A stretch of 64,000 bases of DNA from Pseudomonas sp. StFLB209 (GTDB lineage Bacteria; Pseudomonadota; Gammaproteobacteria; Pseudomonadales; Pseudomonadaceae): contig NZ_AP014637.1 of assembly GCF_000829415.1 (NCBI RefSeq), positions 3,427,001 to 3,491,000 on the forward strand, in the 5' to 3' direction. Under the pieces are notes generated by a model that ran no database searches, had not been told where the DNA came from, and saw nothing but the letters and a program-made list of their open reading frames with translations. This document shows, one piece after another, positions 1 through 64,000 of this stretch (its first letter is position 1; every line of letters starts with the position of its first letter). The position numbers and the translations under genes are program-made.

Positions 1-1
1 C

Positions 2-229
2 GCCCCACAGCCGCGTTATTACGGGCCGCCACCGGGGCCGCGGCTCTACGTACCCGGCCGCCCGCCGGGCCAGGCCTGGGAGCATCGTGGCCGCGATTAT
101 GACCGCCATCCTGATCGCAACCGCTGGGATGACCGGCGTGATCGTAACCGCTGGGACGATCGTCGCGGCCGCAACCGTTGGGATGATCAACGCCAGCGTG
201 ACCACAACCGCTGGGATAACCGGCGCTAA
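2..229 (+). CDS. 3' end of an RNRWDD-repeat protein (5' end outside window)
   Basis: An open frame enters the window at its left edge and stops with TAA at 227-229, giving about 75 C-terminal residues. The visible part starts Pro/Gly/Tyr-rich, then repeats the unit D-R-N-R-W-D-D with small changes (RNRWDD three times, then HNRWDN), so it is strongly charged with regularly spaced tryptophans. This looks like the low-complexity tail of an exported or envelope protein, but no signal peptide can be checked because the N-terminus is missing. A terminator hairpin follows at once, so it is the last gene of its unit. I do not recognise a function. Confidence 0.7.
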   Translation, partial: APQPRYYGPPPGPRLYVPGRPPGQAWEHRGRDYDRHPDRNRWDDRRDRNRWDDRRGRNRWDDQRQRDHNRWDNRR

Positions 230-245
230 CCTTGCCTGATGACTG

Positions 246-270
246 ACGGCGCCTGATACGGCGCCGTTTT
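246..270 (+). terminator. Rho-independent terminator of the repeat-protein gene
   Basis: A perfect 8-bp stem (246-253 with 260-267) with a 6-nt loop is followed by TTTT, 17 nt after the stop codon at 229. Confidence 0.75.
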
Positions 271-351
271 CAGGGCGGCGGCGATCAGGTGCATTTGACT
301 TTGCCTGCGAGCTTTTCTAGTGTCCGCGCAACGTTTTTAGCAGGCACCTTC

Positions 352-1044
352 ATGACAAGCGACGACCGGATCAAACTCGAACCCAGCTGGAAGCACGCAC
401 TGCGTGAAGAGTTCGAAAAACCCTACATGGCTGAGCTGCGCGAGTTCCTGCGGCAGGAACATGCCGCCGGCAAGCAGATCTTTCCGCCAGGGCCGCTGAT
501 TTTCAATGCGCTGAACTCAACCCCGCTGGACAACGTGAAAGTGGTGATTCTCGGCCAGGATCCGTACCACGGTCCGGGCCAGGCCCATGGCTTGTGCTTC
601 TCGGTACAGCCGGGCGTGGCGACGCCGCCGTCGCTGGTCAATATCTATAAAGAGCTGCACCGCGACCTGAACATCGACATTCCCAACCATGGTTGTCTGC
701 AATCCTGGGCAGACCAGGGCGTGCTGCTGCTTAATACCACCCTTACAGTCGAGCGGGCCAATGCCGCTTCACACGCCGGGCGTGGCTGGCAGCATTTCAC
801 TGACAAAGTGATTGAAGTGGTCAGTGCTCATCAGCCCAACCTGGTATTCCTGCTCTGGGGCGCGCATGCGCAGGGCAAGCGCAAGCTGATAGACGCCACC
901 AAACACCTGATCCTCACCTCGGTGCATCCGTCACCGCTGTCGGCTTACAAAGGCTTTATCGGCAACGGCCATTTCGGGCGGACCAACAAGTTTCTCGAAC
1001 AGAACGGCCTGACGCCGATTGACTGGCGGCTGCCGGTGCTTTGA
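352..1044 (+). CDS. ung: Uracil-DNA glycosylase (family 1)
   Basis: Removes uracil from DNA to start base-excision repair in the cytoplasm. The protein is 230 residues, the usual length. It carries the family-1 water-activating motif [13 protein letters not shown] near residues 68-80 (catalytic Asp about residue 70) and the C-terminal [11 protein letters not shown] loop that inserts into the minor groove. The open frame extends upstream to 289, but the ATG at 352 ([10 protein letters not shown]...) matches the normal family N-terminus and drops an unlikely extension. It stands alone, between a terminator and a non-coding hairpin element. Confidence 0.97.
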
Positions 1045-1078
1045 GCTGGGCCACATGAACGGGGTTTTGTAGGGGTAA

Positions 1079-1390
1079 TGCCGATCAGTTAAGGGAATTG
1101 GCTCATTGTTGCCGTTGATTTTGATCTTCGAGCCGAGATGGCACAAACGACGCCGAACGCGACTTGGGTGCAGGCCGAGGGTAGGCGTCGATTCGGGGGA
1201 GAAACCGACATGGATGTCGGTTTCAGGTGCGCTGGGCAGGACGCCCATCGCGCCGGCCCCCGAATCGGCGCCGGACGGAGGGAAGTCTGCCCGCAGGGCG
1301 GACCCAAACCAGGAGCAAGCGGTTTTTCCCCATTTTGCCGCTTTCAAAATGGGGTCGCCCAGCAGGGCGAAACCTGCGGTTCAGGCAGCT
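1079..1390. repeat. Hairpin-rich intergenic element, possibly an interspersed Pseudomonas repeat
   Basis: No convincing gene lies between ung and the next stop codon at 1450. The stretch is packed with inverted repeats. There is a perfect 11-bp stem with 2-nt loop at 1201-1211/1214-1224. It is enclosed by a longer-range pairing of about 15 bp (1185-1199 with 1256-1270, one mismatch). A 10-bp stem lies at 1328-1337/1345-1354, and short GC stems near 1283-1297 and 1355-1368. Short overlapping frames on both strands give Arg/Pro/Gly-rich peptides with no recognisable domain. I recall similar text between genes in other Pseudomonas genomes, but this is memory and not a search. Confidence 0.5.
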
Positions 1391-1411
1391 CGGTAATGGA
1401 TTTTCCATTGC

Positions 1412-1437
1412 TCAAAAGAGCGCCGGAGATCGGCGCT
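1412..1437 (-). terminator. Rho-independent terminator after the tct/AbrB unit
   Basis: A perfect 7-bp stem (1419-1425 with 1431-1437, 5-nt loop) is followed on the minus strand by CTCTTTTG. It lies 12 nt beyond the stop codon of the AbrB-type gene. Confidence 0.75.
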
Positions 1438-1449
1438 ACTCTCCTGCGG

Positions 1450-2481
1450 CTAAGCGCTGTTTCTAACCCAGCGCCGATACAGCGGCTCGGCCAGAAACAG
1501 CACGAACAGCAAGCGCATGACCTGCATGGCGGTGACCAGCGGCACCGACAGTTGCAACACCTCCGCAGTCAGGCTCATCTCGGCTATCCCGCCGGGCATC
1601 ATGCCCAGGGTCAGCGAGCGCACATCCAGATGGGTGAGGGCGCCCAGACCAATGGCCGCGAGGCTGGCGGCCAGCATCATCAGTGACGTGCCCAGCAGGG
1701 TGCGGGCCAGAAATGACGGCGCGCGACGAAAGAATGCCCGGTTGAAGTGACAGCCCAGGCCGCTGCCGATCAGCAGTTGCCCCAGTTGGCTGGCACCGTT
1801 GGGCAGGCCCAGTTGCAGGTCGTAGCTGATGCTCGCCACCGAGGTGAGCAGCAACGGCCCGAACAGCCAGGGGTTGGGTTGTTTCAGGCGTTGCCATAAC
1901 CACGCGACCACTGCGCCGCCGAGGCTCAGACCCAGCAGCCAGCGCCAGTCGACGCTGACTGGATGGCTGAGCAGCGCACCATCGCCTATCAGGTATTTGA
2001 AAATGGCCGGGACGCACAGCACGACGGCCAATACCCGTAAGCTTTGCGCCGCTGCCACACTGCTGAGGATGGCGCCGTTACGCGCGCCCAGGTTGACCAT
2101 TTCCTGCGAGCCACCCGGCATGCTGGAAAAGAACGCAGTAGGCCGGTCTTCGCCGGTGCGCAGCATCAGCCACACACCGATCAGACAAGACAGGCCCGTG
2201 ATCAGCGCGCCGCTGAGGATCAGGCCGAAATGGTCGATGACCTGCTCGACCACGGCGGGGTTGAAGTGCAGGCCAATGCCCACGCCGATGATCAGTTGCC
2301 CGAACTTGCGCCCGCCCGGCACCGGGCCCAGTTGCCACGGCGTCAGGCAGCGCACCAGGATGACCGCCAACAGCGAGCCGACCATCCATGGCAATGGCCA
2401 GCCGATCAGGCTGGCCAGGTAGCCCCCCGCTACGGCTACAAACGGGGTGGCCCACCAGTTGCGCCAAGAGCTATCAGGCAT
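1450..2481 (-). CDS. AbrB-family (AbrB duplication) integral membrane protein
   Basis: A polytopic inner-membrane protein of 343 residues made of two similar halves of hydrophobic helices. Each half has the Gly/Pro-rich pattern of the AbrB duplication family (PWMVGSLLA early, RPTAFFSSMPGGSQEMV mid, LTLGMMPGGIAEMSLTA late). The family is often labelled ammonia monooxygenase or transcriptional regulator, but the sequence is that of a transporter-like protein. The ATG at 2481 overlaps the tctA stop by 8 nt, suggesting translational coupling; a GTG at 2496 is an alternative start. Being last in the tct operon suggests a role in carboxylate movement, but that is inference. Confidence 0.8.
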   Translation of the reverse strand: MPDSSWRNWWATPFVAVAGGYLASLIGWPLPWMVGSLLAVILVRCLTPWQLGPVPGGRKFGQLIIGVGIGLHFNPAVVEQVIDHFGLILSGALITGLSCLIGVWLMLRTGEDRPTAFFSSMPGGSQEMVNLGARNGAILSSVAAAQSLRVLAVVLCVPAIFKYLIGDGALLSHPVSVDWRWLLGLSLGGAVVAWLWQRLKQPNPWLFGPLLLTSVASISYDLQLGLPNGASQLGQLLIGSGLGCHFNRAFFRRAPSFLARTLLGTSLMMLAASLAAIGLGALTHLDVRSLTLGMMPGGIAEMSLTAEVLQLSVPLVTAMQVMRLLFVLFLAEPLYRRWVRNSA

Positions 2482-3988
2482 CAGCCACGGCTGCACGTTG
2501 TTTGGCGCGCTTGCGCCAGATGCGGTACAGCGGGAACAGCAGCATGAACACTGTGACTACCCAGACGCCCATGGTAATCGGGCTGTTCCACAGAATGCCC
2601 AGTTCGCCATTGGAGATCGACAGCGCCCGGCGCAGGTTCTGCTCCATCAGGCCACCGAGGATGAAGCCCAGCAGAATCGGTGACAGCGGGAAGTCCATCT
2701 TGCGCAGGATGTAGCCGAAGATGCCGATGCCGACCATCAGGAACAGGTCGAAGGTCGTCGCGTGGACGGCATAAACGCCAATCGCGGTAATGATCGCGAT
2801 CACCGGCACCAGCGCCCAGTTCGGCACGGCGAGGATGCGGGTGAAGATCCGGATCATCGGGATGTTGAGGATCACCAGCATGACGTTGGCGATGAACAGC
2901 GAAGCGATCAGACCCCAGACGATGTCTGGCTGCTGCTGGAACAGCATGGGCCCTGGGGTGATGTTATACAGCGACAGGGCGCCGATCATCACCGCCGTGG
3001 TGCCTGAACCCGGCACGCCGAGGGTCAGCATCGGCACCAGCGCGCCGCAGGCGGTTGCGCCAATGGCGGTTTCCGGTGCCGCCAGGCCACGCATGTCGCC
3101 CTGGCCGAACTTGCCGCTGGCGCCCGCGATGCGTTTCTCGGTCATGTAGGCCACAGCACTGGCCAGGGTCGCGCCGGCCCCCGGCAGCACGCCGAGAATA
3201 AAGCCCAGCAAGCCACAGCGCAGGTTGACGATAAATACCGCCGCCGCTTCCTTGAAGTTGAACAGCATGCGCCCGGTGGCTTTGACCGCTTCCTGGCCAC
3301 GATGGGTCTTTTCCAGCAGCAGGAGGATTTCACTGATGGAAAACAGACCCAGCACCAACACCACAAACTGAATGCCGTCAGTCAGATGGATGTTGTCTCC
3401 TGTGAAGCGATACACACCGCTGTTGGCATCGATGCCGACCGCCGACAGGAACAGGCCGATCAGGGCCGCGATGAAGGTTTTCAGCGGTCGGTCACCGGCC
3501 ATCCCGCCGAGGCAGACAATCGCAAACACCATGAGGACAAAGTATTCGGCGGGGCCGAAAGCGATGGCCCATTTGGCCAGCAATGGCGCGAACAGCACCA
3601 TGCCGCAGGTGGCGATGAAGGCACCAATGAACGAACTCCAGGCAGACAGCGACAACGCGACACCGGCCATGCCCTTGCGAGCCATCGGGTAGCCGTCGAG
3701 GGTGGTCATGACCGTGGAGGCTTCACCCGGAATGTTGAGCAGGATCGAGCTGATCCGCCCGCCGTATTCGCAGCCCAGATACACCGCTGCCAGCAGGATC
3801 AGCGCCGACTCCGGCGGCAGGCCCAGGGCGAAGGCGATCGGGATCAGCAACGCCACCCCGTTGATCGGGCCCAGGCCCGGCAGCAGGCCGACGATGGTGC
3901 CGATCAGGGTGCCAGACAGAGCGGTGACCAGGTTGTAAGGGGTCAGGGCAACGCCGAAGCCTTGGCCCAGATAGCTGAAAGTATCCAT
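2474..3988 (-). CDS. tctA: Tripartite tricarboxylate transporter, large permease TctA
   Basis: The main membrane channel of a tripartite tricarboxylate transporter, an ion-driven importer that takes its ligand from a periplasmic binding protein. It is 504 residues, the usual size, with about 11-12 hydrophobic segments. The family signature near the N-terminus is GLLPGLGPINGVALLIP, and the second half repeats it with GVLPGAGATLASAVAYMTEK. Other conserved blocks are GEASTVMTTLDGYPMA and TLGVPGSGTTAVMIGAL. It sits one base downstream of tctB and overlaps the AbrB-type gene. The ligand (citrate or another carboxylate) cannot be read from sequence. Confidence 0.95.
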   Translation of the reverse strand: MDTFSYLGQGFGVALTPYNLVTALSGTLIGTIVGLLPGLGPINGVALLIPIAFALGLPPESALILLAAVYLGCEYGGRISSILLNIPGEASTVMTTLDGYPMARKGMAGVALSLSAWSSFIGAFIATCGMVLFAPLLAKWAIAFGPAEYFVLMVFAIVCLGGMAGDRPLKTFIAALIGLFLSAVGIDANSGVYRFTGDNIHLTDGIQFVVLVLGLFSISEILLLLEKTHRGQEAVKATGRMLFNFKEAAAVFIVNLRCGLLGFILGVLPGAGATLASAVAYMTEKRIAGASGKFGQGDMRGLAAPETAIGATACGALVPMLTLGVPGSGTTAVMIGALSLYNITPGPMLFQQQPDIVWGLIASLFIANVMLVILNIPMIRIFTRILAVPNWALVPVIAIITAIGVYAVHATTFDLFLMVGIGIFGYILRKMDFPLSPILLGFILGGLMEQNLRRALSISNGELGILWNSPITMGVWVVTVFMLLFPLYRIWRKRAKQRAAVADA

Positions 3989-3989
3989 A

Positions 3990-4448
3990 TCAATTCTCCA
4001 GAACGCTGAGCAAGCCCAAGGGCAGGGGAACGTCCATGGCTTTATCGAATAGCAAGTAGAGGCCGATGCTCATCAGGGTGACCACCACGGCACCGGGCAG
4101 CCAGCGGCCGCCATACAGCCTGGCCATGGGAATGCCGATCAGGACGCTGCTGAGAATGAAGCCCAATGGTTCGAACAAGCCGGCAAACACCAGCAGCAGG
4201 CCGATGCACACCGCGATCTTGACCAGGGTTTCACGATCCAGTGGCGGTTCGTCCTCGGTATGGACGATGGGCGTGGGACGAAACAGCATGTACAACAGGG
4301 CAGCGGACATCAGCCCCAGCATCAGCAGCGGGAAAGCCCGTGGGCCCACCGGTTCGTAAGAAAATGGCGCCTGATAAGGCCAGGCCATCAGCGCCAGGGC
4401 CGCACATACCAATAGCAGCACGGCAGCAAGAAGTCGTTGCAAGACCAT
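3990..4448 (-). CDS. tctB: Tripartite tricarboxylate transporter, small permease TctB
   Basis: The small membrane subunit that partners TctA. It has 152 residues with four hydrophobic segments: about residues 7-24, 36-58, 74-98 and 115-145. A polar stretch TPIVHTEDEPPLDRE separates the second and third segments. Length and topology fit the family; sequence conservation in TctB is low, so the gene is named mainly from its place between tctC and tctA. It lies 1 nt from tctA. A hairpin separates it from tctC. Confidence 0.9.
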   Translation of the reverse strand: MVLQRLLAAVLLLVCAALALMAWPYQAPFSYEPVGPRAFPLLMLGLMSAALLYMLFRPTPIVHTEDEPPLDRETLVKIAVCIGLLLVFAGLFEPLGFILSSVLIGIPMARLYGGRWLPGAVVVTLMSIGLYLLFDKAMDVPLPLGLLSVLEN

Positions 4449-4460
4449 GATGATCTCCTG

Positions 4461-4484
4461 CGTTGCGCCTCTTGAGACGCAACG
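4461..4484. promoter_or_regulatory. Intergenic hairpin between tctC and tctB
   Basis: A 7-bp perfect stem (4461-4467 with 4478-4484) continues, after one mismatch, into CTC/GAG with a 2-nt loop. There is no T-run. In transporter operons such hairpins often protect the abundant binding-protein message from 3' decay; that role is inferred here. Confidence 0.55.
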
Positions 4485-4508
4485 GCTAGTCAGACAAGTG
4501 GGTTCTGA

Positions 4509-5489
4509 TTACTGAATCAGGCCAAATTCCTTGGCCAGCAATTTGTAGTCAGCCACCTGTTTCTTGACGTAGGTATCGAGCTCGGCGCCGGTCATGGCAA
4601 ACGGGAACAGCTCGCGCTGGTCGCGCAGTTTGGCGAAGTCTTCCGAGGCCAGCACTTTGTCGAACGAGGCTTTCCACCAGTTGTAGTCTTCGTCGCTGAC
4701 TTTCGGGCCGAGGTAGAAACCACGCACCACCGGCCAGACAATGTCGTAGCCCTGTTCCTTGGCGGTCGGGATGTCTTTCATTTCCGGCTCGTCGATGCGC
4801 TTGTCGGCGAAGACGGCCAGCAGCCGCATGTCACCGCTGAGGATGTGCGGCATCGAGTCGGAGATGTCGGTACTGCCCACCTGAATGTGGCCGCCGAGCA
4901 GTGCCGTGGCAATTTCGCCACCGCCTTCGAGAGCGACATAGCGCAGGGCGCGCGGGTTGATACCGGCGGCCTTGGCGATCAGTGCCGTCTGCATCCAGTC
5001 CTGGCTGCCGACGGTGCCGCCGGAGCCGATCACTACTTTGCTCGGGTCGGCCTTCAAGGCTTTGACCAGATCGTCGAGGTTCTTGTAGGGCGAGTCACTG
5101 CGCACGGCGATGGCGCCATAGCTGGTGCCTACGGCTGCCAGCCAGCGTACAGCGTTTTCATCGAAACGACCGAATTTGCCCTGCGCCAGGTTGAGCAGCG
5201 AGCCGCTGGACCAGGCCACCAGCGTACCGGCATCGGCCGGCCGCTGGGCGACCACCGCGTTATAGGCTACCGCACCCACGCCACCCGGCATGTAGGTCAC
5301 GCGCATCGGCGAGGTGAGAATCTTCTCGTTGATCAGCGCGCTTTGGACCAGCTTGCAGGTCAAGTCAAAGCCGCCGCCGGGGGAGGCCGGCGCGATGCAT
5401 TCGGGGCGTTTGGGTTCAGCAGCGAACAACTGGCTGGCCATCAGCATGGCGCCGGCCGCGAGGGCAAGATGGTGCAAGGGTCGTTTCAT
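4509..5489 (-). CDS. tctC: Tripartite tricarboxylate transporter, periplasmic binding protein TctC
   Basis: The periplasmic receptor that delivers substrate to TctAB. It has 326 residues and starts with a classical signal peptide (MKRP, a hydrophobic run to about residue 20, cleavage expected after SQLFA). The mature part has the family features: PASPGGGFDLTCK near residue 35, TYMPGGVGAVAYN near 65-77, and the VGSQDWMQTALIAKAAG block. It is the first gene of the minus-strand operon tctC-tctB-tctA-AbrB, separated from the divergent tctDE genes by a 434-nt regulatory region. Confidence 0.95.
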   Translation of the reverse strand: MKRPLHHLALAAGAMLMASQLFAAEPKRPECIAPASPGGGFDLTCKLVQSALINEKILTSPMRVTYMPGGVGAVAYNAVVAQRPADAGTLVAWSSGSLLNLAQGKFGRFDENAVRWLAAVGTSYGAIAVRSDSPYKNLDDLVKALKADPSKVVIGSGGTVGSQDWMQTALIAKAAGINPRALRYVALEGGGEIATALLGGHIQVGSTDISDSMPHILSGDMRLLAVFADKRIDEPEMKDIPTAKEQGYDIVWPVVRGFYLGPKVSDEDYNWWKASFDKVLASEDFAKLRDQRELFPFAMTGAELDTYVKKQVADYKLLAKEFGLIQ

Positions 5490-5923
5490 GGGGCAGTCTC
5501 CTGAAGCGTTTCTTGTTTTTAAAGGGTGAAGCAGGGCTGCTGAGAAAATCTCAGGCAGCAGCGTGCACCGGTGTCATCACTGGCATCGGAATTCTGGAAG
5601 ACGGGATGTAGACAAATGGGGGCGGTGTACCGCGAGCGCAGCGCATCGTGCAGTTCGGGTCAATGAGCGCGCAGCCATGCATGGCGTGGTCATGAGTAAA
5701 TCCTTTTTATTTTTCTTGTTATGCAGATGCTCGTTGGCACCTTGTGGAACGCTCAGCTTTTCGGGCGTTTGCGCGATGCTAAATCACCAACCTTTCACTA
5801 ACCTTTCAATGTTGGTTGCCAAATGAACCAAGCAACCTCAAATTGTTTCGGGGCTTCACAGCCATGTACGCCCCTGTACACTCCAGCCGACTCACCCCCT
5901 CAAAGGCATTTCTGGAGACCACG
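5490..5923. promoter_or_regulatory. Divergent tctC / tctD control region with two phased 9-bp direct repeats
   Basis: This 434-nt gap carries no credible gene; short frames in it lack family features. Two identical 9-mers AACCTTTCA lie at 5789-5797 and 5800-5808, 11 bp apart and so on the same DNA face, the usual layout for OmpR-class regulators such as TctD. They are framed by ACCAAC (5787) and GTTGGT (5811), forming an outer inverted repeat. A further small palindrome TGTACgcccctGTACA lies near 5873-5888. Binding by TctD is inferred. Confidence 0.6.
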
Positions 5924-6598
5924 ATGCGCGTGCTGTTCGTCGAAGATCATCTGCAACTGGCTGAAAGCGTATCCCGGGCGCTCAGGTTGGCCGGGCTGAC
6001 CGTCGATGTTTTGCACGACGGCGTGGCGGCAGACCTGGCGCTGAGCAGCGAGGAGTATGCAGCGGTGGTGCTGGATGTCGGCCTGCCGCGCATGGACGGT
6101 TTCGAGGTACTCGCCCGCCTGCGCGGACGCGGGCGTCACACACCGGTGCTGATGCTCACCGCGCGCAGCGATGTCAAAGACCGCGTGCACGGCCTGAACC
6201 TGGGCGCAGATGATTACCTGGCCAAGCCGTTCGAGCTGTCCGAGCTCGAAGCCCGGGTCAAGGCGCTGCTGCGGCGCAGTGTGCTGGGCGGTGAGCGGCA
6301 GCAGCGCTGCGGTGCGCTGGTCTACGACCTGGATACCCGGCGCTTCACCATCAACGGCGAACTGTTGACCCTGACCTCCCGTGAGCAGGCCGTGCTGGAA
6401 GTGCTGATTGCCCGCTCGGGAAGGGTGATGAGCAAGGAGCAATTGGCCGGCCAGGTGTTCGGCCTGGATGAAGAAGCCAGTCCGGATGCGATCGAGATCT
6501 ACATTCATCGGCTGCGCAAAAAGCTGGACGGCCACTCGGTGGCCATCGTGACCTTCCGCGGCCTGGGCTATCTGCTGGAAAGCCGCGATGCGCAATGA
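5924..6598 (+). CDS. tctD: Response regulator TctD (OmpR class)
   Basis: Transcription factor of the tricarboxylate-uptake two-component system. It has 224 residues: an N-terminal receiver with acidic pocket (Asp8), phospho-acceptor Asp51 in VVLDVGLPRMDGF and Lys101 in LAKPFEL, then a C-terminal winged helix ending DAIEIYIHRLRKKL and TFRGLGYLLE. The open frame runs back to 5816, but the ATG at 5924 starts directly with the conserved receiver strand MRVLFVEDH and has GGAG upstream. It overlaps the kinase gene by 11 nt. It probably controls the divergent tctCBA operon. Confidence 0.95.
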   Translation: MRVLFVEDHLQLAESVSRALRLAGLTVDVLHDGVAADLALSSEEYAAVVLDVGLPRMDGFEVLARLRGRGRHTPVLMLTARSDVKDRVHGLNLGADDYLAKPFELSELEARVKALLRRSVLGGERQQRCGALVYDLDTRRFTINGELLTLTSREQAVLEVLIARSGRVMSKEQLAGQVFGLDEEASPDAIEIYIHRLRKKLDGHSVAIVTFRGLGYLLESRDAQ

Positions 6599-7964
6599 CA
6601 GCCTGCGCTGGCGGTTGCTCTGGAGCCTGGCGCTGCTGCTCACGGTACTGATGCTGGCCAGTGGCATGAGCGCCTACTGGAACGGTCGGGAAGTGGCCGA
6701 CACCGCCTATGACCGAACCTTGCTGGCCTCGGCACGGACCATCGCGGCCGGCCTGACCCAGCGTGATGGCACCCTCAGCGCCGAGATTCCCTACGTGGCG
6801 CTGGATACCTTCGCCTACGACAGCGAAGGGCGCATCTACTATCAGGTCAATGACATCAACAAGCGTCTGATCTCGGGCTTCGAGAATCTGCCTTCACCGC
6901 CGCCCGGCACCTTGCGCACTGATGACTACCCGGCGCTGGCCAGCTTCTATAACGGTGTTTATCGTGGGCAGGATGTGCGGGTGGTGAGCCTGCTCAAGCC
7001 GGTCAGCGAGCCGGGCATGAACGGCATTGCGGAAATTCGTGTGGCCGAAACCCAGGAGGCGCGGGTCGGCATGGCTCGCAGTCTGATGGCCGACACTTTG
7101 TTGCGGCTGGGGATGCTCGGTGCCGGTGCCATGTTGCTGGTGTGGTTCACCGTCAGCGCCGCCTTGCGTCCGTTGGAGCGTTTGCGCAGTGCGGTGGAAG
7201 ACCGTCAGCCGGATGACTTGCGGCCACTGCCGATGGTCGAGGTCCAGCACGAATTGCGCCCGCTGGTCAGCTCGCTGAATCACTTTACCGAACGCCTGCG
7301 CCATCAGTTCGAACGCCAGGCACAGTTCATCGCCGACGCGGCCCATGAGCTGCGCACCCCGTTGGCGGCGCTCAAGGCCAGAGTCGAGCTGGGCCTGCGC
7401 GAGCATGACCCGCAGCAGTGGCGCAGCACGCTGGAGTCGGCGGCGCAAAGCACCGACCGGCTCACCCATCTGGCCAATCAGTTGTTGTCACTGGCGCGAA
7501 TCGAAAACGGCGCACGGGCGATTGCCGAGGGGGGCGCGCAGACCCTTGATCTCAGCCAGTTGGCCCGTGAGTTGGGCATGGCGCTGGCGCCGCTGGCCCA
7601 TGCCCGGGGCGTGGCCCTGGCGCTGGAGGCTGACGAGCCGGTCTGGCTGCGTGGCGAACCCACCCTGCTCAACGAATTGCTCAGCAACCTGCTCGACAAC
7701 GCCATGGCTCACACGCCTGCTGATGGCAACGTCGTACTGAGGGTCATCGCCCCTGGCATTCTGGAAGTCGAAGACGACGGCCCAGGCATCCCTGAAGCAG
7801 ACCGTGAGCGGGTATTCGAACGCTTTTATCGGCGTAATCAGCAGAGCGCCGGAACTGGCCTGGGCCTGGCGATCGTCGGCGAGATCTGCCGGGCGCACCT
7901 GGCGCAGATCTCGTTACATGACGGGGAGCAGCGGGGCTTGAAGGTGCGGGTGAGTTTCCCGTAG
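6588..7964 (+). CDS. tctE: Sensor histidine kinase TctE
   Basis: Inner-membrane sensor kinase partner of TctD, 458 residues. A first membrane helix spans about residues 11-30, a periplasmic sensing domain about 31-168, and a second helix about 170-191. A HAMP-like linker follows, then the H-box ADAAHELRTPLAALKAR with phospho-acceptor His253, an N-box (LNELLSNLLDNAMAH) and the ATP-lid glycine motifs EVEDDGPGIPEADRE and GTGLGLAIV. The start codon lies inside the end of tctD (ATGCGCAATGA), so translation is coupled. Confidence 0.95.
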   Translation: MRNDSLRWRLLWSLALLLTVLMLASGMSAYWNGREVADTAYDRTLLASARTIAAGLTQRDGTLSAEIPYVALDTFAYDSEGRIYYQVNDINKRLISGFENLPSPPPGTLRTDDYPALASFYNGVYRGQDVRVVSLLKPVSEPGMNGIAEIRVAETQEARVGMARSLMADTLLRLGMLGAGAMLLVWFTVSAALRPLERLRSAVEDRQPDDLRPLPMVEVQHELRPLVSSLNHFTERLRHQFERQAQFIADAAHELRTPLAALKARVELGLREHDPQQWRSTLESAAQSTDRLTHLANQLLSLARIENGARAIAEGGAQTLDLSQLARELGMALAPLAHARGVALALEADEPVWLRGEPTLLNELLSNLLDNAMAHTPADGNVVLRVIAPGILEVEDDGPGIPEADRERVFERFYRRNQQSAGTGLGLAIVGEICRAHLAQISLHDGEQRGLKVRVSFP

Positions 7965-7971
7965 GAGGGGG

Positions 7972-7998
7972 CGGGCGGCGATCCGCTTCAGCCGCGAA
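7972..7998. repeat. Interspersed repeat, copy A (inverted match to 39847-39873)
   Basis: 27 bp here are the exact reverse complement of 39847-39873. The sequence lies between two genes, directly after the tctE stop, and belongs to the GTAGGAGC-type extragenic palindromes common in Pseudomonas. Confidence 0.75.
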
Positions 7999-8032
7999 GC
8001 GTTCTCTGTAGCGGCCACGCTGCAGGGTGCGG

Positions 8033-8854
8033 TCAGTACAGCATCCTGCTGGCCTCATCCATGTGCACGCTCAGTTGTCCGCCAGCCGGGTCAAGCCCTA
8101 GCTGGGTAAAGGCCGGAAGGTCGACGATGTCTACCTGGGCCAGTGGATGGCTGGTGCCTCTGTTGATGTGCGCGCTGGCCACTTGTACCAGGTCGATGTA
8201 GTCCGCCTTTTTCGATACCCGCTGCAGATTCTGGAACTGGCTTGGCACATTGGCCAGCGACTCCTGGAAATCCCAGGTGCATAGCAGGCGTTCGCCGATG
8301 GTCGGGTGGATATTGTCGATGACATGGTTGAGGCTGACCGGATCGGCCAGCAGCTCGAAGTGGTCTTCGGCATAGGTCAGGATCGGCAGGATCCCGATCA
8401 GGTGTACCAGCCCGGCCAGGGTGGCCTGGTCCGGCTTGAGATGATGATGCCGCTGGCTCAGCGAATAGCAGATGCCGGCCACTTGCAGGCTCTGTTGCCA
8501 GATTTCGCGCATCTTCTGTTCGATCACCGGCGACTTGGCGTGGAACATCTGCTCCACTACCAGGCCGATGGCCAGATTGCTGGTGTAATTCACGCCAAGA
8601 CGGCGAATGGCCGAAACCACGTCGCTGATCTCTACCGCACCACGCAGCATCGGGCTATTGGCGACCCGGATCAGGCGCGCCGACAGTGCTGTGTCATTAC
8701 CGATTACCCGGCTGAGTGCGGCCACACTGATCTCGGTATCTTCCGCAGCCTGACGAATCTTCAGAGCTACCTCCGGCAAGGTTGGCAGGAACAAGGCATC
8801 CCGTTCAATCGCTCTGATCAGGGCCTTTTGTACCTCGGCAGCCATGTTGCTCAT
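8033..8854 (-). CDS. HDOD-domain signalling protein
   Basis: A 273-residue cytoplasmic protein made almost entirely of an HDOD domain, a degenerate HD-type helical fold used as a regulatory module. The domain opens with LFLPTLPEVALKIRQAAED and continues with LSARLIRVANSPMLRG, ISDVVSAIRRLG and the LAGLVHLIGILPILTYAE segment, where HLIG replaces the catalytic HD pair. It is therefore probably not a hydrolase. It stands alone between tctE (convergent) and ygfZ. Partners cannot be told from the context. Confidence 0.9.
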   Translation of the reverse strand: MSNMAAEVQKALIRAIERDALFLPTLPEVALKIRQAAEDTEISVAALSRVIGNDTALSARLIRVANSPMLRGAVEISDVVSAIRRLGVNYTSNLAIGLVVEQMFHAKSPVIEQKMREIWQQSLQVAGICYSLSQRHHHLKPDQATLAGLVHLIGILPILTYAEDHFELLADPVSLNHVIDNIHPTIGERLLCTWDFQESLANVPSQFQNLQRVSKKADYIDLVQVASAHINRGTSHPLAQVDIVDLPAFTQLGLDPAGGQLSVHMDEASRMLY

Positions 8855-8890
8855 GTCAAATCTCGTAGCTGTGGGCTTTTATATGTATGC

Positions 8891-8910
8891 GGCGGGCTTG
8901 CAGGCCCGCC
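8891..8910 (-). terminator. Hairpin between ygfZ and the HDOD gene
   Basis: A perfect 7-bp GC stem (8891-8897 with 8904-8910, 6-nt loop) lies just after the ygfZ stop on the minus strand. It has no T-run, so termination is uncertain. Confidence 0.4.
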
Positions 8911-8918
8911 GGATTGGC

Positions 8919-9866
8919 TCAGCGCTGGATTTCCAGCTTGCTGTCCAGGCTGTAAGGCAGATCCAGAAGCTCCAGGGCCGGGCCTTCGGCACTGCCCAAG
9001 TGAACCTGGCCGCCCTCGATGGCGTTATCCTGCAGTACGGCCAGCAGTTCAACGCCGCTGGCGGCCCGTGCGGCGATCACCACATTGCCTACTGCGCTGG
9101 CATGCACCGGTGAAAACAGCGCGGCGCCCGGCTCGGGGATTTCCTCGGCTTGCAGGCTCAGGCGATACAGATGACGCTTGAGCTTGCCCAGGTATTGCAT
9201 GCGCGCGACGATTTCCTGGCCGGTGTAGCAACCTTTCTTGAAACTGACCCCGCCGACTGCCTGCAGGTTGATCATCTGCGGGATGAATTCTTCGCGGGTC
9301 GCGGGCATCACCTGGCCAATACCTGCGCGGACCTGGCCCAGCAACCAGTCGTTGAGCGAGCCTTGCGGCAGTTGCGCAACCAGCTGTGCCTGAACCTGCT
9401 CGGCCTGTTCAGCCTTGACCCAGAGTTCGGCCCGGCCAGGGCTGACCCGTGTGGCGAGCAGCTCATTGACCTGCACTAGGCTGTCGGTTTCGGCCGGCAG
9501 TTCCAGGCCCAGGCTGTTCAACACCTGATCGCCATCTTGCAGGCCGAAGCGCACCCAGGCAGCGCTTTCGTCGGTCAGTTTGGATTTGGAAAACACCGCA
9601 TACTTGCGCAGGTCCAGCAGTTGCGGCTCGATCAGTTCGCTGGCCATGGCCAGCAGGCAGCCATCGGCTTCAAAGAGGATGCGGAAACTCGACTGCATCC
9701 GGCCTTTCTGGGTGCAGCGCGCGCCGAGCCCGGAGCGGGTTGCGCTCAGGTAGTTGATGTTGCAGGTCAGTTGCCCCTGAAGGAACTTGCCGGCGTCTAC
9801 GCCGCGTACTGCCAGAACGCCCTCATGGGACAACGTGCAGAAAAAAGCTGATTCGGCCATGGTCAT
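8919..9866 (-). CDS. ygfZ: YgfZ/CAF17-type folate-binding Fe-S cluster protein
   Basis: Cytoplasmic tetrahydrofolate-binding protein that helps assemble or repair [4Fe-4S] enzymes. It has 315 residues. The GcvT-like N-terminal domain includes VDAGKFLQGQLTCNI. The family signature KGCYTGQEIVARMQYLGK carries the essential cysteine at about residue 228, and a small C-terminal beta domain follows. A start at 9866 or two codons later (MAES) is possible. In many gammaproteobacteria it diverges from sdhE; here an insertion element sits in that shared upstream region. Confidence 0.95.
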   Translation of the reverse strand: MTMAESAFFCTLSHEGVLAVRGVDAGKFLQGQLTCNINYLSATRSGLGARCTQKGRMQSSFRILFEADGCLLAMASELIEPQLLDLRKYAVFSKSKLTDESAAWVRFGLQDGDQVLNSLGLELPAETDSLVQVNELLATRVSPGRAELWVKAEQAEQVQAQLVAQLPQGSLNDWLLGQVRAGIGQVMPATREEFIPQMINLQAVGGVSFKKGCYTGQEIVARMQYLGKLKRHLYRLSLQAEEIPEPGAALFSPVHASAVGNVVIAARAASGVELLAVLQDNAIEGGQVHLGSAEGPALELLDLPYSLDSKLEIQR

Positions 9867-9937
9867 CGCAAAATCTAAAAGGAATGACCTACATCATAGT
9901 GGTCTGATGACGATAAAGGTATATGCAAGGCTTTTTG

Positions 9938-10029
9938 ACCATCGGGGCGCGACAAGCCCCCGCCGTTCAGGGCGGGGAAGGATAGCGCGGACGGCGTAGC
10001 CGTCCTCGGTCGCAGGGGGCGGATGTCAA
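9938..10029 (+). mobile_element. About 92-bp mini-element with IS200/IS605-type ends
   Basis: The first 60 or so bases match the left ends of the elements at 33981 and 38194: ACCATCGGGGCGCGACAAGC, then a CCCGCC/GGCGGG hairpin and the GGACGGC-GTA-GCCGTCC hairpin. It then ends in GGATGTCAA (10021-10029), the same 3' terminus as the complete elements. So it joins a left end to a right end with nothing between. The sequence before it, TTGAC, resembles the flank of the copy at 33981. Confidence 0.55.
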
Positions 10030-10126
10030 ATAGCCTGATTCGAGCCAGGTCACCCTATGCGCGAGAAGCCTCGGGGTTTAGCCCGAGGTCGAGAGCGCGG
10101 ACGCCGCAGGCGTCCTGGTTGGGAGT

Positions 10127-10333
10127 CTACTGTTCTTCGATGTATTGGCGCAGGATTTCAATCGGCACACTGCCGCAGCTAGAGGCGAAGCAGGATGGCG
10201 ACCAGAGGACACCCCTTCGCTTGAGCCAGGGGTGGAAATCCCCGAACTGCTCACGCAGCAGTCTGGATGATACCCTCTTGAGTGAAGCCACCCGATTCGA
10301 CAACGCCCCCCATAGCTGGAAAGACCAAACCAT
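10127..10333 (-). pseudogene. tnpA: Truncated tnpA (Y1 transposase), C-terminal part only
   Basis: The 68-codon frame matches the C-terminal third of IS200/IS605 TnpA: LKRVSSRLLREQF, then LWSPSCFASSCGSVPIEI and LRQYIEEQ before the stop. The Tyr in QYIEEQ lies on the helix expected to bear the catalytic tyrosine. The N-terminal 80-90 residues, including the HUH metal-binding motif, are absent: the frame breaks 10 nt before the tnpB start, where an intact tnpA would have needed about 250 nt more. The element cannot move itself. Confidence 0.8.
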
Positions 10334-10343
10334 AATTCATTCC

Positions 10344-11414
10344 ATGACCCACACCAAGACCCTAAAGCTCCGAATCAAAGACAAGCACGCGAAAACGCTG
10401 CTTGCGATGGCGCGCGAGGTCAATCTGGTGTGGAACTACTGCAATGAAACGAGTCATCGCGCCATCCGGGAACACCACCAGTGGCTCTCCGGTTTTGACC
10501 TGCAAAAGCTGACCAATGGATTAAGCAAATGCGACGGCGTGCAGATCGGCTCGCCAACCGTGCAGCAGGTTTGCGAGGACTACGCCAAGGCCCGTAAGCA
10601 GTTCAAGCGTTCCAGGCTCAATTGGCGGGTGTCCAGCAGGAGCAGCCCCAAGTACAGCCTGGGCTGGATTCCATTCAAGGCTCGTGCCTTGCAATACAAG
10701 AATGGTCAGGTTCATTTCGCCGGGTTCAGGTTTGGCCTGTGGGACAGCTACGGTTTAAGCCAGTACGCCCTGCGGGCCGGAAGTTTCAGTGAAGATTCCA
10801 GGGGGCGCTGGTATCTCAATATCTGCGTGCAGGTTGAGAGCAAGCCGTGCATCGGCACTGCCGCAGTTGGCATCGACCTGGGCCTTAAAGCGGCGGCAAC
10901 AACGTCTGAGGGCCAGGTGCTGGTCGGGCGTGAATATCGCACCCTGGAGCAGAAGCTGGGCATCGCTCAGCGTGCTGGCAAGAGGGCACGTGTTCGCGCC
11001 CTCCATGCCAGGATCAGGAACCGGCGCAAGGATGCGCAACACAAGTTCTCAACCGCTCTGGTTGAGCGCTGCGCCGCCATTTTCGTTGGCGATGTAGCCA
11101 GCGCAAAACTCATCAAGACCCGAATGGCCAAATCCACGCTTGATGCAGGATGGGGCCAACTTAAGACAATGCTGGAGCAGAAATGCCAACGGGCAGGCGT
11201 TGTTTTTGAGGTTGTAGCCGAGCGCTATACCACCCAGACCTGCTCGTGCTGTGGAAGCATTTCCACCAGCAGTCCGAAAGGTAGAGCCGGTTTGCGAATA
11301 AGAGAATGGACCTGCGTGTGCTGCGGTACAGCCCACGACCGCGATGTAAACGCGGCCCTGAACATTCTCGCGGCGGGGCATCGCCGTCTAGCTGTAGGAA
11401 TCCACGCTCTTTAG
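10344..11414 (+). CDS. tnpB: TnpB-type RNA-guided nuclease with shifted RuvC glutamate
   Basis: Transposon-associated RuvC nuclease, 356 residues from the ATG at 10344; the open frame continues upstream but only through element left-end sequence. RuvC-I is VGIDLGLKAA with Asp178. The usual RuvC-II E-D/N-L is replaced by IFVGDVASAKL, so the glutamate position is Gly249. A glutamate sits instead at 293 in VAERYTTQTC. The zinc ribbon is C300-x2-C303 and C324-x2-C327. RuvC-III is HDRDVNAALNIL with Asp334. It is divergent from the tnpA remnant. The guide RNA is expected from the 3' end of this gene and the right end. Confidence 0.9.
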   Translation: MTHTKTLKLRIKDKHAKTLLAMAREVNLVWNYCNETSHRAIREHHQWLSGFDLQKLTNGLSKCDGVQIGSPTVQQVCEDYAKARKQFKRSRLNWRVSSRSSPKYSLGWIPFKARALQYKNGQVHFAGFRFGLWDSYGLSQYALRAGSFSEDSRGRWYLNICVQVESKPCIGTAAVGIDLGLKAAATTSEGQVLVGREYRTLEQKLGIAQRAGKRARVRALHARIRNRRKDAQHKFSTALVERCAAIFVGDVASAKLIKTRMAKSTLDAGWGQLKTMLEQKCQRAGVVFEVVAERYTTQTCSCCGSISTSSPKGRAGLRIREWTCVCCGTAHDRDVNAALNILAAGHRRLAVGIHAL

Positions 11415-11439
11415 GGCGGGGAGGATGTCAAAAAACCTG

Positions 11440-11465
11440 TATACTCGCCGCCGGATTTCGAGGAG
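11440..11465 (+). promoter_or_regulatory. Remaining sdhE -10 box and ribosome site after insertion
   Basis: TATACT at 11440-11445 is a good -10 hexamer, and GAGGAG at 11460-11465 precedes the sdhE ATG. The element's right end stops about 9 nt before the -10 box, so the region where a -35 would lie is element sequence, with no good -35 there. Confidence 0.45.
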
Positions 11466-11471
11466 CGTTTC

Positions 11472-11726
11472 ATGGTCGACGATGTAGAGCTCAATCGCCT
11501 GTTCTGGCACAGCCGTCGTGGCATGCTGGAGCTGGACGTACTGCTGGTCCCGTTTGTCCGGGAGGTTTACGCGAGCCTGAACGAGGTCGACCGCGCCTTG
11601 TATCGTCGGCTGCTTGAATGCGAAGACCAGGACATGTTCGTCTGGTTCATGCAGCGTGGCGAATCTGACGATGCCGAGTTGCAGCGCATGGTGCGTATGA
11701 TCCTGGATCGTGTCCAGCCGAAGTAA
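11472..11726 (+). CDS. sdhE: Succinate dehydrogenase assembly factor SdhE
   Basis: Small cytoplasmic chaperone that helps attach FAD covalently to the flavoprotein subunit of succinate dehydrogenase. It has 84 residues, the family length. It contains the RGxxE motif (R16-G-M-L-E20) needed for flavinylation, and the following LDVLLVPFV and MFVWFMQRG helices. It overlaps the ygfX-like gene by 17 nt. Its upstream region has been altered by the insertion element. Confidence 0.95.
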
Positions 11727-12159
11727 AGCTTTCGAATGCCGTTGGCAGGCTTCCAGGAGTCTGCTGACGGCTTACCTTGTGGCCCAGACGCTGGCCTGCC
11801 TGGCTGTCTGGCTGCTTGATGTTCCCGTTCTGTTGACCCTGTTCGGCTGGCTGGTCTGTGCCGGGCATGCGGCCTGGGTCTTGCCCAGAGCCATTCTGCT
11901 CAGCCATGCCCGGGCCTTTCGGGGTGTGCGCCATGGCCGCGATGGCTGGCAGGTCTGGAGCGAAGCACGTGGCTGGCAGCCCGTGCAGATTGTTGCCGAC
12001 AGCCTGGCTCTGCCGCTGATCATCGTCTTGCGCTTTCGTCCGCGAGCAGGGCAGGGTAGTGGCTGGTTGACCCGCTCTGTATGTATTCCCCGTGATGCGC
12101 TGGCGCCGGATACCCACCGACGCCTGCGCGTGCTGCTCAAGTTTGCCCGTTACGCTTGA
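11710..12159 (+). CDS. ygfX: YgfX-like membrane protein
   Basis: A 149-residue protein with two adjacent membrane helices (about residues 17-37 and 40-62) and a soluble C-terminal domain rich in Trp and Arg. It is encoded directly after, and overlapping, sdhE from a GTG start at 11710. That layout is the same as E. coli sdhE-ygfX, where YgfX has been described as a toxin acting on cytoskeletal proteins; other work ties the pair only to SdhE function. Sequence conservation of the family is low, so the name rests largely on position and topology. Confidence 0.75.
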
Positions 12160-12173
12160 GAGGTGTCCTTGAG

Positions 12174-13790
12174 TCAGGCGTTGTAGTTGGCAGGGACCAA
12201 TACGGTATCAAGGGCTTCAGGCAGCAGTTGCGGATAATCCAGTGTGTAATGCAAGCCTCTGGACTCCTTGCGCTCCATCGCGCAGCGGATCATCAGTTCG
12301 GCCACCTGGGCGAGGTTGCGCAGTTCGATCAGGTCGCGGCTGACTTTATAGTTGCTGTAAAACTCGTCAATCTCATCGAGCAGCAAACGTACCCGGTGCT
12401 CGGCGCGTTGCAGGCGCTTGTTGGTGCGCACAATACCCACGTAGTCCCACATGAAACGCCGCAGCTCATCCCAGTTGTGCGCGATGATCACATCTTCGTC
12501 CGAGTCGGTTACCTGGCTGGCATCCCAGCCCGGCAATTGGGCAGGCATATCGATCTGGTCGAGTTGCCCCACGATATCCGCCGCTGCCGAACGGGCGTAG
12601 ACGAAGCACTCCAGCAGCGAGTTGCTGGCCATGCGGTTGGCGCCGTGCAGGCCGGTACAGCTGGTCTCGCCGATGGCGTACAGGCCGGGGACGTCAGTGC
12701 GACCATGGCTGTCAACCACCACGCCACCACAGGTGTAGTGCGCCGCCGGCACCACCGGGATCGGCTCGCGGGTGATGTCGATGGAAAATTTCAGGCAGCG
12801 CTCATAAACCGTCGGAAAGTGCGATTTGATGAACTCGGCCGGCTTGTGGCTGATGTCCAGATAAACGCAGTCGACGCCCAGGCGTTTCATCTCATGGTCG
12901 ATGGCCCGGGCCACGATGTCGCGAGGCGCCAGTTCGGCTCGCTGGTCGAAACGCGGCATGAAACGTTCGCCATTGGGCAGCTTGAGCACCGCACCTTCAC
13001 CGCGCAACGCTTCGGTGACCAGAAAGCTCTTGGCCTGCGGGTGATACAGGCACGTGGGGTGGAACTGGTTGAATTCCAGGTTGGCCACCCGGCAGCCGGA
13101 GCGCCAGGCCATCGCAATCCCGTCGCCTGAAGCGCTATCCGGGTTGCTGGTATAAAGGTAGACCTTGGCCGCGCCGCCCGAGGCGAGAATGGTGAAGCGC
13201 GCTGCATGGGTGTCGACTTCGCCGCTGTTGCGGTTGAGCACGTAAGCGCCCAGGCAGCGTTGGCCTGGCAGGCCCAGGCGCGGCTCGGTGATCAGATCGA
13301 CGGCCACCCGCTGTTCGAGCAGCTCGATGTTGGGGCGTTGCCGGGACTGTTCCAGCAGGGTCCTGAAAATCGCGGCGCCCGTGGCATCGGCGGCGTGGAT
13401 GATGCGCCGATGGCTGTGGCCGCCTTCACGGGTCAGATGAAACTCGAACCCTTGAGGCCGTTCGTCGCCTTCCCCGCCACGGGTAAATGGCACGCCCTGT
13501 TCGATCAGCCACTCGATGGCTTCGCGGCTATGCTCGACGGTAAAGCGCACGGCGTCTTCGTTGCACAGTCCGCCACCGGCGTTGAGCGTGTCTTCGACGT
13601 GCGACTGCACGGTGTCGGTATCATCGAGCACCGCAGCCACACCGCCCTGGGCCCAGAATGTCGAGCCGTCGGACAGGTCGCCCTTGCTCAGGACGGCAAT
13701 GCGCAGATGCTCGGGTAAGGTCAGGGCCAGGCTCAATCCTGCCGCGCCGCTGCCAATGATCAGGACATCATGCTGAAAATGTTGGCTCAT
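12174..13790 (-). CDS. nadB: L-aspartate oxidase
   Basis: FAD enzyme that oxidises L-aspartate to iminoaspartate, the first step of de novo NAD synthesis. It has 538 residues from the ATG at 13790 ([15 protein letters not shown]); the longer frame to 14009 is unlikely coding. It has the Rossmann motif [16 protein letters not shown], the [15 protein letters not shown] segment and, later, [18 protein letters not shown] with catalytic-domain residues. It diverges from algU, the standard Pseudomonas arrangement, and is convergent with the ygfX-like gene 14 nt away. Confidence 0.97.
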
Positions 13791-14181
13791 GTATGAATTC
13801 CGCGTAGAGCGGCCACTAGTATAAGTAAGGTGGGATCGGCACAATACCCGCGCTTTCATGGCATTGTGAGACCAGAGGCGGGTCCGGATTGTGCGCCAGA
13901 CTCCGGGTGCGTGCATACCGTTTTTCAGTGTGGTCGTTGTCGATTGCCTGAGTGTCACTGCATGCAGGCGCTCACGCCTGCGGTTATTGGTGCAACGGGA
14001 ACTTTTCAATGAGCCACGTGCTCAATAGCAGGATGCCTGTAAAGGGACAGCGTCGGCCATGCGCGAGCAGTATCCGCGGCTGATTCGACGTAAAGATTAT
14101 TTGGCGCAGCCGGCTTCGTTCGTGCTGCGTTTTTCGTGCGGGGCAGCTCAGTGTCCGCAGGAAACTTTGCCTGAGGGGGGA
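13791..14181. other. nadB-algU intergenic region, upstream part
   Basis: No gene is supported in these 391 nt. A perfect 7-bp hairpin GCAGGCG-CTCA-CGCCTGC lies at 13964-13981. It has no T-run, so it is unlikely to be a terminator. A second possible AlgU -35 (GAAACTT, about 14160) lies just before the clearer promoter listed next. Confidence 0.5.
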
Positions 14182-14208
14182 GAACTTTTGTCAAAAGCCC
14201 GAGTCTAT
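14182..14208 (+). promoter_or_regulatory. AlgU (sigma-22/sigma-E)-type promoter of algU
   Basis: GAACTT (14182-14187), a 16-nt spacer and TCTAT (14204-14208) match the AlgU consensus GAACTT-N16/17-TCTGA well. It lies 60 nt before the algU start, which fits positive autoregulation of the operon. Confidence 0.75.
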
Positions 14209-14267
14209 GTTTGCAAGCCTGAACGATGGCAGTTGCAACACTCCTTCAGGCTCAATGAGGAGTGTTC

Positions 14268-14849
14268 ATGCTAACCCAGGAAGAGGATCAGCAGCTGGTA
14301 GAGCGCGTTCAGCGCGGCGACCGGCGAGCATTTGATCTGTTGGTGCTGAAGTACCAGCACAAGATTCTCGGGTTGATCGTGCGTTTCGTGCACGACACCC
14401 ATGAAGCTCAAGACGTTGCGCAAGAAGCCTTTATCAAGGCCTACCGCGCGCTCGGCAATTTTCGCGGCGACAGCGCCTTCTACACGTGGCTGTACCGCAT
14501 CGCCATCAACACGGCGAAAAACTATCTGGTGTCCCGCGGTAGGCGGCCACCGGACAGCGATGTGAAATCTGAAGACGCGGAGTTCTACGATGGCGATCAC
14601 GGCCTCAAGGACATCGAGTCGCCGGAGCGTGCATTGTTGAGGGATGAGATCGAGGGCACCGTGCATCGAACCATCCAGTTACTCCCGGAAGATTTGCGTA
14701 CGGCTCTAACTTTGCGCGAATTCGACGGTCTTAGTTATGAGGACATTGCGAGCGTCATGCAATGCCCGGTGGGTACCGTGCGTTCTCGGATTTTCCGCGC
14801 TCGGGAAGCCATCGATAAAGCCCTGCAGCCGTTGTTGCAGGAATCCTGA
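14268..14849 (+). CDS. algU: Envelope-stress sigma factor AlgU (RpoE-like, sigma-22)
   Basis: ECF sigma factor that controls alginate, envelope and osmotic-stress genes. It has 193 residues from the ATG at 14268 (MLTQEEDQQLVERVQRGD), preceded by GAGGAG; the two-codon-longer start is less likely. Region 2 is seen as DLLVLKYQHKILGLI and FIKAYRALGNFRGDS-AFYTWLYRIAINTAKN, and region 4 as LREFDGLSYEDIASVMQCP followed by VGTVRSRIFRAR. It heads algU-mucA-mucB-mucD, and MucA holds it inactive at the membrane. Confidence 0.98.
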   Translation: MLTQEEDQQLVERVQRGDRRAFDLLVLKYQHKILGLIVRFVHDTHEAQDVAQEAFIKAYRALGNFRGDSAFYTWLYRIAINTAKNYLVSRGRRPPDSDVKSEDAEFYDGDHGLKDIESPERALLRDEIEGTVHRTIQLLPEDLRTALTLREFDGLSYEDIASVMQCPVGTVRSRIFRAREAIDKALQPLLQES

Positions 14850-14881
14850 GACAGCGGCGCTAGCCAAGAGAGGAACCCGCC

Positions 14882-15466
14882 ATGAGTCGTGAAGCCCTGC
14901 AGGAATCGCTGTCCGCGGTAATGGATAACGAAGCGGACGAACTGGAATTACGTCGGGTATTGAATGCCATTGACGATGCTGAGACTCGCGCCACCTGGTC
15001 GCGTTATCAGGTAGCACGTGCAGCGATGCACAAGGAGCTCCTGATGCCTCACCTGGACATCTCGGCGGCTGTATCGGCAGCGATCGCCGATGAGGCCTCG
15101 CCACTTAAGCCCGGTCGTGGTCCATGGCGGACTCTCGGTCGCCTGGCTGTCGCCGCATCGGTGACCGTGGCGGTGCTGGCTGGCGTACGTCTGTACAACC
15201 AGGACGAAATTACCGGTGCACAACTGGCCCAACAGAACCAGCAGCCAGTGAACCTGTCTGTCGCTCAGCCGCAAGGCCCGGCAGTTCTGGCTGGCTACAC
15301 CACTGAGCAGGCCGGTCCTGCTGCCAATGGTGCGGTCGAAGGTCAGGCAGGTGCTGATGATCAGCGTGTGCCGGGTTATCTGCGCCAGCACGCACAACAG
15401 GCCGCACTGAAAGAAACTGAAAGTGCACTGCCTTATGCCCGTGCAGCGAGTCTGGAAAACCGCTAA
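14882..15466 (+). CDS. mucA: Anti-sigma factor MucA
   Basis: Single-pass inner-membrane anti-sigma factor that binds AlgU with its cytoplasmic part and MucB with its periplasmic part. It has 194 residues and appears full length. The cytoplasmic N-terminus (SREALQESLSAVMDNEADEL) is the AlgU-binding region, the membrane helix lies near residues 83-102 (LGRLAVAASVTVAVLAGVRL), and the periplasmic domain ends LPYARAASLENR. No mucoid-type truncation is seen, so the pathway looks wild type. Confidence 0.97.
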   Translation: MSREALQESLSAVMDNEADELELRRVLNAIDDAETRATWSRYQVARAAMHKELLMPHLDISAAVSAAIADEASPLKPGRGPWRTLGRLAVAASVTVAVLAGVRLYNQDEITGAQLAQQNQQPVNLSVAQPQGPAVLAGYTTEQAGPAANGAVEGQAGADDQRVPGYLRQHAQQAALKETESALPYARAASLENR

Positions 15467-15483
15467 TACCGCTAAGGAAACCT

Positions 15484-16449
15484 ATGCGAGCCACTCCTCT
15501 ACTATTACCTTTGTTGTTCAGTGGATGGCTAGCCGTTCCAGCGTATGCTGACAATGCGCAAGATCTGCTCAAGCGTCTTGCGCAAGCCGAGCAGCAGCAA
15601 AGCTTTCAAGGGGCCTTCGTCTACGAGCGTAACGGTAGCTTCTCTACCCATCGCATCTGGCACAGGGTCCTTGATGGCAAAGTCCGTGAGCGTCTGCTCC
15701 AGCTCGATGGTTCTGCCCAGGAAATCGTGCGTGTCGATGGTCTGACGCAATGCGTCAGCGGCACGCTCGTAGAAGGGCTAGCCAATCTTCCGGACCCTTC
15801 GGGCCGGGTTCTCGATGCGCGTAAATTATCTGCCTGGTACGACATGAAAGTCGCTGGAACCTCTCGGGTTGCCGGGCGGCCTGCCACGATTCTGGTCATG
15901 TCGCCCAAGGATCAGCACCGTTACGGTATCGAGCTGCATCTGGATAACCAGACCGGCATGGCCCTCAAATCGCTGTTGCTCAGTGAGCGGGGCGTGTTGC
16001 TGGAGCGCTTCCAGTTTGTCGACTACGACTCTGCGCGGCCGATTGAAGACAAGGTCTTGCAAGCCAGTGGGGACTGTCAGCCTCTGCAGGTGGCAAAGAG
16101 CAAACCGGTTGAAAAGCCCGTGGTTTCCAATGCCTGGCACACAGACTGGCTGCCGTCGGGCTTCGAGCTGACCAATCAGTCGGTTCGCGAAGAGCAGGGC
16201 AGTCATGCGCGGGTCATCAGTCAGCTATACGGCGACGGTCTGGCGCGCTTCTCGGTATTTGTCGAGCCGGTTGACGGTACCCGGTCTTCTGACATTCGTA
16301 CCCAGTTCGGTCCCACGGCGGTGGTGTCACGTCGTCTGGGCGTCGGGCAGAACGAGGCGATGGTCACTGTGGTCGGCGAGATTCCCGTCGGCACTGCCGA
16401 GCGTATCGCGTTGTCGATGCGTCACTCCGATACGCCTGCCAGTAAATGA
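15484..16449 (+). CDS. mucB: Periplasmic sigma-factor regulator MucB (RseB-like)
   Basis: Periplasmic protein that shields MucA from proteolysis and senses envelope lipids. It has 321 residues with a signal peptide (MRATPLLLPLLFSGWLAVPAYA). The N-terminal lipoprotein-like fold includes QQSFQGAFVYERNGSFSTHRIWH. The smaller C-terminal domain after about residue 210 includes WLPSGFELTNQSVREEQG and GDGLARFSVFVEPV. It lies 17 nt after mucA. Confidence 0.96.
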   Translation: MRATPLLLPLLFSGWLAVPAYADNAQDLLKRLAQAEQQQSFQGAFVYERNGSFSTHRIWHRVLDGKVRERLLQLDGSAQEIVRVDGLTQCVSGTLVEGLANLPDPSGRVLDARKLSAWYDMKVAGTSRVAGRPATILVMSPKDQHRYGIELHLDNQTGMALKSLLLSERGVLLERFQFVDYDSARPIEDKVLQASGDCQPLQVAKSKPVEKPVVSNAWHTDWLPSGFELTNQSVREEQGSHARVISQLYGDGLARFSVFVEPVDGTRSSDIRTQFGPTAVVSRRLGVGQNEAMVTVVGEIPVGTAERIALSMRHSDTPASK

Positions 16450-16756
16450 GGCGAGCGGGCAGCCGTTGCGCAGAATGTAAAAGGTTTCACTTTGCGCCCG
16501 GCTGTCCTGCGGCCTACGATTTGCCTGAGCTGGAAATAAACCGCTGAAATGTTTGGTGAGCTTTGCAAGTTGCAATCAAACGCGTTTTTTTCTATAGGTC
16601 ACAGCTTTGCAGCTCTGGCCTTTGTCGTTTCTGGCATTGTCAGAAATGAGTCCGGCCGGAATCTGAATCCAGAGCGCGGTGCCTGGGCCTAAGGGCCAGG
16701 TTCATGGAACAGTCGCTTTGTATTGCTTAACTTTGCTCGTCAGGAACGGGAGCCGT
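16450..16756 (+). other. Gap between mucB and mucD (no mucC)
   Basis: In P. aeruginosa mucC lies between mucB and mucD. Here the 307 nt hold no open frame with MucC-like membrane helices on the plus strand. The stretch is AT-richer near 16560-16600 (TTTTTTTCTATAGG). A weak stem CCTGG-N9-CCAGG lies near 16683-16702. It may hold a separate mucD promoter; no clear AlgU box was seen. Confidence 0.6.
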
Positions 16757-18187
16757 ATGTCGATACTACGCTTGAAATCTTATTTCTCAGTCATGGCTGC
16801 TGTGCTGGTGCTGGGTCAGGCTGTTGCTGCTCAGGCCGAGGACCTGCCGGATTTCACAGGGTTGGTCGAGCAAGCTTCGCCAGCGGTGGTGAACATCAGC
16901 ACCCGCCAGAAAATGCCAGAGCGTGGCATGGCCAGCCAGCAGATGCCGGATCTCGAAGGCCTGCCGCCGATGCTCCGCGAGTTTCTTGAGCGCGGCATGC
17001 CGCCGGGGCAGCGTGCGCCGGGGCGTGGCGATCGCCAGCGCGAAGCGCAGTCATTGGGGTCGGGCTTCATCATTTCCAATGACGGTTATGTGCTGACCAA
17101 CAACCACGTGGTTGATGGTGCCGATGAAATCATTGTCCGCCTGTCTGATCGCAGCGAGCTGAAGGCCAAGCTGGTGGGGACCGACCCGCGCACCGACGTT
17201 GCAGTGTTGAAAATCGACGGCAAGGACCTGCCGGTCGCCAAGCTGGGCAGCACCACCAACCTCAAGGTCGGTGAATGGGTGCTGGCCATCGGCTCACCGT
17301 TCGGCTTCGATCACTCGGTGACCAAGGGTATTGTCAGTGCCAAGGGGCGTAGCCTGCCGAACGACACTTACGTGCCGTTCATCCAGACTGACGTAGCGAT
17401 CAATCCGGGTAACTCCGGCGGTCCGCTGTTCAACATGAAAGGCGAAGTGGTCGGTATCAACTCGCAGATCTTCACCCGTTCCGGTGGTTTCATGGGCTTG
17501 TCGTTCGCCATCCCGATCGATGTGGCCATGGATGTTGCCAATCAGCTCAAGGCGACCGGCAAGGTCAATCGCGGCTGGTTGGGCGTGGTGATTCAAGAGG
17601 TCAACAAAGACCTGGCCGAGTCTTTCGGGCTTGATCGTCCGGCGGGTGCGCTGGTCGCTCAGGTGCTTGAGGACAGCCCGGCCTCCAAGGGCGGGCTGCG
17701 GGTGGGCGATGTGATCCTCAGTGCCAACGGCCAGGCTATTGTCATGTCGGCTGACCTGCCACACCTGATCGGTAACCTCAAGGACGGTAGCAAGGCCGAG
17801 CTGGAAGTGATCCGCGAGGGCAAGCGTCAGAATCTGACCATCACTGTAGGCGCGCTACCTGACGAGGGTCAGGAAGAAGGTATCCCGGGCACCGGCGCCG
17901 AGCGCAGCAGCAATCGCCTGGGTGTGTCGGTGATCGAGCTGACCGCCGAGCAGAAGAAGAGCCTGGAGCTCAAGGGCGGCGTGGTCATCAAAGAAGTGCA
18001 GGGCGGCCCTGCCGCGCTGATCGGCCTGCGTGGCGGAGATGTCATCACCCACCTGAATAATCAGGAAGTGGTGTCGGCCAAGCAGTTTACCGAGGTGGCC
18101 AAGAGCCTGCCGAAGAACCGTTCGGTGTCCATGCGCGTATTGCGTCAGGGCCGGGCCAGCTTCATTACCTTCAAGCTTGCGGAGTGA
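16757..18187 (+). CDS. mucD: Periplasmic serine protease MucD (DegP/HtrA family)
   Basis: Periplasmic chaperone-protease that removes misfolded proteins and dampens AlgU activation. It has 476 residues from the ATG at 16757, chosen because it gives a proper signal peptide (hydrophobic to about residue 26, AQA cleavage) and has GGGAG upstream; the frame runs back to 16679. The catalytic triad is His117 (NNHVVDGAD), Asp147 (RTDVAVLK) and Ser220 (PGNSGGPL). Two PDZ domains follow, near residues 275-365 and 385-470. A terminator hairpin follows. Confidence 0.97.
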   Translation: MSILRLKSYFSVMAAVLVLGQAVAAQAEDLPDFTGLVEQASPAVVNISTRQKMPERGMASQQMPDLEGLPPMLREFLERGMPPGQRAPGRGDRQREAQSLGSGFIISNDGYVLTNNHVVDGADEIIVRLSDRSELKAKLVGTDPRTDVAVLKIDGKDLPVAKLGSTTNLKVGEWVLAIGSPFGFDHSVTKGIVSAKGRSLPNDTYVPFIQTDVAINPGNSGGPLFNMKGEVVGINSQIFTRSGGFMGLSFAIPIDVAMDVANQLKATGKVNRGWLGVVIQEVNKDLAESFGLDRPAGALVAQVLEDSPASKGGLRVGDVILSANGQAIVMSADLPHLIGNLKDGSKAELEVIREGKRQNLTITVGALPDEGQEEGIPGTGAERSSNRLGVSVIELTAEQKKSLELKGGVVIKEVQGGPAALIGLRGGDVITHLNNQEVVSAKQFTEVAKSLPKNRSVSMRVLRQGRASFITFKLAE

Positions 18188-18211
18188 TTCACTCAGGCTG
18201 AGAAGAAAAGA

Positions 18212-18231
18212 GGGCGGCGCAAGCCGCCCTT
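18212..18231 (+). terminator. Terminator hairpin after mucD
   Basis: Perfect 7-bp stem (18212-18218 with 18223-18229, loop GCAA) followed by TTGT, 25 nt after the mucD stop. The T-run is short. Confidence 0.6.
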
Positions 18232-18275
18232 GTCGTGCCTGTAGCCGTCAGACATGGGAGGGCGTTGCGGCAAAC

Positions 18276-18305
18276 GTGACGCCTGCGCTTCGCTTCAGGT
18301 ACAAT
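18276..18305 (+). promoter_or_regulatory. Candidate sigma-70 promoter of the lepA operon
   Basis: GTGACG (18276-18281) and TACAAT (18300-18305) are separated by 18 nt and lie 54 nt before the lepA start. The -35 matches the consensus at four of six positions. Confidence 0.5.
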
Positions 18306-18359
18306 TCCCGGCTATTTTTCGGCGGGCGACCTGCCTGCGACTTTTTTGAGTGTTGATCC

Positions 18360-20156
18360 GTGAGTGATTTGAGTCATATCCGCAATTTCTCCATCATCGC
18401 CCACATTGACCATGGCAAGTCGACGCTGGCCGACCGCTTCATCCAGATGTGCGGCGGTCTGTCCGACCGTGAGATGGAAGCTCAGGTCCTTGACTCCATG
18501 GACCTGGAACGTGAGCGCGGTATCACCATCAAGGCGCACAGCGTCACCTTGTACTACAAGGCCAAAGATGGCATCACCTATCAGTTGAACTTCATCGACA
18601 CGCCAGGCCACGTCGACTTCACCTATGAGGTCAGCCGTTCGCTGGCGGCCTGTGAAGGCGCACTGCTGGTGGTCGATGCCGGGCAGGGGGTTGAAGCCCA
18701 GTCGGTAGCCAACTGCTACACCGCCATCGAGCAGGGCCTGGAAGTGATGCCGGTCCTCAACAAGATGGACCTGCCGCAGGCCGACCCGGATCGGGTCAAA
18801 GACGAAATCGAAAAGATCATCGGTATCGATGCCACCGACGCTGTGGCCTGCAGTGCCAAGAGCGGCATGGGTGTGGATGAAGTGCTCGAACGCCTGGTCG
18901 CGACCATCCCGGCACCCACCGGCGATATCGACGCGCCGCTGCAAGCCTTGATCATCGACTCCTGGTTCGACAGCTACCTCGGCGTCGTGTCGCTGGTGCG
19001 CGTGCGTCAGGGCCGGGTCAAGAAGGGCGACAAGATTCTGGTCAAGTCCACCGGCAAGGTGCACCTGGTCGACAGCGTTGGCGTGTTCAACCCCAAGCAC
19101 ACTGCCACCGCTGATCTGAAGGCCGGTGAAGTGGGCTTCATCATTGCCAGTATCAAGGAAATTCTCGGTGCCCCGGTGGGCGATACGCTGACCCTGAGCA
19201 CGACCCCTGAGGTCGATGTACTGCCAGGTTTCAAACGTATTCAGCCGCAGGTCTATGCCGGCCTGTTCCCGGTCAGCTCCGATGATTTCGAAGATTTTCG
19301 CGATGCATTGCAGAAGCTGACCCTCAACGACTCCTCCCTGCAGTACGCGCCGGAAAGCTCCGATGCGTTGGGCTTCGGTTTCCGTTGCGGCTTCCTGGGC
19401 ATGCTGCACATGGAGATCATCCAGGAGCGTCTGGAGCGCGAGTACGACCTGGACCTGATCACCACCGCGCCAAGCGTGATCTTCGAGCTCAAGCTCAAGA
19501 CCGGTGAAACCATCTACGTCGACAACCCGTCCAAGCTTCCTGATGTGTCGTCGGTAGAAGACTTCCGCGAGCCGATCGTCCAGGCCACCATTCTTGTGCC
19601 GCAAGAGCACCTGGGTAATGTCATCACCCTGTGCATCGAAAAGCGTGGCGTACAGCGCGACATGCAGTTCCTGGGCACCCAGGTACAGGTGCGTTACGAC
19701 CTGCCGATGAACGAAGTGGTGCTGGATTTCTTTGATCGCCTGAAATCCACCAGCCGTGGCTATGCTTCGCTGGACTATCATTTCGATCGTTACGAATCGG
19801 CCAACCTGGTCAAGCTCGATGTCCTGATCAACGGCGACAAGGTCGATGCCCTGGCGTTGATCGTGCACCGTGACAACGCCGCCTACAAAGGCCGTGCGTT
19901 GACCGAGAAGATGAAAGAGCTGATCCCGCGGCAGATGTTCGACGTGGCCATCCAGGCTGCCATTGGTGGTCAGGTCATTGCCCGGACAACGGTCAAGGCA
20001 CTCAGAAAGAACGTATTGGCCAAGTGTTATGGCGGTGACGTCAGTCGTAAGCGCAAGCTGCTCGAGAAGCAGAAGGCCGGTAAGAAACGCATGAAGCAGG
20101 TCGGTAACGTGGAGATTCCACAGGAAGCCTTCCTCGCAGTGCTCAGGTTGGAATAG
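18360..20156 (+). CDS. lepA: Elongation factor 4 (LepA), ribosomal back-translocase
   Basis: GTPase that acts on the ribosome and supports initiation and translation under stress. It has 598 residues from a GTG at 18360. The G motifs are [13 protein letters not shown] (G1), ERGITIKA (G2), DTPGHVDF (G3) and NKMDLPQAD (G4). The LepA-specific C-terminal domain ([21 protein letters not shown]) is present, which tells it apart from EF-G. It heads the unit lepA-lepB-DUF4845-rnc-era-recO-pdxJ. Confidence 0.98.
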
Positions 20157-20166
20157 TCAGGGTCCT

Positions 20167-21024
20167 ATGTCGTCACTAAATTTCCCGCTGTTGTTGGTCA
20201 TCGCTGTATTCGTCTGCGGCGTGCTCGCGCTGCTTGATCTGGTCTTCCTGGCGCCACGGCGCCGGGCGGCCATTTCCAGCTATCAGGGCAGCGTCGGTCA
20301 GCCGGACATGGCGGTCGTTGAGCGCTTGAGCAAAGAGCCGCTGCTGGTCGAATACGGCAAGTCGTTCTTTCCGGTGCTGTTCATCGTGCTGGTATTGCGC
20401 TCGTTTCTGGTTGAACCCTTCCAGATTCCATCGGGCTCGATGAAGCCGACCCTCGACGTGGGCGATTTCATTCTGGTCAACAAGTTCTCGTACGGTATCC
20501 GCCTGCCGGTGCTCGACAAGAAGGTGATCCCGGTCGGTGATCCGCAGCGTGGCGATGTCATGGTGTTTCGCTACCCGAGTGATCCGAGCGTCAACTACAT
20601 CAAACGTGTAGTAGGCTTGCCGGGTGACCAGATTCGCTACACCAGCGACAAGCGGCTGTTCGTCAATGGCCAGCCAGTCGCCAGAACCCTGATTGGCAGC
20701 GAGCCGGGCACGCTGGGCAGCGCTGAGCTGTACAGCGAGAAACTCGGTGAGGTCGAGCATCAGATCCGTCAGGAAATGAGCCGCTACCGTACGCCGCCTG
20801 ACACCGAGTGGAGTGTACCGGCCGGCCACTACTTCATGATGGGCGACAACCGTGACAACTCCAACGACAGCCGTTACTGGGATGATCCCAATATTCCCAA
20901 AGACGAGCAGGGCATGGTTCCGGACCGCAATATCGTCGGCAAGGCCTTCGCGGTCTGGATGAGCTGGCCTGAGCCCAAGCTCAGCCATTTCCCTACGTTC
21001 TCACGGGTAGGGTTGATCAAGTAA
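20167..21024 (+). CDS. lepB: Signal peptidase I
   Basis: Inner-membrane protease that cleaves signal peptides from exported proteins. It has 285 residues with N-terminal membrane helices at about residues 5-28 and 63-80. The Ser-Lys dyad is in FQIPSGSMKPTL (Ser about 92) and YIKRVVGLPGD (Lys about 147). The C-terminal box is FMMGDNRDNSNDSR. It starts 10 nt after lepA, as in other proteobacteria. Confidence 0.97.
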   Translation: MSSLNFPLLLVIAVFVCGVLALLDLVFLAPRRRAAISSYQGSVGQPDMAVVERLSKEPLLVEYGKSFFPVLFIVLVLRSFLVEPFQIPSGSMKPTLDVGDFILVNKFSYGIRLPVLDKKVIPVGDPQRGDVMVFRYPSDPSVNYIKRVVGLPGDQIRYTSDKRLFVNGQPVARTLIGSEPGTLGSAELYSEKLGEVEHQIRQEMSRYRTPPDTEWSVPAGHYFMMGDNRDNSNDSRYWDDPNIPKDEQGMVPDRNIVGKAFAVWMSWPEPKLSHFPTFSRVGLIK

Positions 21025-21030
21025 TTACTG

Positions 21031-21052
21031 CGGCGCTGTTCGGACAGCGCCG
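21031..21052 (+). promoter_or_regulatory. Hairpin between lepB and the DUF4845 gene
   Basis: Perfect 9-bp stem (21031-21039 with 21044-21052) closed by a TCGG loop, six nt after the lepB stop and without a T-run. It could be a weak attenuator or an mRNA processing site; its place before rnc is suggestive but untested. Confidence 0.5.
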
Positions 21053-21104
21053 TATGTCATTTGGGAATGTCTGAAGCATCAGTCAGACGGCCTTGGGGAA
21101 AAAC

Positions 21105-21482
21105 ATGACATTCAACAACAGGCAGTACGGGATGTCGCTGATGGGATTGTTGCTGTTGCTGGGGCTGATCGGCCTGGCAGTGACGATGGCACTCAAGACA
21201 ATTCCTCACTATCTCGACTACTTTTCCTTGAAGAAGAGCATTCAGCTGGCCGGTCATCAACAAGCCCTTGGTATCGAAACTGTCGATGACTTCTATAGTT
21301 ATGTCGGTAAGAACATGCAGGTCAATAACATCCAGGATGTAGATTTGAAAAAGGCGTTAAGCGTGAAAGAGGAAGGCGGCAAGTTCAGCGCCCACCTGAA
21401 TTATGAGCAGCGTGAACATTTGTTTTTCAACCTCGATCTGGTTATCAAGTTCGACGAGCAATTCAGCGTGGCCAAACCGTGA
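21105..21482 (+). CDS. DUF4845 single-pass membrane protein
   Basis: A 125-residue protein with one N-terminal membrane helix ([20 protein letters not shown]) that looks like a type IV pilin-like leader helix without a clear prepilin cleavage site. A soluble domain of about 95 residues follows. The family is regularly found between lepB and rnc in pseudomonads; its function is unknown. The ATG at 21105 is preferred over a TTG four codons earlier. Its stop overlaps the rnc start by 4 nt. Confidence 0.85.
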
Positions 21483-22168
21483 GTGCACCCCTGAGTCGCC
21501 TGGAGCGTCAGCTCGGCTATACATTCAAGGACCAGGACCTGATGATCCTGGCATTGACCCATCGCAGCTATGCGGGTCGCAACAATGAGCGCCTGGAATT
21601 CCTTGGGGACGCCATCCTCAACTTCGTCGCGGGTGAGGCGCTGTTCGAGCGGTTCGTACAGGCGCGTGAAGGCCAGTTGTCACGCCTGCGTGCCCGGCTG
21701 GTGAAAGGCGAGACCCTGGCGCTGCTGGCCAGGGGCTTTGCCTTGGGCGAGTACCTGCGGCTGGGTTCAGGTGAATTGAAGAGCGGCGGTTTCCGTCGCG
21801 AGTCGATTCTGGCCGATGCCCTGGAAGCGCTGATCGGTGCGATCTACCTGGATTCGGACATGGCGACTGCGCGCGAGCGCGTGCTGGCCTGGCTGACCAA
21901 TGAGTTCGACAGTCTGACGCTGGTCGACACCAATAAGGACCCGAAAACCCGGCTGCAGGAATTTCTCCAGTCGCGGGCCTGTGATCTGCCGCGCTACGAA
22001 GTGGTGGATATCCAGGGTGAGCCGCATTGCCGGACCTTCTTCGTCGAGTGCGAAGTGACCTTGTTGAACGAAAAAAGCCGCGGCCAGGGTGTCAGCCGGC
22101 GTATTGCAGAGCAGGTCGCCGCCGCCGCGGCCCTTATCGCCCTGGGCGTGGAGAATGGCAATGACTGA
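21479..22168 (+). CDS. rnc: Ribonuclease III
   Basis: Double-strand-specific RNase that processes rRNA precursors and some mRNAs. It has 229 residues from a GTG at 21479. The nuclease domain carries the signature [13 protein letters not shown] and the second acidic site [16 protein letters not shown] double-stranded-RNA-binding domain starts near residue 155 ([12 protein letters not shown]) and ends [15 protein letters not shown]. It overlaps the upstream gene by 4 nt and era by 8 nt. Confidence 0.97.
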
Positions 22169-23063
22169 AACAAACGTGACCCGTTGTGGCTATGTCGCCA
22201 TTGTCGGCCGCCCCAATGTGGGCAAATCGACCCTGCTCAACCACATCCTCGGCCAAAAGCTTGCGATCACTTCGCGCAAGCCGCAGACCACCCGTCACAC
22301 CATGCTCGGGATCAAGACCGAGGGTGATGTACAGGCGATCTACGTCGATACCCCCGGCATGCACAAAAACAGCGACAAAGCGCTGAACCGCTACATGAAC
22401 AAGACCGCCTCGGCGGCGTTGAAAGACGTCGATGTGGTGATCTTCGTGGTGGACCGCACGCGCTGGACTGACGAAGATCAGATGGTCCTGGAGCGTGTGC
22501 AATACATCGAAGGGCCGGTGATCCTGGCGGTCAACAAGACCGACCGTCTTGAAGAAAAAGCCGACCTGATCCCGCACCTGTCATGGTTGCAGGAGCAACT
22601 GCCCAACGCTTCGGTGGTGCCGATCTCGGCGCAAAACGGTCACAACCTCGAAGCGCTGGAGGCGGTGATCGCCAAGAACCTGCCCGAGAATGATCACTTC
22701 TTCCCGGAAGACCAGATTACCGACCGCAGCAGCCGCTTCCTGGCCGCTGAGCTGGTGCGCGAGAAGATCATGCGTCAGCTCGGTGCCGAACTGCCGTACC
22801 AGATCACCGTGGAAATCGAAGAGTTCAAGCAGCAGGGCCATACCCTGCATATCCACGCGCTGATTCTGGTCGAGCGTGACGGGCAGAAGAAAATCATCAT
22901 TGGTGACAAGGGCGAGCGAATCAAGCGCATCGGCAGTGATGCCCGCCGCGACATGGAAGTGATGTTCGATTCCAAGGTCATGCTCAACCTGTGGGTCAAG
23001 GTCAAGGGTGGCTGGTCGGACGACGAACGTGCCCTGCGTTCGCTGGGCTACAACGAGCTTTAA
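22161..23063 (+). CDS. era: GTPase Era (16S rRNA maturation)
   Basis: Essential GTPase that binds the 3' end of 16S rRNA during 30S assembly. It has 300 residues from the ATG at 22161, the family start ([18 protein letters not shown]). G motifs are [18 protein letters not shown] and [11 protein letters not shown]-terminal KH domain contains [17 protein letters not shown]. It is translationally coupled to rnc. Confidence 0.98.
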
Positions 23064-23122
23064 CAGGCCGTGCTCCGGCCATGCCCAGTCATGGCCGGCA
23101 ATCTTCTTCTACGAGCTCTCCC

Positions 23123-23806
23123 ATGAGCAATTCCAACGCTCAACCGGCCTATGTATTGCACAGCCGGGCCTACCGCGAAAACAGCGCACTGGTCGACTTC
23201 CTGACGCCGCAAGGCCGGTTGCGCGCCGTGCTGCGCAATGCGCGTGGCAAGGCCGGGACCCTGGCGCGACCGTTTCTGCCGCTCGAAGCCGAGTTTCGCG
23301 GCAAGGGCGAACTGAAGAACGTATTGCGTATGGAAGCTGCCGGCGTCGGTAGCTGGATGGTCGGTGAAGCGCTGTTCAGCGGCATGTACCTCAATGAACT
23401 GCTGATTCGCCTGCTGCCTGCCGAGGATCCGCATCCGGCGGTCTTCGAGCATTACGCTGCAACCCTGCTGGCGCTGGCCGAGGGCTTGCCGCTGGAGCCG
23501 CTGTTGCGTTCGTTTGAATGGCGATTGCTGGACGACCTGGGGTATGGCTTTGCCCTGGACACCGACACCAATGGCGATCCGCTGGAAGCCGGCGGCCTTT
23601 ATCGGCTGCTGGTCGATGCGGGGCTGGAGCGCGTCTGGTTGCTGCAACCAGGTGTGTTCCAGGGCGCAGAGCTGTTGGCCATGGCGCAGGCCGACTGGAG
23701 TGCTCCCGGTACGCTGGCCGCCGCCAAGCGGCTGATGCGTCAGGCGCTGGCGGTGCACTTGGGGGGGCGCCCGCTGGTGAGCCGGGAGTTGTTTCGCAAG
23801 CCTTGA
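23123..23806 (+). CDS. recO: DNA repair protein RecO
   Basis: RecF-pathway mediator that loads RecA on SSB-coated DNA. It has 227 residues from the ATG at 23123, where the conserved OB-fold begins ([20 protein letters not shown], residues about 8-27). The rest is the helical domain with [16 protein letters not shown]. The longer frame to 22991 runs into the era end and is not needed. It lies between era and pdxJ, a common order. Confidence 0.95.
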
Positions 23807-23856
23807 ATAGGCTTTATGCTTTGCGGCCCGCTTCGTCCCATTTTCAGGAGTCCTCC

Positions 23857-24600
23857 GTGACCCAAAGCTCCCGCATCCTCCTTGGCGTGAACATCGATCA
23901 CGTGGCCACGCTGCGTCAGGCCCGCGGCACCCGTTACCCAGACCCGGTCAAAGCAGCCCTGGACGCCGAAGAAGCCGGCGCTGATGGCATTACCGTGCAC
24001 CTGCGCGAAGACCGCCGGCACATCCAGGACCGTGATGTGCTGTTGCTGGCCGAAGTGTTGCAGACCCGCATGAACTTCGAGATGGGTGTCACTGAAGAGA
24101 TGCTCAGCTTTGCCGAGCGCCTGCGCCCGGCCCACGTATGTCTGGTGCCGGAAACCCGCCAGGAGCTGACCACCGAAGGCGGCCTTGATGTCGCAGGTCA
24201 AGAGGCTCGTATTCAGGCAGCGGTGGAGCGTCTGGCCAAGGTGGGCTGTGAAGTGTCGCTGTTCATCGATGCCGACGAGCGGCAAATTGCCGCATCCAGG
24301 CGTGTAGGGGCGCCGGCTATCGAGCTGCATACCGGCCGTTATGCCGATGCCCAGACGCCAACGGAGGTGGCCGAAGAGCTGCAGCGCATCGCCGACGGTG
24401 TGGCTTTTGGGGTGGGGCAGGGGCTGATCGTCAATGCCGGGCATGGGCTGCATTACCACAACGTCGAAGCTGTGGCGGCGATCAAGGGCATCAATGAACT
24501 GAACATTGGTCATGCGCTGGTGGCGCACGCACTGTTCGTCGGCTTCAAGGCCGCCGTGGCCGAGATGAAAGCCCTGATCGTGGCGGCCGCCCGTAACTGA
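23857..24600 (+). CDS. pdxJ: Pyridoxine 5'-phosphate synthase
   Basis: Makes pyridoxine 5'-phosphate from 1-deoxyxylulose 5-phosphate and 3-amino-2-oxopropyl phosphate, the last ring-forming step of vitamin B6 synthesis. It has 247 residues from a GTG at 23857 with CAGGAG upstream. Family blocks are [44 protein letters not shown] and [13 protein letters not shown]. The window also holds pdxH, the enzyme that makes the active cofactor. Confidence 0.97.
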
Positions 24601-24609
24601 GGTGGCTTT

Positions 24610-24658
24610 GTAGGGGCCGCTTTAGCGGCGAAGCCTTCGCCGCTAAAGCGGCCCCTAC
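24610..24658. repeat. Perfect 24-bp palindrome with 1-nt loop (extragenic palindrome)
   Basis: Positions 24610-24633 are the exact reverse complement of 24635-24658, with one base between. The arm begins GTAGGGGCCGCTTTAGCGGC. It fills the gap between the convergent pdxJ and mltF, 10 nt after the pdxJ stop, and could end transcription from both sides. It resembles the GTAGGAGC-type REP elements elsewhere in the window. Confidence 0.9.
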
Positions 24659-24708
24659 GAGGTTTTGTGTCAGGCGGTGGATTATCTTTTTCAGGCGAAA
24701 AGTGGCGA

Positions 24709-26310
<1,602 letters not shown>

Positions 26311-26366
26311 TTAGGCTAGAATGCGTGGCCTCAAAGTACACCCCCCTTCCCGAGGCTGTCCCGACG

Positions 26367-29300
26367 ATGTTGATCCTGCGTGGTGCTCCTGCCCTTTCTG
26401 CTTTCCGCCACAGCAAATTGCTGGAACAACTGAAACAAAAAGTTTCAGCTGTCAGTGGCCTGTACGCCGAATTCGCTCACTTCGCTGCAGTCACCGGCGC
26501 CCTGAGCGACCAGGAACAGCAGGTGCTCGACCGTCTCCTGAAGTACGGCCCGAGCGTGCCGGTTCAAGAGCCTGCCGGTCGCCTGTTTCTGGTAGTGCCG
26601 CGTTTCGGCACCATTTCGCCGTGGTCCAGCAAGGCCAGCGACATTGCCCGTAACTGCGGCCTGGAGAAGATCCAGCGCATCGAGCGCGGCATTGCCTTTT
26701 ATGTACAAGGCCAGTTCGCGGAGTCGGACGCCCAGGCGATTGCCAGCGTCCTGCACGACCGCATGACCCAATTGGTGCTCGGCAGCCTTGAACAGGCCGA
26801 TGGCCTGTTCAGCAAGGCGCAGCCCAAGCCACTGACCAGCGTCGACGTTCTCGGCGGTGGCCGCGCCGCGCTGGAGCAAGCCAACGTCGAGCTGGGCCTG
26901 GCCCTGGCCGAAGACGAAATCGACTACCTGGTGAGCAGCTTCATCGGGCTCAAGCGCAACCCGAACGACATCGAACTGATGATGTTCGCCCAGGCCAACT
27001 CCGAGCACTGCCGTCACAAAATCTTCAACGCCAGTTGGGATATCGACGGCCAGAGCCAGGAAAAAAGCCTGTTCGGCATGATCAAGAACACCTATCAGAT
27101 GCACAGCGAAGGCGTTCTGTCTGCTTATAAAGACAACGCTTCGGTGATCGTCGGCAGCGTGGCCGGCCGCTTCTTCCCGAACCCTGAGACCCGTCAGTAC
27201 GGCGCGGTGCAGGAGCCGGTGCACATTCTGATGAAGGTCGAGACCCACAACCACCCGACCGCCATCTCGCCATTCTCCGGTGCGTCGACCGGTTCCGGCG
27301 GCGAAATCCGCGACGAAGGCGCGACGGGTCGCGGCTCCAAGCCCAAGGCCGGCCTGACCGGTTTTACCGTGTCGAACCTGCACATCCCTGGCTTCGAACA
27401 GCCATGGGAAGTCGCTTACGGCAAGCCTGAGCGCATTGTTACCGCACTGGACATCATGATTGACGGCCCGCTCGGTGGCGCGGCGTTCAACAACGAGTTC
27501 GGTCGCCCGGCCCTGACCGGCTATTTCCGTACCTTTGAACAAAGCATCCAGACCCCGCACGGCAGCGAAGTGCGCGGTTACCACAAGCCGATCATGCTGG
27601 CCGGTGGTCTGGGCAACATCCGTGAAGATCACGTGCAGAAGGGCGAGATCACGGTCGGCGCCAAGCTGATCGTGCTCGGTGGCCCGGCCATGCTTATCGG
27701 CCTGGGCGGCGGCGCCGCTTCGTCGGTCGCCACTGGCAGCAGCTCGGCTGATCTGGACTTTGCCTCGGTGCAGCGCGAGAACCCGGAAATGGAACGCCGC
27801 TGCCAGGAGGTCATCGACCGCTGCTGGCAGCTGGGCGACGCCAACCCGATTGCTTTCATCCACGATGTGGGTGCCGGCGGTCTGTCCAACGCTTTCCCGG
27901 AGCTGGTCAACGACGGCGGCCGTGGCGGTCGTTTCGAGCTGCGCAACGTGCCTAACGACGAGCCAGGCATGGCGCCGCTGGAAATCTGGAGCAACGAATC
28001 CCAGGAGCGTTACGTGCTGGCCGTCAGCGTCGAGAACTTCGAGCGCTTCCAGGCCATCTGTGAGCGTGAGCGCTGCCCGTTCGCGGTCGTCGGTGAGGCG
28101 ACTGAAGAACAACACCTGACCGTGACCGACAGTCACTTCGGCAACAGCCCGGTGGACATGCCACTGGAGGTGCTGCTGGGCAAGGCGCCACGCATGCACC
28201 GTTCGGTACAGCGTGAAGCCGAACTGGGCGATGATTTCGACCCCAGCAGCCTTGACCTGGCCGACAGCGTGCAGCGCGTACTGCGCCACCCGGCTGTGGC
28301 CAGCAAGAGCTTCCTGATCACCATCGGCGACCGCAGCATCACAGGCCTGGTGGCCCGTGACCAGATGGTCGGTCCATGGCAAGTGCCGGTGGCCGACTGC
28401 GCCGTGACTGCAACCAGCTTCGACGTCAACACCGGTGAAGCCATGGCCATGGGCGAGCGCACGCCGCTGGCCCTGCTCGATGCCCCGGCCTCTGGCCGCA
28501 TGGCCATTGGTGAAACCCTGACCAACCTGGCCGCCTCGCGCATCGCCAGGCTGTCCGACATCAAACTGTCGGCCAACTGGATGTCCGCCGCCGGTCACCC
28601 GGGTGAAGACGCTCGCTTGTACGACACGGTCAAAGCCGTCGGCATGGAACTGTGCCCTGAGCTGGGCCTGACCATTCCGGTGGGTAAAGACTCCATGTCG
28701 ATGAAAACCCGCTGGAGCGACGAGGGCGTCGACAAGAGCGTGACCTCGCCGATGTCGCTGATTGTCAGCGGCTTCGCACCAGTGGTCGACATCCGTCAGA
28801 CCCTGACCCCGCAACTGCGCATGGACAAGGGCGAGACCGACCTGATCCTGATCGACCTGGGCCGTGGCCAGAACCGCATGGGCGGCTCGATCCTCGCCCA
28901 GGTGCATGGCAAACTGGGCAGCAGCGCGCCAGACGTGGACGACGCCGAAGACCTCAAGGCCTTCTTTGCCGTCATCCAGGGCCTGAACGCTGATAACCAT
29001 CTGCTGGCTTACCACGACCGTTCCGATGGCGGCCTGCTGACCACTGTGCTGGAGATGGCCTTTGCCGGTCACTGCGGTCTGCACCTGTCGCTCGATGGTC
29101 TGGCCGACAACGCCAGTGAAGTGCAGGGCATCCTGTTCAACGAAGAACTGGGCGCCGTCATTCAGGTTCGCCAGGACTCCACGGCGGGCGTACTGGCCCA
29201 GTTCAGCGCTGCCGGCCTGTCCGATTGCGTTTCGGTGATCGGCAAGCCGGTCAACAACGACGAAGTGTCGATCAGCTACAACGGCGCTGCGATCTTCACC

Positions 29301-30263
29301 GGCCAGCGCCACGCGCTGCACCGCGAGTGGGCGCAGACCAGCTACCAGATCCAGCGTCTGCGTGATAACCCCGAGTGTGCTGACCAGGAATTCGCTCTGC
29401 TGCTCGAAGAAGACAATCCGGGCCTGAACGTCAAGCTCGGCTTCGATGTCAACGAAGACATCGCAGCGCCTTACATCAAGACCGGTGTGCGCCCACAGGT
29501 TGCCGTGCTGCGCGAGCAGGGCGTCAACGGGCAGGTCGAGATGGCCGCCGCTTTCGACCGCGCCGGCTTCAACGCCATCGACGTGCACATGAGCGATATC
29601 CTCGCTGGCCGTGTCGACCTCAACGAGTTCAAGGGCCTGGTGGCCTGCGGTGGCTTCTCGTACGGTGACGTGCTGGGTGCCGGTGAAGGCTGGGCCAAGT
29701 CGGCGCTGTTCAACGCCCGTGCCCGTGACGCCTTCCAGGGCTTCTTCGAGCGCAGCGACAGCTTCACCCTGGGGGTGTGCAACGGCTGCCAGATGCTCTC
29801 CAATCTGCACGAGCTGATTCCGGGCAGCGAGCTGTGGCCGCACTTTGTGCGTAACCGCTCCGAGCAGTTCGAAGCCCGTGTAGCGCTGGTGCAGATCCAG
29901 GAGTCGCCGTCGATCTTCCTGCAGGGCATGGCCGGTTCGCGCATGCCGATCGCCATCGCTCACGGCGAAGGCCATGCGGAGTTCGCCAGCAGCGATGCGC
30001 TGCAACAGGCTGATGCGTCCGGCACCGTGGCGCTGCGTTATGTCGACAACCATGGCAAGACCACCGAAGCCTACCCGGCCAACCCGAACGGTTCGCCACG
30101 CGGTATCGGCGGCCTGACCACTCGCGACGGTCGCGTGACCATCATGATGCCGCACCCTGAGCGGGTCTTCCGTGCCGTGCAGAACTCCTGGCGTCCTGAC
30201 GACTGGAACGAAGACGGCGCGCTGATGCGTATGTTCCGCAACGCGCGCGTCTGGGTGAACTGA
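26367..30263 (+). CDS. purL: Phosphoribosylformylglycinamidine synthase
   Basis: Converts FGAR, glutamine and ATP to FGAM in purine synthesis; the large single-chain form, 1,298 residues. The ATG at 26367 starts [14 protein letters not shown], the family N-terminus; the open frame upstream to 26172 is not coding. Visible blocks are the ATP-grasp-like AIR synthase segments ([32 protein letters not shown]), a second copy ([20 protein letters not shown]) and the C-terminal glutaminase (catalytic Cys in [10 protein letters not shown], His/Glu in MMPHPER). A TAGAAT -10-like box lies at about 26334. Confidence 0.98.
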
Positions 30264-30267
30264 GCCG

Positions 30268-30579
30268 GTGTACAAGCTCGCCTTCTTCGTGCCCGCCAGT
30301 CATCTGGAGCCGGTGAAGGCGGCAGTCTTCGCCGCTGGCGGCGGGCGCATTGGCGCTTACGACCACTGTGCCTGGCAAACGCTGGGCACAGGCCAGTTCC
30401 GCCCGCTGGACGGCAGTCAGCCGTTCATCGGGCAGAGCGGGGTGGTCGAACAGGTTGCTGAATGGAAGGTCGAGCTGGTCGTCGCCGACGAGCTGATAGG
30501 TGCGACAGTGGCTGCGCTCAAGCTCAGCCACCCGTATGAAACGCCAGCCTATGAGGTCTGGCGGCTGGAAGACTTCTGA
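30268..30579 (+). CDS. NIF3-like small protein (YqfO C-terminal-type domain)
   Basis: A 103-residue cytoplasmic protein beginning with GTG at 30268, four nt after purL. It matches the stand-alone version of the ferredoxin-like domain inserted in NIF3/YqfO proteins: YKLAFFVPASHLEPVKAAVF at the start, GGGRIGAYDHCAW in the middle and LSHPYETPAYEVWRL at the end. The molecular function is unknown. Its close spacing to purL suggests co-transcription. Confidence 0.85.
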   Translation: MYKLAFFVPASHLEPVKAAVFAAGGGRIGAYDHCAWQTLGTGQFRPLDGSQPFIGQSGVVEQVAEWKVELVVADELIGATVAALKLSHPYETPAYEVWRLEDF

Positions 30580-30599
30580 CGATTGACCGTCGATCACCG

Positions 30600-30690
30600 G
30601 TGGGAGCGACCTTGGTCGCGAAGGAGCCGGACCAGACGCAGCCCATGTTGTGCCTGGCAAATGGCTTTCGCGAGCAAGCCCACTCCTACA
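30600..30690. repeat. REP-like imperfect inverted repeat
   Basis: The left arm begins GTGGGAGCGACCTTGGTCGC at 30600, and the right arm ends at 30690 with sequence whose complement begins GTAGGAGTGGGCTTGCTCGC. They pair imperfectly, closing the gap between the convergent NIF3-like and transpeptidase genes. Confidence 0.7.
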
Positions 30691-30699
30691 GGCTACCCT

Positions 30700-31263
30700 T
30701 CAGGGCCTGATCTCGATCAGCGTCCCGTCCTTCACCAGATCCCACACCTCGCGCATGTCGTTGTTCTTCAGCGCAATGCAGCCTTCTGTCCAGTCCAGGG
30801 TATGGAAATACCACTCCGGGTATTCTTCATCGATGGGCGTGCCATGAATCATGATCATGCTGCCGGGCTTGACGCCCTCCTTGCGGGCGCGTTCGCTGTC
30901 AGCTGCATTGGGGTAGGAAATGTGCATCGACAGGTTGTACTTGTTGCTCGGCTTGCGCCAGTCGAGCCAGTAGAAACCCTCAGGGGTACGTTTGTCGCCT
31001 TCCTGCAGCTTGGTGCCCTTGGGGTTCTTGCCCAGCGAAACGCGATAGGTCTTCAACGCTTCGCCGTCACTGATCAACTGCAGTTGCCGGGTTGATTTGA
31101 TCACCAGCACCTTATCGATGCGTCGCTCTGACAATTTGCCGGTGTTGATCACCTTCTCGCCAACGATCTTCTGTTCGCTGCCCTTGGGCACGATTGTCTG
31201 GGTGAAAGCCGCCTGGGAGGCGGATGCGAACGACAGGCACACTACAGCGAACAACCAGCGCAT
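30700..31263 (-). CDS. L,D-transpeptidase family protein (YkuD domain)
   Basis: Exported protein of 187 residues with a signal peptide (MRWLFAVVCLSFASASQA). The YkuD fold spans roughly residues 48-187. The catalytic motif is HGTP at about 143, then TEGCIALKNNDM with the nucleophile Cys about 163. Such enzymes make 3-3 crosslinks in peptidoglycan or attach lipoproteins, but single-domain members may have other roles. The gene is monocistronic or pairs with the next minus-strand gene. Confidence 0.92.
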   Translation of the reverse strand: MRWLFAVVCLSFASASQAAFTQTIVPKGSEQKIVGEKVINTGKLSERRIDKVLVIKSTRQLQLISDGEALKTYRVSLGKNPKGTKLQEGDKRTPEGFYWLDWRKPSNKYNLSMHISYPNAADSERARKEGVKPGSMIMIHGTPIDEEYPEWYFHTLDWTEGCIALKNNDMREVWDLVKDGTLIEIRP

Positions 31264-31307
31264 TGACGTTTTCCTGAGGCCGCGTAGCTCGCGGGCCGGG
31301 CTTGGGA

Positions 31308-31853
31308 TTATTGGACAGGACGAGAGGGGGGCAGCGCCTGACTATGGACAGGATAGAGCTGTTCGCGCCGGTCTGCGAAGAACCATTCTAGGGTACGCCG
31401 GACCGTCATGAAAGCCAGCTCATCCCACGGAATGTCGGCTTCGTCAAACAAGCGCACTTCCAGGCTCTCGACCCCGGCGGCATAGCTCTCGCCGACCAGT
31501 TCACCACGGTAGAACACATGCACCTGATTGATGTGCGGTACATCGATCATCGAGTACAGGTAAAGCTGCTGCACACTGGCGCAGGCTTCTTCGACGGTTT
31601 CACGGCGCGCGGCCTGCTCGACGGTCTCGCCGTTTTCCATGAACCCGGCCGGTAAGGTCCAGTAGCCCAGGCGCGGCTCGATGGCGCGGCGGCACAGCAG
31701 CACCTTGCTGCCCGAAGTCACCAGGCAGCCAGCGACGATGTTGGGGTTCTGATAATGAATGGTCTGGCAATGGTCACACACATAGCGCGCGCGGCTGTCG
31801 CCTTCGGGGATGCGCAATGTGACCGGTTTGCCGCAGTGACTGCAGAAATTCAT
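31308..31853 (-). CDS. Nudix hydrolase with N-terminal zinc ribbon
   Basis: A 181-residue protein. The N-terminus has a zinc ribbon (CSHCG and CDHC, residues about 4-29). The Nudix box is GFMENGETVEQAARRETVEE, continuing ACA, so the usual late Gly is Cys. This matches a widespread zinc-ribbon Nudix family related to NADH pyrophosphatases, usually of unproven substrate. It ends 44 nt beyond the transpeptidase start and may share its transcript. Confidence 0.9.
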   Translation of the reverse strand: MNFCSHCGKPVTLRIPEGDSRARYVCDHCQTIHYQNPNIVAGCLVTSGSKVLLCRRAIEPRLGYWTLPAGFMENGETVEQAARRETVEEACASVQQLYLYSMIDVPHINQVHVFYRGELVGESYAAGVESLEVRLFDEADIPWDELAFMTVRRTLEWFFADRREQLYPVHSQALPPSRPVQ

Positions 31854-32013
31854 GATGGGTGTTCGATCAGTGAAAGCCGACGCTCATCTTGGCCTTTCGT
31901 ACAGGCAGTCAGCAAGTTTTCATACACAGTTGCTATGAAGAGAGTCCTGCAAAGGCTTGGGCGCATCGCTGCTTTGGTGCATGATGCCGGGTACAACACG
32001 ATCGAGATTCCCC

Positions 32014-32610
32014 ATGCTGGATGAGCTACTTCGCCGTGTAGGCAGTCACACGCCAGGTGTCCTGGAGACCGATGAGCGCTTTCCTGAGGCGGCGGTTCTG
32101 TTACCAGTGACCCGTAGCGCCGAGCCGGAACTGGTGCTGACCCTGCGTGCCAGTGGCTTGTCGACCCACGGCGGTGAAGTGGCGTTTCCCGGTGGCCGTC
32201 GCGACCCGGAAGATCCTGACCTGGTGTTCACCGCCCTGCGTGAAGCCGACGAAGAAATCGGCCTGCCACCAGGGCTGGTGGAGGTGATAGGCCCGCTGAC
32301 CCCGGTCGTGTCCCGTTACGGCATCAAAGTCACGCCCTATGTGGGCATCATCCCGGATTTTGTCGAATACCAGCCCAATGACGGTGAAATCGCAGCGGTG
32401 TTCAGCGTGCCGCTGGAATTCTTCCGCCAGGACGTGCGCGAACACACCCACCGCATCGACTATCAGGGCCGCAGTTGGTACGTACCCAGCTATCGTTATG
32501 GCGAGTACAAGATCTGGGGCCTGACCGCGATCATGATCGTCGAGCTGATCAACGTGCTGTACGACGCCAATATCAGCCTGCAACGTCCGCCGCGGCTGTC
32601 CGGTTCCTGA
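32014..32610 (+). CDS. CoA pyrophosphatase (Nudix, NudL-like)
   Basis: Likely hydrolyses coenzyme A or its derivatives to 3',5'-ADP and phosphopantetheine. It has 198 residues from the ATG at 32014 (MLDELLRRVGS). The CoA-specific box LVLTLRASGLSTHGGEVAFP lies directly before the Nudix box, GGRRDPEDPDLVFTALREAD then EEIGL. It is divergent from the zinc-ribbon Nudix gene and followed 33 nt later by the gamma-carbonic anhydrase gene. Confidence 0.93.
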   Translation: MLDELLRRVGSHTPGVLETDERFPEAAVLLPVTRSAEPELVLTLRASGLSTHGGEVAFPGGRRDPEDPDLVFTALREADEEIGLPPGLVEVIGPLTPVVSRYGIKVTPYVGIIPDFVEYQPNDGEIAAVFSVPLEFFRQDVREHTHRIDYQGRSWYVPSYRYGEYKIWGLTAIMIVELINVLYDANISLQRPPRLSGS

Positions 32611-32643
32611 ACCGCCTATTACAAGAACGCCTGAGGACCTGCC

Positions 32644-33177
32644 ATGAAATACCGCCTGGGATCTGCCCGTGTGCAGACCCACCCTGAAAGCTGGAGCGCG
32701 CCCAACGCCACGCTGATCGGCCATGTACGCCTCGAAAAGAACGCCAGCGTCTGGTTCGGCGCGGTGTTGCGCGGTGACAACGAACTGATCCATATCGGTG
32801 AGGACAGCAACGTCCAGGATGGCACGGTGATGCACACCGACAAGGGCTGGCCGTTGACCATCGGCAAGGGCGTGACCATCGGCCATAACGCCATGTTGCA
32901 TGGCTGTACGGTCGACGATTACAGCCTGATCGGCATCAACGCGGTGATCCTCAACGGCGCGAAGATCGGCAAGCACTGCATCATCGGCGCCAATTCATTG
33001 ATCGGCGAAGGCAAGGTCATTCCGGACGGCTCGCTGGTCATGGGCTCGCCGGGCAAGGTGGTGCGCGAACTGACCGATGCGCAGAAGAGCATGCTCGAAG
33101 CCAGTGCCGCCCACTATGTGCACAATGCTCAGCGTTACGCCAGTGATCTGGTGGTGCAGGATGACGATGAATACTGA
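32644..33177 (+). CDS. Gamma-carbonic anhydrase family protein (YrdA-like)
   Basis: A 177-residue left-handed beta-helix protein of hexapeptide repeats. The three conserved zinc-ligand histidines are in [16 protein letters not shown] (two). The repeats run from about residue 15 to 135, followed by a C-terminal helix. Members bind zinc, but many lack measurable carbonic anhydrase activity, so the enzyme label is uncertain. Its 3' end overlaps the DUF1289 gene. Confidence 0.92.
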
Positions 33178-33373
33178 AGCCCCTGCCGAGAAACCGGTGC
33201 GTTCACCCTGCGTGAGCATCTGTGCACTGGATGACAACGACATCTGTACCGGCTGTCAGCGCAGCGTCCAGGAAATCACTGGCTGGAGCCGCATGAGCAA
33301 CCACCAGCGCCGTGAGGTGCTGGTGCTGTGCCATGAGCGGGCCAAGGCCAGCGGGATACTCTGGACGCTCTGA
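33167..33373 (+). CDS. DUF1289 small Cys-rich protein
   Basis: A 68-residue protein with the DUF1289 cysteine pattern CVSIC-x8-CTGC, followed by [22 protein letters not shown]. The cysteines may hold a metal. The ATG at 33167 is preferred because AGG at 33158 is properly spaced; an ATG two codons earlier also exists. It overlaps the gamma-carbonic anhydrase gene by 11 nt, so the two are probably translated together. Confidence 0.88.
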
Positions 33374-33407
33374 CTCCATCAGCTAACCGAAACCCATCCA
33401 TGTCGTC

Positions 33408-33806
33408 TCATGGCTGCTGCGCCAGCCCAGTGGTGTGATGCCACTGCGGCCGCGACTCGACCCAAAGGTGTTTCGCCTTGTGGGCCTCCAGGGGCGTATC
33501 CAGGGTAGCCACCGCTACACTGACCCAGTCCGCGAACTGCCCGCCGCTGTTGCTCCAGAACAGCGTCGAGCCGCACTGCGAACAAAACTGCCGGGCCACT
33601 GTTGGCGATGACCGGTAAGTGGCAAGCAGGTGTTCACCCCGGTCAATCAGCAAGGTACTGCGCGCCACGCTGGCATAGCTGGCGAATGCCGCGCCATGAG
33701 CTTTCTGGCATTGCGTGCAGTGGCAGTGGCTCAAGGCTTTGAGCGGCGCAGATAGCTGGTAGTGGATGGCACCGCACAGGCAGCTGCCTTGGTGGGTCGG
33801 TTGCAT
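33408..33806 (-). CDS. GFA / CENP-V-fold zinc protein
   Basis: A 132-residue protein of the glutathione-dependent formaldehyde-activating (GFA) fold. The two zinc sites are seen as GSCLCGAIHYQL, then HCHCTQCQKAHGAAF, and later FCSQCGSTLFW. Family members are often annotated as aldehyde-activating enzymes, but this is proven for very few. The gene is isolated: its upstream side runs into a gene fragment and then an insertion element. Confidence 0.9.
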   Translation of the reverse strand: MQPTHQGSCLCGAIHYQLSAPLKALSHCHCTQCQKAHGAAFASYASVARSTLLIDRGEHLLATYRSSPTVARQFCSQCGSTLFWSNSGGQFADWVSVAVATLDTPLEAHKAKHLWVESRPQWHHTTGLAQQP

Positions 33807-33978
33807 ATTGTAAATTCCCGGTCGATTTGTCGCAGACCAGACGATGTTTCAGCAAGCCCGCAACATCGCTCGTGGTCAGTCCGCCAATCATGATTTCGCG
33901 GCGGGTCCTGGACCCAGCCATGACCCGCTGCAACAGCGTCAGTTGTTCAGGCGAGTACTTCGCCGAATAGCGATGGAT
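33807..33978 (-). pseudogene. Unrecognised gene fragment cut at the insertion element
   Basis: On the minus strand an open frame runs from the element edge toward the GFA gene: I-H-R-Y-S-A-K-Y-S-P-E-Q-L, then LQRVMAGSRTRREIMIGGL and TTSDVAGLLKHRLV. It has a protein-like, non-repetitive composition. It lacks a start because the insertion at about 33980 interrupts it, and has no natural stop before the GFA gene. No matching other half was found on the far side of the element. I do not recognise the family. Confidence 0.4.
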
Positions 33979-34008
33979 TGACCATCGGGGCGCGACAAGC
34001 CCCGCCGT

Positions 34009-34221
34009 TCAGGGCGGGGAAGGATCGCGCGGACGGCGTAGCCGTCCCTGGTTACCGTGGGGTGTCTGCTGCTGTTCGATGGACGCACCGCCACAGGATG
34101 ATGCGAAGTAACATGGCGACACAGATGCCCTTATACGGCGGTATTTCGTTACAAAGACCCCATGGGCATGCACCTTGAAAACACCGTGCCGTCCGCGCCT
34201 AATGTCGTCTCCATTGCTCAT
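34009..34221 (-). pseudogene. tnpA: Collapsed tnpA: first 30 residues joined to the C-terminal motif
   Basis: The 70-codon frame starts like Y1 transposases (RRGRHGVFKVHAHGVFVTKY), with the metal-binding HUH motif as H-A-H. It then jumps straight to the C-terminal block PCYFASSCGGASIEQQQ. About 80 or more central residues are gone, and the segment expected to hold the catalytic Tyr (QYIE in other copies) reads A-S-I-E. It should be inactive. It is divergent from tnpB with 14 nt between the starts. Confidence 0.8.
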
Positions 34222-34235
34222 GGCTCAAGAGCAGT

Positions 34236-35459
34236 ATGCAACGACTTCAAGCCTTCAAGTACGAACTCATGCCAGACGGCCGGCAGGAGCAGCAAATGCG
34301 CCGCTTTGCGGGCTCCTGTCGCTTCGTCTTCAACAAGGCGCTGGCATTGCAGAAGGAGCGCCACGAGCAAGGCGAGAACAAGCTCGGCTATGCGGGCCTG
34401 TGCAAGTTGCTGACTGAGTGGCGCCATAGCACGCAAACCGCATGGCTGGCCGATGCGCCTGTTCACCCGTTGCAACAGAGCCTCAAGGATCTGGAACGGG
34501 CCTACACCAACTTCTTCGCCAGACGAGCCGACTTTCCCCGACTCAAGAAGAAGGGGCAGCGCGATAGTTTCCGCTATCCCGACCCGAAACAGATCAAGCT
34601 CGACCAGACCAACAGTCGCCTGTTTCTGCCCAAGCTGGGCTGGCTGCGCTACCGCAACAGCCGCGAGGTGCCTGGCACGGTGAAGAACATCACCGTGAGC
34701 CAGTCGTGTGGCAAGTGGTTCGTGAGTATCCAGACCGAACGCGAGATCGATGAGCAGCCCACGGCGCAGGGTGCGGCAGTCGGCATCGACATGGGCATTG
34801 CCCGGTTCGCCACGCTTTCGGATGGTTCGTTCTACGCACCCCTCAACAGCTTCAAACGCCATGAGACCGCGCTGTGCAAAGCGCAGCAGGCGATGAGCCG
34901 CAAGGTCAGATTCAGCCGCAACTGGAACAAGGCGAAAGCCCGCGTCCAGCGCATTCACTCGCGCATCGGCAATGCCCGCCGCGACTACCTGCACAAGTGC
35001 TCTACCACGATCAGCCAAAACCACGCGATGGTGTGTATCGAGGACTTGCAGGTACGCAATATGTCCAGGTCGGCGGCAGGCACGGCAGAGGCGCCGGGAA
35101 GAAACGTCCGTGCCAAATCTGGCCTGAACAGGGCCATCCTCGATCAGGGCTGGTTCGAGTTTCGCCGCCAACTGGACTACAAGCTGGCGTGGCGCGGCGG
35201 CTGGCTGATTGCCGTGCCGCCGCGAGATACCAGCCGCACGTGCCCTTGTTGCGGCCATGTGTCGGCGGCCAACCGCCAGACGCAAGCGCTGTTCAGGTGT
35301 GTGGGATGTGGTTTTGAAGGCAACGCCGATGTGGTTGGCGCGATGAATGTACTAAGGGCGGGACACGCCCGGTTAGCCTGTGAAGTGAGCGCAGAGGTCA
35401 TGGCGCCAGCAGCAGGAACCCACCGAAGCGACTCGGGGGCGGCTCGATGCCGCGCCTGA
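34236..35459 (+). CDS. tnpB: TnpB-type RNA-guided nuclease, copy 1
   Basis: A 407-residue transposon-encoded RuvC nuclease with the canonical triad: Asp185 (VGIDMGIARFATLS), Glu269 (VCIEDLQVRNM) and Asp365 (EGNADVVGAMNVL). The zinc ribbon is C336-x2-C339 and C355-x2-C358. The N-terminus (MQRLQAFKYELMPDG) is the usual helix-turn start of the family. It is intact. Its guide RNA would come from the gene's 3' end plus the right end, with the guide reading into 35503 onward. Confidence 0.93.
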   Translation: MQRLQAFKYELMPDGRQEQQMRRFAGSCRFVFNKALALQKERHEQGENKLGYAGLCKLLTEWRHSTQTAWLADAPVHPLQQSLKDLERAYTNFFARRADFPRLKKKGQRDSFRYPDPKQIKLDQTNSRLFLPKLGWLRYRNSREVPGTVKNITVSQSCGKWFVSIQTEREIDEQPTAQGAAVGIDMGIARFATLSDGSFYAPLNSFKRHETALCKAQQAMSRKVRFSRNWNKAKARVQRIHSRIGNARRDYLHKCSTTISQNHAMVCIEDLQVRNMSRSAAGTAEAPGRNVRAKSGLNRAILDQGWFEFRRQLDYKLAWRGGWLIAVPPRDTSRTCPCCGHVSAANRQTQALFRCVGCGFEGNADVVGAMNVLRAGHARLACEVSAEVMAPAAGTHRSDSGAARCRA

Positions 35460-35502
35460 GCGCCGTAGGAATCTCCGGCCTTCAGGTCGGGGAGGATGTC
35501 AA

Positions 35503-35820
35503 GGGTTACTTGTCAGCAGGCGGGCATCCTATACGACGTTGAAGGCCAGCGGCCATGGCTTTGTGACGGCTATGCGGGTAGGCTTTGGTGATGGCAAAAA
35601 GGCCGGTTTCTGGCTCGAAAATCCGCCTGATTGCAAGATGCCTCTCTTTCTCTTGAAGGAAATTTCCGAGAAAATCCTGACCGCTTGCGCCTGTGCTCCG
35701 GGCTGTCTAGGCTGCCCCGCGTCGCTGCTTTCAGCGACAGGGCTTGGCCGCCCGATCAACCATTCATAGGCGCAGCGTGCCATAAAATTCACTGTGGACC
35801 TGGTTCTCAGTGTTGCTTCA
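35503..35820. other. Non-coding stretch after TnpB copy 1
   Basis: No gene is supported. A minus-strand frame at 35529-35792 encodes a Lys/Pro/Ser-rich peptide with no domain and no ribosome site, and is probably chance. A perfect 7-bp hairpin GTCGCTG-CTTT-CAGCGAC lies at 35721-35738. The stretch leads into the structured region at 35821. Confidence 0.5.
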
Positions 35821-35915
35821 TGGCAACTGTGCGAGGGACACCTTCGGGTGTGCCGAGGTGCCTATGACTCGGTCGGCCAACCCTTGTGCAGTTGCCACCA
35901 ATTTGCTTGGCCGCG
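35821..35915 (+). ncRNA. Candidate structured (pseudoknotted) 5' leader RNA
   Basis: Stem A pairs 35821-35829 with 35889-35897 (9 bp, perfect). Inside are a hairpin ACACC-TTCG-GGTGT (35838-35851, a stable UUCG-type loop) and a hairpin CCGAG-N10-CTCGG (35853-35872). CGGCCAA at 35874-35880, inside stem A, is complementary to TTGGCCG at 35907-35913, outside it, which would make a pseudoknot. It ends about 40 nt before the start codon at 35954. The class is not one I recognise. Confidence 0.45.
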
Positions 35916-35953
35916 AAGGGTGGTGCTTTCCTCAAGTGCATAGGAGTTTCGCG

Positions 35954-36229
35954 ATGACCAAAAAACTCGTTCCCGATCCACCGACTTCCAGCCCCGTGCC
36001 CATTGCGGCGCACGATCTCAACCACTTCGAAATGCAGCTCAACCAGGTCTACGACGTGCTGCGCTGCGCCACCGCGATTGCCTATGAATGTGCCGATAAC
36101 CTGCAGGGCCAGCCCCGCGATCTGGCCATGGGCAGCATGCACCTGATCGGCCATGCGCGCAAAATGGTCCATGAACTGCTCGATCAGTTGCAGCCGGTGG
36201 TGCCGGACACTGATGGTCTGGCGAACTGA
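35954..36229 (+). CDS. Small DUF6124/DUF3077-like protein
   Basis: A 91-residue protein from the ATG at 35954 with AGGAG upstream (35942). It begins MTKKLVPDPPTSSP, a Pro-rich start typical of a small Pseudomonas family (DUF3077 / DUF6124), and continues with two amphipathic helices (HFEMQLNQVYDVLRCATAI and MHLIGHARKMVHELLDQLQP). No catalytic motif or signal peptide is seen. Function is unknown. It has an unusual, possibly structured leader. Confidence 0.7.
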   Translation: MTKKLVPDPPTSSPVPIAAHDLNHFEMQLNQVYDVLRCATAIAYECADNLQGQPRDLAMGSMHLIGHARKMVHELLDQLQPVVPDTDGLAN

Positions 36230-36325
36230 CCTGCTGCTGGTTATGGTCGTGCACGCGGCGAGCGCTTGACCTCCACTTAACTTGAGGTCTGATACTCGCG
36301 CTCCTTCACACCAGGAGCTGCCCTC

Positions 36326-36778
36326 ATGACTCATCGCGCTGCATTCGAACTGTTCAACCCGCAAGGCCTCTACGACCCCACCGGTAACGGCTATTCCCAT
36401 GGCGCACGGGTCGAAACCCCGGCGCGCTTTGTGTTTCTGGCCGGGCAGGGCGGTGAAGACAGTCAGGGCCTATTGGCCGACAGTTTCGCCGCCCAGGCTC
36501 GTCAGGCGCTGGCCAATGTCCGTATCGCCTTGCAGGTCCAGGGTGCGGACTTCAACGATGTGTTCAAGCTGACCCTGCTGATTGTCGATCACAGCCAGCA
36601 GCGGTTGGGTGAGTGGGCGGCGGCCATCGATCAGGCCTGGGGGGCGGCAATGAAACCGGCCTGCACATTGATTCCGGTGCCGCGCCTGGCATTGGACGGC
36701 ATGCTGGTGGAAATCGAGGCGATGGCGGTGATTGCCGGCGGGCATGGCCCTTCATCGGATGCTGGTGCGATCTCCTGA
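36326..36778 (+). CDS. RidA family protein (YjgF/YER057c/UK114)
   Basis: A 150-residue member of the RidA superfamily, trimeric enzymes that hydrolyse reactive imines or enamines. Features are FVFLAGQGGED near residue 40, AQARQALANVRIALQVQGAD, VFKLTLLIV and the last conserved block ACTLIPVPRLALDGMLVEIE, where the Arg that binds the substrate carboxylate in true RidA (usually R-x-A-V) is kept as PRLAL. It may be an archetypal or a divergent member. It is alone, 97 nt after the small DUF gene. Confidence 0.85.
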   Translation: MTHRAAFELFNPQGLYDPTGNGYSHGARVETPARFVFLAGQGGEDSQGLLADSFAAQARQALANVRIALQVQGADFNDVFKLTLLIVDHSQQRLGEWAAAIDQAWGAAMKPACTLIPVPRLALDGMLVEIEAMAVIAGGHGPSSDAGAIS

Positions 36779-36912
36779 ACGCCACCCGCCAGCAGTGTTC
36801 CAACTCCATACAAGGCGGAGTTTCAGTGGTCCCGGTCCTTGCCTGGCAAGCAGCCGAGTGCCCGTCACCGCAGTAGTGACGGGCGCTCGGCCGCTGCACT
36901 GAGGACACTCAC

Positions 36913-38094
36913 ATGAAACCTGAACAACCGCCCGGACCACCCGACCCTTCGCCCATCCAGTTCAGCCCAGCGCCCGCCGTCCAGCCACGAGCGACGCTGT
37001 TGTGCCTGAGCCACCTGCGCTGGGACTTTGTCTGGCAGCGACCGCAACAGTTGATGTCGCGGTTGGCCACTGACTACGAGGTGTGGTTCTTTGAAGAGCC
37101 GCAGTTCGACGAGCGACCGGAACCGTATCTGGAGGTGCGTGAGGTGGCCGGCGGTATCACGGTGCTGGTGCCATGGTTGCCGCAGGACCTGGGCGAGCAG
37201 CGCATCATCAGCCTGCAACGGCAGTTGCTTGATGGCTGGCTGGCGCAGCATCACCAAGCGCCCCTGCTGTTGTGGTACTTCACCCCCATGGGGCTGCGAT
37301 TTACCCGGCATCTGGTCGGCCAGGTGGTGGTCTTCGATTGCATGGACGAACTGGCGGCGCTGCGCCATGCCCCGCCGGCCCTGGCGGAGCTGGAGCGACA
37401 ACTGCTGGAGCGCGCCGATGTGGTGTTTACCGGCGGGCTCAGCCTCTGGGAGTCGCGGCGTGAGCGGCATGACAACGTGCACCTGATGCCCGGCAGCGTC
37501 GACATCGCGCATTTTGCCCATGCCCGCCTGGTCCAGGCCGAGCCTGCCGATCAGGCTGATATCGGCCGACCGCGGCTGGGGTTTTTCGGCGTGCTCGATG
37601 AGCAACTGGACCTTGTGCTGTTGCGCGAGCTGGCCATGCGTCGGCCGCTATGGCAGATCATCCTGATCGGGCCGGTGGCCAGGATCGACCCCGCGAGCCT
37701 GCCACGTCAGCCCAACCTGCATTACCTGGGGCCGCGCGACTACCAGACGCTGCCGGCCTATCTGTCAGGTTGGGATGTGGCGCTGATGCCGTTTGCCATC
37801 AATGAATCGACACGCTACATCAGCCCGACTCAACCTCTGGAATACCTCGCCGGTGGGCGCCCGGTGGTGTCCACGCCCATCCATGATGTGGTTGAGTGCT
37901 ACGCCGACAGCGGCGTGGTGAGCATCGCTGCCACCCCGCAGGCGTTTATCGAAGCCATCGGCCTGGCGCTGGATCTGACCCGCCAGCCTGCGCGGCTCCA
38001 GGCCTTGGCTGACCGTGCGTTGCAGGGCATGTCGTGGGACAGCACCTGTGAGCGGATCAAGGAGCAGATTGCATCCCTGCGCCACGCCTTGTGA
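36913..38094 (+). CDS. Glycosyltransferase, group 1 type
   Basis: A 393-residue cytoplasmic protein with a two-lobed GT-B pattern. After a Pro-rich N-terminus (residues 1-28) it has ATLLCLSHLRWDFVWQRPQQ, a VFDCMDELAALR segment, LGFFGVLDEQLDL at the second lobe and PTQPLEYLAGGRPVVSTPIH, the E-x7-E-like donor-binding region. This family often acts in exopolysaccharide or envelope glycan synthesis, but no other glycan gene lies nearby, so the product is unknown. Confidence 0.85.
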   Translation: MKPEQPPGPPDPSPIQFSPAPAVQPRATLLCLSHLRWDFVWQRPQQLMSRLATDYEVWFFEEPQFDERPEPYLEVREVAGGITVLVPWLPQDLGEQRIISLQRQLLDGWLAQHHQAPLLLWYFTPMGLRFTRHLVGQVVVFDCMDELAALRHAPPALAELERQLLERADVVFTGGLSLWESRRERHDNVHLMPGSVDIAHFAHARLVQAEPADQADIGRPRLGFFGVLDEQLDLVLLRELAMRRPLWQIILIGPVARIDPASLPRQPNLHYLGPRDYQTLPAYLSGWDVALMPFAINESTRYISPTQPLEYLAGGRPVVSTPIHDVVECYADSGVVSIAATPQAFIEAIGLALDLTRQPARLQALADRALQGMSWDSTCERIKEQIASLRHAL

Positions 38095-38221
38095 TGGCTC
38101 AAACGCCATGACATTGGCAGGCAGGATCAGCGGGCGATCCAGGCTGATTTCAACGCAGTATTGGCGAACGCAGCCATTTTGTAGACCACTCTGACCATCG
38201 GGGCGCGACAAGCCCCGCCGT

Positions 38222-38434
38222 TCAGGGCGGGGAAGGATCGCGCGGACGGCGTAGCCGTCCCTGGTTGCAGTGGGGTGTCTGCTGCTGTTCGGTGTACTCA
38301 CCGCCACAGGATGATGCGAAGTAACACGGCGATACAGTATGCCTTTTACGGCGGTATTTCGTTACAAAGACCCCATGGGCATGCATCTTGAAAACACCGT
38401 GCCGTCCGCGCCTAATGGCGTCTTCATTGCTCAT
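38222..38434 (-). pseudogene. tnpA: Collapsed tnpA, copy 2
   Basis: Same deletion structure as the copy-1 remnant: RRGRHGVFKMHAHGVFVTKY joined to PCYFASSCGGEYTEQQQ. Unlike copy 1, a Tyr is kept before TEQQQ, at the place of the catalytic Tyr. The central part is missing, so activity is not expected. Sharing of the joint shows the deletion came before the two copies separated. Confidence 0.8.
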
Positions 38435-38448
38435 GGCTCAAGAGCAGC

Positions 38449-39672
38449 ATGCAACGACTTCAAGCCTTCAAGTACGAACTCATGCCAGACGGCCAGCAGG
38501 AGCGGCAAATGCGCCGCTTTGCGGGTTCCTGTCGCTTCGTCTTCAACAAGGCGCTGGCGTTGCAGAAGGAGCGCCACGAGCAAGGCGAGAACAAGCTCGG
38601 CTATGCGGGCCTGTGCAAGTTGCTGACCGAATGGCGCAATAGCCCGCCAACCGCATGGCTGGCCGATGCGCCTGTTCACCCCTTGCAACAGAGCCTCAAG
38701 GATCTGGAACGGGCCTACACCAACTTCTTCGCCAAGCGAGCCGACTTTCCCCGGTTCAAGAAGAAGGGGCAGCGCGACAGTTTCCGCTATCCCGACCCGA
38801 AACAGATCAAGCTCGACCAGACCAACAGCCGCCTGTTTCTGCCAAAACTGGGCTGGCTGCGCTACCGCAACAGCCGCGAGGTGCCTGGCACGGTGAAGAA
38901 CATCACCGTGAGCCAGTCGTGTGGCAAGTGGTTCGTGAGCATCCAGACCGAACGCGAGGTCGATGAGCAGCCCACGGCACAGGGTGCGGCAGTCGGCATC
39001 GACATGGACATTGCCCGGTTCGCCACGCTTTCGGATGGCTCGTTCTACGCACCCCTGAACAGCTTCAAACGCCATGAAACCGCGCTGTGCAAAGCGCAGC
39101 AGGCGATGAGCCGCAAGGTCAGATTCAGCCGCAACTGGAACAAGGCGAAAGCCTGCGTCCAGCGCATTCATTCCCGCATCGGCAATGCCCGCCGCGACTA
39201 CCTGCACAAGTGCTCCACCACGATTAGCCAAAACCACGCGATGGTGTGTATCGAGGACTTGCAGGTACGGAATATGTCCAGATCGGCGGCAGGCACGGTA
39301 GAGGCACCGGGAAGAAACGTCCGTGCCAAATCTGGCCTGAACAGGGCCATCCTCGATCAGGGCTGGTTCGAGTTCCGCCGCCAACTGGACTACAAGCTGG
39401 CGTGGCGCGGCGGCTGGCTGATTGCCGTGCCGCCGCAAAATACCAGCCGCACGTGCCCGTGTTGCGGCCATGTGTCGGCGGCCAACCGCCAGACGCAGGC
39501 GCTGTTCAGGTGTGTGGGATGTGGTTTTGAAGGCAACGCCGATGTGGTCGGCGCGATCAATGTACTAAGGGCGGGACACGCCCGGTTAGCCTGTGAAGTG
39601 AGCGCAGAGGTCATGGCGCCAGCAGCAGGAACCTACCGAAGCGACTCGGGGGCGGCTCGGTGCCGCGCCTGA
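38449..39672 (+). CDS. tnpB: TnpB-type RNA-guided nuclease, copy 2
   Basis: 407 residues, differing from copy 1 at 15 positions by my hand alignment. The triad Asp185, Glu269, Asp365 and the four zinc-ribbon cysteines are kept. A notable change is Gly187 to Asp, two residues after the first catalytic Asp (VGIDMDIARF), and Met370 to Ile. The open frame is intact. The guide would read into 39716 onward, which is the chemoreceptor gene stump. Confidence 0.92.
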   Translation: MQRLQAFKYELMPDGQQERQMRRFAGSCRFVFNKALALQKERHEQGENKLGYAGLCKLLTEWRNSPPTAWLADAPVHPLQQSLKDLERAYTNFFAKRADFPRFKKKGQRDSFRYPDPKQIKLDQTNSRLFLPKLGWLRYRNSREVPGTVKNITVSQSCGKWFVSIQTEREVDEQPTAQGAAVGIDMDIARFATLSDGSFYAPLNSFKRHETALCKAQQAMSRKVRFSRNWNKAKACVQRIHSRIGNARRDYLHKCSTTISQNHAMVCIEDLQVRNMSRSAAGTVEAPGRNVRAKSGLNRAILDQGWFEFRRQLDYKLAWRGGWLIAVPPQNTSRTCPCCGHVSAANRQTQALFRCVGCGFEGNADVVGAINVLRAGHARLACEVSAEVMAPAAGTYRSDSGAARCRA

Positions 39673-39715
39673 GCGCCGTAGGAATCTCCGGCCTTCAGGC
39701 CGGGGAGGATGTCAA

Positions 39716-39816
39716 GGGGCTTGCCCATCGTCACTCGCAACTTGCTGATCGCCAGCCAGGAACTGTCCCGTCTGGCGGTGCAACTCAATACGCTGGTGGG
39801 CAAGTTTGTGGTTTGA
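39716..39816 (+). pseudogene. C-terminal stump of a chemoreceptor (methyl-accepting chemotaxis protein)
   Basis: The frame entering from the element's right end reads LPIVTRNLLIASQELSRLA, VQLNTLVGKFVV and stops at 39814-39816. ASQELSRLAVQLNTLVGKF resembles the last helix and C-terminus of Pseudomonas methyl-accepting chemotaxis proteins. The rest of the gene is absent: the other side of the element holds the 3' end of a glycosyltransferase gene. So a deletion accompanied or followed the insertion. Confidence 0.6.
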
Positions 39817-39819
39817 ACC

Positions 39820-39880
39820 GTAGGAGCGGATTCATCCGCGAAGCTCTTCGCGGCTGAAGCGGATCGCCGCCCGGCCGCTC
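39820..39880. repeat. REP-like palindrome, copy B
   Basis: Begins GTAGGAGCGGATTCATCCGC and contains a perfect 8-bp stem (39836-39843 with 39846-39853). Positions 39847-39873 are the reverse complement of 7972-7998 without mismatch. Confidence 0.8.
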
Positions 39881-39981
39881 CCGGCAATGTTAAGCCTGCG
39901 GCCCGAAATTCATCGAACATTGCGCAGGACGAGTGACGCTGTCGGTGGTCTGACGGCAATGACGTCAACCTGGATAGAGTC

Positions 39982-41010
39982 ATGACGCTTGCGCGCATCG
40001 GTTTCGCTTGTCAGTACCGCCACCCTGAACGCGGCCTCTCTGAGGTCGAGATCAAACGGGTGGAGAGCCCCTTCAACCCACGTACCACCACCTTGCGCTG
40101 GATTAACAGCGTCGAGCCCGCCGTGGCCCAGGCCAGGCTGGTCGAGGTGGTTACGCACAATCTGGATGCGCAACTGCGCCTGCTCGATTACGTGGCGCAG
40201 TTGCCACCGGCGCTGCGCATGCTGCGGTTGTCGAGCGATCTCTTGCCGTTCTACAGCCATCCGCAACTGCGCGATTTTTACCAGCAGCCGTCCATCCAGC
40301 AGTGGCTGGGCAGTTGTTTCGCTGCGATTGGCGAGCGGGCGCGGGCGGCAGACATTCGGCTGTCGTTTCATCCCGGTCAGTTCTGCGTGCTAGGGTCGGA
40401 CAATGCCTCGGTGGTCGAAAACAGCCTGGCCGAGTTCGAGTATCACGCCGACATGATCCGCATGCTCGGTTATGGCCGGCGCTTTCAGGATTTCAAATGC
40501 AACGTGCATATCGCCGGGCGTTTCGGTGTCGAGGGTATTCGTGCGCTGTGGCCGCGTTTGTCTGAGGTGGCGCAGACATGCATCACCTTCGAGAACGAAG
40601 AGAAGAGCTATGGCGTTGATGACTGCCTGCAACTGGCCGATCTGGCGCCTGTGGTGCTGGATATTCATCACTGCTGGATCAACGAAGAGCAGTACATCGA
40701 CCCCTCTGATCCACGGGTCGCGCAGATCATCGACAGTTGGCGCGGGGTGCGCCCGGTGATGCATTACTCACAACCCCCGGAGCGTTTGCAGGCGCTGGGC
40801 TTTGCTGCCGAAGACAAACTGGAAATGAGCGAGCTGCTCAAGGTCGTGACCAAGCGTGAACTGTATGGGCACAGCGAGCGGATGTGGAATCACTGGACCA
40901 ACGGTTATGCGCGGCAGTTTCTTGAGCGTTTCGACATCATGATCGAGGCCAAACACAAGAACCTGGCCAGCCTGGCGCTTTATCGGGAGTGGCTGCCCGG
41001 CCCCGCATAA
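39982..41010 (+). CDS. uvsE: UV damage endonuclease (UvsE/UVDE)
   Basis: TIM-barrel metal enzyme that nicks DNA 5' to UV photoproducts, an alternative to UvrABC. It has 342 residues. Family blocks are RIGFACQYRH at the start, RLSFHPGQFCVLGSDN, KCNVHIAGRFG, ITFENEEKSYGVDD and VVLDIHHCWINEEQ, which carry the metal ligands (His, Glu, Asp). It is flanked by a REP palindrome and a TnpB element, and its scattered distribution in bacteria suggests horizontal gain. Confidence 0.93.
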   Translation: MTLARIGFACQYRHPERGLSEVEIKRVESPFNPRTTTLRWINSVEPAVAQARLVEVVTHNLDAQLRLLDYVAQLPPALRMLRLSSDLLPFYSHPQLRDFYQQPSIQQWLGSCFAAIGERARAADIRLSFHPGQFCVLGSDNASVVENSLAEFEYHADMIRMLGYGRRFQDFKCNVHIAGRFGVEGIRALWPRLSEVAQTCITFENEEKSYGVDDCLQLADLAPVVLDIHHCWINEEQYIDPSDPRVAQIIDSWRGVRPVMHYSQPPERLQALGFAAEDKLEMSELLKVVTKRELYGHSERMWNHWTNGYARQFLERFDIMIEAKHKNLASLALYREWLPGPA

Positions 41011-41019
41011 GGGCCGGGC
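40995..41019. terminator. Shared hairpin between convergent uvsE and acylase genes
   Basis: Perfect 9-bp stem (40995-41003 with 41011-41019). The left arm is inside the last codons of uvsE, and the loop holds its stop codon. No T-run on either strand. Confidence 0.5.
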
Positions 41020-41025
41020 GGTCGG

Positions 41026-43500
41026 TTACTTGCCTGGAGTCAGGGTCAGGCGTTGCTTGCCATAGCCGCGCTCGTAGTTCTGCTGCTGCACCGGCAGGAT
41101 GCTGTACTGCGCCTTGAGCCAGGCATCAATGCTGTTGGCATAGAACGGGCTGGCCGGGTTGCCGGACTGGCCGCTGCTGACCACCGCTTGCAATGGCTCG
41201 GCCTGGCTGAAATCAACGATCATGCGCAGGCTGGCGCTTGGCAGTACGTCGAAGCTCTGGCCCCAGGCGTAGGCCGCAGGGTTGAGGCTGCTGTGGTCGC
41301 CACCGGCAGGCACCGGGCTGCGCTGGAACAGGCCTTCGCCACCCAGGTGGCGGGCCAGCGGGTTACGCGACGGGGCCCAGTCATAGCGGTGCAGCTTGCC
41401 CCATTGCCAGGCTTTACGGTCGCTGCCCAATTGGCTTTCACCGGCGCTGATGGCTGCAGCCAGGCTGCGCGCCAGGATCGCTGGTTTGTCTTCTTTTTGC
41501 GGGGTTTTGAGGTCGTCCCAGAACGGGCTGTCGTCGCGGCCCAGCAGGTGGTCGGCCTGCGCCGACCACGACGAGCGGGCATTCGCCACCAAAGCTTGCC
41601 AGGCCGGGCTGTCGGCGCCGCCGAGTTCATCCTGAAAGGTCAGCCGGGCACTTTCTTGCAGGAACAATTGGTAGATGGCAGCGTCGGCAGAACCTACGGT
41701 CAGGTTGCCGTCGAAGGCCATCAACCGGCTGTAGGCTTCGCGGGCTTTGCCGCGCTCAGCGTCGGGCAGGGCCTCAATGGCCTGCTTGAGCGGCTTGGCC
41801 ATGCCCGGTGCTTCGAACATGGCTTTGAGTTTGGCGGCGAACAGGGTGCGCTGGTCGTATTGCGCGGCGATGCTGCTGCGCAGGTCCTGCTTGCCGGCGT
41901 TGGTCAGTTCCGCGAGGCGTTCGGCGCGCTCCGGGTAGCCCCAGGTGTTGGATAACTGCATGCCGTAGCCTTTGGGGGCTACGCGGTTGTTGGCGGTGCC
42001 CAGCCAGCCCTGACGCGGATCCTGGTCGTAAGGGTGGAGCATGGCATCGGCAAAGCCGTCCCAGTCGTAACGGCTGTCCCAGCCCGGTGACGGCAACAGG
42101 CCCTGGCCATCACGGCGGTTCGGGTAACGCCCGGTGACCTGCCAGGCGACGTTGCTGGCGTCGGCAAATACCATGTTCAGGCCAATGGCGCGGATTTCCC
42201 GGCTGGCATCAAAACCGCGTTCGACGTTGTTGGCGCGCGACAGGTTAAACAGCGCATCAAGGCTCTTGTCGTCCTTGAAGTCCGGGATCTGCAACGCCAC
42301 GCCCAATGCGCTGGCGGACTCCCCGGCCTGCAACAGCGTGCCGTGGCGGGTGCTGTAGACGGTTTCGCGCACCGGCTGGCTGCCCTTGACCATGAAGGTT
42401 TCCTGATGACTCACAGCCGGTTGCCATTTGCCGTCGGCCAGGTACATCAGGCGATTGTTCTCGCGCTTGAGTTTCTCCAGAAACAGGTCCTGATTGTCGC
42501 CCTTGAGGTTGCCCATGCTCCAGGCCAGCTTGCCGTTGAACCCACTGAGAAACAGCGGCAGGCCGGCGATGGTGACCCCGGAGGCCTGATACTTGGGCGC
42601 GTTGATCTGCACCAGGCTCCAGCCTGATGCGGCGCCCGATGGCACCTGCAGCTCGCTGACCAGCAGGCTTTTGCCGCTGCGGCTGCGTAGCGGGGCGATG
42701 GCCCAATTGCTGGAGGCGGCATTGCCCAGCAGGTTGAGGTCGGCCAATTGCAGGGCCACGCGGTTCAAGTCGTTCAGTTCCTTGCCCTGACCGGCCAGGC
42801 TCAAGCCCTTGAGCTTGTCGGCCTCGGCAAACGCGATCGCTTCGTCAGGTGCGCTTGGCAGCAGCCAGGCGAGTTTGTCAGCGCCAACCTTCTGGTTAAG
42901 CACCAGCGCTGAGAGTTCTTGTTGCAGGTTGACTGACAGGTTGAAGCTCAGCAGGCTGAAAATCAGCGCCGAGTCTTCCGGCTGCCAGTACTCCAGCCGA
43001 TAACCGGCGCTGGCCAGGTCGCCCGGCAGCTTGTCGCGATAACGGAACAGGTAGGCGTTGACGCCACGGGCGTAGACCTCGAAGAATTTCTGCAGGCGCG
43101 GCGATGAACCCTTGTACAGCTCGCTGGCGCTGCGCTTGAGGTTGGCAGCGCGCATCAGCCGGTCCACCGGCAGCGCTTCGGCACCGACCACCTCGGCCAA
43201 CCGTCCCTGGGCCAGCAGACGCATGCCGAGCATCTGCCCGACCCGTTCACCTGCATGCAGGTAGCCCAGGCTGAACAACGCATCGTGGAACGAGTGGCTT
43301 TCGATCAGCGCCATGCCTTGCGGATTGCGGCGGATCGATACGTTTTGCTCCAGGCCCTTGATGGCCACAGTGCCGGCAGACGGCAGCAGGGTCGAGGCAT
43401 CCTCACCGCCCAACTGGCAGCCGGCAAGGCCGAGAAAACCGGCGGTCGCGGCGGCAAAACCAAATCGGGAAGACAAACGTGAACGGGCGGGCGAGGCCAT
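41026..43500 (-). CDS. quiP: Penicillin acylase family lipoprotein (QuiP-like acyl-homoserine lactone acylase)
   Basis: N-terminal-nucleophile hydrolase, 824 residues from the ATG at 43500 with GGAG upstream. A signal with lipobox FLGLAGC (Cys28) predicts a lipoprotein. The chain should self-cleave before Ser264 in [14 protein letters not shown], giving alpha and beta subunits. Other family blocks are [13 protein letters not shown] and [18 protein letters not shown]. In P. aeruginosa quiP (PA1032) neighbours a glutathione transferase gene, as here. Activity on quorum-sensing lactones is inferred from this relation. Confidence 0.85.
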
Positions 43501-43609
43501 GGCGAAACTCCGGCGGCGTGGCAACTGCAAAAAGTTGTTACGTTAGTGAGCGGGCAGGCGCTACGCAAGCCGGGAGGGGAGGAATATTTTCAGGGCGCTA
43601 CATGCTGGT

Positions 43610-44251
43610 TTATTTGGGCGGGTTGATCCGCGCAGCCAGCGCATAGGCCCGCTGGGTCGCCGGGCGAGCTTCGATGGCATGGAACCAGCGCTTGAGGTTC
43701 GGGAAATCATCCAGGTTCTGCTGCTGGAAACTGTGCGGCACGATCCACGGGTAGATGGCCATGTCGGCAATGCTGTACTGGTCGCCGGCCACAAACTCAC
43801 GGTCGGCCAGGCGCTTGTCCAGCACACCATACAGCCGCGCGGTTTCGTCCACATAGCGTTTGATGGCGTAGGGCACTTGCTGCGGTGCAAAGCGGTTGAA
43901 ATGGTGATTCTGCCCGGCCATCGGCCCCAGGCCGCCCATCTGCCAATACAGCCATTGCAGGGTTTCCTGGCGACCGCGCAAATCGGCAGGCAGGAACCGG
44001 CCGGTCTTTTCTGCCAGGTACTGCAAAATGGCGCCTGACTCAAACAGGCTCAGCGGCTCGCCGCCGTCGGCCGGGGTGTGGTCGACAATGGCCGGAATGC
44101 GGTTGTTGGGGGCGATCTTCAGAAATGACGGCTCGAACTGCTCGTTGTTGCCGATATTGACCGGGATGATCCGGTGTTCAAGGCCGGTTTCTTCAAGAAA
44201 CAGAGTGATCTTGTGGCCGTTGGGGGTGGTCCAGTAGTGCAGGTCGATCAT
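43610..44251 (-). CDS. Glutathione S-transferase (YfcG/YghU-like)
   Basis: A 213-residue two-domain protein. The thioredoxin-like N-terminal domain starts MIDLHYWTTPNGHKITLFLE; the TPNGHK motif is typical of the Nu-class disulfide-bond oxidoreductase type. It continues with NNRIPAIVDHTPADGGEPL and SLFESGAILQYLAEKTGRF (glutathione-binding Glu-Ser). The helical domain has QYSIADMAIYPWIVPH. The ATG at 44251 is chosen because GGAG is well placed; an ATG four codons earlier overlaps that site. Confidence 0.92.
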   Translation of the reverse strand: MIDLHYWTTPNGHKITLFLEETGLEHRIIPVNIGNNEQFEPSFLKIAPNNRIPAIVDHTPADGGEPLSLFESGAILQYLAEKTGRFLPADLRGRQETLQWLYWQMGGLGPMAGQNHHFNRFAPQQVPYAIKRYVDETARLYGVLDKRLADREFVAGDQYSIADMAIYPWIVPHSFQQQNLDDFPNLKRWFHAIEARPATQRAYALAARINPPK

Positions 44252-44315
44252 TGACAGCTCCATGCGGTTTACCCGAAGACGTCGTTGTACTCCGGCACAG
44301 GACCGGCCTGCAAAT

Positions 44316-44340
44316 GAAAACGGCCTGCAAGGCAGGCCGT
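44316..44340 (-). terminator. Rho-independent terminator of the His-rich SEC-C gene
   Basis: Perfect 9-bp stem (44320-44328 with 44332-44340, 3-nt loop) followed on the minus strand by TTTTCATTTG. Confidence 0.75.
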
Positions 44341-44356
44341 CAGGTGTGCTTGGCGA

Positions 44357-44557
44357 TCAGGCGCCGTGGCACTTCTTGAATTTCTTGTCGCTGCCGCACG
44401 GGCAAGGGTCGTTGCGGCCAACGTCTTTCAGCGCATTGCGCACCGGCTCCTGGTGGCCGTGGTTGCAGTGCGGGCCATGGACATGACCGTCGTGCTCGTG
44501 GTGATGATGGTCGTGGTCGTGGTTGCAGTCAGGACCATGGACGTGGGGCTGGTTCAT
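44357..44557 (-). CDS. His-rich SEC-C zinc-motif protein
   Basis: A 66-residue protein from the ATG at 44557, with GGAG upstream. The first 40 residues are histidine-rich ([19 protein letters not shown] then HGPHCNHGH), a likely metal store. The C-terminus is the SEC-C motif [15 protein letters not shown], the zinc site also found at the end of SecA and in YchJ. It may chelate zinc, nickel or copper; no partner is known. A second SEC-C gene lies 1.2 kb away at 45710. Confidence 0.85.
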
Positions 44558-44589
44558 CGGGGTGTGCTCCAAAATTGAATCGGCGGCCA

Positions 44590-45051
44590 TTATATCTCGC
44601 CGTCGACCCCAATACGCACGCTGTCGCGAAACAACAGACCAGTCTTGAGTTTGCCCTCAAGGCGATAAGGGATCGGCTGCCCGCGCTGCTTGAGCTTCTG
44701 GGCAATTGGTTTGGCGTGGCGCCACAGGTTGGTACGCACCGGCACCACGAAGATTTCATGGCTGTGCCCGGCGACCAGAAACCAGTCGGTGACCTGATCT
44801 TCGGCAAGGATCAGCTCACCCAGCATGATTTTGTAGCGCAAACCGCGCACCAGAAGGCGTGAGTCATTGGGGTTGTCGACCTCGAAATGCAGTTTAAAGT
44901 CTTGCTGCAATAGCTGCACTTTGACGGTCTCAACCTTGAGCAGGCGCAGTTGTGGTGGCTGCCAGGCACGTGAACCCCATCCGCTTGAGCAGCCGCTCAA
45001 GGTGCCGAGCAGCAGGGCCAGCAGCCAGAGTCGTGGGAATGTCAGTGTCAT
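44590..45051 (-). CDS. LEA type 2 (WHy-domain) lipoprotein
   Basis: A 153-residue protein with a lipoprotein signal ([14 protein letters not shown]). The mature part matches the LEA_2/WHy beta-sandwich: [20 protein letters not shown], then [20 protein letters not shown] with the NPN motif. Such proteins are tied to desiccation and stress tolerance in bacteria and archaea. It ends 32 nt before the SEC-C gene and may be co-transcribed with it. Confidence 0.85.
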
Positions 45052-45158
45052 GCCGATGACCGTCAGGGGCGAGAGTATTGGCAGAGTGTAGGCTATCAGG
45101 TTGTTCGTGCGGACAAGCCTGCGCCATACTTTGGATACAGGCTTGAAGAGAGGCAGTG

Positions 45159-45698
45159 ATGAGTCTTTACGAAATCGTCTTCAGCGGTCGGCTGGTAGCA
45201 GGTGCCCAGCCAGACAAGGTCAAGGCCAATCTGGCGCGGTTGTTCCAGGCCGACGAGCAACGCATGGCGCTGTTGTTCTCCGGACGCCGGCTGGTTCTGA
45301 AGAACAACCTCGACGCTCAGGCCGCCGAAAAGTACCGGGCGACTTTGGAGCGTGCCGGTGCGTTGGCCGAGGTGGTGGATATGCATCCGCGCATCGAGGA
45401 AGTGGAACTGGCGCCGCCGCCGGATGCGCCGACCTGGCTGAAAAAGCCCAAGCCGGGTGACGGGCGGTTGCAGGTCACGCCCCGCGACCTGTACATGGCG
45501 GCATTCGTCGATGTCGATGCCCCCGACCTGCCGCTGGCCGAGGTCGGCAGCGACCTGCAAGATGCCAAACCTGCACCACAGGCGCCGCGACTGGATCTGT
45601 CCGGTATCACTCTGGCGCCGGCTGGCAGTGACATGGGCCAGCACAAGCAGCCCCAGGCCAGACCTGCGCCGGACACTTCACACCTCAAGCTGCTCTGA
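45159..45698 (+). CDS. Uncharacterised two-part protein
   Basis: 179 residues from the ATG at 45159. Residues about 1-70 form a compact charged domain, with LYEIVFSGRLVAGAQPDKVK, LARLFQADEQRMALLFSGR and AAEKYRATLERAGALAEVVD. That pattern suggests a small alpha/beta fold binding a peptide or ligand. The remaining 110 residues are Pro/Ala/Asp-rich and probably disordered (APPPDAPTWLKKPKPGDGRL). No signal or membrane helix is seen. I recall similar proteins in Pseudomonas without known function. Confidence 0.7.
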   Translation: MSLYEIVFSGRLVAGAQPDKVKANLARLFQADEQRMALLFSGRRLVLKNNLDAQAAEKYRATLERAGALAEVVDMHPRIEEVELAPPPDAPTWLKKPKPGDGRLQVTPRDLYMAAFVDVDAPDLPLAEVGSDLQDAKPAPQAPRLDLSGITLAPAGSDMGQHKQPQARPAPDTSHLKLL

Positions 45699-45709
45699 GC
45701 AAGCCTTTG

Positions 45710-46183
45710 CTACAGCAGGTAGCCGGCACAGCATTTCTTGAATTTCTGCCCGCTGCCGCACGGGCAGTTATCGTTACGGCCCGGCTTGAGCGGCACGGTG
45801 GGGTCGATGAAGTACCAGCGCCCCTGATTCTGTACAAAGGCCGAGCGTTCGCGGTGGCTGTGTTCGCCGTGTTCATCGTGCCAGCGTGCGGTGAAGGTCA
45901 CGAATGCGTGTTCCGGCTTGCCGCCCAACACCTCGGTGTCTTCCACCTCCAGGCCCAGCCAGGTGCTATGCGCGCTCCACTGGGCGATGGCGTTGCGGTC
46001 CAGCGCATGTTGTTGGGCCGGCAGCGTGGTGTCGAGCAGGTAATCCACCTGGCTCAAGACATAGGCGCTGTAGCGCGAACGCATCAGCTTTTCCGCGCAG
46101 GGTGCCGGCTGGCCGGCATGAAAGCGACCGCAGCAGGCCAGCAACAGATCCCCGCTGCCGCAGGGGCAACTTGCACTACTCAT
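45710..46183 (-). CDS. YchJ family protein with two SEC-C motifs
   Basis: A 157-residue protein of the UPF0225 (YchJ) family. SEC-C zinc motifs sit at both ends: [14 protein letters not shown] at residues 6-19 and [15 protein letters not shown] at the C-terminus. Between them is the NTF2-like domain with [20 protein letters not shown] and [19 protein letters not shown]. The role is unknown. It is convergent with the uncharacterised gene 12 nt away. Confidence 0.92.
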
Positions 46184-46186
46184 GCA

Positions 46187-46684
46187 TCACCACCAGTACT
46201 TGCCAAAATTTTCCGGGTTGGCCCAGAACTTGGCATTCAGCCAGTCGGGCACCTGTTTGTATTCACGCAAATCGTAAGTAAACAGCGTCAGCACCTGTTC
46301 ATCGCGGCTGAAGCGTTCGCTGGCTTGCAGGGCCAGGGCGAAGAAGTCGGTTTCCTGCCAGCCGCAGGCCTGCAGGTCAGCCAGCACCGCGATGCGGCTG
46401 GCGTTGAGGTTGCGGATGCCGCCAAGCAATTGCAGGCCGTCGCGCCGCGGGATGTGTTCAAGGCAATCGACCACCAGCGCCAGGTCGAAGCGTTGGGCGG
46501 CCAGTTCGGTCGGCAGTTGCCCGGGCGCGGCGACGGCCAGTTCGGTGTCTGGGTGCGCCTCACGAAAAGCCTGCAGGGCCGGGAACGTTTCGCTGCCGAT
46601 CAGCAGCAGGCGTTGCGGGGCGTAGCGGTCGAGCAGGGCGGCCAGCGCCTGTTGCGGTGTGCGGGTGGAGAAAGCAGCGGTCAT
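46187..46684 (-). CDS. DUF6231-like small protein with a methyltransferase-like fold
   Basis: 165 residues from the ATG at 46684; the open frame extends to 46984 over the promoter side of the next gene and is not used. The sequence RLLLIGSETFPALQAFREAH, FDLALVVDCLEHIPRRDGLQ and GIRNLNASRIAVLADLQA resembles a shortened class I SAM-methyltransferase core: the glycine-rich first motif is weak, but a D-x-L-E-H-I motif is present. It is read as DUF6231. It ends 3 nt before ychJ starts. Confidence 0.7.
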   Translation of the reverse strand: MTAAFSTRTPQQALAALLDRYAPQRLLLIGSETFPALQAFREAHPDTELAVAAPGQLPTELAAQRFDLALVVDCLEHIPRRDGLQLLGGIRNLNASRIAVLADLQACGWQETDFFALALQASERFSRDEQVLTLFTYDLREYKQVPDWLNAKFWANPENFGKYWW

Positions 46685-46983
46685 TATCGTTCCTCTTGAC
46701 TGTGCAAGCGTAGCGTTATCGGCAACGGGCAAGGCCTGAAAGTTTACTGGATCGGCCGGTAAGGGAAATGGCTTTTCGCCGTATGCCTGCACATCGTCTA
46801 GTCTGGACCTTTGCGACGATACCCAGTGTGGCAGGGGACCAAACGCCGGTTCGGCGGGCAATTTAATTGTGCCGCGGCGGTGAACCTTCTCGATTTCGCA
46901 AAGGACAAACGGTAGCGCACTGGCAAAGTGCCGTCGCAAAAAACCTCCGCGGCAAACCGGCCGCCCCTCGGGAGTGCAGAACA

Positions 46984-47694
46984 ATGAATATGCTTAGGAC
47001 AGCGGTACCTTTGATCCTGGTGAGCAGTGTGCTGACCGGTTGTGCGGGCTTGCAGAAAGAAGACTGGCCAAAATGTGCCGCTGGCGGCTTCCTCGGTGGC
47101 GCGGCGGTGGGGGCGTTCCAGACCGCAGCGGTGGCGGCCAGCCTCGGCGGCGCAGTGGGCGTGATGGCCGGTGCTTATTGCTGGGTGCATGGCGACGGCG
47201 ACGATGATGGTGACGGCGTACCGAACAGCCGCGACAAGTGCCCGGATACTCCGCGCGGCACGCCGGTCGATGCCACCGGTTGCCCGATCGTGGCCGCGCC
47301 TGCACCTGAGCCGATTCCCGCTGCGCCAGCGCCACTGCCGCGTGAAGAGGTAATCAACATCAACAAGGAAGTGCTGTTCGAATTCGACTCGGCGCGCCTG
47401 ACCGCTTCCGACCGCACCAATCTGGACGTGGTTGCCAGCCGTCTGCGTCAGGAAGCCGCTACCGTGCAACTGCGCGTCACTGGCCACACTGACAGCGTCG
47501 GCAGCGATGCCTATAACCAGAAGCTCTCTGAGCGTCGTGCGCATTCGGTAACCGATTACCTGATCAGTTCGGGCGTGCCACGCGCCTCGTTCGTGTCGGT
47601 GTCCGGTGAAGGCGAGTCGCGTCCTGTCGCGGACAACAAGACCGCTGAAGGCCGCGCGCTCAACCGCCGCGTTGAAGTGAAAATCAACCGCTGA
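46984..47694 (+). CDS. OmpA family outer-membrane lipoprotein with calcium-type repeat
   Basis: 236 residues from the ATG at 46984. A lipobox LTGC (Cys about 20) predicts lipidation. A glycine-rich segment, GGFLGGAAVGAFQTAAVAA, may cross or dip into the membrane. A thrombospondin-3-like Ca2+ loop, GDGDDDGDGVPNSRDKCPDT, follows, then a Pro/Ala linker. The OmpA peptidoglycan-binding domain runs to the C-terminus (FDSARLTASDRTNLDVVASR, TGHTDSVGSDAYNQKLSERR). It anchors the outer membrane to peptidoglycan. A strong terminator follows. Confidence 0.92.
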   Translation: MNMLRTAVPLILVSSVLTGCAGLQKEDWPKCAAGGFLGGAAVGAFQTAAVAASLGGAVGVMAGAYCWVHGDGDDDGDGVPNSRDKCPDTPRGTPVDATGCPIVAAPAPEPIPAAPAPLPREEVININKEVLFEFDSARLTASDRTNLDVVASRLRQEAATVQLRVTGHTDSVGSDAYNQKLSERRAHSVTDYLISSGVPRASFVSVSGEGESRPVADNKTAEGRALNRRVEVKINR

Positions 47695-47710
47695 TCCACC
47701 GCTCCCTGTA

Positions 47711-47739
47711 CCGGCCCGGCTATGTTGCCGGGCCGGTTA
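47711..47739 (+). terminator. Terminator of the OmpA-type lipoprotein gene
   Basis: Perfect 10-bp GC stem (47711-47720 with 47727-47736, 6-nt loop) then TTAT, 17 nt after the stop. Confidence 0.65.
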
Positions 47740-47865
47740 TCTGCTCTGCCCCCTGCATTTCCCTGTCGTCACTGGCATTGTGTGCTGGCTTGGCGTTACT
47801 GTGCGCGCTGCGCACATGATGCGAAAGCCAAGCGTTTGCATACACGACATGATCAGGGGCCTGAA

Positions 47866-48141
47866 ATGAAGCTGTTCTGGGGGTTGGGAAAAGTGTTGAT
47901 GCTGGGGTTCTGGGCAGTGGTGCTGATCAACCTGCTGGTTGGTGCTCCCGGTCCCTTTGACGTGGTAATCGACATGGCAGGTTGCCTCATCCTGCTGACC
48001 CATCTGTTGGAGCTGGTGCTGTTCAATGCCAGCCTGCGTGGCCGCGCCCAGCCCTGGCGCGATCGCGGCAAGATTCTTGTATTCGGTATCTTTCATCTCC
48101 AGGCCATCGGCCGTCCACGCGTCGAGGCTCGTCATGCGTAA
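47866..48141 (+). CDS. DUF1145 membrane protein
   Basis: A 91-residue protein from the ATG at 47866 with two membrane helices (about residues 7-27 and 33-55) and a short cytoplasmic tail. FWGLGKVLMLGFWAVVLINL and LELVLFNASLRGR fit the DUF1145 family, whose function is unknown. Its stop codon overlaps the start of the collagen-like gene (ATGCGTAA), an arrangement that couples their translation. Confidence 0.8.
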   Translation: MKLFWGLGKVLMLGFWAVVLINLLVGAPGPFDVVIDMAGCLILLTHLLELVLFNASLRGRAQPWRDRGKILVFGIFHLQAIGRPRVEARHA

Positions 48142-48892
48142 ATTCCTGTTGCTCGCCACCCTGTGCAGCCCCTTGGCCATGGCTCAGGACATTCAGGTGC
48201 AGTCCCATTCGCTGTTGCGCCTGCCGGCCAGTGGCACCGTCTTGCAGGTTCAGCGCCTGGAAGTGGCCGATTACGGCACCTTGCTGGTTCCCGGCGGGGT
48301 CACAGACCTGAAGGTCGAACAACTGCTGCTCGGCCACGAAGCCCGGATCGCGATCGTCCCTGGCAGCCAGCCACTGAACGTGCTGATCGGCACGGCGCAA
48401 CTGGGCACCGGCAGCCAGATCACGGCACGCGGTGCGCCGGGCACTTATCAGAAAGCGCCGACACCGGGACGCAACCTGACCTTGCGTATCCAGGCATTGC
48501 AAGCTGATGAGCTCTCGGTGGATGCCCGTGGCGGTACCGGCGCGCCAGGCTACGTGGGCCTGGACGGTGCCAACGGCCAGCCACCGGGTTGCACCTGGGG
48601 CAGTGCCGGGCGGGGTTATGACGGTGATACCGGTGGTAATGGCCATGATGGCGCCGCGGGCGGCCAGGTGCGTCTGGAGCTGCCACTGGGCTTTGCCGCC
48701 GAGCGCGTCAAGGTTAACGTCGACGGCGGTGCCGGTGGTGCGGCCGGTGAAGGCGGTAAACCAGGCAAGGGCGGTGAGTCCAAGGGCTGCATCGTCTACC
48801 GCGCCGATGGCGGCAAGGCCGGCACCGCCGGAGCTGCGGGGCAGGCAGGGGCCGCAGGACCTGCCGGGGTGGTGAACGTACAGCGTTTCTGA
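48134..48892 (+). CDS. Exported collagen-like Gly-rich protein
   Basis: 252 residues from the ATG at 48134, with a signal peptide (MRKFLLLATLCSPLAMAQD). The N-terminal 110 residues look like a beta-rich domain (SLLRLPASGTVLQVQRLEVA). The rest is Gly-rich in collagen-like G-x-y runs (GGTGAPGYVGLDGANGQPPG, GGAGGAAGEGGKPGKGG, GTAGAAGQAGAAGPAG) with a two-Cys insert in each half. It could be a secreted or surface structural protein; nothing shows a substrate. It overlaps DUF1145. Confidence 0.75.
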   Translation: MRKFLLLATLCSPLAMAQDIQVQSHSLLRLPASGTVLQVQRLEVADYGTLLVPGGVTDLKVEQLLLGHEARIAIVPGSQPLNVLIGTAQLGTGSQITARGAPGTYQKAPTPGRNLTLRIQALQADELSVDARGGTGAPGYVGLDGANGQPPGCTWGSAGRGYDGDTGGNGHDGAAGGQVRLELPLGFAAERVKVNVDGGAGGAAGEGGKPGKGGESKGCIVYRADGGKAGTAGAAGQAGAAGPAGVVNVQRF

Positions 48893-48920
48893 CCGGCGCC
48901 GCCTGAGCGGCTGCGCCGAC

Positions 48921-49391
48921 CTATGACCACAGCGCCGGCCGCGCTGCGGCAAGCGCCACCACCGCCAGGCCGATCAACAGATTGATACCCACCAGCCGGC
49001 GGATGCGCCCCAGCACCCCGGCGCCTTCGGCCCACTGTTCGGCTTGCACCGCCTGACGCAGCTCGGGCAACTGTAACGAATGAATGCGTAGAAACACCGC
49101 GACCATCACCACATACAGGCCCATCATCGCCTGCACATAACGCGGCGCCAGCTCCAGGCTCGGGTAGTTCAGGCGGGCAAACACCACCCCGGTAACCGGC
49201 AAGATCACGATGGCGAGCCACACCCAGGTAAAAAATCGCGGAAACACTTGGACCCATAATCTCAGGCGCAGGGGACCCTCAAGTGCTGCAATGATTGCCG
49301 GGCGCAGAATCATCCAGGCGAAGAACATGCCGCCGACCCAGACCAGGGCCGCCAGAACATGCAGGGTGTAGGCAAGAGTCGATACGCTCAT
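48921..49391 (-). CDS. CopD-like integral membrane protein
   Basis: 156 residues from the ATG at 49391, with AGGAG upstream. Four membrane helices are clear: about residues 5-27 (LHVLAALVWVGGMFFAWMIL), 50-72, 83-101 and 130-150. The first helix has the His and W-V-G-G-M pattern of the CopD / DUF2269 family. CopD proteins import copper, but this short form lacks a neighbouring copC, so copper transport is not supported. It is convergent with the collagen-like gene. Confidence 0.75.
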   Translation of the reverse strand: MSVSTLAYTLHVLAALVWVGGMFFAWMILRPAIIAALEGPLRLRLWVQVFPRFFTWVWLAIVILPVTGVVFARLNYPSLELAPRYVQAMMGLYVVMVAVFLRIHSLQLPELRQAVQAEQWAEGAGVLGRIRRLVGINLLIGLAVVALAAARPALWS

Positions 49392-49467
49392 GAAGGCTCC
49401 TGATGGCGATTTGTCCGACCGCTGACGATGCATTTGCTGCGATGCGTTCAGCGCAGATGGCATTAGC

Positions 49468-49482
49468 GCGCTATGATAGCGC
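49468..49482 (+). promoter_or_regulatory. Palindrome covering the likely dinG -10 box
   Basis: GCGCTATGATAGCGC is a perfect 7-bp inverted repeat around one central base, and TATGAT (49472-49477) inside it is a good -10. It lies about 55 nt before the dinG start. It does not match the CTG-N10-CAG LexA box. Confidence 0.45.
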
Positions 49483-49533
49483 CCACTTTGAAACACTGAA
49501 AATTTATCCAGCCTTTTGCCGTATCCCGAGCCA

Positions 49534-51678
49534 ATGATCAGCACCGAACTCAAAGCCCAGATCCAGGGCGCCTATTCGCGCTTCCTCGAAGCCAAGAGCC
49601 TCAAGCCTCGTTACGGCCAGCGCCTGATGATCGCGGAGGTCGCCAAGGTGTTGGGCGATGTCGCGACCGACGATGAAGGGCGGCGTAGCGGGGACCCGGC
49701 GGTGGTTGCAGTGGAGGCCGGAACCGGCACCGGCAAGACCGTCGCGTATGCCATTGCCTCGATTCCGGCGGCCAAGGCGGCCGGCAAGCGGCTGGTGATC
49801 GCCACCGCTACCGTGGCGTTGCAGGAGCAAATCGTTTTCAAGGATTTGCCCGACCTGATGCGCAACAGCGGCCTTAGCTTCAGCTTTGCTCTGGCCAAGG
49901 GGCGTGGTCGCTACATGTGCCTGTCCAAGCTCGACCTGCTGTTGCAGGAGGGTAACCAGAACAGCGCCACTGCCCAGTTGTTCGAGGAAGAGGGCTTCAA
50001 GATCGAGGTCGATGAAGTCAGCCAGAAGCTGTTCAACAGCATGCTGCAGAAACTGGCTGGCAACAAATGGGACGGCGACCGCGACAGCTGGCCCCAGGAA
50101 CTCGACGACCTGACCTGGTCACGGTTGACCACCGACCATAGCCAGTGCACCAGCCGCCATTGTCCGAACTTTCAGCAGTGCGCCTTCTACAAGGCCCGCG
50201 AAGGCATGGGCAAGGTCGATGTAATCGTCACCAACCACGATATGGTCCTTGCCGACCTGGCGCTGGGCGGTGGTGCGGTCTTGCCCGACCCGCGCGACAC
50301 CGTCTATGTGTTCGACGAAGGTCACCACCTGCCCGACAAAGCCATCGGCCACTTCGCCCATTACACGCGGCTGCGCTCCACCGCCGACTGGCTGGAACAG
50401 ACCGCCAAGAACCTCACCAAGTTACTGGCCCAGAATCCGCTGCCGGGCGACCTGGGGCGTTATATCGAGCAGGTGCCGGAGCTGGCCCGCGAAGTGAAAA
50501 ACCAGCAGCAGTTCATGTTCGCGGCCTGCGAGCAACTGGCGGACTTTCGTGCCGGTGAAGACACCGAAGGCCGCGAACGGCCGCGCCACCGCTTCGTCGG
50601 TGGGGTGATTCCCGAGCATATCCGCGACATCGGCATCGAGCTGAAAAAGGGCTTCTCGCGGCTCAACGACCTGTTTACCCGCCTGGCTGACCTGCTCAAG
50701 GAGGGCATGGACGGCGAGGTGAATATCGGCATCGCCAGCCATCAGGCCGAAGAATGGTATCCCCTGTTCGGTGCCCTGCTGGCCCGTGCCCAGGGCAACT
50801 GGGAGCTGTGGACCGCCTTCACGGCCGAAGACCCGGACGAAAGCCCGCCCATGGCGCGCTGGCTGAGCCTGGCCGAGAGTGGCGCGATGTTCGATATTGA
50901 GGTCAATGCCAGCCCGATCCTGGCCGCTGAGATGTTGCGCCGCAACCTCTGGAATGTCGCCCATGCCGCGCTGGTCACCTCCGCAACCCTGACCGCGCTG
51001 GGCAAGTTCGACCGTTACCGGATGCGCTCCGGCCTGCCCAGAGATGCCGTGACAGCGGTAGTGCCCAGCCCGTTTCACCATGCCGACGCCGGTGTATTGC
51101 GGGTCCCGGACCTCAAGGCCGACCCGCGCAATGCCGCCGAGCATACCGCGGCGATCATCCGCGACCTGCCGGAGCTGGTCGAAGGCTCCAAGGGCAGCCT
51201 GGTGCTGTTCTCGTCGCGGCGGCAGATGCAGGACGTGTTCGACGGCCTGGACCGCGACTGGCGCAAGCAGGTGTTCATTCAAGGCAACCTGTCCAAGCAG
51301 GAAACCCTCAACAAGCACAAGGCGCGGGTCGACGGCGGCGAGTCCAGCGTGCTGTTCGGCCTGGCGAGTTTTGCCGAAGGGGTCGACTTGCCGGGGGCGT
51401 ACTGTGAGCACGTGGTGATCGCCAAGATTCCTTTTTCGGTACCGGACGACCCGGTTGAGGCGGCACTGGCCGAGTGGATCGAAGCCCGTGGTGGCAACCC
51501 GTTCATGGAGATTTCCGTGCCCGACGCCTCGCTGAAACTGATTCAGGCCTGTGGCCGCTTGCTGCGCACCGAGTCTGATCGGGGCACCATTACCTTGCTC
51601 GACCGGCGCCTGGTGACCCAGCGTTACGGAAAAGCCATCCTCAATGCCTTGCCACCCTTTCATCGCGAGATTTCATGA
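49534..51678 (+). CDS. dinG: ATP-dependent DNA helicase DinG
   Basis: XPD-like 5'-to-3' helicase that removes R-loops and G-quadruplex blocks. It has 714 residues from the ATG at 49534 (MISTELKAQIQ); a start six codons upstream is less likely. Walker A is EAGTGTGKT (residues about 67-75), and the DEAH-like box is FDEGHHLPDKA. The four iron-sulfur cysteines lie in GRYMCLSKLD and SQCTSRHCPNFQQCAFY. Helicase motif VI is near IQACGRLLRTESDRG. Confidence 0.96.
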   Translation: MISTELKAQIQGAYSRFLEAKSLKPRYGQRLMIAEVAKVLGDVATDDEGRRSGDPAVVAVEAGTGTGKTVAYAIASIPAAKAAGKRLVIATATVALQEQIVFKDLPDLMRNSGLSFSFALAKGRGRYMCLSKLDLLLQEGNQNSATAQLFEEEGFKIEVDEVSQKLFNSMLQKLAGNKWDGDRDSWPQELDDLTWSRLTTDHSQCTSRHCPNFQQCAFYKAREGMGKVDVIVTNHDMVLADLALGGGAVLPDPRDTVYVFDEGHHLPDKAIGHFAHYTRLRSTADWLEQTAKNLTKLLAQNPLPGDLGRYIEQVPELAREVKNQQQFMFAACEQLADFRAGEDTEGRERPRHRFVGGVIPEHIRDIGIELKKGFSRLNDLFTRLADLLKEGMDGEVNIGIASHQAEEWYPLFGALLARAQGNWELWTAFTAEDPDESPPMARWLSLAESGAMFDIEVNASPILAAEMLRRNLWNVAHAALVTSATLTALGKFDRYRMRSGLPRDAVTAVVPSPFHHADAGVLRVPDLKADPRNAAEHTAAIIRDLPELVEGSKGSLVLFSSRRQMQDVFDGLDRDWRKQVFIQGNLSKQETLNKHKARVDGGESSVLFGLASFAEGVDLPGAYCEHVVIAKIPFSVPDDPVEAALAEWIEARGGNPFMEISVPDASLKLIQACGRLLRTESDRGTITLLDRRLVTQRYGKAILNALPPFHREIS

Positions 51679-51682
51679 AGCG

Positions 51683-51722
51683 CGGTTCACATTGGCTCTG
51701 ATCGCTGAAACAATGCGAACCG
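51683..51722 (+). promoter_or_regulatory. Hairpin between dinG and the serine hydrolase gene
   Basis: Positions 51683-51694 pair with 51711-51722 over 12 bp with one G-U-type mismatch and a 16-nt loop. It follows dinG by 4 nt. It has no T-run, so it may be an operator or a weak terminator. Confidence 0.45.
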
Positions 51723-51777
51723 ACATTTGACAGGCGCGGCTGAGCCCGCCGCGAAACCGCCAGCCAGGAGCCAAGCG

Positions 51778-52926
51778 TTGCAGATCCAGGGTCATTTCCA
51801 GCTTGAATTCGAAGCCGTACGTGAGGCGTTTGCCGCACTGTTCGACGATCCTCAGGAGCGTGGCGCTGCGCTATGCATCCAGATCGGTGGCGAAACCGTC
51901 GTCGATCTGTGGGCCGGCACGGCTGACCAGAGCGGCAGCGAGGCCTGGCACAGCGATACCATCGCCAACCTGTTTTCCTGCACCAAGCCATGGGCGGCAG
52001 TCGCTGCATTGCAACTGGTAGACGAAGGCAAGCTGCGCCTCGACGAGCCGGTCGCGCGTTTGTGGCCCGAGTTCGCCGCTGCCGGCAAAGACACCATTAC
52101 CCTGCGTCAGTTGCTCTGTCATCAGGCCGGTCTGCCGGCGCTGCGTGACCTGCTGCCGGCCGAAGCGCTGTATCAGTGGGACACCATGACCGGCGCTCTG
52201 GCGGCCGAAACTCCGTGGTGGACGCCGGGGCAGGGCCATGGCTATGCGGCAATCACCTACGGCTGGCTGGTGGGCGAGATGCTGCGCCGCGCCGATGGCC
52301 GCGAGCCGGGTGATGCCATCGTCGGCCGGGTCGCCAAACCGCTGGGGCTGGATTTTTATATCGGCCTGGCCGATGAAGAGTTTCACCGTGTTGCGCACAT
52401 CGCGCGTGGCAAAGGCAACGCCGGTGACGAAGCCGCGCAGCGCCTGCTGCAAGCCACGATGCGCGAACCGCAGTCGATTACCTGCAAGGCCTTCACCAAT
52501 CCGCCCTCTATCCTGACCAGTACCAACAAACCTGAGTGGCGGCGCTTCCAGCAACCGGCGGCGAATGGTCATGGCAATGCCCGCAGCCTGGCCGGCTTCT
52601 ACAGCGGTTTGCTGGATGGCAGCCTGCTCGAATCGGAGCTGCTCGGTCAGATGACCCGTGAGCACAGCCTCGGCCAGGACAAGACCCTGCTGACCTCTAC
52701 CCGGTTTGGGCTGGGCTGCATGCTCGATCAACCGACGGTCGCCAATGCCACTTATGGCCTGGGCCCCAGGGCGTTCGGTCATCCGGGGGCGGGCGGTTCG
52801 GTGGGCTTTGCCGACCCCGATTACGACGTGGCCTTTGGCTTTGTCACCAGTACCTTGGGCCCGTACGTGCTAATGGACCCCCGTGCCCAGAAACTGGCGG
52901 GTATACTGCGTGAGTCTTTGCAGTAA
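51778..52926 (+). CDS. Beta-lactamase-fold serine hydrolase (EstB-type esterase)
   Basis: A 382-residue protein from a TTG at 51778: CAGGAG at 51765-51770 is the only good ribosome site, and the sequence then starts MQIQGHFQLEFEAV as in relatives. The S-x-x-K nucleophile is S67-C-T-K70 (FSCTKPWAAV), a Tyr general base lies in GYAAITYGW, and the end has FGHPGAGGSVGF in place of KTG. No signal peptide, so it is probably a cytoplasmic esterase or peptidase and not an antibiotic-resistance enzyme. Confidence 0.88.
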   Translation: MQIQGHFQLEFEAVREAFAALFDDPQERGAALCIQIGGETVVDLWAGTADQSGSEAWHSDTIANLFSCTKPWAAVAALQLVDEGKLRLDEPVARLWPEFAAAGKDTITLRQLLCHQAGLPALRDLLPAEALYQWDTMTGALAAETPWWTPGQGHGYAAITYGWLVGEMLRRADGREPGDAIVGRVAKPLGLDFYIGLADEEFHRVAHIARGKGNAGDEAAQRLLQATMREPQSITCKAFTNPPSILTSTNKPEWRRFQQPAANGHGNARSLAGFYSGLLDGSLLESELLGQMTREHSLGQDKTLLTSTRFGLGCMLDQPTVANATYGLGPRAFGHPGAGGSVGFADPDYDVAFGFVTSTLGPYVLMDPRAQKLAGILRESLQ

Positions 52927-53076
52927 GTATTGCTCATAAGTGCTTGTTTAATACCGATTGTCAGTTTCTCTGGTAAAAGCCAACCGTAGAACGGTTTCTT
53001 TTTCCACTCTGTCTTGATGCGTGTTATACGACGTTGCTCGCGTCCTTTTGTCTGCCACTTTCGTTGTAGGTCGTCC

Positions 53077-54111
53077 ATGTCCTCGAAAAGAACTCTTGCC
53101 ATCGCTTTGTGCATCGCCGCCCTGACCGGTTGCGCCCAGACCCCGAAAACCGATGCTGCGGCTGACGCCTCCAGCCCATGGTACTGGCCGTTTGGCTCCG
53201 AAGCTGCTGCCGATGGCAAAGCTGACGCGGCGGCCGACAAGGTTGCCAGCAAGCCCGAGGACAAACCCGCTGCCAAGCCTGCACCGTCCATGGTGGCCAA
53301 GTCCGAGACCGACAGCCGCTGGTGGTGGCCGTTCGGTTCCAGTGACAGCAAGCAAGCCACGCAAGAAGCCAAGGTTCTGCCGATGCCCGACCCGAAGCTG
53401 ACCCAAGCGTGGCTGGACGAATATGAACCACGGGTGCGCAGCGCAATCAAGGACAGCAATTTCCAGTTCGAGCGCCGTGACGACCTGCTGGTCATCACCG
53501 CCCCGGTCGACTCCTCGTTCAACCCGGATCGGCCGGCCATGCTGCTGCCGGTGACCCTGGGTCCGATTACCCGTCTGGCCAAGGCCGTCGAGGGCGATGC
53601 CAAGACTGCCGTGCTGATTCTCGGTCACGCCGACACCAGCGGTGCCAAAGAAACCAACCAGAAGATCAGCCAGGAGCGTGCCCAGTCGGTCGCGGCAATC
53701 TTCCGCCTCAGCGGCTTGGAACGTAACCGCCTGAGCCAGCGCGGCATGGGCGCGGTGATGCCGCGTGCCGCCAACGACAGCACCCAGGGCCGTGCCCTGA
53801 ACCGCCGCGTCGAAATCCTGCTGACCCGCCAAGACACCATGCGCGCGCTGATGAGCCGCTATGACGTACCGGCGGTCGCGCCAACGCTGGTCGCGGTACA
53901 GGACGTCAAACCGGCGGCTGCCGCTCCAGCGCCGGCCAAAAAAGCTGCCCCAGCCAAGAAAGACACCGCTAAAAAGGCCGCACCGGCCAAGAAAGAAACC
54001 GCCAAAAAGGCAGCGCCAGCCAAGAAAGAAGCGGCCAAGAAAGACACTGCGAAAAAGGCCGAGCCTGCCAAGGCTGTCGCCAAGAAGACCGACGCCCAGG
54101 CCAGCAACTGA
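53077..54111 (+). CDS. OmpA-type lipoprotein with Lys/Ala-rich histone-like tail
   Basis: 344 residues from the ATG at 53077; lipobox LTGC (Cys about 19). Two aromatic repeats WYWPFGS and WWWPFGS (residues about 36 and 86) flank an Ala/Lys/Asp-rich linker. An OmpA peptidoglycan-binding domain follows (AVLILGHADTSGAKETNQK, SQERAQSVAAIFR, GRALNRRVEILLTR). The last 70 residues repeat K-K-A-A-P-A-K-K-E/D-T-A, like the AlgP or histone H1-like tails of pseudomonads. That basic tail on an envelope protein is unusual. Confidence 0.88.
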   Translation: MSSKRTLAIALCIAALTGCAQTPKTDAAADASSPWYWPFGSEAAADGKADAAADKVASKPEDKPAAKPAPSMVAKSETDSRWWWPFGSSDSKQATQEAKVLPMPDPKLTQAWLDEYEPRVRSAIKDSNFQFERRDDLLVITAPVDSSFNPDRPAMLLPVTLGPITRLAKAVEGDAKTAVLILGHADTSGAKETNQKISQERAQSVAAIFRLSGLERNRLSQRGMGAVMPRAANDSTQGRALNRRVEILLTRQDTMRALMSRYDVPAVAPTLVAVQDVKPAAAAPAPAKKAAPAKKDTAKKAAPAKKETAKKAAPAKKEAAKKDTAKKAEPAKAVAKKTDAQASN

Positions 54112-54236
54112 CCTGAGCGGCGACCTGCTGGCGGCCAACATTGACCGCCAGCAGGTCGCCAGCGCTTCAAGCTGTCCTGTGCCGTGCTGTTATGCTTAAC
54201 TGCCCGGCTCAGCAAAGCCTTGAAGGAGCACCGCCG

Positions 54237-54884
54237 ATGACCTCATCCCTGGCCGATATGCGCCGTGACTACGCCCGCGACGGTCTGACCGAAGCCCAGG
54301 CGCCGGATGAACCCTTTGCCCTGTTTGATCAATGGTTCGCTGAAGCGGTGAAGACCGAACACGCGCCGGTGGAAGCCAATGCCATGACCCTGGCAACGGT
54401 GGACGCCGACGGTCGCCCGCATTGTCGGGTGCTGCTGCTCAAGGCTCTGGACAGTCAGGGCTTCACCTTTTTCACCAACTACGACAGCGCCAAGGGCCAA
54501 CAGATGGCCGGGCAGCCGTTTGCCGCCATGACCTTTTTCTGGCCGACCCTGGAACGTCAGGTACGCATCGAAGGGCGAGTGGCGAAGGTCACCGCGCAAG
54601 AGTCCGATGATTATTACCAGGTCCGTCCGCTGGGCAGCCGGCTGGGGGCTTGGGCGTCGCCGCAAAGCAGGGTCATTGCCGACCGCGCCGAGCTTGAGCA
54701 ACTGCTGCACGCCACTGAACAGCGCTTCGCTGACAGCCAGCCGCAATGCCCTGCACATTGGGGCGGCTACCGTTTGGTGCCCGACCGGATCGAGTTCTGG
54801 CAGGGGCGTCCGAGTCGCCTGCATGACCGTTTGAACTATCGTTTAACAAATGATGGCTGGATTCGTGAGCGGCTGGCTCCGTAG
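54237..54884 (+). CDS. pdxH: Pyridoxamine/pyridoxine 5'-phosphate oxidase
   Basis: FMN enzyme that oxidises pyridoxine or pyridoxamine phosphate to pyridoxal 5'-phosphate, the active vitamin B6. It has 215 residues from the ATG at 54237, preceded by AAGGAG. Family blocks are [63 protein letters not shown] and the final [16 protein letters not shown]. Together with pdxJ the window covers two steps of B6 synthesis. Confidence 0.97.
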
Positions 54885-55039
54885 GATCGCAACTGAATTA
54901 TCTCCCGCCGCAGCCGTCTGAATATCACTCGGCGCCTGTCTGTATGGCGCCTGAATGAACTCGATATGCAGCCTGCCTGGTCGTGACGGCATCGCTGGCC
55001 GGGAGTCTAATGGTTACTCGATCTTCAGGAGATACCCTC

Positions 55040-55504
55040 ATGCGCAAATCTGTATTGCTGGCTGCTTCGTTCGCTGCGATGGCGTTGACACTGGGCGGCT
55101 GTACCTCGAACCTCACTGGCGATTCCTACTCGCGTGACGAAGCGCGGGCGGTGCAGACTGTACGCTTGGGGGTTGTCCAGTCCTTGCGTCCGGTGAAGAT
55201 CGAAGGCACCAAAACCCCGATTGGCGCCGGTGCAGGTGCGGTGGTCGGTGGGGTGGGCGGCAGCGCTATCGGCGGTGGACGCGGCAGTGTGGTTGCGGCG
55301 GTGATCGGTGCGGTCGCCGGCGGCCTGCTCGGCTCGATGACCGAAGAGGGCCTGACCCGCACCCAGGGCGTCGAAATCACCGTACGCGAAGACGACGGCA
55401 GCATGCGCGCCTATGTTCAGCAGGTGCAGGAAAACGAGATATTCCGGGTGGGCGACCGGGTCCGGGTGATGACCGTCAACGGCACCAGCCGGGTGACCCA
55501 CTGA
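55040..55504 (+). CDS. SlyB-like glycine-zipper outer-membrane lipoprotein
   Basis: 154 residues from the ATG at 55040. Signal and lipobox are LTLGGC (Cys about 21). A long glycine zipper, about residues 72-105 (GAGAGAVVGGVGGSAIGGG, VVAAVIGAVAGGLLGSM), forms membrane-active helices. A soluble C-terminal domain with QVQENEIFRVGDRVRVM follows. SlyB-type proteins stabilise the outer membrane under stress. A loose AlgU-like -35 (GAACTC, 54957) lies upstream, so stress control is possible but weakly supported. Confidence 0.88.
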   Translation: MRKSVLLAASFAAMALTLGGCTSNLTGDSYSRDEARAVQTVRLGVVQSLRPVKIEGTKTPIGAGAGAVVGGVGGSAIGGGRGSVVAAVIGAVAGGLLGSMTEEGLTRTQGVEITVREDDGSMRAYVQQVQENEIFRVGDRVRVMTVNGTSRVTH

Positions 55505-55533
55505 TCGCAGCTTGATCCGCTTCACAAAAAAAC

Positions 55534-55563
55534 AACCCGATCCACTGTGATCGGGTTTTTTTT
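55534..55563 (+). terminator. Strong Rho-independent terminator of the SlyB-like gene
   Basis: 9-bp stem AACCCGATC/GATCGGGTT (55534-55542 with 55549-55557), 6-nt loop, followed by a run of T. Confidence 0.9.
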
Positions 55564-55693
55564 GCCCGCCAGATTGTTTTCCCGCCAGCCCGCACGTTCG
55601 AATGTAAGGTTGATGGCATTATGCTTTTACTGTGCTTTACTCGCTGTGCCAAACCTACATCGGATGGTGACTTTTCTTTCAAGGGAAAACGAA

Positions 55694-57538
55694 ATGGGCG
55701 ACAGAAGTGGCGACAAGGATATCGTTTACGCAAAGATTCACCCGTCCATTGGCATTGCACGGGTCGGTAATTCAAAGGACGAGTTTTATATCGGACCGCA
55801 GGTCGTCGAACCCAAGCCGCAGCCAGCCGGGTTTTATCGCGATAGCACCGGCGCGCTGAAGCGCGAGGTCGCGCAATTTCGGATATACGGCTATGACGCA
55901 CAGGGCAAAGTGGTCCGCGAGCTGTATATGGACAAGGAGGTACAGGTCGAGTGGACGGTGGAACTCGCCAACCACAAGGCTGCCTGGTACAACTTCGAAC
56001 TGGCGCTGGACATTCCTGAGGCTGCAAGCTTGGCGCCAACCAGGCGCAACGCGGACGTGAAAGCCCCGCAACGCAGTGCGCTGTCGATCTTGCCGGGTGC
56101 ACGGACGATCAAGTCGCCGAATGCGCAGGGTGATGAGTACCGCTTTAGCGGCGGCAAGTTTTTTGACATCGAGGTCCCGCTGGGCGAATTGCGCACCGAC
56201 GCCCATGGTCGGTTGCAAGTTTTCGGCGGTCATGGCAAATCCGGCTCCTGCGACGGCAAGGCACCGGTAACCTTCGCCAACAATGATGGCTGGTACGACG
56301 ATACCAGCGACGGCCCGGTGACCGCCCGCGTGCGACTGGACGGACGCGAGCTGGAGGTCGCTCCGGCCTGGGTGGTCGTTGCGCCACCCAACTACGGACC
56401 TCAGCAGAAGTCAGTGCGCACCCTCTATGCGCTGATGACTGATCTGGCGGTCCAGGCAGGGCAACTGCCAGCTCCGCTGCATCCCTCTTTCCGCGATGAC
56501 ATCCTGCCGATCTTCAAGGCCATGTGTGACCTGCAATGGATGAACAGCGGCTTTGCGGCCGGCTTCGGCCATGGCATGGCGCAACATTTCCTGGCGCCGG
56601 ACTATTTGCACAAGCTGTCGCAGCCGGGCGAGACCTATGCCGAACTGCGCCGCACGGTGGCAAACAGTTTCCGTAACCCGGAAGATGGCGATATTTCGAT
56701 GAAGCCATGGCCGTGGGTTTACGGTGATGCGATGAATGTGCCGATGCCGCTGTCGCCGCGTGCGATGAATGCACTGAGCACGACGCAGTTGGCTTTGCTG
56801 GATCGCTGGGCAGAGGGCAAATTCATTGCCGATTACGATCCCAAGCACGTTCCGGAGTATGAATTCGACAAGATCCCGTTGCAGCAGCAACCGGCCACGC
56901 TCGACCGTGCCGCGCTGGAATTCTGTCTGGCCGATGCATTTCACCCCGGTTGTGAAGTGACCTGGCCAGTGCGCCACGCGACCATGTACATGGAACCCTA
57001 CCGCTGGCGTCACCGCAGTGCCGACAATCCCGAGCCTGACTACGGAGCCAACCTGACGCCGACCAGCGTGGCTTCCTACAATGGCCCACTGTATGCGCAG
57101 TTCCCGGGCTCGATCACGCGCTGGATGGCGGTGCCATGGCAGACCGATACCGCCAGTTGCCGCTCCGGCTACGACAAGCAATATGATCCGCACTTGCCGA
57201 CCTTCTGGCCGGCGCGGGTGCCCAATCAGGTCCTCAGTGCCGATAACTACCGCAAGGTTGTGGATGCCAGCCTGAGTAAGGAAGAGCGGCTGCGGGCCTT
57301 CAATGAGCGTTCTGACTGGAACCGTACTCTGGGGATCACGGATCCACTGCAGACGATGGTGGATCACTTTGATCGCCAAGGCATCGTCGAGGTTCGTTAT
57401 AAGGACCTCAACGATCCGGACTTCCCGGATGTGATGCAGGTCGAGGATCGCGGTGGCGATGATTTGAGTTCCGAAGCGCAGGAGCTGGTTGATCACGACA
57501 TCCGTGAAATGCTCATCGCCGGGACGCCGAGGGTGTGA
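55694..57538 (+). CDS. LodA/GoxA-family cysteine tryptophylquinone amino-acid oxidase
   Basis: A quinoprotein oxidase of 614 residues. Its cofactor would be made from its own Cys420 (ADAFHPGCEVTWP) and Trp482 (WMAVPWQTDTASCRSGY), a spacing of 62 against about 65 in LodA. Known members oxidise free lysine at the epsilon amine or glycine and release H2O2 and ammonia. No signal peptide is seen, as in LodA, which leaves the cell by another route. The ATG at 55694 is used; the open frame runs back to 55547. It overlaps the flavoprotein gene by 4 nt. The amino acid used cannot be told. Confidence 0.85.
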   Translation: MGDRSGDKDIVYAKIHPSIGIARVGNSKDEFYIGPQVVEPKPQPAGFYRDSTGALKREVAQFRIYGYDAQGKVVRELYMDKEVQVEWTVELANHKAAWYNFELALDIPEAASLAPTRRNADVKAPQRSALSILPGARTIKSPNAQGDEYRFSGGKFFDIEVPLGELRTDAHGRLQVFGGHGKSGSCDGKAPVTFANNDGWYDDTSDGPVTARVRLDGRELEVAPAWVVVAPPNYGPQQKSVRTLYALMTDLAVQAGQLPAPLHPSFRDDILPIFKAMCDLQWMNSGFAAGFGHGMAQHFLAPDYLHKLSQPGETYAELRRTVANSFRNPEDGDISMKPWPWVYGDAMNVPMPLSPRAMNALSTTQLALLDRWAEGKFIADYDPKHVPEYEFDKIPLQQQPATLDRAALEFCLADAFHPGCEVTWPVRHATMYMEPYRWRHRSADNPEPDYGANLTPTSVASYNGPLYAQFPGSITRWMAVPWQTDTASCRSGYDKQYDPHLPTFWPARVPNQVLSADNYRKVVDASLSKEERLRAFNERSDWNRTLGITDPLQTMVDHFDRQGIVEVRYKDLNDPDFPDVMQVEDRGGDDLSSEAQELVDHDIREMLIAGTPRV

Positions 57539-58665
57539 TTCAGCCAGCACGGTGCGCACCTCAACAGCACTGGGACGTTATCGTGTGCGGCGCCGGGCCT
57601 GCGGGCTCGGCGCTGGCGCGTCGACTGGCCGGGCGGCATCGGGTGCTTGTGGTGGATCGTGAATTGCCGTCTGGCTTTACGCGCACGGCGCAGACATGGC
57701 GCATCGGTGAATCACTTCCAGGTTCGGCTGCCGTGCTGTTACGGCGGCAAAACCTGCTGGAGCGGTTCCTGGCTGACGGCCATGCCGAGCGCTGTGCCAG
57801 TGTCTCTGTCTGGGATAGCGTCGAGCCGGTCTGGTTCGACGCCTTGCGCGACCCGGCAGGTCCAGGCTGGCATCTGGACCGCATGCGTTTTGATGCCATG
57901 CTGCGCGACGCTGCGCACCAAGCAGGGGCCGCGAACGCTACGGTGCGCGGGCGGCTTGAGGTGCAGCACGATGGCACGCATTGGCAACTGGCTGATGAGC
58001 ATTCGGGGGCGCAGCATCGCGCCAGGGTGGTCGTCGATGCCACCGGGCGCAATGCAGCGCTGTGCCGCAGCCTGGGTTTGCGCAGGCAGGCGGCGGATGA
58101 TCTGGTGTGTGTACATGTTCTGTTGGCGGCGCAGGTGGACGATGTCGACCGCAGTACCCGCACTTGTGCAGACCAGGATGGCTGGTGGTACAGCGTGCGT
58201 GTGCCGTCAGGTGAACGGGTGCTGGCCTGTCATCTGGATGCCGATGATCCGGCACTGCGTGAGTTGCGTAACGCCAGGGTGTTGCTCGAACGCGCCCGGC
58301 GTCTGCCGCTGTTGGCGGCGGTGCTGCCGCCAGATGTCGGGGCTGCGCAGACTCATGTCTGCCCGGCAGGCAGTGTGGCGCTGGACTTGAGCGGGTGCGC
58401 GCAGCGGCCAGGCTTCTACGCGGTCGGTGACGCTGTGCTGGCTTTCGATCCGCTGTCGTCGCAAGGTTTATTCCACACGCTGGCGTCGGCTGACAGTGCG
58501 GCCAGCGCCATTGAAGGCTATCTGCAAGGCAACGACCTTGCTGCGCACGCCTATTGGTCCGAAATGCAGCAGGTCCAGGACCGTTACTTTACTCATCTGG
58601 CGGCCACCTATGCGGGCCCGGTACGTCACCGTGAGCGTCCGTTCTGGGCGCGGCGGCTGGCCTGA
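57535..58665 (+). CDS. LodB-type flavoprotein (maturase of the quinoprotein oxidase)
   Basis: A 376-residue FAD protein from a GTG at 57535, within the last codons of the LodA-like gene. The FAD motif is VIVCGAGPAGSALARRLAG (residues about 15-33). Further blocks are WRIGESLPGSA, DRMRFDAMLRDAA and YAVGDAVLAFDPLSSQGL, the pattern of the tryptophan-halogenase-like / squalene-epoxidase-like class. LodB homologues are needed to build the Cys-Trp quinone in LodA, so it is probably the dedicated maturase. Confidence 0.87.
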   Translation: MIQPARCAPQQHWDVIVCGAGPAGSALARRLAGRHRVLVVDRELPSGFTRTAQTWRIGESLPGSAAVLLRRQNLLERFLADGHAERCASVSVWDSVEPVWFDALRDPAGPGWHLDRMRFDAMLRDAAHQAGAANATVRGRLEVQHDGTHWQLADEHSGAQHRARVVVDATGRNAALCRSLGLRRQAADDLVCVHVLLAAQVDDVDRSTRTCADQDGWWYSVRVPSGERVLACHLDADDPALRELRNARVLLERARRLPLLAAVLPPDVGAAQTHVCPAGSVALDLSGCAQRPGFYAVGDAVLAFDPLSSQGLFHTLASADSAASAIEGYLQGNDLAAHAYWSEMQQVQDRYFTHLAATYAGPVRHRERPFWARRLA

Positions 58666-58716
58666 ACTTGATGAGTGGCGCTGCAGCCTTGTGTAGCGGC
58701 CACTCAACTCGGGCTG

Positions 58717-59883
58717 TCAGCGCTTGGCGCTGGCCATGGCCATTACCGCATAGCCAATCAGCGCGGCCAGCAACGAGCCCGTCAGAATGCCCATTCGGTC
58801 TACACCGGCAAACGGGCTGACACCCGGCACAAAGGCCAGTGAGCCAACAAACAGGCTCATGGTGAAGCCAATCCCGCACAGGATCGACACGCCCAGTACC
58901 TGACCCCAGTTAGCCTCGCTCGGTAACTTCGCCAGCCCACAAGCCACCACCAGCCAGGTCAGGCCGAATACCCCAAGGGTCTTGCCCAGCAACAGCCCGG
59001 CGCTGATGCCCATCGATACCGGGTGGGTGAAGCTTTCCAGGCTTAACCCGGCCAATGGCACGCCGGCATTGGCGAAGGCAAACAGCGGCAGGATGGCGAA
59101 CGCCACCCAGGGGTGCAGCCCGTGCTCCAGGCTCAACAGCGGCGAGTCTTCACCGGCCTGGGTGCGCAGCGGAATACACATTGCCAGGGCGACCCCGGCC
59201 AGGGTCGCGTGTACACCGCTTTTGAGCACGCACACCCACAGCACCAGGCCAACCAACAGGTAAGGCGCCAGACGCACGACGCCCAGGCGATTGAGGATGA
59301 TCAGCGTCAGCAATGACAGCGCCGCCAGGCCCAGTGCCAGGTGCGACAGTTCACCTGAATAGAACAGCGCGATGACGATGATCGCGCCCAGATCGTCGAT
59401 GATCGCCAGGGTCATGAGAAACAGTTTGAGCGACAACGGCACGCGCTTGCCGAGCAGCGCCAGCACGCCAAGCGCGAAGGCAATATCAGTGGCCATGGGG
59501 ATTGCCCAGCCGCCCAATGCCGTGCTGTTGTTCATATTGAGCAGCACGTAGATGGCGGCTGGCACGACCATGCCGCCGATGGCGGCCGCGCCGGGCAGGA
59601 TGATCTGTGCAGGGTTGGAAAGATGGCCCTCGAGGATCTCGCGTTTGACCTCCAGGCCAATGACCAGAAAGAACAGCGCCATCAGCCCGTCGTTGATCCA
59701 TAGCAATGCCGGCTTGGCGATTTGCAGGCTGCCGATCTGGGCGACTACCGGGGCCTCGAGAAAGGCATTGTACAGCCAGGACCGTGGCGAATTGTTGATG
59801 ATCAGCGCAGCCGCAGCGGCGGCGATCAGCAGCAGGCCACCGGCGGCTTCGAGTTGAAAGAAACGGATGATCGTAGTGCGCAT
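58717..59883 (-). CDS. nhaA: Na+/H+ antiporter NhaA
   Basis: Inner-membrane antiporter that exports sodium for protons under salt or alkaline stress. It has 388 residues, the family length, with about 12 hydrophobic helices. The paired aspartates of the ion site are in [19 protein letters not shown] (equivalent to Asp163-Asp164 of E. coli). Other blocks are [18 protein letters not shown] and [15 protein letters not shown]. It stands alone, convergent with the lodB-like gene. Confidence 0.95.
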
Positions 59884-60066
59884 GGGCCGGATCGCTCTCC
59901 AGAGGGAAGAAAAGACACCGGGTTCGTAACAGCAGGCATTGCGCCAGCATTTTGCACAGCTACGGGGGTGTCCGGAGTTGCGAAAAGTTTAACGGCCCCC
60001 CCACAGATTCTGTGGTGGAAGCGTCTCTTAATACTGTAGGACGTTTCTGTAAATTATCGTTGGTCG

Positions 60067-60092
60067 CGGCTGAGCGGAGAACCGCCCAGCCG
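60067..60092 (-). terminator. Hairpin after the COG2509 flavoprotein gene
   Basis: 11-bp stem with one G-U-type pair (60067-60077 with 60082-60092) and a 4-nt loop, 8 nt beyond the stop at 60100. It has no clear T-run. Confidence 0.4.
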
Positions 60093-60099
60093 CCTGTCA

Positions 60100-61713
60100 T
60101 CAATCAGCGAGACCCAGCAGATCTCGCGCTACCGCTTCGGCAATGCGGATACCGTCCACACCTGCCGACAGAATGCCGCCAGCGTAGCCTGCGCCTTCAC
60201 CCGCCGGGTACAGCCCCTTGACGTTGAGGCTCTGCATGTCTTTGCCACGGGTGATGCGCACCGGCGCCGAGGTGCGGGTTTCAAGCCCGGTGAGCACGGC
60301 GTCATGCAGGGCGTAGCCCTTGATCTGCCGGTCGAACACCGGCAGTGCTTCGCGGATCGCATCGATGGCGAAGGCCGGCAGGGCCTGGGCCAGGTCCACC
60401 AGTTTCACGCCGGGCTTGTAGGACGGCTCGACGCTGCCCAGTGCGGTGGACGCCTTGCCGGCAATGAAATCACCGACCAGTTGCGCCGGGGCTTCATAGT
60501 TGCTGCCGCCCAGCTCATAGGCCAGCGACTCCAGGCGCTCCTGGAACTCGATACCCGCCAGTGGTCCGCCGGGGTAGTCACGCTCGGGGTCGATGCCCAC
60601 CACCAGGCCGGAGTTGGCATTGCGCTCATTGCGCGAATACTGGCTCATGCCGTTGGTCACGACGCGGTTCGGTTCGGAAGTGGCTGCCACCACCGTGCCG
60701 CCCGGGCACATGCAGAAGCTGTATACCGAACGGTTGTTGCTGGCGTGATACACCAGCTTGTAGTCGGCCGCACCCAGTTTCGGGTGGCCGGCATACTTGC
60801 CCAGCCGCGCCTGGTCGATCAGGGTCTGCGGGTGTTCGATCCGAAAACCTACCGAAAACGGCTTGGCTTCCATGTACACGCCCCGCCCGTGCAGCATGCG
60901 GAAGGTGTCACGGGCGCTGTGACCCAGCGCCAGCACCACATGTTGCGAGTCGATGCGCTCGCCGTTGGCCAGTTCGACGCCTTGTAGCTGGCCGTCTTCG
61001 ATCAGCAGGTCAGTGACCTTGTGCTCGAAACGCACCTCGCCGCCCAGCGCGATGATTTCGGCGCGCATGTTCTCGACCATGCCGGTCAGGCGGAAGGTGC
61101 CGATGTGCGGTTTGCTGACATACAGAATTTCGTCCGGCGCACCGGCCTTGACGAACTCATGCAGCACTTTGCGACCATGAAACAACGGGTCCTTGATCTG
61201 GCTGTAGAGCTTGCCATCGGAGAACGTGCCGGCGCCGCCTTCGCCAAATTGCACGTTGGACTCGGTGTTGAGGATGCTTTTGCGCCACAGACCCCAAGTG
61301 TCTTTGGTGCGCTGGCGGACTTCCTTGCCGCGCTCCAGCACGATCGGTTTGAAGCCCATCTGGGCCAGCAGCAGACCGGCGAAGATACCGCACGGGCCGA
61401 AACCGATGACCACCGGACGGCGATCGAAGCCTTGTGGGGCGTGGCCGACGAACTTATAGCTGACATCTGGCGCCGGACCGATCTGCCGGTCGTTGGCCAG
61501 TTTGTCCAGCAGCGCTGCTTCGTCGCGGACCGTGAAGTCCAGGGTGTAGATGAAGAACAGCTCGGTGGATTTCTTGCGCGCATCGTAGCTGCGCTTGAAC
61601 ACGGTGAAATCCAGCAGGTCGCTGTCGGTGATGCCCAGACGCTGGACCAGGGCGGCACGCAGCTCTTCATCGGGGTGATCGAGGGGCAGCTTGAGTTCGT
61701 TGATTCGTAACAT
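60100..61713 (-). CDS. FAD-dependent dehydrogenase, COG2509 family
   Basis: 537 residues from the ATG at 61713 (MLRINELKLPLDHPDEELRA); the frame upstream to 61785 is not needed. The N-terminal 90 residues are a small domain with DFTVFKRSYDARKKSTELFF. The FAD motif is VVIGFGPCGIFAGLLLAQMG, followed by FGEGGAGTFSDGKLYSQIKD and the C-terminal LYPAGEGAGYAGGILSAGVD. The family is common in bacteria and generally annotated only as an uncharacterised dehydrogenase. No partner gene is evident. Confidence 0.9.
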   Translation of the reverse strand: MLRINELKLPLDHPDEELRAALVQRLGITDSDLLDFTVFKRSYDARKKSTELFFIYTLDFTVRDEAALLDKLANDRQIGPAPDVSYKFVGHAPQGFDRRPVVIGFGPCGIFAGLLLAQMGFKPIVLERGKEVRQRTKDTWGLWRKSILNTESNVQFGEGGAGTFSDGKLYSQIKDPLFHGRKVLHEFVKAGAPDEILYVSKPHIGTFRLTGMVENMRAEIIALGGEVRFEHKVTDLLIEDGQLQGVELANGERIDSQHVVLALGHSARDTFRMLHGRGVYMEAKPFSVGFRIEHPQTLIDQARLGKYAGHPKLGAADYKLVYHASNNRSVYSFCMCPGGTVVAATSEPNRVVTNGMSQYSRNERNANSGLVVGIDPERDYPGGPLAGIEFQERLESLAYELGGSNYEAPAQLVGDFIAGKASTALGSVEPSYKPGVKLVDLAQALPAFAIDAIREALPVFDRQIKGYALHDAVLTGLETRTSAPVRITRGKDMQSLNVKGLYPAGEGAGYAGGILSAGVDGIRIAEAVARDLLGLAD

Positions 61714-61805
61714 TGAGGCACATCCGGTTTCGGGCCGCAGGTTCAGCCCGGCAGCACTACAAGAACCGGGCATTATATGCGGCATCGATGCCTAGATGTT
61801 ATGCG

Positions 61806-62489
61806 TCAGTCATTTCTTGAGCCACCGTAATAGCCACAGCCGCGTACTGCCTGGCCGTTGATGCGCAACTCTGCGCTCAGATGGCGCAGCGCGCCGCTCT
61901 TGCTGTCGACACAGCGTTGCGGGGCAACCCACAGCTCGACGCGCTGGCCGTTGGCTTCGCTGCTCAGGTTGAAGCGGCCATCGGGCAGTTGTTCTTCCAG
62001 GTAGGGCAGGGCGACCGGTGGTTGGCCCTGGACATCGATGATCATGCCCTTGCCGCTGACATTCACGTTCCATACCGGGTTCTCGCCATCGGCATGCAGG
62101 GTCAGGCGCTTGAAGTTCGGGTCTTCGCAGGCCTGGCCTGTGCGTTCAACCCGGTACCACTGATGCAGGTCCAACTGGCCGTCGCCGCCTTCGGCCTTGC
62201 TGGCATTGAAGCGGCCGCGCAGATCAGCGAACACTTTGCCTTGGGCATCGGCCAGGCCGGCGGCTTCCTGCAGGATGGCGGTATTGCCCCGGTCCAGCAC
62301 CACATAGCGGCGCGGCTCGCCGCAGGGCTGGAACAGCAACTTGCCGTTATCGCCAGTGAGGGTGCCCTGCATACGGGTCATGCCGGCGGTTGAAACCTTG
62401 ACCGGGGCGCTGGATTGCAGATTGAGCAGTTGGCAGCCCGCGAACAGCGGCAGCATAGAGAAGAGAAGGGCAGAGCGGAAAGCGGACAT
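61806..62489 (-). CDS. COG3650/META-type lipoprotein
   Basis: 227 residues with a lipobox in LFSMLPLFAGC (Cys19). The mature part has two beta-rich halves. The first resembles COG3650 (MQGTLTGDNGKLLFQPCGEP then RRYVVLDRGN). The second has WNVNVSGKGMIIDVQGQPPV and ends with a small motif, GALRHLSAELRINGQAVRGC, typical of heat-shock HslJ/META-related lipoproteins. Four cysteines could form disulfides. Function is unknown. Confidence 0.78.
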   Translation of the reverse strand: MSAFRSALLFSMLPLFAGCQLLNLQSSAPVKVSTAGMTRMQGTLTGDNGKLLFQPCGEPRRYVVLDRGNTAILQEAAGLADAQGKVFADLRGRFNASKAEGGDGQLDLHQWYRVERTGQACEDPNFKRLTLHADGENPVWNVNVSGKGMIIDVQGQPPVALPYLEEQLPDGRFNLSSEANGQRVELWVAPQRCVDSKSGALRHLSAELRINGQAVRGCGYYGGSRND

Positions 62490-62559
62490 GCGACGGCCTC
62501 ACAGACAGATGCCGACACGTTACGCACAGCGGGGATGGATCTCAAGTGAAGAGCGTCGC

Positions 62560-62690
62560 CTGCGGAGCAGCCTCCCACCGAGTCGCAGGTGTATCTACTA
62601 TTTGAGCGCGCCTCCCACAAGGCCTGCGTCGAGCCGGAATCTGGCGAACGACAGGTACCTGTGGGAGGCGGCTCTGCTGGCGAATGGAAC
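62560..62690. repeat. REP-like region between livF and the lipoprotein gene
   Basis: The outer arms contain GCAGCCTCCCAC (about 62567) and GTGGGAGGCGGCTCTGC (about 62661), which pair imperfectly; inside is a second CCTCCCAC copy. No gene is seen. Confidence 0.55.
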
Positions 62691-62691
62691 G

Positions 62692-63393
62692 TCAGCCGCC
62701 CAGATAAGCCTCACGCACTTTCGGGTCGACCAGCAGGTCTTCACCGCTGCCCTGCATCACCACCCGGCCATTTTCCAGCACATAGGCGCGGTCAGCGATT
62801 TTCAGGGCCTGGTTGGCGTTCTGCTCGACCAGAAACACCGTCACGCCATCACGGCGCAGTTGCTCGATGATGTCGAAGATCTGCTGGATGATGATCGGTG
62901 CCAGGCCGAGCGAAGGCTCGTCGAGCAGCAGCAGCTTGGGTTTGCTCATCAGCGCGCGGCCAATGGCAAGCATCTGCTGTTCGCCGCCGGACATGGTGCC
63001 GCCGCGTTGGCTGAAGCGCTCCTTGAGGCGCGGGAACAGGTGCAGGACCTTGTCCATCTGTTCCTGATAGTCGCCCTTGTCGGTAAAGAAACCGCCCATG
63101 GCGAGGTTTTCTTCGACGGTCAGGCGGGCGAACACCCGGCGGCCTTCCGGCACTACCGCAATGCTCTTGCGCATGATCACCGAGGACTCCTGGCCCACCA
63201 GTTCTTCACCCAGGTAGCGGATGCTGCCGCTATGGGCGCGCGGCGAGCCGCACAGGGTCATCAACAGAGTGGATTTGCCGGCGCCGTTGGCACCGATCAG
63301 GGTGACGATCTCGCCCTTGCGCACCTCGACATTGACGCTGTGCAGCGCCTGGATCTTGCCGTAGAAGGTAGAAACGTTTTCGAACTGCAGCAT
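62692..63393 (-). CDS. livF: Branched-chain amino acid ABC transporter ATPase LivF
   Basis: One of two cytoplasmic ATPases of the branched-chain amino acid importer. It has 233 residues, the usual LivF length. Walker A is GANGAGKSTLLMTL, the ABC signature TMSGGEQQMLAIGRAL, Walker B LLLLDEPSLGLAP, and the switch histidine region is replaced by VFLVEQNANQ as usual for LivF. It starts directly after livG (adjacent stop and start). Confidence 0.95.
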   Translation of the reverse strand: MLQFENVSTFYGKIQALHSVNVEVRKGEIVTLIGANGAGKSTLLMTLCGSPRAHSGSIRYLGEELVGQESSVIMRKSIAVVPEGRRVFARLTVEENLAMGGFFTDKGDYQEQMDKVLHLFPRLKERFSQRGGTMSGGEQQMLAIGRALMSKPKLLLLDEPSLGLAPIIIQQIFDIIEQLRRDGVTVFLVEQNANQALKIADRAYVLENGRVVMQGSGEDLLVDPKVREAYLGG

Positions 63394-64000
63394 TTACGCT
63401 TCCCCCAGGTAGGCTTTGATCACGTCGGGATTGTCACGGATTTGCTGTGGCGTGCCGTCAGCCAGCGGCGTGCCCTGATTGATCACGAAGATGTGGTCAG
63501 AGATGGTCATGACCAGTTTCATGTCATGTTCGATCAGCAGCACGGTCGCGTTGTGCTCGTTACGCAAGACACCGATCAGCGCCTTGAGGTCGTCGGTCTC
63601 CCGCGGGTTGAGGCCCGCAGCCGGCTCGTCGAGCATCAGGATGCGCGGACGGGTCATCATGCAGCGGGCGATTTCCAGGCGGCGCTGCTGACCGTAGGCC
63701 AGGGTGCCGGCCGGGCGGTTGGCGAACTCCTTGAGGTTGACCGCTTCGAGCCAGTGCTCGGCGTAGTCCATCGCTTCGCTTTCGCTGCGGCGAAACGCCG
63801 GGGTCTTGAACAGGCCGGCCAGGAAGTTGGTATTCAGGTGGCGGTGCTGGGCGACCAGCAGGTTTTCCACGGCGGTCATGTCTTTGAACAACCGCACGTT
63901 CTGGAAGGTCCGCACCACGCCTTTGCGGGCAATCTGATGACCGGCCAGGCCATGGATTGCCTCGCCGTCGAGCAGGATGCTGCCGGAAGTCGGTTTGTAG
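63394..64000 (-). CDS. livG: Branched-chain amino acid ABC transporter ATPase LivG (5' part outside window)
   Basis: The gene runs off the right edge; about 202 C-terminal residues are visible, starting within YKPTSGSILLDGEAIHGLAG. The Q-loop is GVVRTFQNVRLFKDMTAVEN, the signature AYGQQRRLEIARCMM, Walker B ILMLDEPAAGLNPRE and the switch region VLLIEHDMKLVM. The Walker A motif lies beyond the edge. LivG pairs with LivF; upstream permease and binding-protein genes should follow outside the window. Confidence 0.95.
   Translation of the reverse strand, partial: YKPTSGSILLDGEAIHGLAGHQIARKGVVRTFQNVRLFKDMTAVENLLVAQHRHLNTNFLAGLFKTPAFRRSESEAMDYAEHWLEAVNLKEFANRPAGTLAYGQQRRLEIARCMMTRPRILMLDEPAAGLNPRETDDLKALIGVLRNEHNATVLLIEHDMKLVMTISDHIFVINQGTPLADGTPQQIRDNPDVIKAYLGEA

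Follow-up and report, generated by a model that had tools for sequence, protein, structure and literature searches.

A TnpB-bearing IS605-type element with a collapsed tnpA, probably moved by a borrowed transposase in Pseudomonas sp. StFLB209

The 64,000-nt stretch of the Pseudomonas sp. StFLB209 genome analysed here (the window) holds two repeats in direct orientation, 4.2 kb apart, in each of which a tnpB gene lies beside a collapsed tnpA. This raises the question of how an element whose own transposase gene is broken came to multiply. An earlier note, made from the sequence alone, had proposed that the defective form itself multiplied with a transposase supplied in trans, and had drawn both repeats as 1,522-bp units with tnpB starting 255 nt from the left end. 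The equal length and the tnpB start were borne out, as were the 15 differences among the 407 residues of the two TnpB proteins; the units as drawn differ at 60 nt. The right boundaries also stood, but the left ones had to be shifted by 2 nt because the TGAC at 33979–33982 and 38192–38195 is the retained target, leaving elements (family A) of 1,520 bp. The features of the two copies are as follows.

33979..33982, + strand: TGAC, the target/cleavage site (CL) in the left flank of copy 1 and predicted TAM of its TnpB
33983..35502, + strand: copy 1 of family A (tnpA-collapsed IS605-type element), 1,520 bp
33996..34019, + strand: left guide CAAG (33996–33999) and left-end hairpin (34000–34019)
34009..34221, − strand: tnpA remnant of copy 1, 70 codons, HUH deleted
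34236..35459, + strand: tnpB of copy 1, 407 aa, RNA-guided endonuclease TnpB family
35435..35515, + strand: expected omega/reRNA region, inferred (tnpB 3′ end, right end and first guide bases)
35469..35502, + strand: right guide GAAT (35469–35472), right-end hairpin and right cleavage site TCAA (35499–35502)
35503..35518, + strand: putative 16-nt guide of copy 1 from the right flank, inferred from excerpts on ISDra2 (PMC8612924)
38192..38195, + strand: target TGAC of copy 2
38196..39715, + strand: copy 2 of family A, 1,520 bp
38222..38434, − strand: tnpA remnant of copy 2, 70 codons, joints as in copy 1
38449..39672, + strand: tnpB of copy 2, 407 aa

Copies of a broken element at many sites

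The tnpA remnant was said to fuse an HUH N-terminus to the C-terminal SCGG block. The N-terminal strand (GRHxVFxxHAHxVFVTKYRR) and the SCGG block are indeed retained, but the HUH motif, which reads DDHVHLL or HDHVHLL in intact relatives, falls inside the deleted part, and an extra 21 nt are absent directly upstream of the 'IEQQQ' block. Pfam Y1_Tnp scores the family A remnants at 12.3 (copy 1) and 14 bits, under its cut-off of 23. Since the HUH is deleted, family A lacks the intact Y1 tnpA of the IS605 group and is classed as a non-autonomous derivative rather than an autonomous IS605 element.

Genome-wide, at least 19 near-complete family A copies were found, each covering at least 1,507 of the 1,522 nt at 95–100% identity, a number that is a lower bound given that 40 of 127 candidate places were scored. 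This repetition is far beyond chance. The copies differ pairwise by 5–93 nt and have different flanks. The joint that the earlier note had seen in both window copies is identical there, and both tnpA joints are present in all 19 copies, so it was the defective form that multiplied, as that note had supposed. Three reduced copies of 824–827 bp, lacking 692 nt of tnpB, lie at three different sites, and the window holds a still smaller form, listed here.

9940..10029, + strand: 90-bp mini-element with target TGAC at 9936–9939, combining the left end of family A with a TGTCAA end

These four keep their ends but contain no intact gene, and presumably correspond to PATE/MITE-like derivatives, from which the 19 main copies differ in keeping tnpB.

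The two window copies, lying direct and close together, could stem from one segmental duplication, a possibility that the earlier note had raised against itself, or be an assembly artefact. Their flanks are unrelated (26/100 and 24/100 positions agree), which rejects a duplication of the pair; together with the 60 nt differences, the 17 further copies elsewhere and the single-contig assembly, this reduces both ideas to a negligible probability. A search with the 2.7 kb between the copies found no empty site for either, as no match extends to an insertion junction. Partial matches at 65–92% identity occur in 68 of 143 other genomes (two candidates scored per genome), and the nearest (G028) ends before the copy 2 site, its right flank being unmatched except for a 14-nt chance hit.

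One insertion elsewhere could be read to the base. Copy L015 interrupts a gene that runs unbroken in three relatives, and no target bases are duplicated, as in the IS605 group; the gene halves abut exactly in G080 and G144, and G180 has one unaligned codon between them. This was the only site tested for target duplication, and the homologue came from a protein search (3 of 198 other genomes); a DNA search of 57 genomes returned the strain's own genome and one 29-nt match only.

The ends and their placement likewise follow the IS605 group: each end has a hairpin preceded by a tetranucleotide guide, and the element sits 3′ of a short target set by the guide. By the IS608 pairing rule, the left guide CAAG predicts TGAC, which borders 18 of the 19 copies on the left (17 by the border tally plus L019, whose left end is cut and was read separately); L012 has TGGC. 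The rule gave the right cleavage site for 34 of the 36 anchored loci whose tnpA is near full-length, the exceptions being L062 and L099, while L071, L086 and L138 have no anchor and lie outside this count. The group's strand preference is also present, with 16 of 19 copies in the lagging-strand-template orientation (p = 0.0044), strands being assigned from the positions of dnaA (1.858 Mb) and dif (4.950 Mb); a weaker second PF00308 match (433 kb, 54.9 bits) was not taken as dnaA. The reduced copies show no such bias (1/3 lagging-template). Among seven fragments outside the count, four agree by position (5123899, 3436938, 915809 and 5388722) and three disagree (292697, 5972457–5972735 and 5976379).

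These data bear on a spread without any TnpA, through TnpB cutting and homing only. An intact and conserved TnpB would suit it, but the sites have TGAC in common and no flank homology, orientation bias and guide/target match are signatures of TnpA, and the three copies without 692 nt of tnpB contradict it; we regard it as very improbable. Our preferred reading, to which we give a probability of about 0.78, is that the copies are an IS605-type derivative whose defective form was moved to TGAC sites by a TnpA acting in trans.

Conservation of TnpB after loss of the transposase

The TnpB of family A carries the domains PF01385, PF07282 and PF12323, scores 350.5 bits with NCBIfam guided_TnpB (NF040570; cut-off 100) and 287.9 bits with the narrower IS200_TnpB model, under its cut-off of 425, and has relatives among TnpB chains of known structure (for example 8bf8_A, 6.9e-53). 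Residues D185, E269 and D365, which by motif position we take to be the RuvC triad, occur at aligned positions in 19/19 copies, and the tnpB frame is open in 16 of the 19. TnpB is thus intact, as the earlier note had it, a nuclease-dead form is not supported, and nuclease activity may be presumed. At the expected reRNA region, an Rfam HgcC match stays sub-threshold (31.1 bits against a gathering value of 50; E 2.7e-4), and third-position diversity is lowest in the last of ten tnpB windows (0.041; others 0.046–0.103).

Family A tnpB is under purifying selection. Its pN/pS is 0.15 over 171 pairs; 58 of 170 variants are nonsynonymous against 115 ± 6 expected, none is a nonsense change against 6.8 expected, and variants confined to one copy show the same deficit (23/64 nonsynonymous; 40.7 ± 3.7 expected). 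Private changes in the reduced copies, taken as a neutral control for tnpB, number six nonsynonymous and six synonymous (neutral expectation 8.3/12 nonsynonymous; Fisher p 0.18 against full copies). As replicates for this analysis, copies in other genomes are insufficient in number or poorly framed: LP2A (Verrucomicrobia) has 61/114 nonsynonymous (83.9 expected), Azotobacter 19/34 (25.3 expected) and Crenobacter zero variants. A literature search, in which all but two of the listed papers were judged by title and abstract, turned up no account of such selection on TnpB between copies of an IS; in excerpts, the word occurs as 'co-purifying' in PMC8612924, and in PMC11844463 the phrase sits in a reference title.

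Purifying selection that reaches even single-copy variants would also be expected if TnpB had been co-opted for a host function. The many diverged copies, the intact RuvC triad, the different right flanks and the 35 of 75 classifiable relatives still beside an intact tnpA make this quite improbable. More tentatively, and well short of an even bet, selection may act on TnpB in every copy separately, where it sits, with each transposase-less copy needing its own working nuclease for retention. If so, retention in cis would keep 16/19 frames open while the C-terminal tnpA remnant drifts to the synonymous level, and the genome would be a natural replicated test (families A and B) of the 'peel, paste and copy' model.

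The diversity of the C-terminal remnant (0.0996) does match tnpB pS (0.101), which rules out a recent sweep of the joint; the N-terminal remnant is less diverse (0.051), a point against the preferred reading. Variant linkage decays with distance in family A and in its sister family B (0/500 permutations as extreme in each). The copies therefore exchange sequence, and the joint may partly have spread by gene conversion. A stronger version, in which full-length A elements moved themselves and the collapsed left end was spread over them later, would accommodate this decay and the fact that the one intact family B copy (L031) is no outlier in its tnpB (19–44 differences), but every A copy found among the scored places lacks an intact tnpA, the remnant's diversity speaks against a recent sweep, and this kind of loss prevails in both families. 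We judge it unlikely.

A sister family and a candidate helper

Family B (target TCAC, 11 copies) repeats the pattern: in 10 of 11 copies, which sit at different TCAC sites, tnpA has lost the same 248 bp, and 9 of 11 copies are in the lagging-template orientation. Its tnpA remnant is less diverse (0.029) than its third codon positions (0.046), which again tells against the preferred reading. One copy lies in the window.

10050..11431, + strand: family B copy L034 (target TCAC 10050–10053, element 10054–11431), with the 248-bp tnpA deletion and tnpB at about 10344–11414

The intact tnpA with matching ends that the earlier note had asked for was not found in an A-type form among the 12 Y1 matches in the assembly (31/31 candidates scored); one intact gene belongs to family B. 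This is the IS200-type TnpA of L031 (NCBIfam transpos_IS200 137.3 bits, cut-off 55), the only near full-length one found in the genome; the other long Y1 match, L037, is a REP-associated transposase. Family B has the end architecture of family A, GAAT again being the right guide and TCAA the right site, and its TnpA is the best candidate helper still present.

The helper could instead have been an A-type TnpA, since lost or carried on a transient plasmid, with the family B protein uninvolved. This variant, whose probability overlaps with that of the preferred reading, has somewhat less than an even chance. In its favour, the loop of the hairpin reads TTCA in A but TTTA in B, the divergence of most A copies amounts to several per cent, and A-like intact elements with a TTCA loop occur in other species; against it stand the absence of an intact A-type gene from this assembly, the shared architecture, GAAT and TCAA, and two intact relatives (L061 and L112) with TTTA loops on A-like left ends.

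Mobilisation in trans would have run as follows. In an ancestor the central part of tnpA, HUH included, would have been deleted, with both hairpins, both guides and TnpB retained. A Y1 TnpA in trans, either that of family B or an A-type one since lost, would then have acted on single-stranded DNA of the lagging strand and moved the shortened form to new TGAC sites. After excision, TnpB with its right-flank guide would cut the TGAC-flanked empty site, and the sister chromosome would restore the copy. The 5–93 nt that separate the copies show that most movement is not recent, and the helper may since have disappeared.

Relation to known elements and meaning

This type of tnpA decay, with N- and C-terminal parts fused, is already known from a near-identical case in Halanaerobium hydrogeniformans, and the novelty is therefore below what the earlier note supposed. 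According to excerpts of that report (Sadler et al., 2020; PMC7290912), 22 IS605 elements include one intact tnpA, 17 of 22 have a tnpA of 'type 5', with the 5′-most 63 nt fused to the 3′-most 59 nt, all keep intact ends, and TnpA in trans is proposed; only 4 of 22 tnpBs fall in the class regarded there as most probably functional, and strand preference is absent (10/22 tnpA on the leading strand). StFLB209 differs in its 16 open tnpB frames out of 19 under purifying selection, its biased orientation and its two families.

As far as the excerpts go, IS608 of Helicobacter pylori shares the right guide GAAT, the right site TCAA and guide–target pairing with family A, but has the target TTAC and its own tnpA (PMC5934647), and ISDra2 likewise has a TnpB of about 408 aa that takes its guide from the right flank and cuts beside the target motif, but keeps tnpA and uses TTGAT (PMC8612924). 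With tnpB between IS ends and no functional tnpA, family A falls within the IS1341-type (tnpB-only) elements, of which an excerpt of PMC9956272 calls it unclear whether they are autonomous or decayed copies; it differs in that its tnpA remnant is still readable, so that the derivation is visible.

These data bear on the question of why TnpB genes lacking a transposase are so numerous in bacteria. In one genome, two parallel families have let the transposase decay and kept the RNA-guided nuclease, and the candidate helper, the target sites and the guides can all be read there together. The genome thus allows one to ask directly if a copy that has lost its transposase is protected by its own TnpB, and if one TnpA can serve several element families.

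Family A copies and the loss of tnpA

Two copies of family A, an IS605-type element with a collapsed tnpA and a TGAC target, lie in the window, together with one copy of its sister family B, which has a TCAC target.

Features of the window
33983-35502: family A copy 1
38196-39715: family A copy 2
10054-11431: family B copy
9940-10029: 90-bp mini-element directly ahead of the family B copy, with a family A left end, a TGTCAA end and a TGAC target
35816-35902 (+): C4 antisense RNA, an immunity RNA of the phage P1/P7 type, between the two family A copies (RF01695, 72.9 bits, gathering 45); an a1/b1 target match below threshold lies alongside (35707-35758)
35435-35515 and 39648-39729: HgcC RNA family matches that stay below threshold, at the expected place of the TnpB guide RNA scaffold

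As the earlier note had stated, both repeat units are 1,522 bp long, tnpB starts 255 nt from the left end in both, and their TnpB proteins differ at 15 of 407 residues. At the DNA level there are 60 nt differences between the units. The left boundary it had placed at 33981 has to be moved, because the left guide CAAG predicts a flanking TGAC and copy 1 therefore begins at 33983, two bases further right. The flanks of the two copies are unrelated, agreeing at 26/100 and 24/100 positions.

The genome is one contig of 6.33 Mb in which 40 of 127 candidate places were scored, so that copy counts are lower bounds: at least 45 matches to the 1,522-bp unit, and at least 19 near-complete family A copies (at least 1,507 of 1,522 nt covered, 95–100% identity) differing pairwise at 5–93 positions. 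Further copies with the same tnpA joint, which the earlier note had proposed to look for, are present: both deletion joints are identically placed in all 19 near-complete copies. That note had described a tnpA reduced to the HUH N-terminus fused to the C-terminal block; the common joints were borne out, but the HUH motif itself is deleted. Compared with intact relatives (L134, L055 and L090), about 230 nt are missing from mid-tnpA, HUH motif included, and a further 21 nt ahead of the IEQQQ block. The codon at the second joint is Ser in 11, Tyr in seven and Asn in one of the 19 copies; we take this tyrosine to be the catalytic tyrosine of TnpA, which is thus altered in at least 12. The remnant frame is altered in L008, L009 and L012, and a stop is present in L013. 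The family A tnpA remnant is dead through loss of HUH alone.

Among 79 loci kept out of 479 relatives of this TnpB, the divergent tnpA was intact in 35, broken in 15 and not detected in 25, with too little upstream sequence in four, indicating that tnpA loss is common and repeated. One genome (G030) has, besides an intact element, another that collapsed independently and has a different joint. A search with the left end and remnant in 298 genomes of the genus (two candidates scored per genome) gave matches in seven, own genome included, and after inspection of loci from three of the six others the family A joint was found in the own genome only. Of six loci in Verrucomicrobia bacterium LP2A (L106, L107, L109, L115, L125 and L130), five have no detected tnpA but still show, next to TGAC, a left end like that of family A, and one has tnpA; the pattern may recur in this other phylum.

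Guides, target sites and insertion

In IS608, a 4-base guide 5′ of each hairpin is described as pairing with the cleavage site through the contacts A+16:T-3 and A+17:T-4 (PMC5934647). Family A shares its right guide (GAAT) and its right site (TCAA) with IS608. Guide and cleavage site in IS608 also pair at the remaining two positions. By this pairing, the family A left guide CAAG specifies TGAC, which is the observed flank: 18/19 copies have TGAC immediately to their left (for L019, read from its flank), L012 having TGGC. The family B guide GAAG predicts TCAC, present at 11/11 copies. The rule was tested on 39 loci whose tnpA is close to full length (the family B copy plus 38 loci of other genomes), 36 of them anchored; the predicted site lay 8–20 nt ahead of the guide in 34/36, and sites of other guide classes occurred at that place in 1/9, 1/32, 0/33 and 0/34 loci. 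Guide and target covary across relatives as CAAG-TGAC, CAAA-TGAT, AAAG-TTAC, AAAA-TTAT and GAAG-TCAC (L102, L110, L114, L127, L128, L133, L134, L135 and family B).

One family A copy (L015) interrupts an open frame. Homologues of the left half of the split gene were found in 3/198 other genomes; in two (G080 and G144) the right-half homologue begins at the immediately following base, and in G180 one unaligned codon separates the halves. At this one site compared, TGAC reads through as codons and there is no duplication. No empty site for either window copy was found in other genomes.

Strand orientation was read relative to dnaA (1.858 Mb) and a perfect match to dif (4.950 Mb). The top strand of the transposon serves as lagging-strand template in 16/19 family A copies (p 0.0044), 9/11 family B copies (p 0.065), 1/3 reduced copies and 26/33 overall (p 0.0013); copies are not fully independent events, so these p values are indicative. 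Seven fragments outside the count divide by position into four that agree and three that disagree with the bias.

Reduced copies, family B and a candidate helper

Three copies share a joint that removes unit positions 273-964, a loss of 692 nt that takes away over half of tnpB. They occupy three different, mutually unrelated TGAC sites.

Reduced copies (824-827 bp) in the genome
G000:C1:268653-269476 (L023/L025)
G000:C1:5984229-5985052 (L022/L026)
G000:C1:5539008-5539834 (L021/L028)

These copies multiplied with neither gene intact, which again calls for help in trans. In family B (TnpB of 356 aa; 11 copies among the loci examined), one 248-bp tnpA deletion is common to 10/11 copies at ten different TCAC sites. 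The sole copy with an intact tnpA is L031, whose product NCBIfam places among the IS200/IS605 transposases (137.3 bits against a cut-off of 55). None of the other 12 Y1_Tnp matches of this type comes close to full length, so L031 is the one plausible helper in the present genome, and its TnpA is a candidate helper for family A. The hairpin loops of the two families are one base apart (TTCA in A, TTTA in B), and TTTA loops also occur in two A-like relatives. L037, likewise a long Y1_Tnp match, is a REP-associated transposase.

Conservation of tnpB and the proposed mechanism

Family A tnpB has a pN/pS of 0.15 (171 pairs), with 58/170 variants nonsynonymous against 115 ± 6 expected, no nonsense variant against 6.8 expected, and a 1-nt indel in 3/19 copies; among single-copy variants, 23/64 are nonsynonymous (40.7 ± 3.7 expected). 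The C-terminal tnpA remnant is as diverse (0.0996) as tnpB synonymous sites (0.101); values are 0.051 for the N-terminal remnant, 0.034 for the left-end hairpin region and 0.016 for the right end. Family B tnpB points in the same direction (36/91 nonsynonymous, 61.5 ± 4.3 expected), but its tnpA remnant (0.029) is less diverse than third positions (0.046). In both families, linkage between variants falls with distance among dispersed copies, so gene conversion occurs between them; it can carry a working tnpB from copy to copy and obscure the joint's history, and counts against a simple selection reading.

Taken together, the copies, joints, ends, insertion and strand evidence suggest that family A was most likely moved by TnpA supplied from elsewhere. 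The case is of the same kind as Halanaerobium hydrogeniformans, for which the published account describes 22 IS605 elements, one with an intact tnpA and 17 with fused tnpA ends, and its authors propose TnpA in trans (PMC7290912). Relative to that account of the elements, an open, conserved tnpB and a second family in parallel are added here, as is a strand bias, for which those authors had checked without finding one.

In this scheme a TnpA encoded outside the element would peel it off the lagging-strand template, with the DNA guides that the element itself carries giving direction, and paste it after a new TGAC. TnpB with a right-flank guide may then cut the resealed donor joint (TGAC plus flank), where the sister copy would restore the element, as has been proposed for ISDra2 (PMC8612924). 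By analogy within its protein family, TnpB may have a role in the retention of family A.
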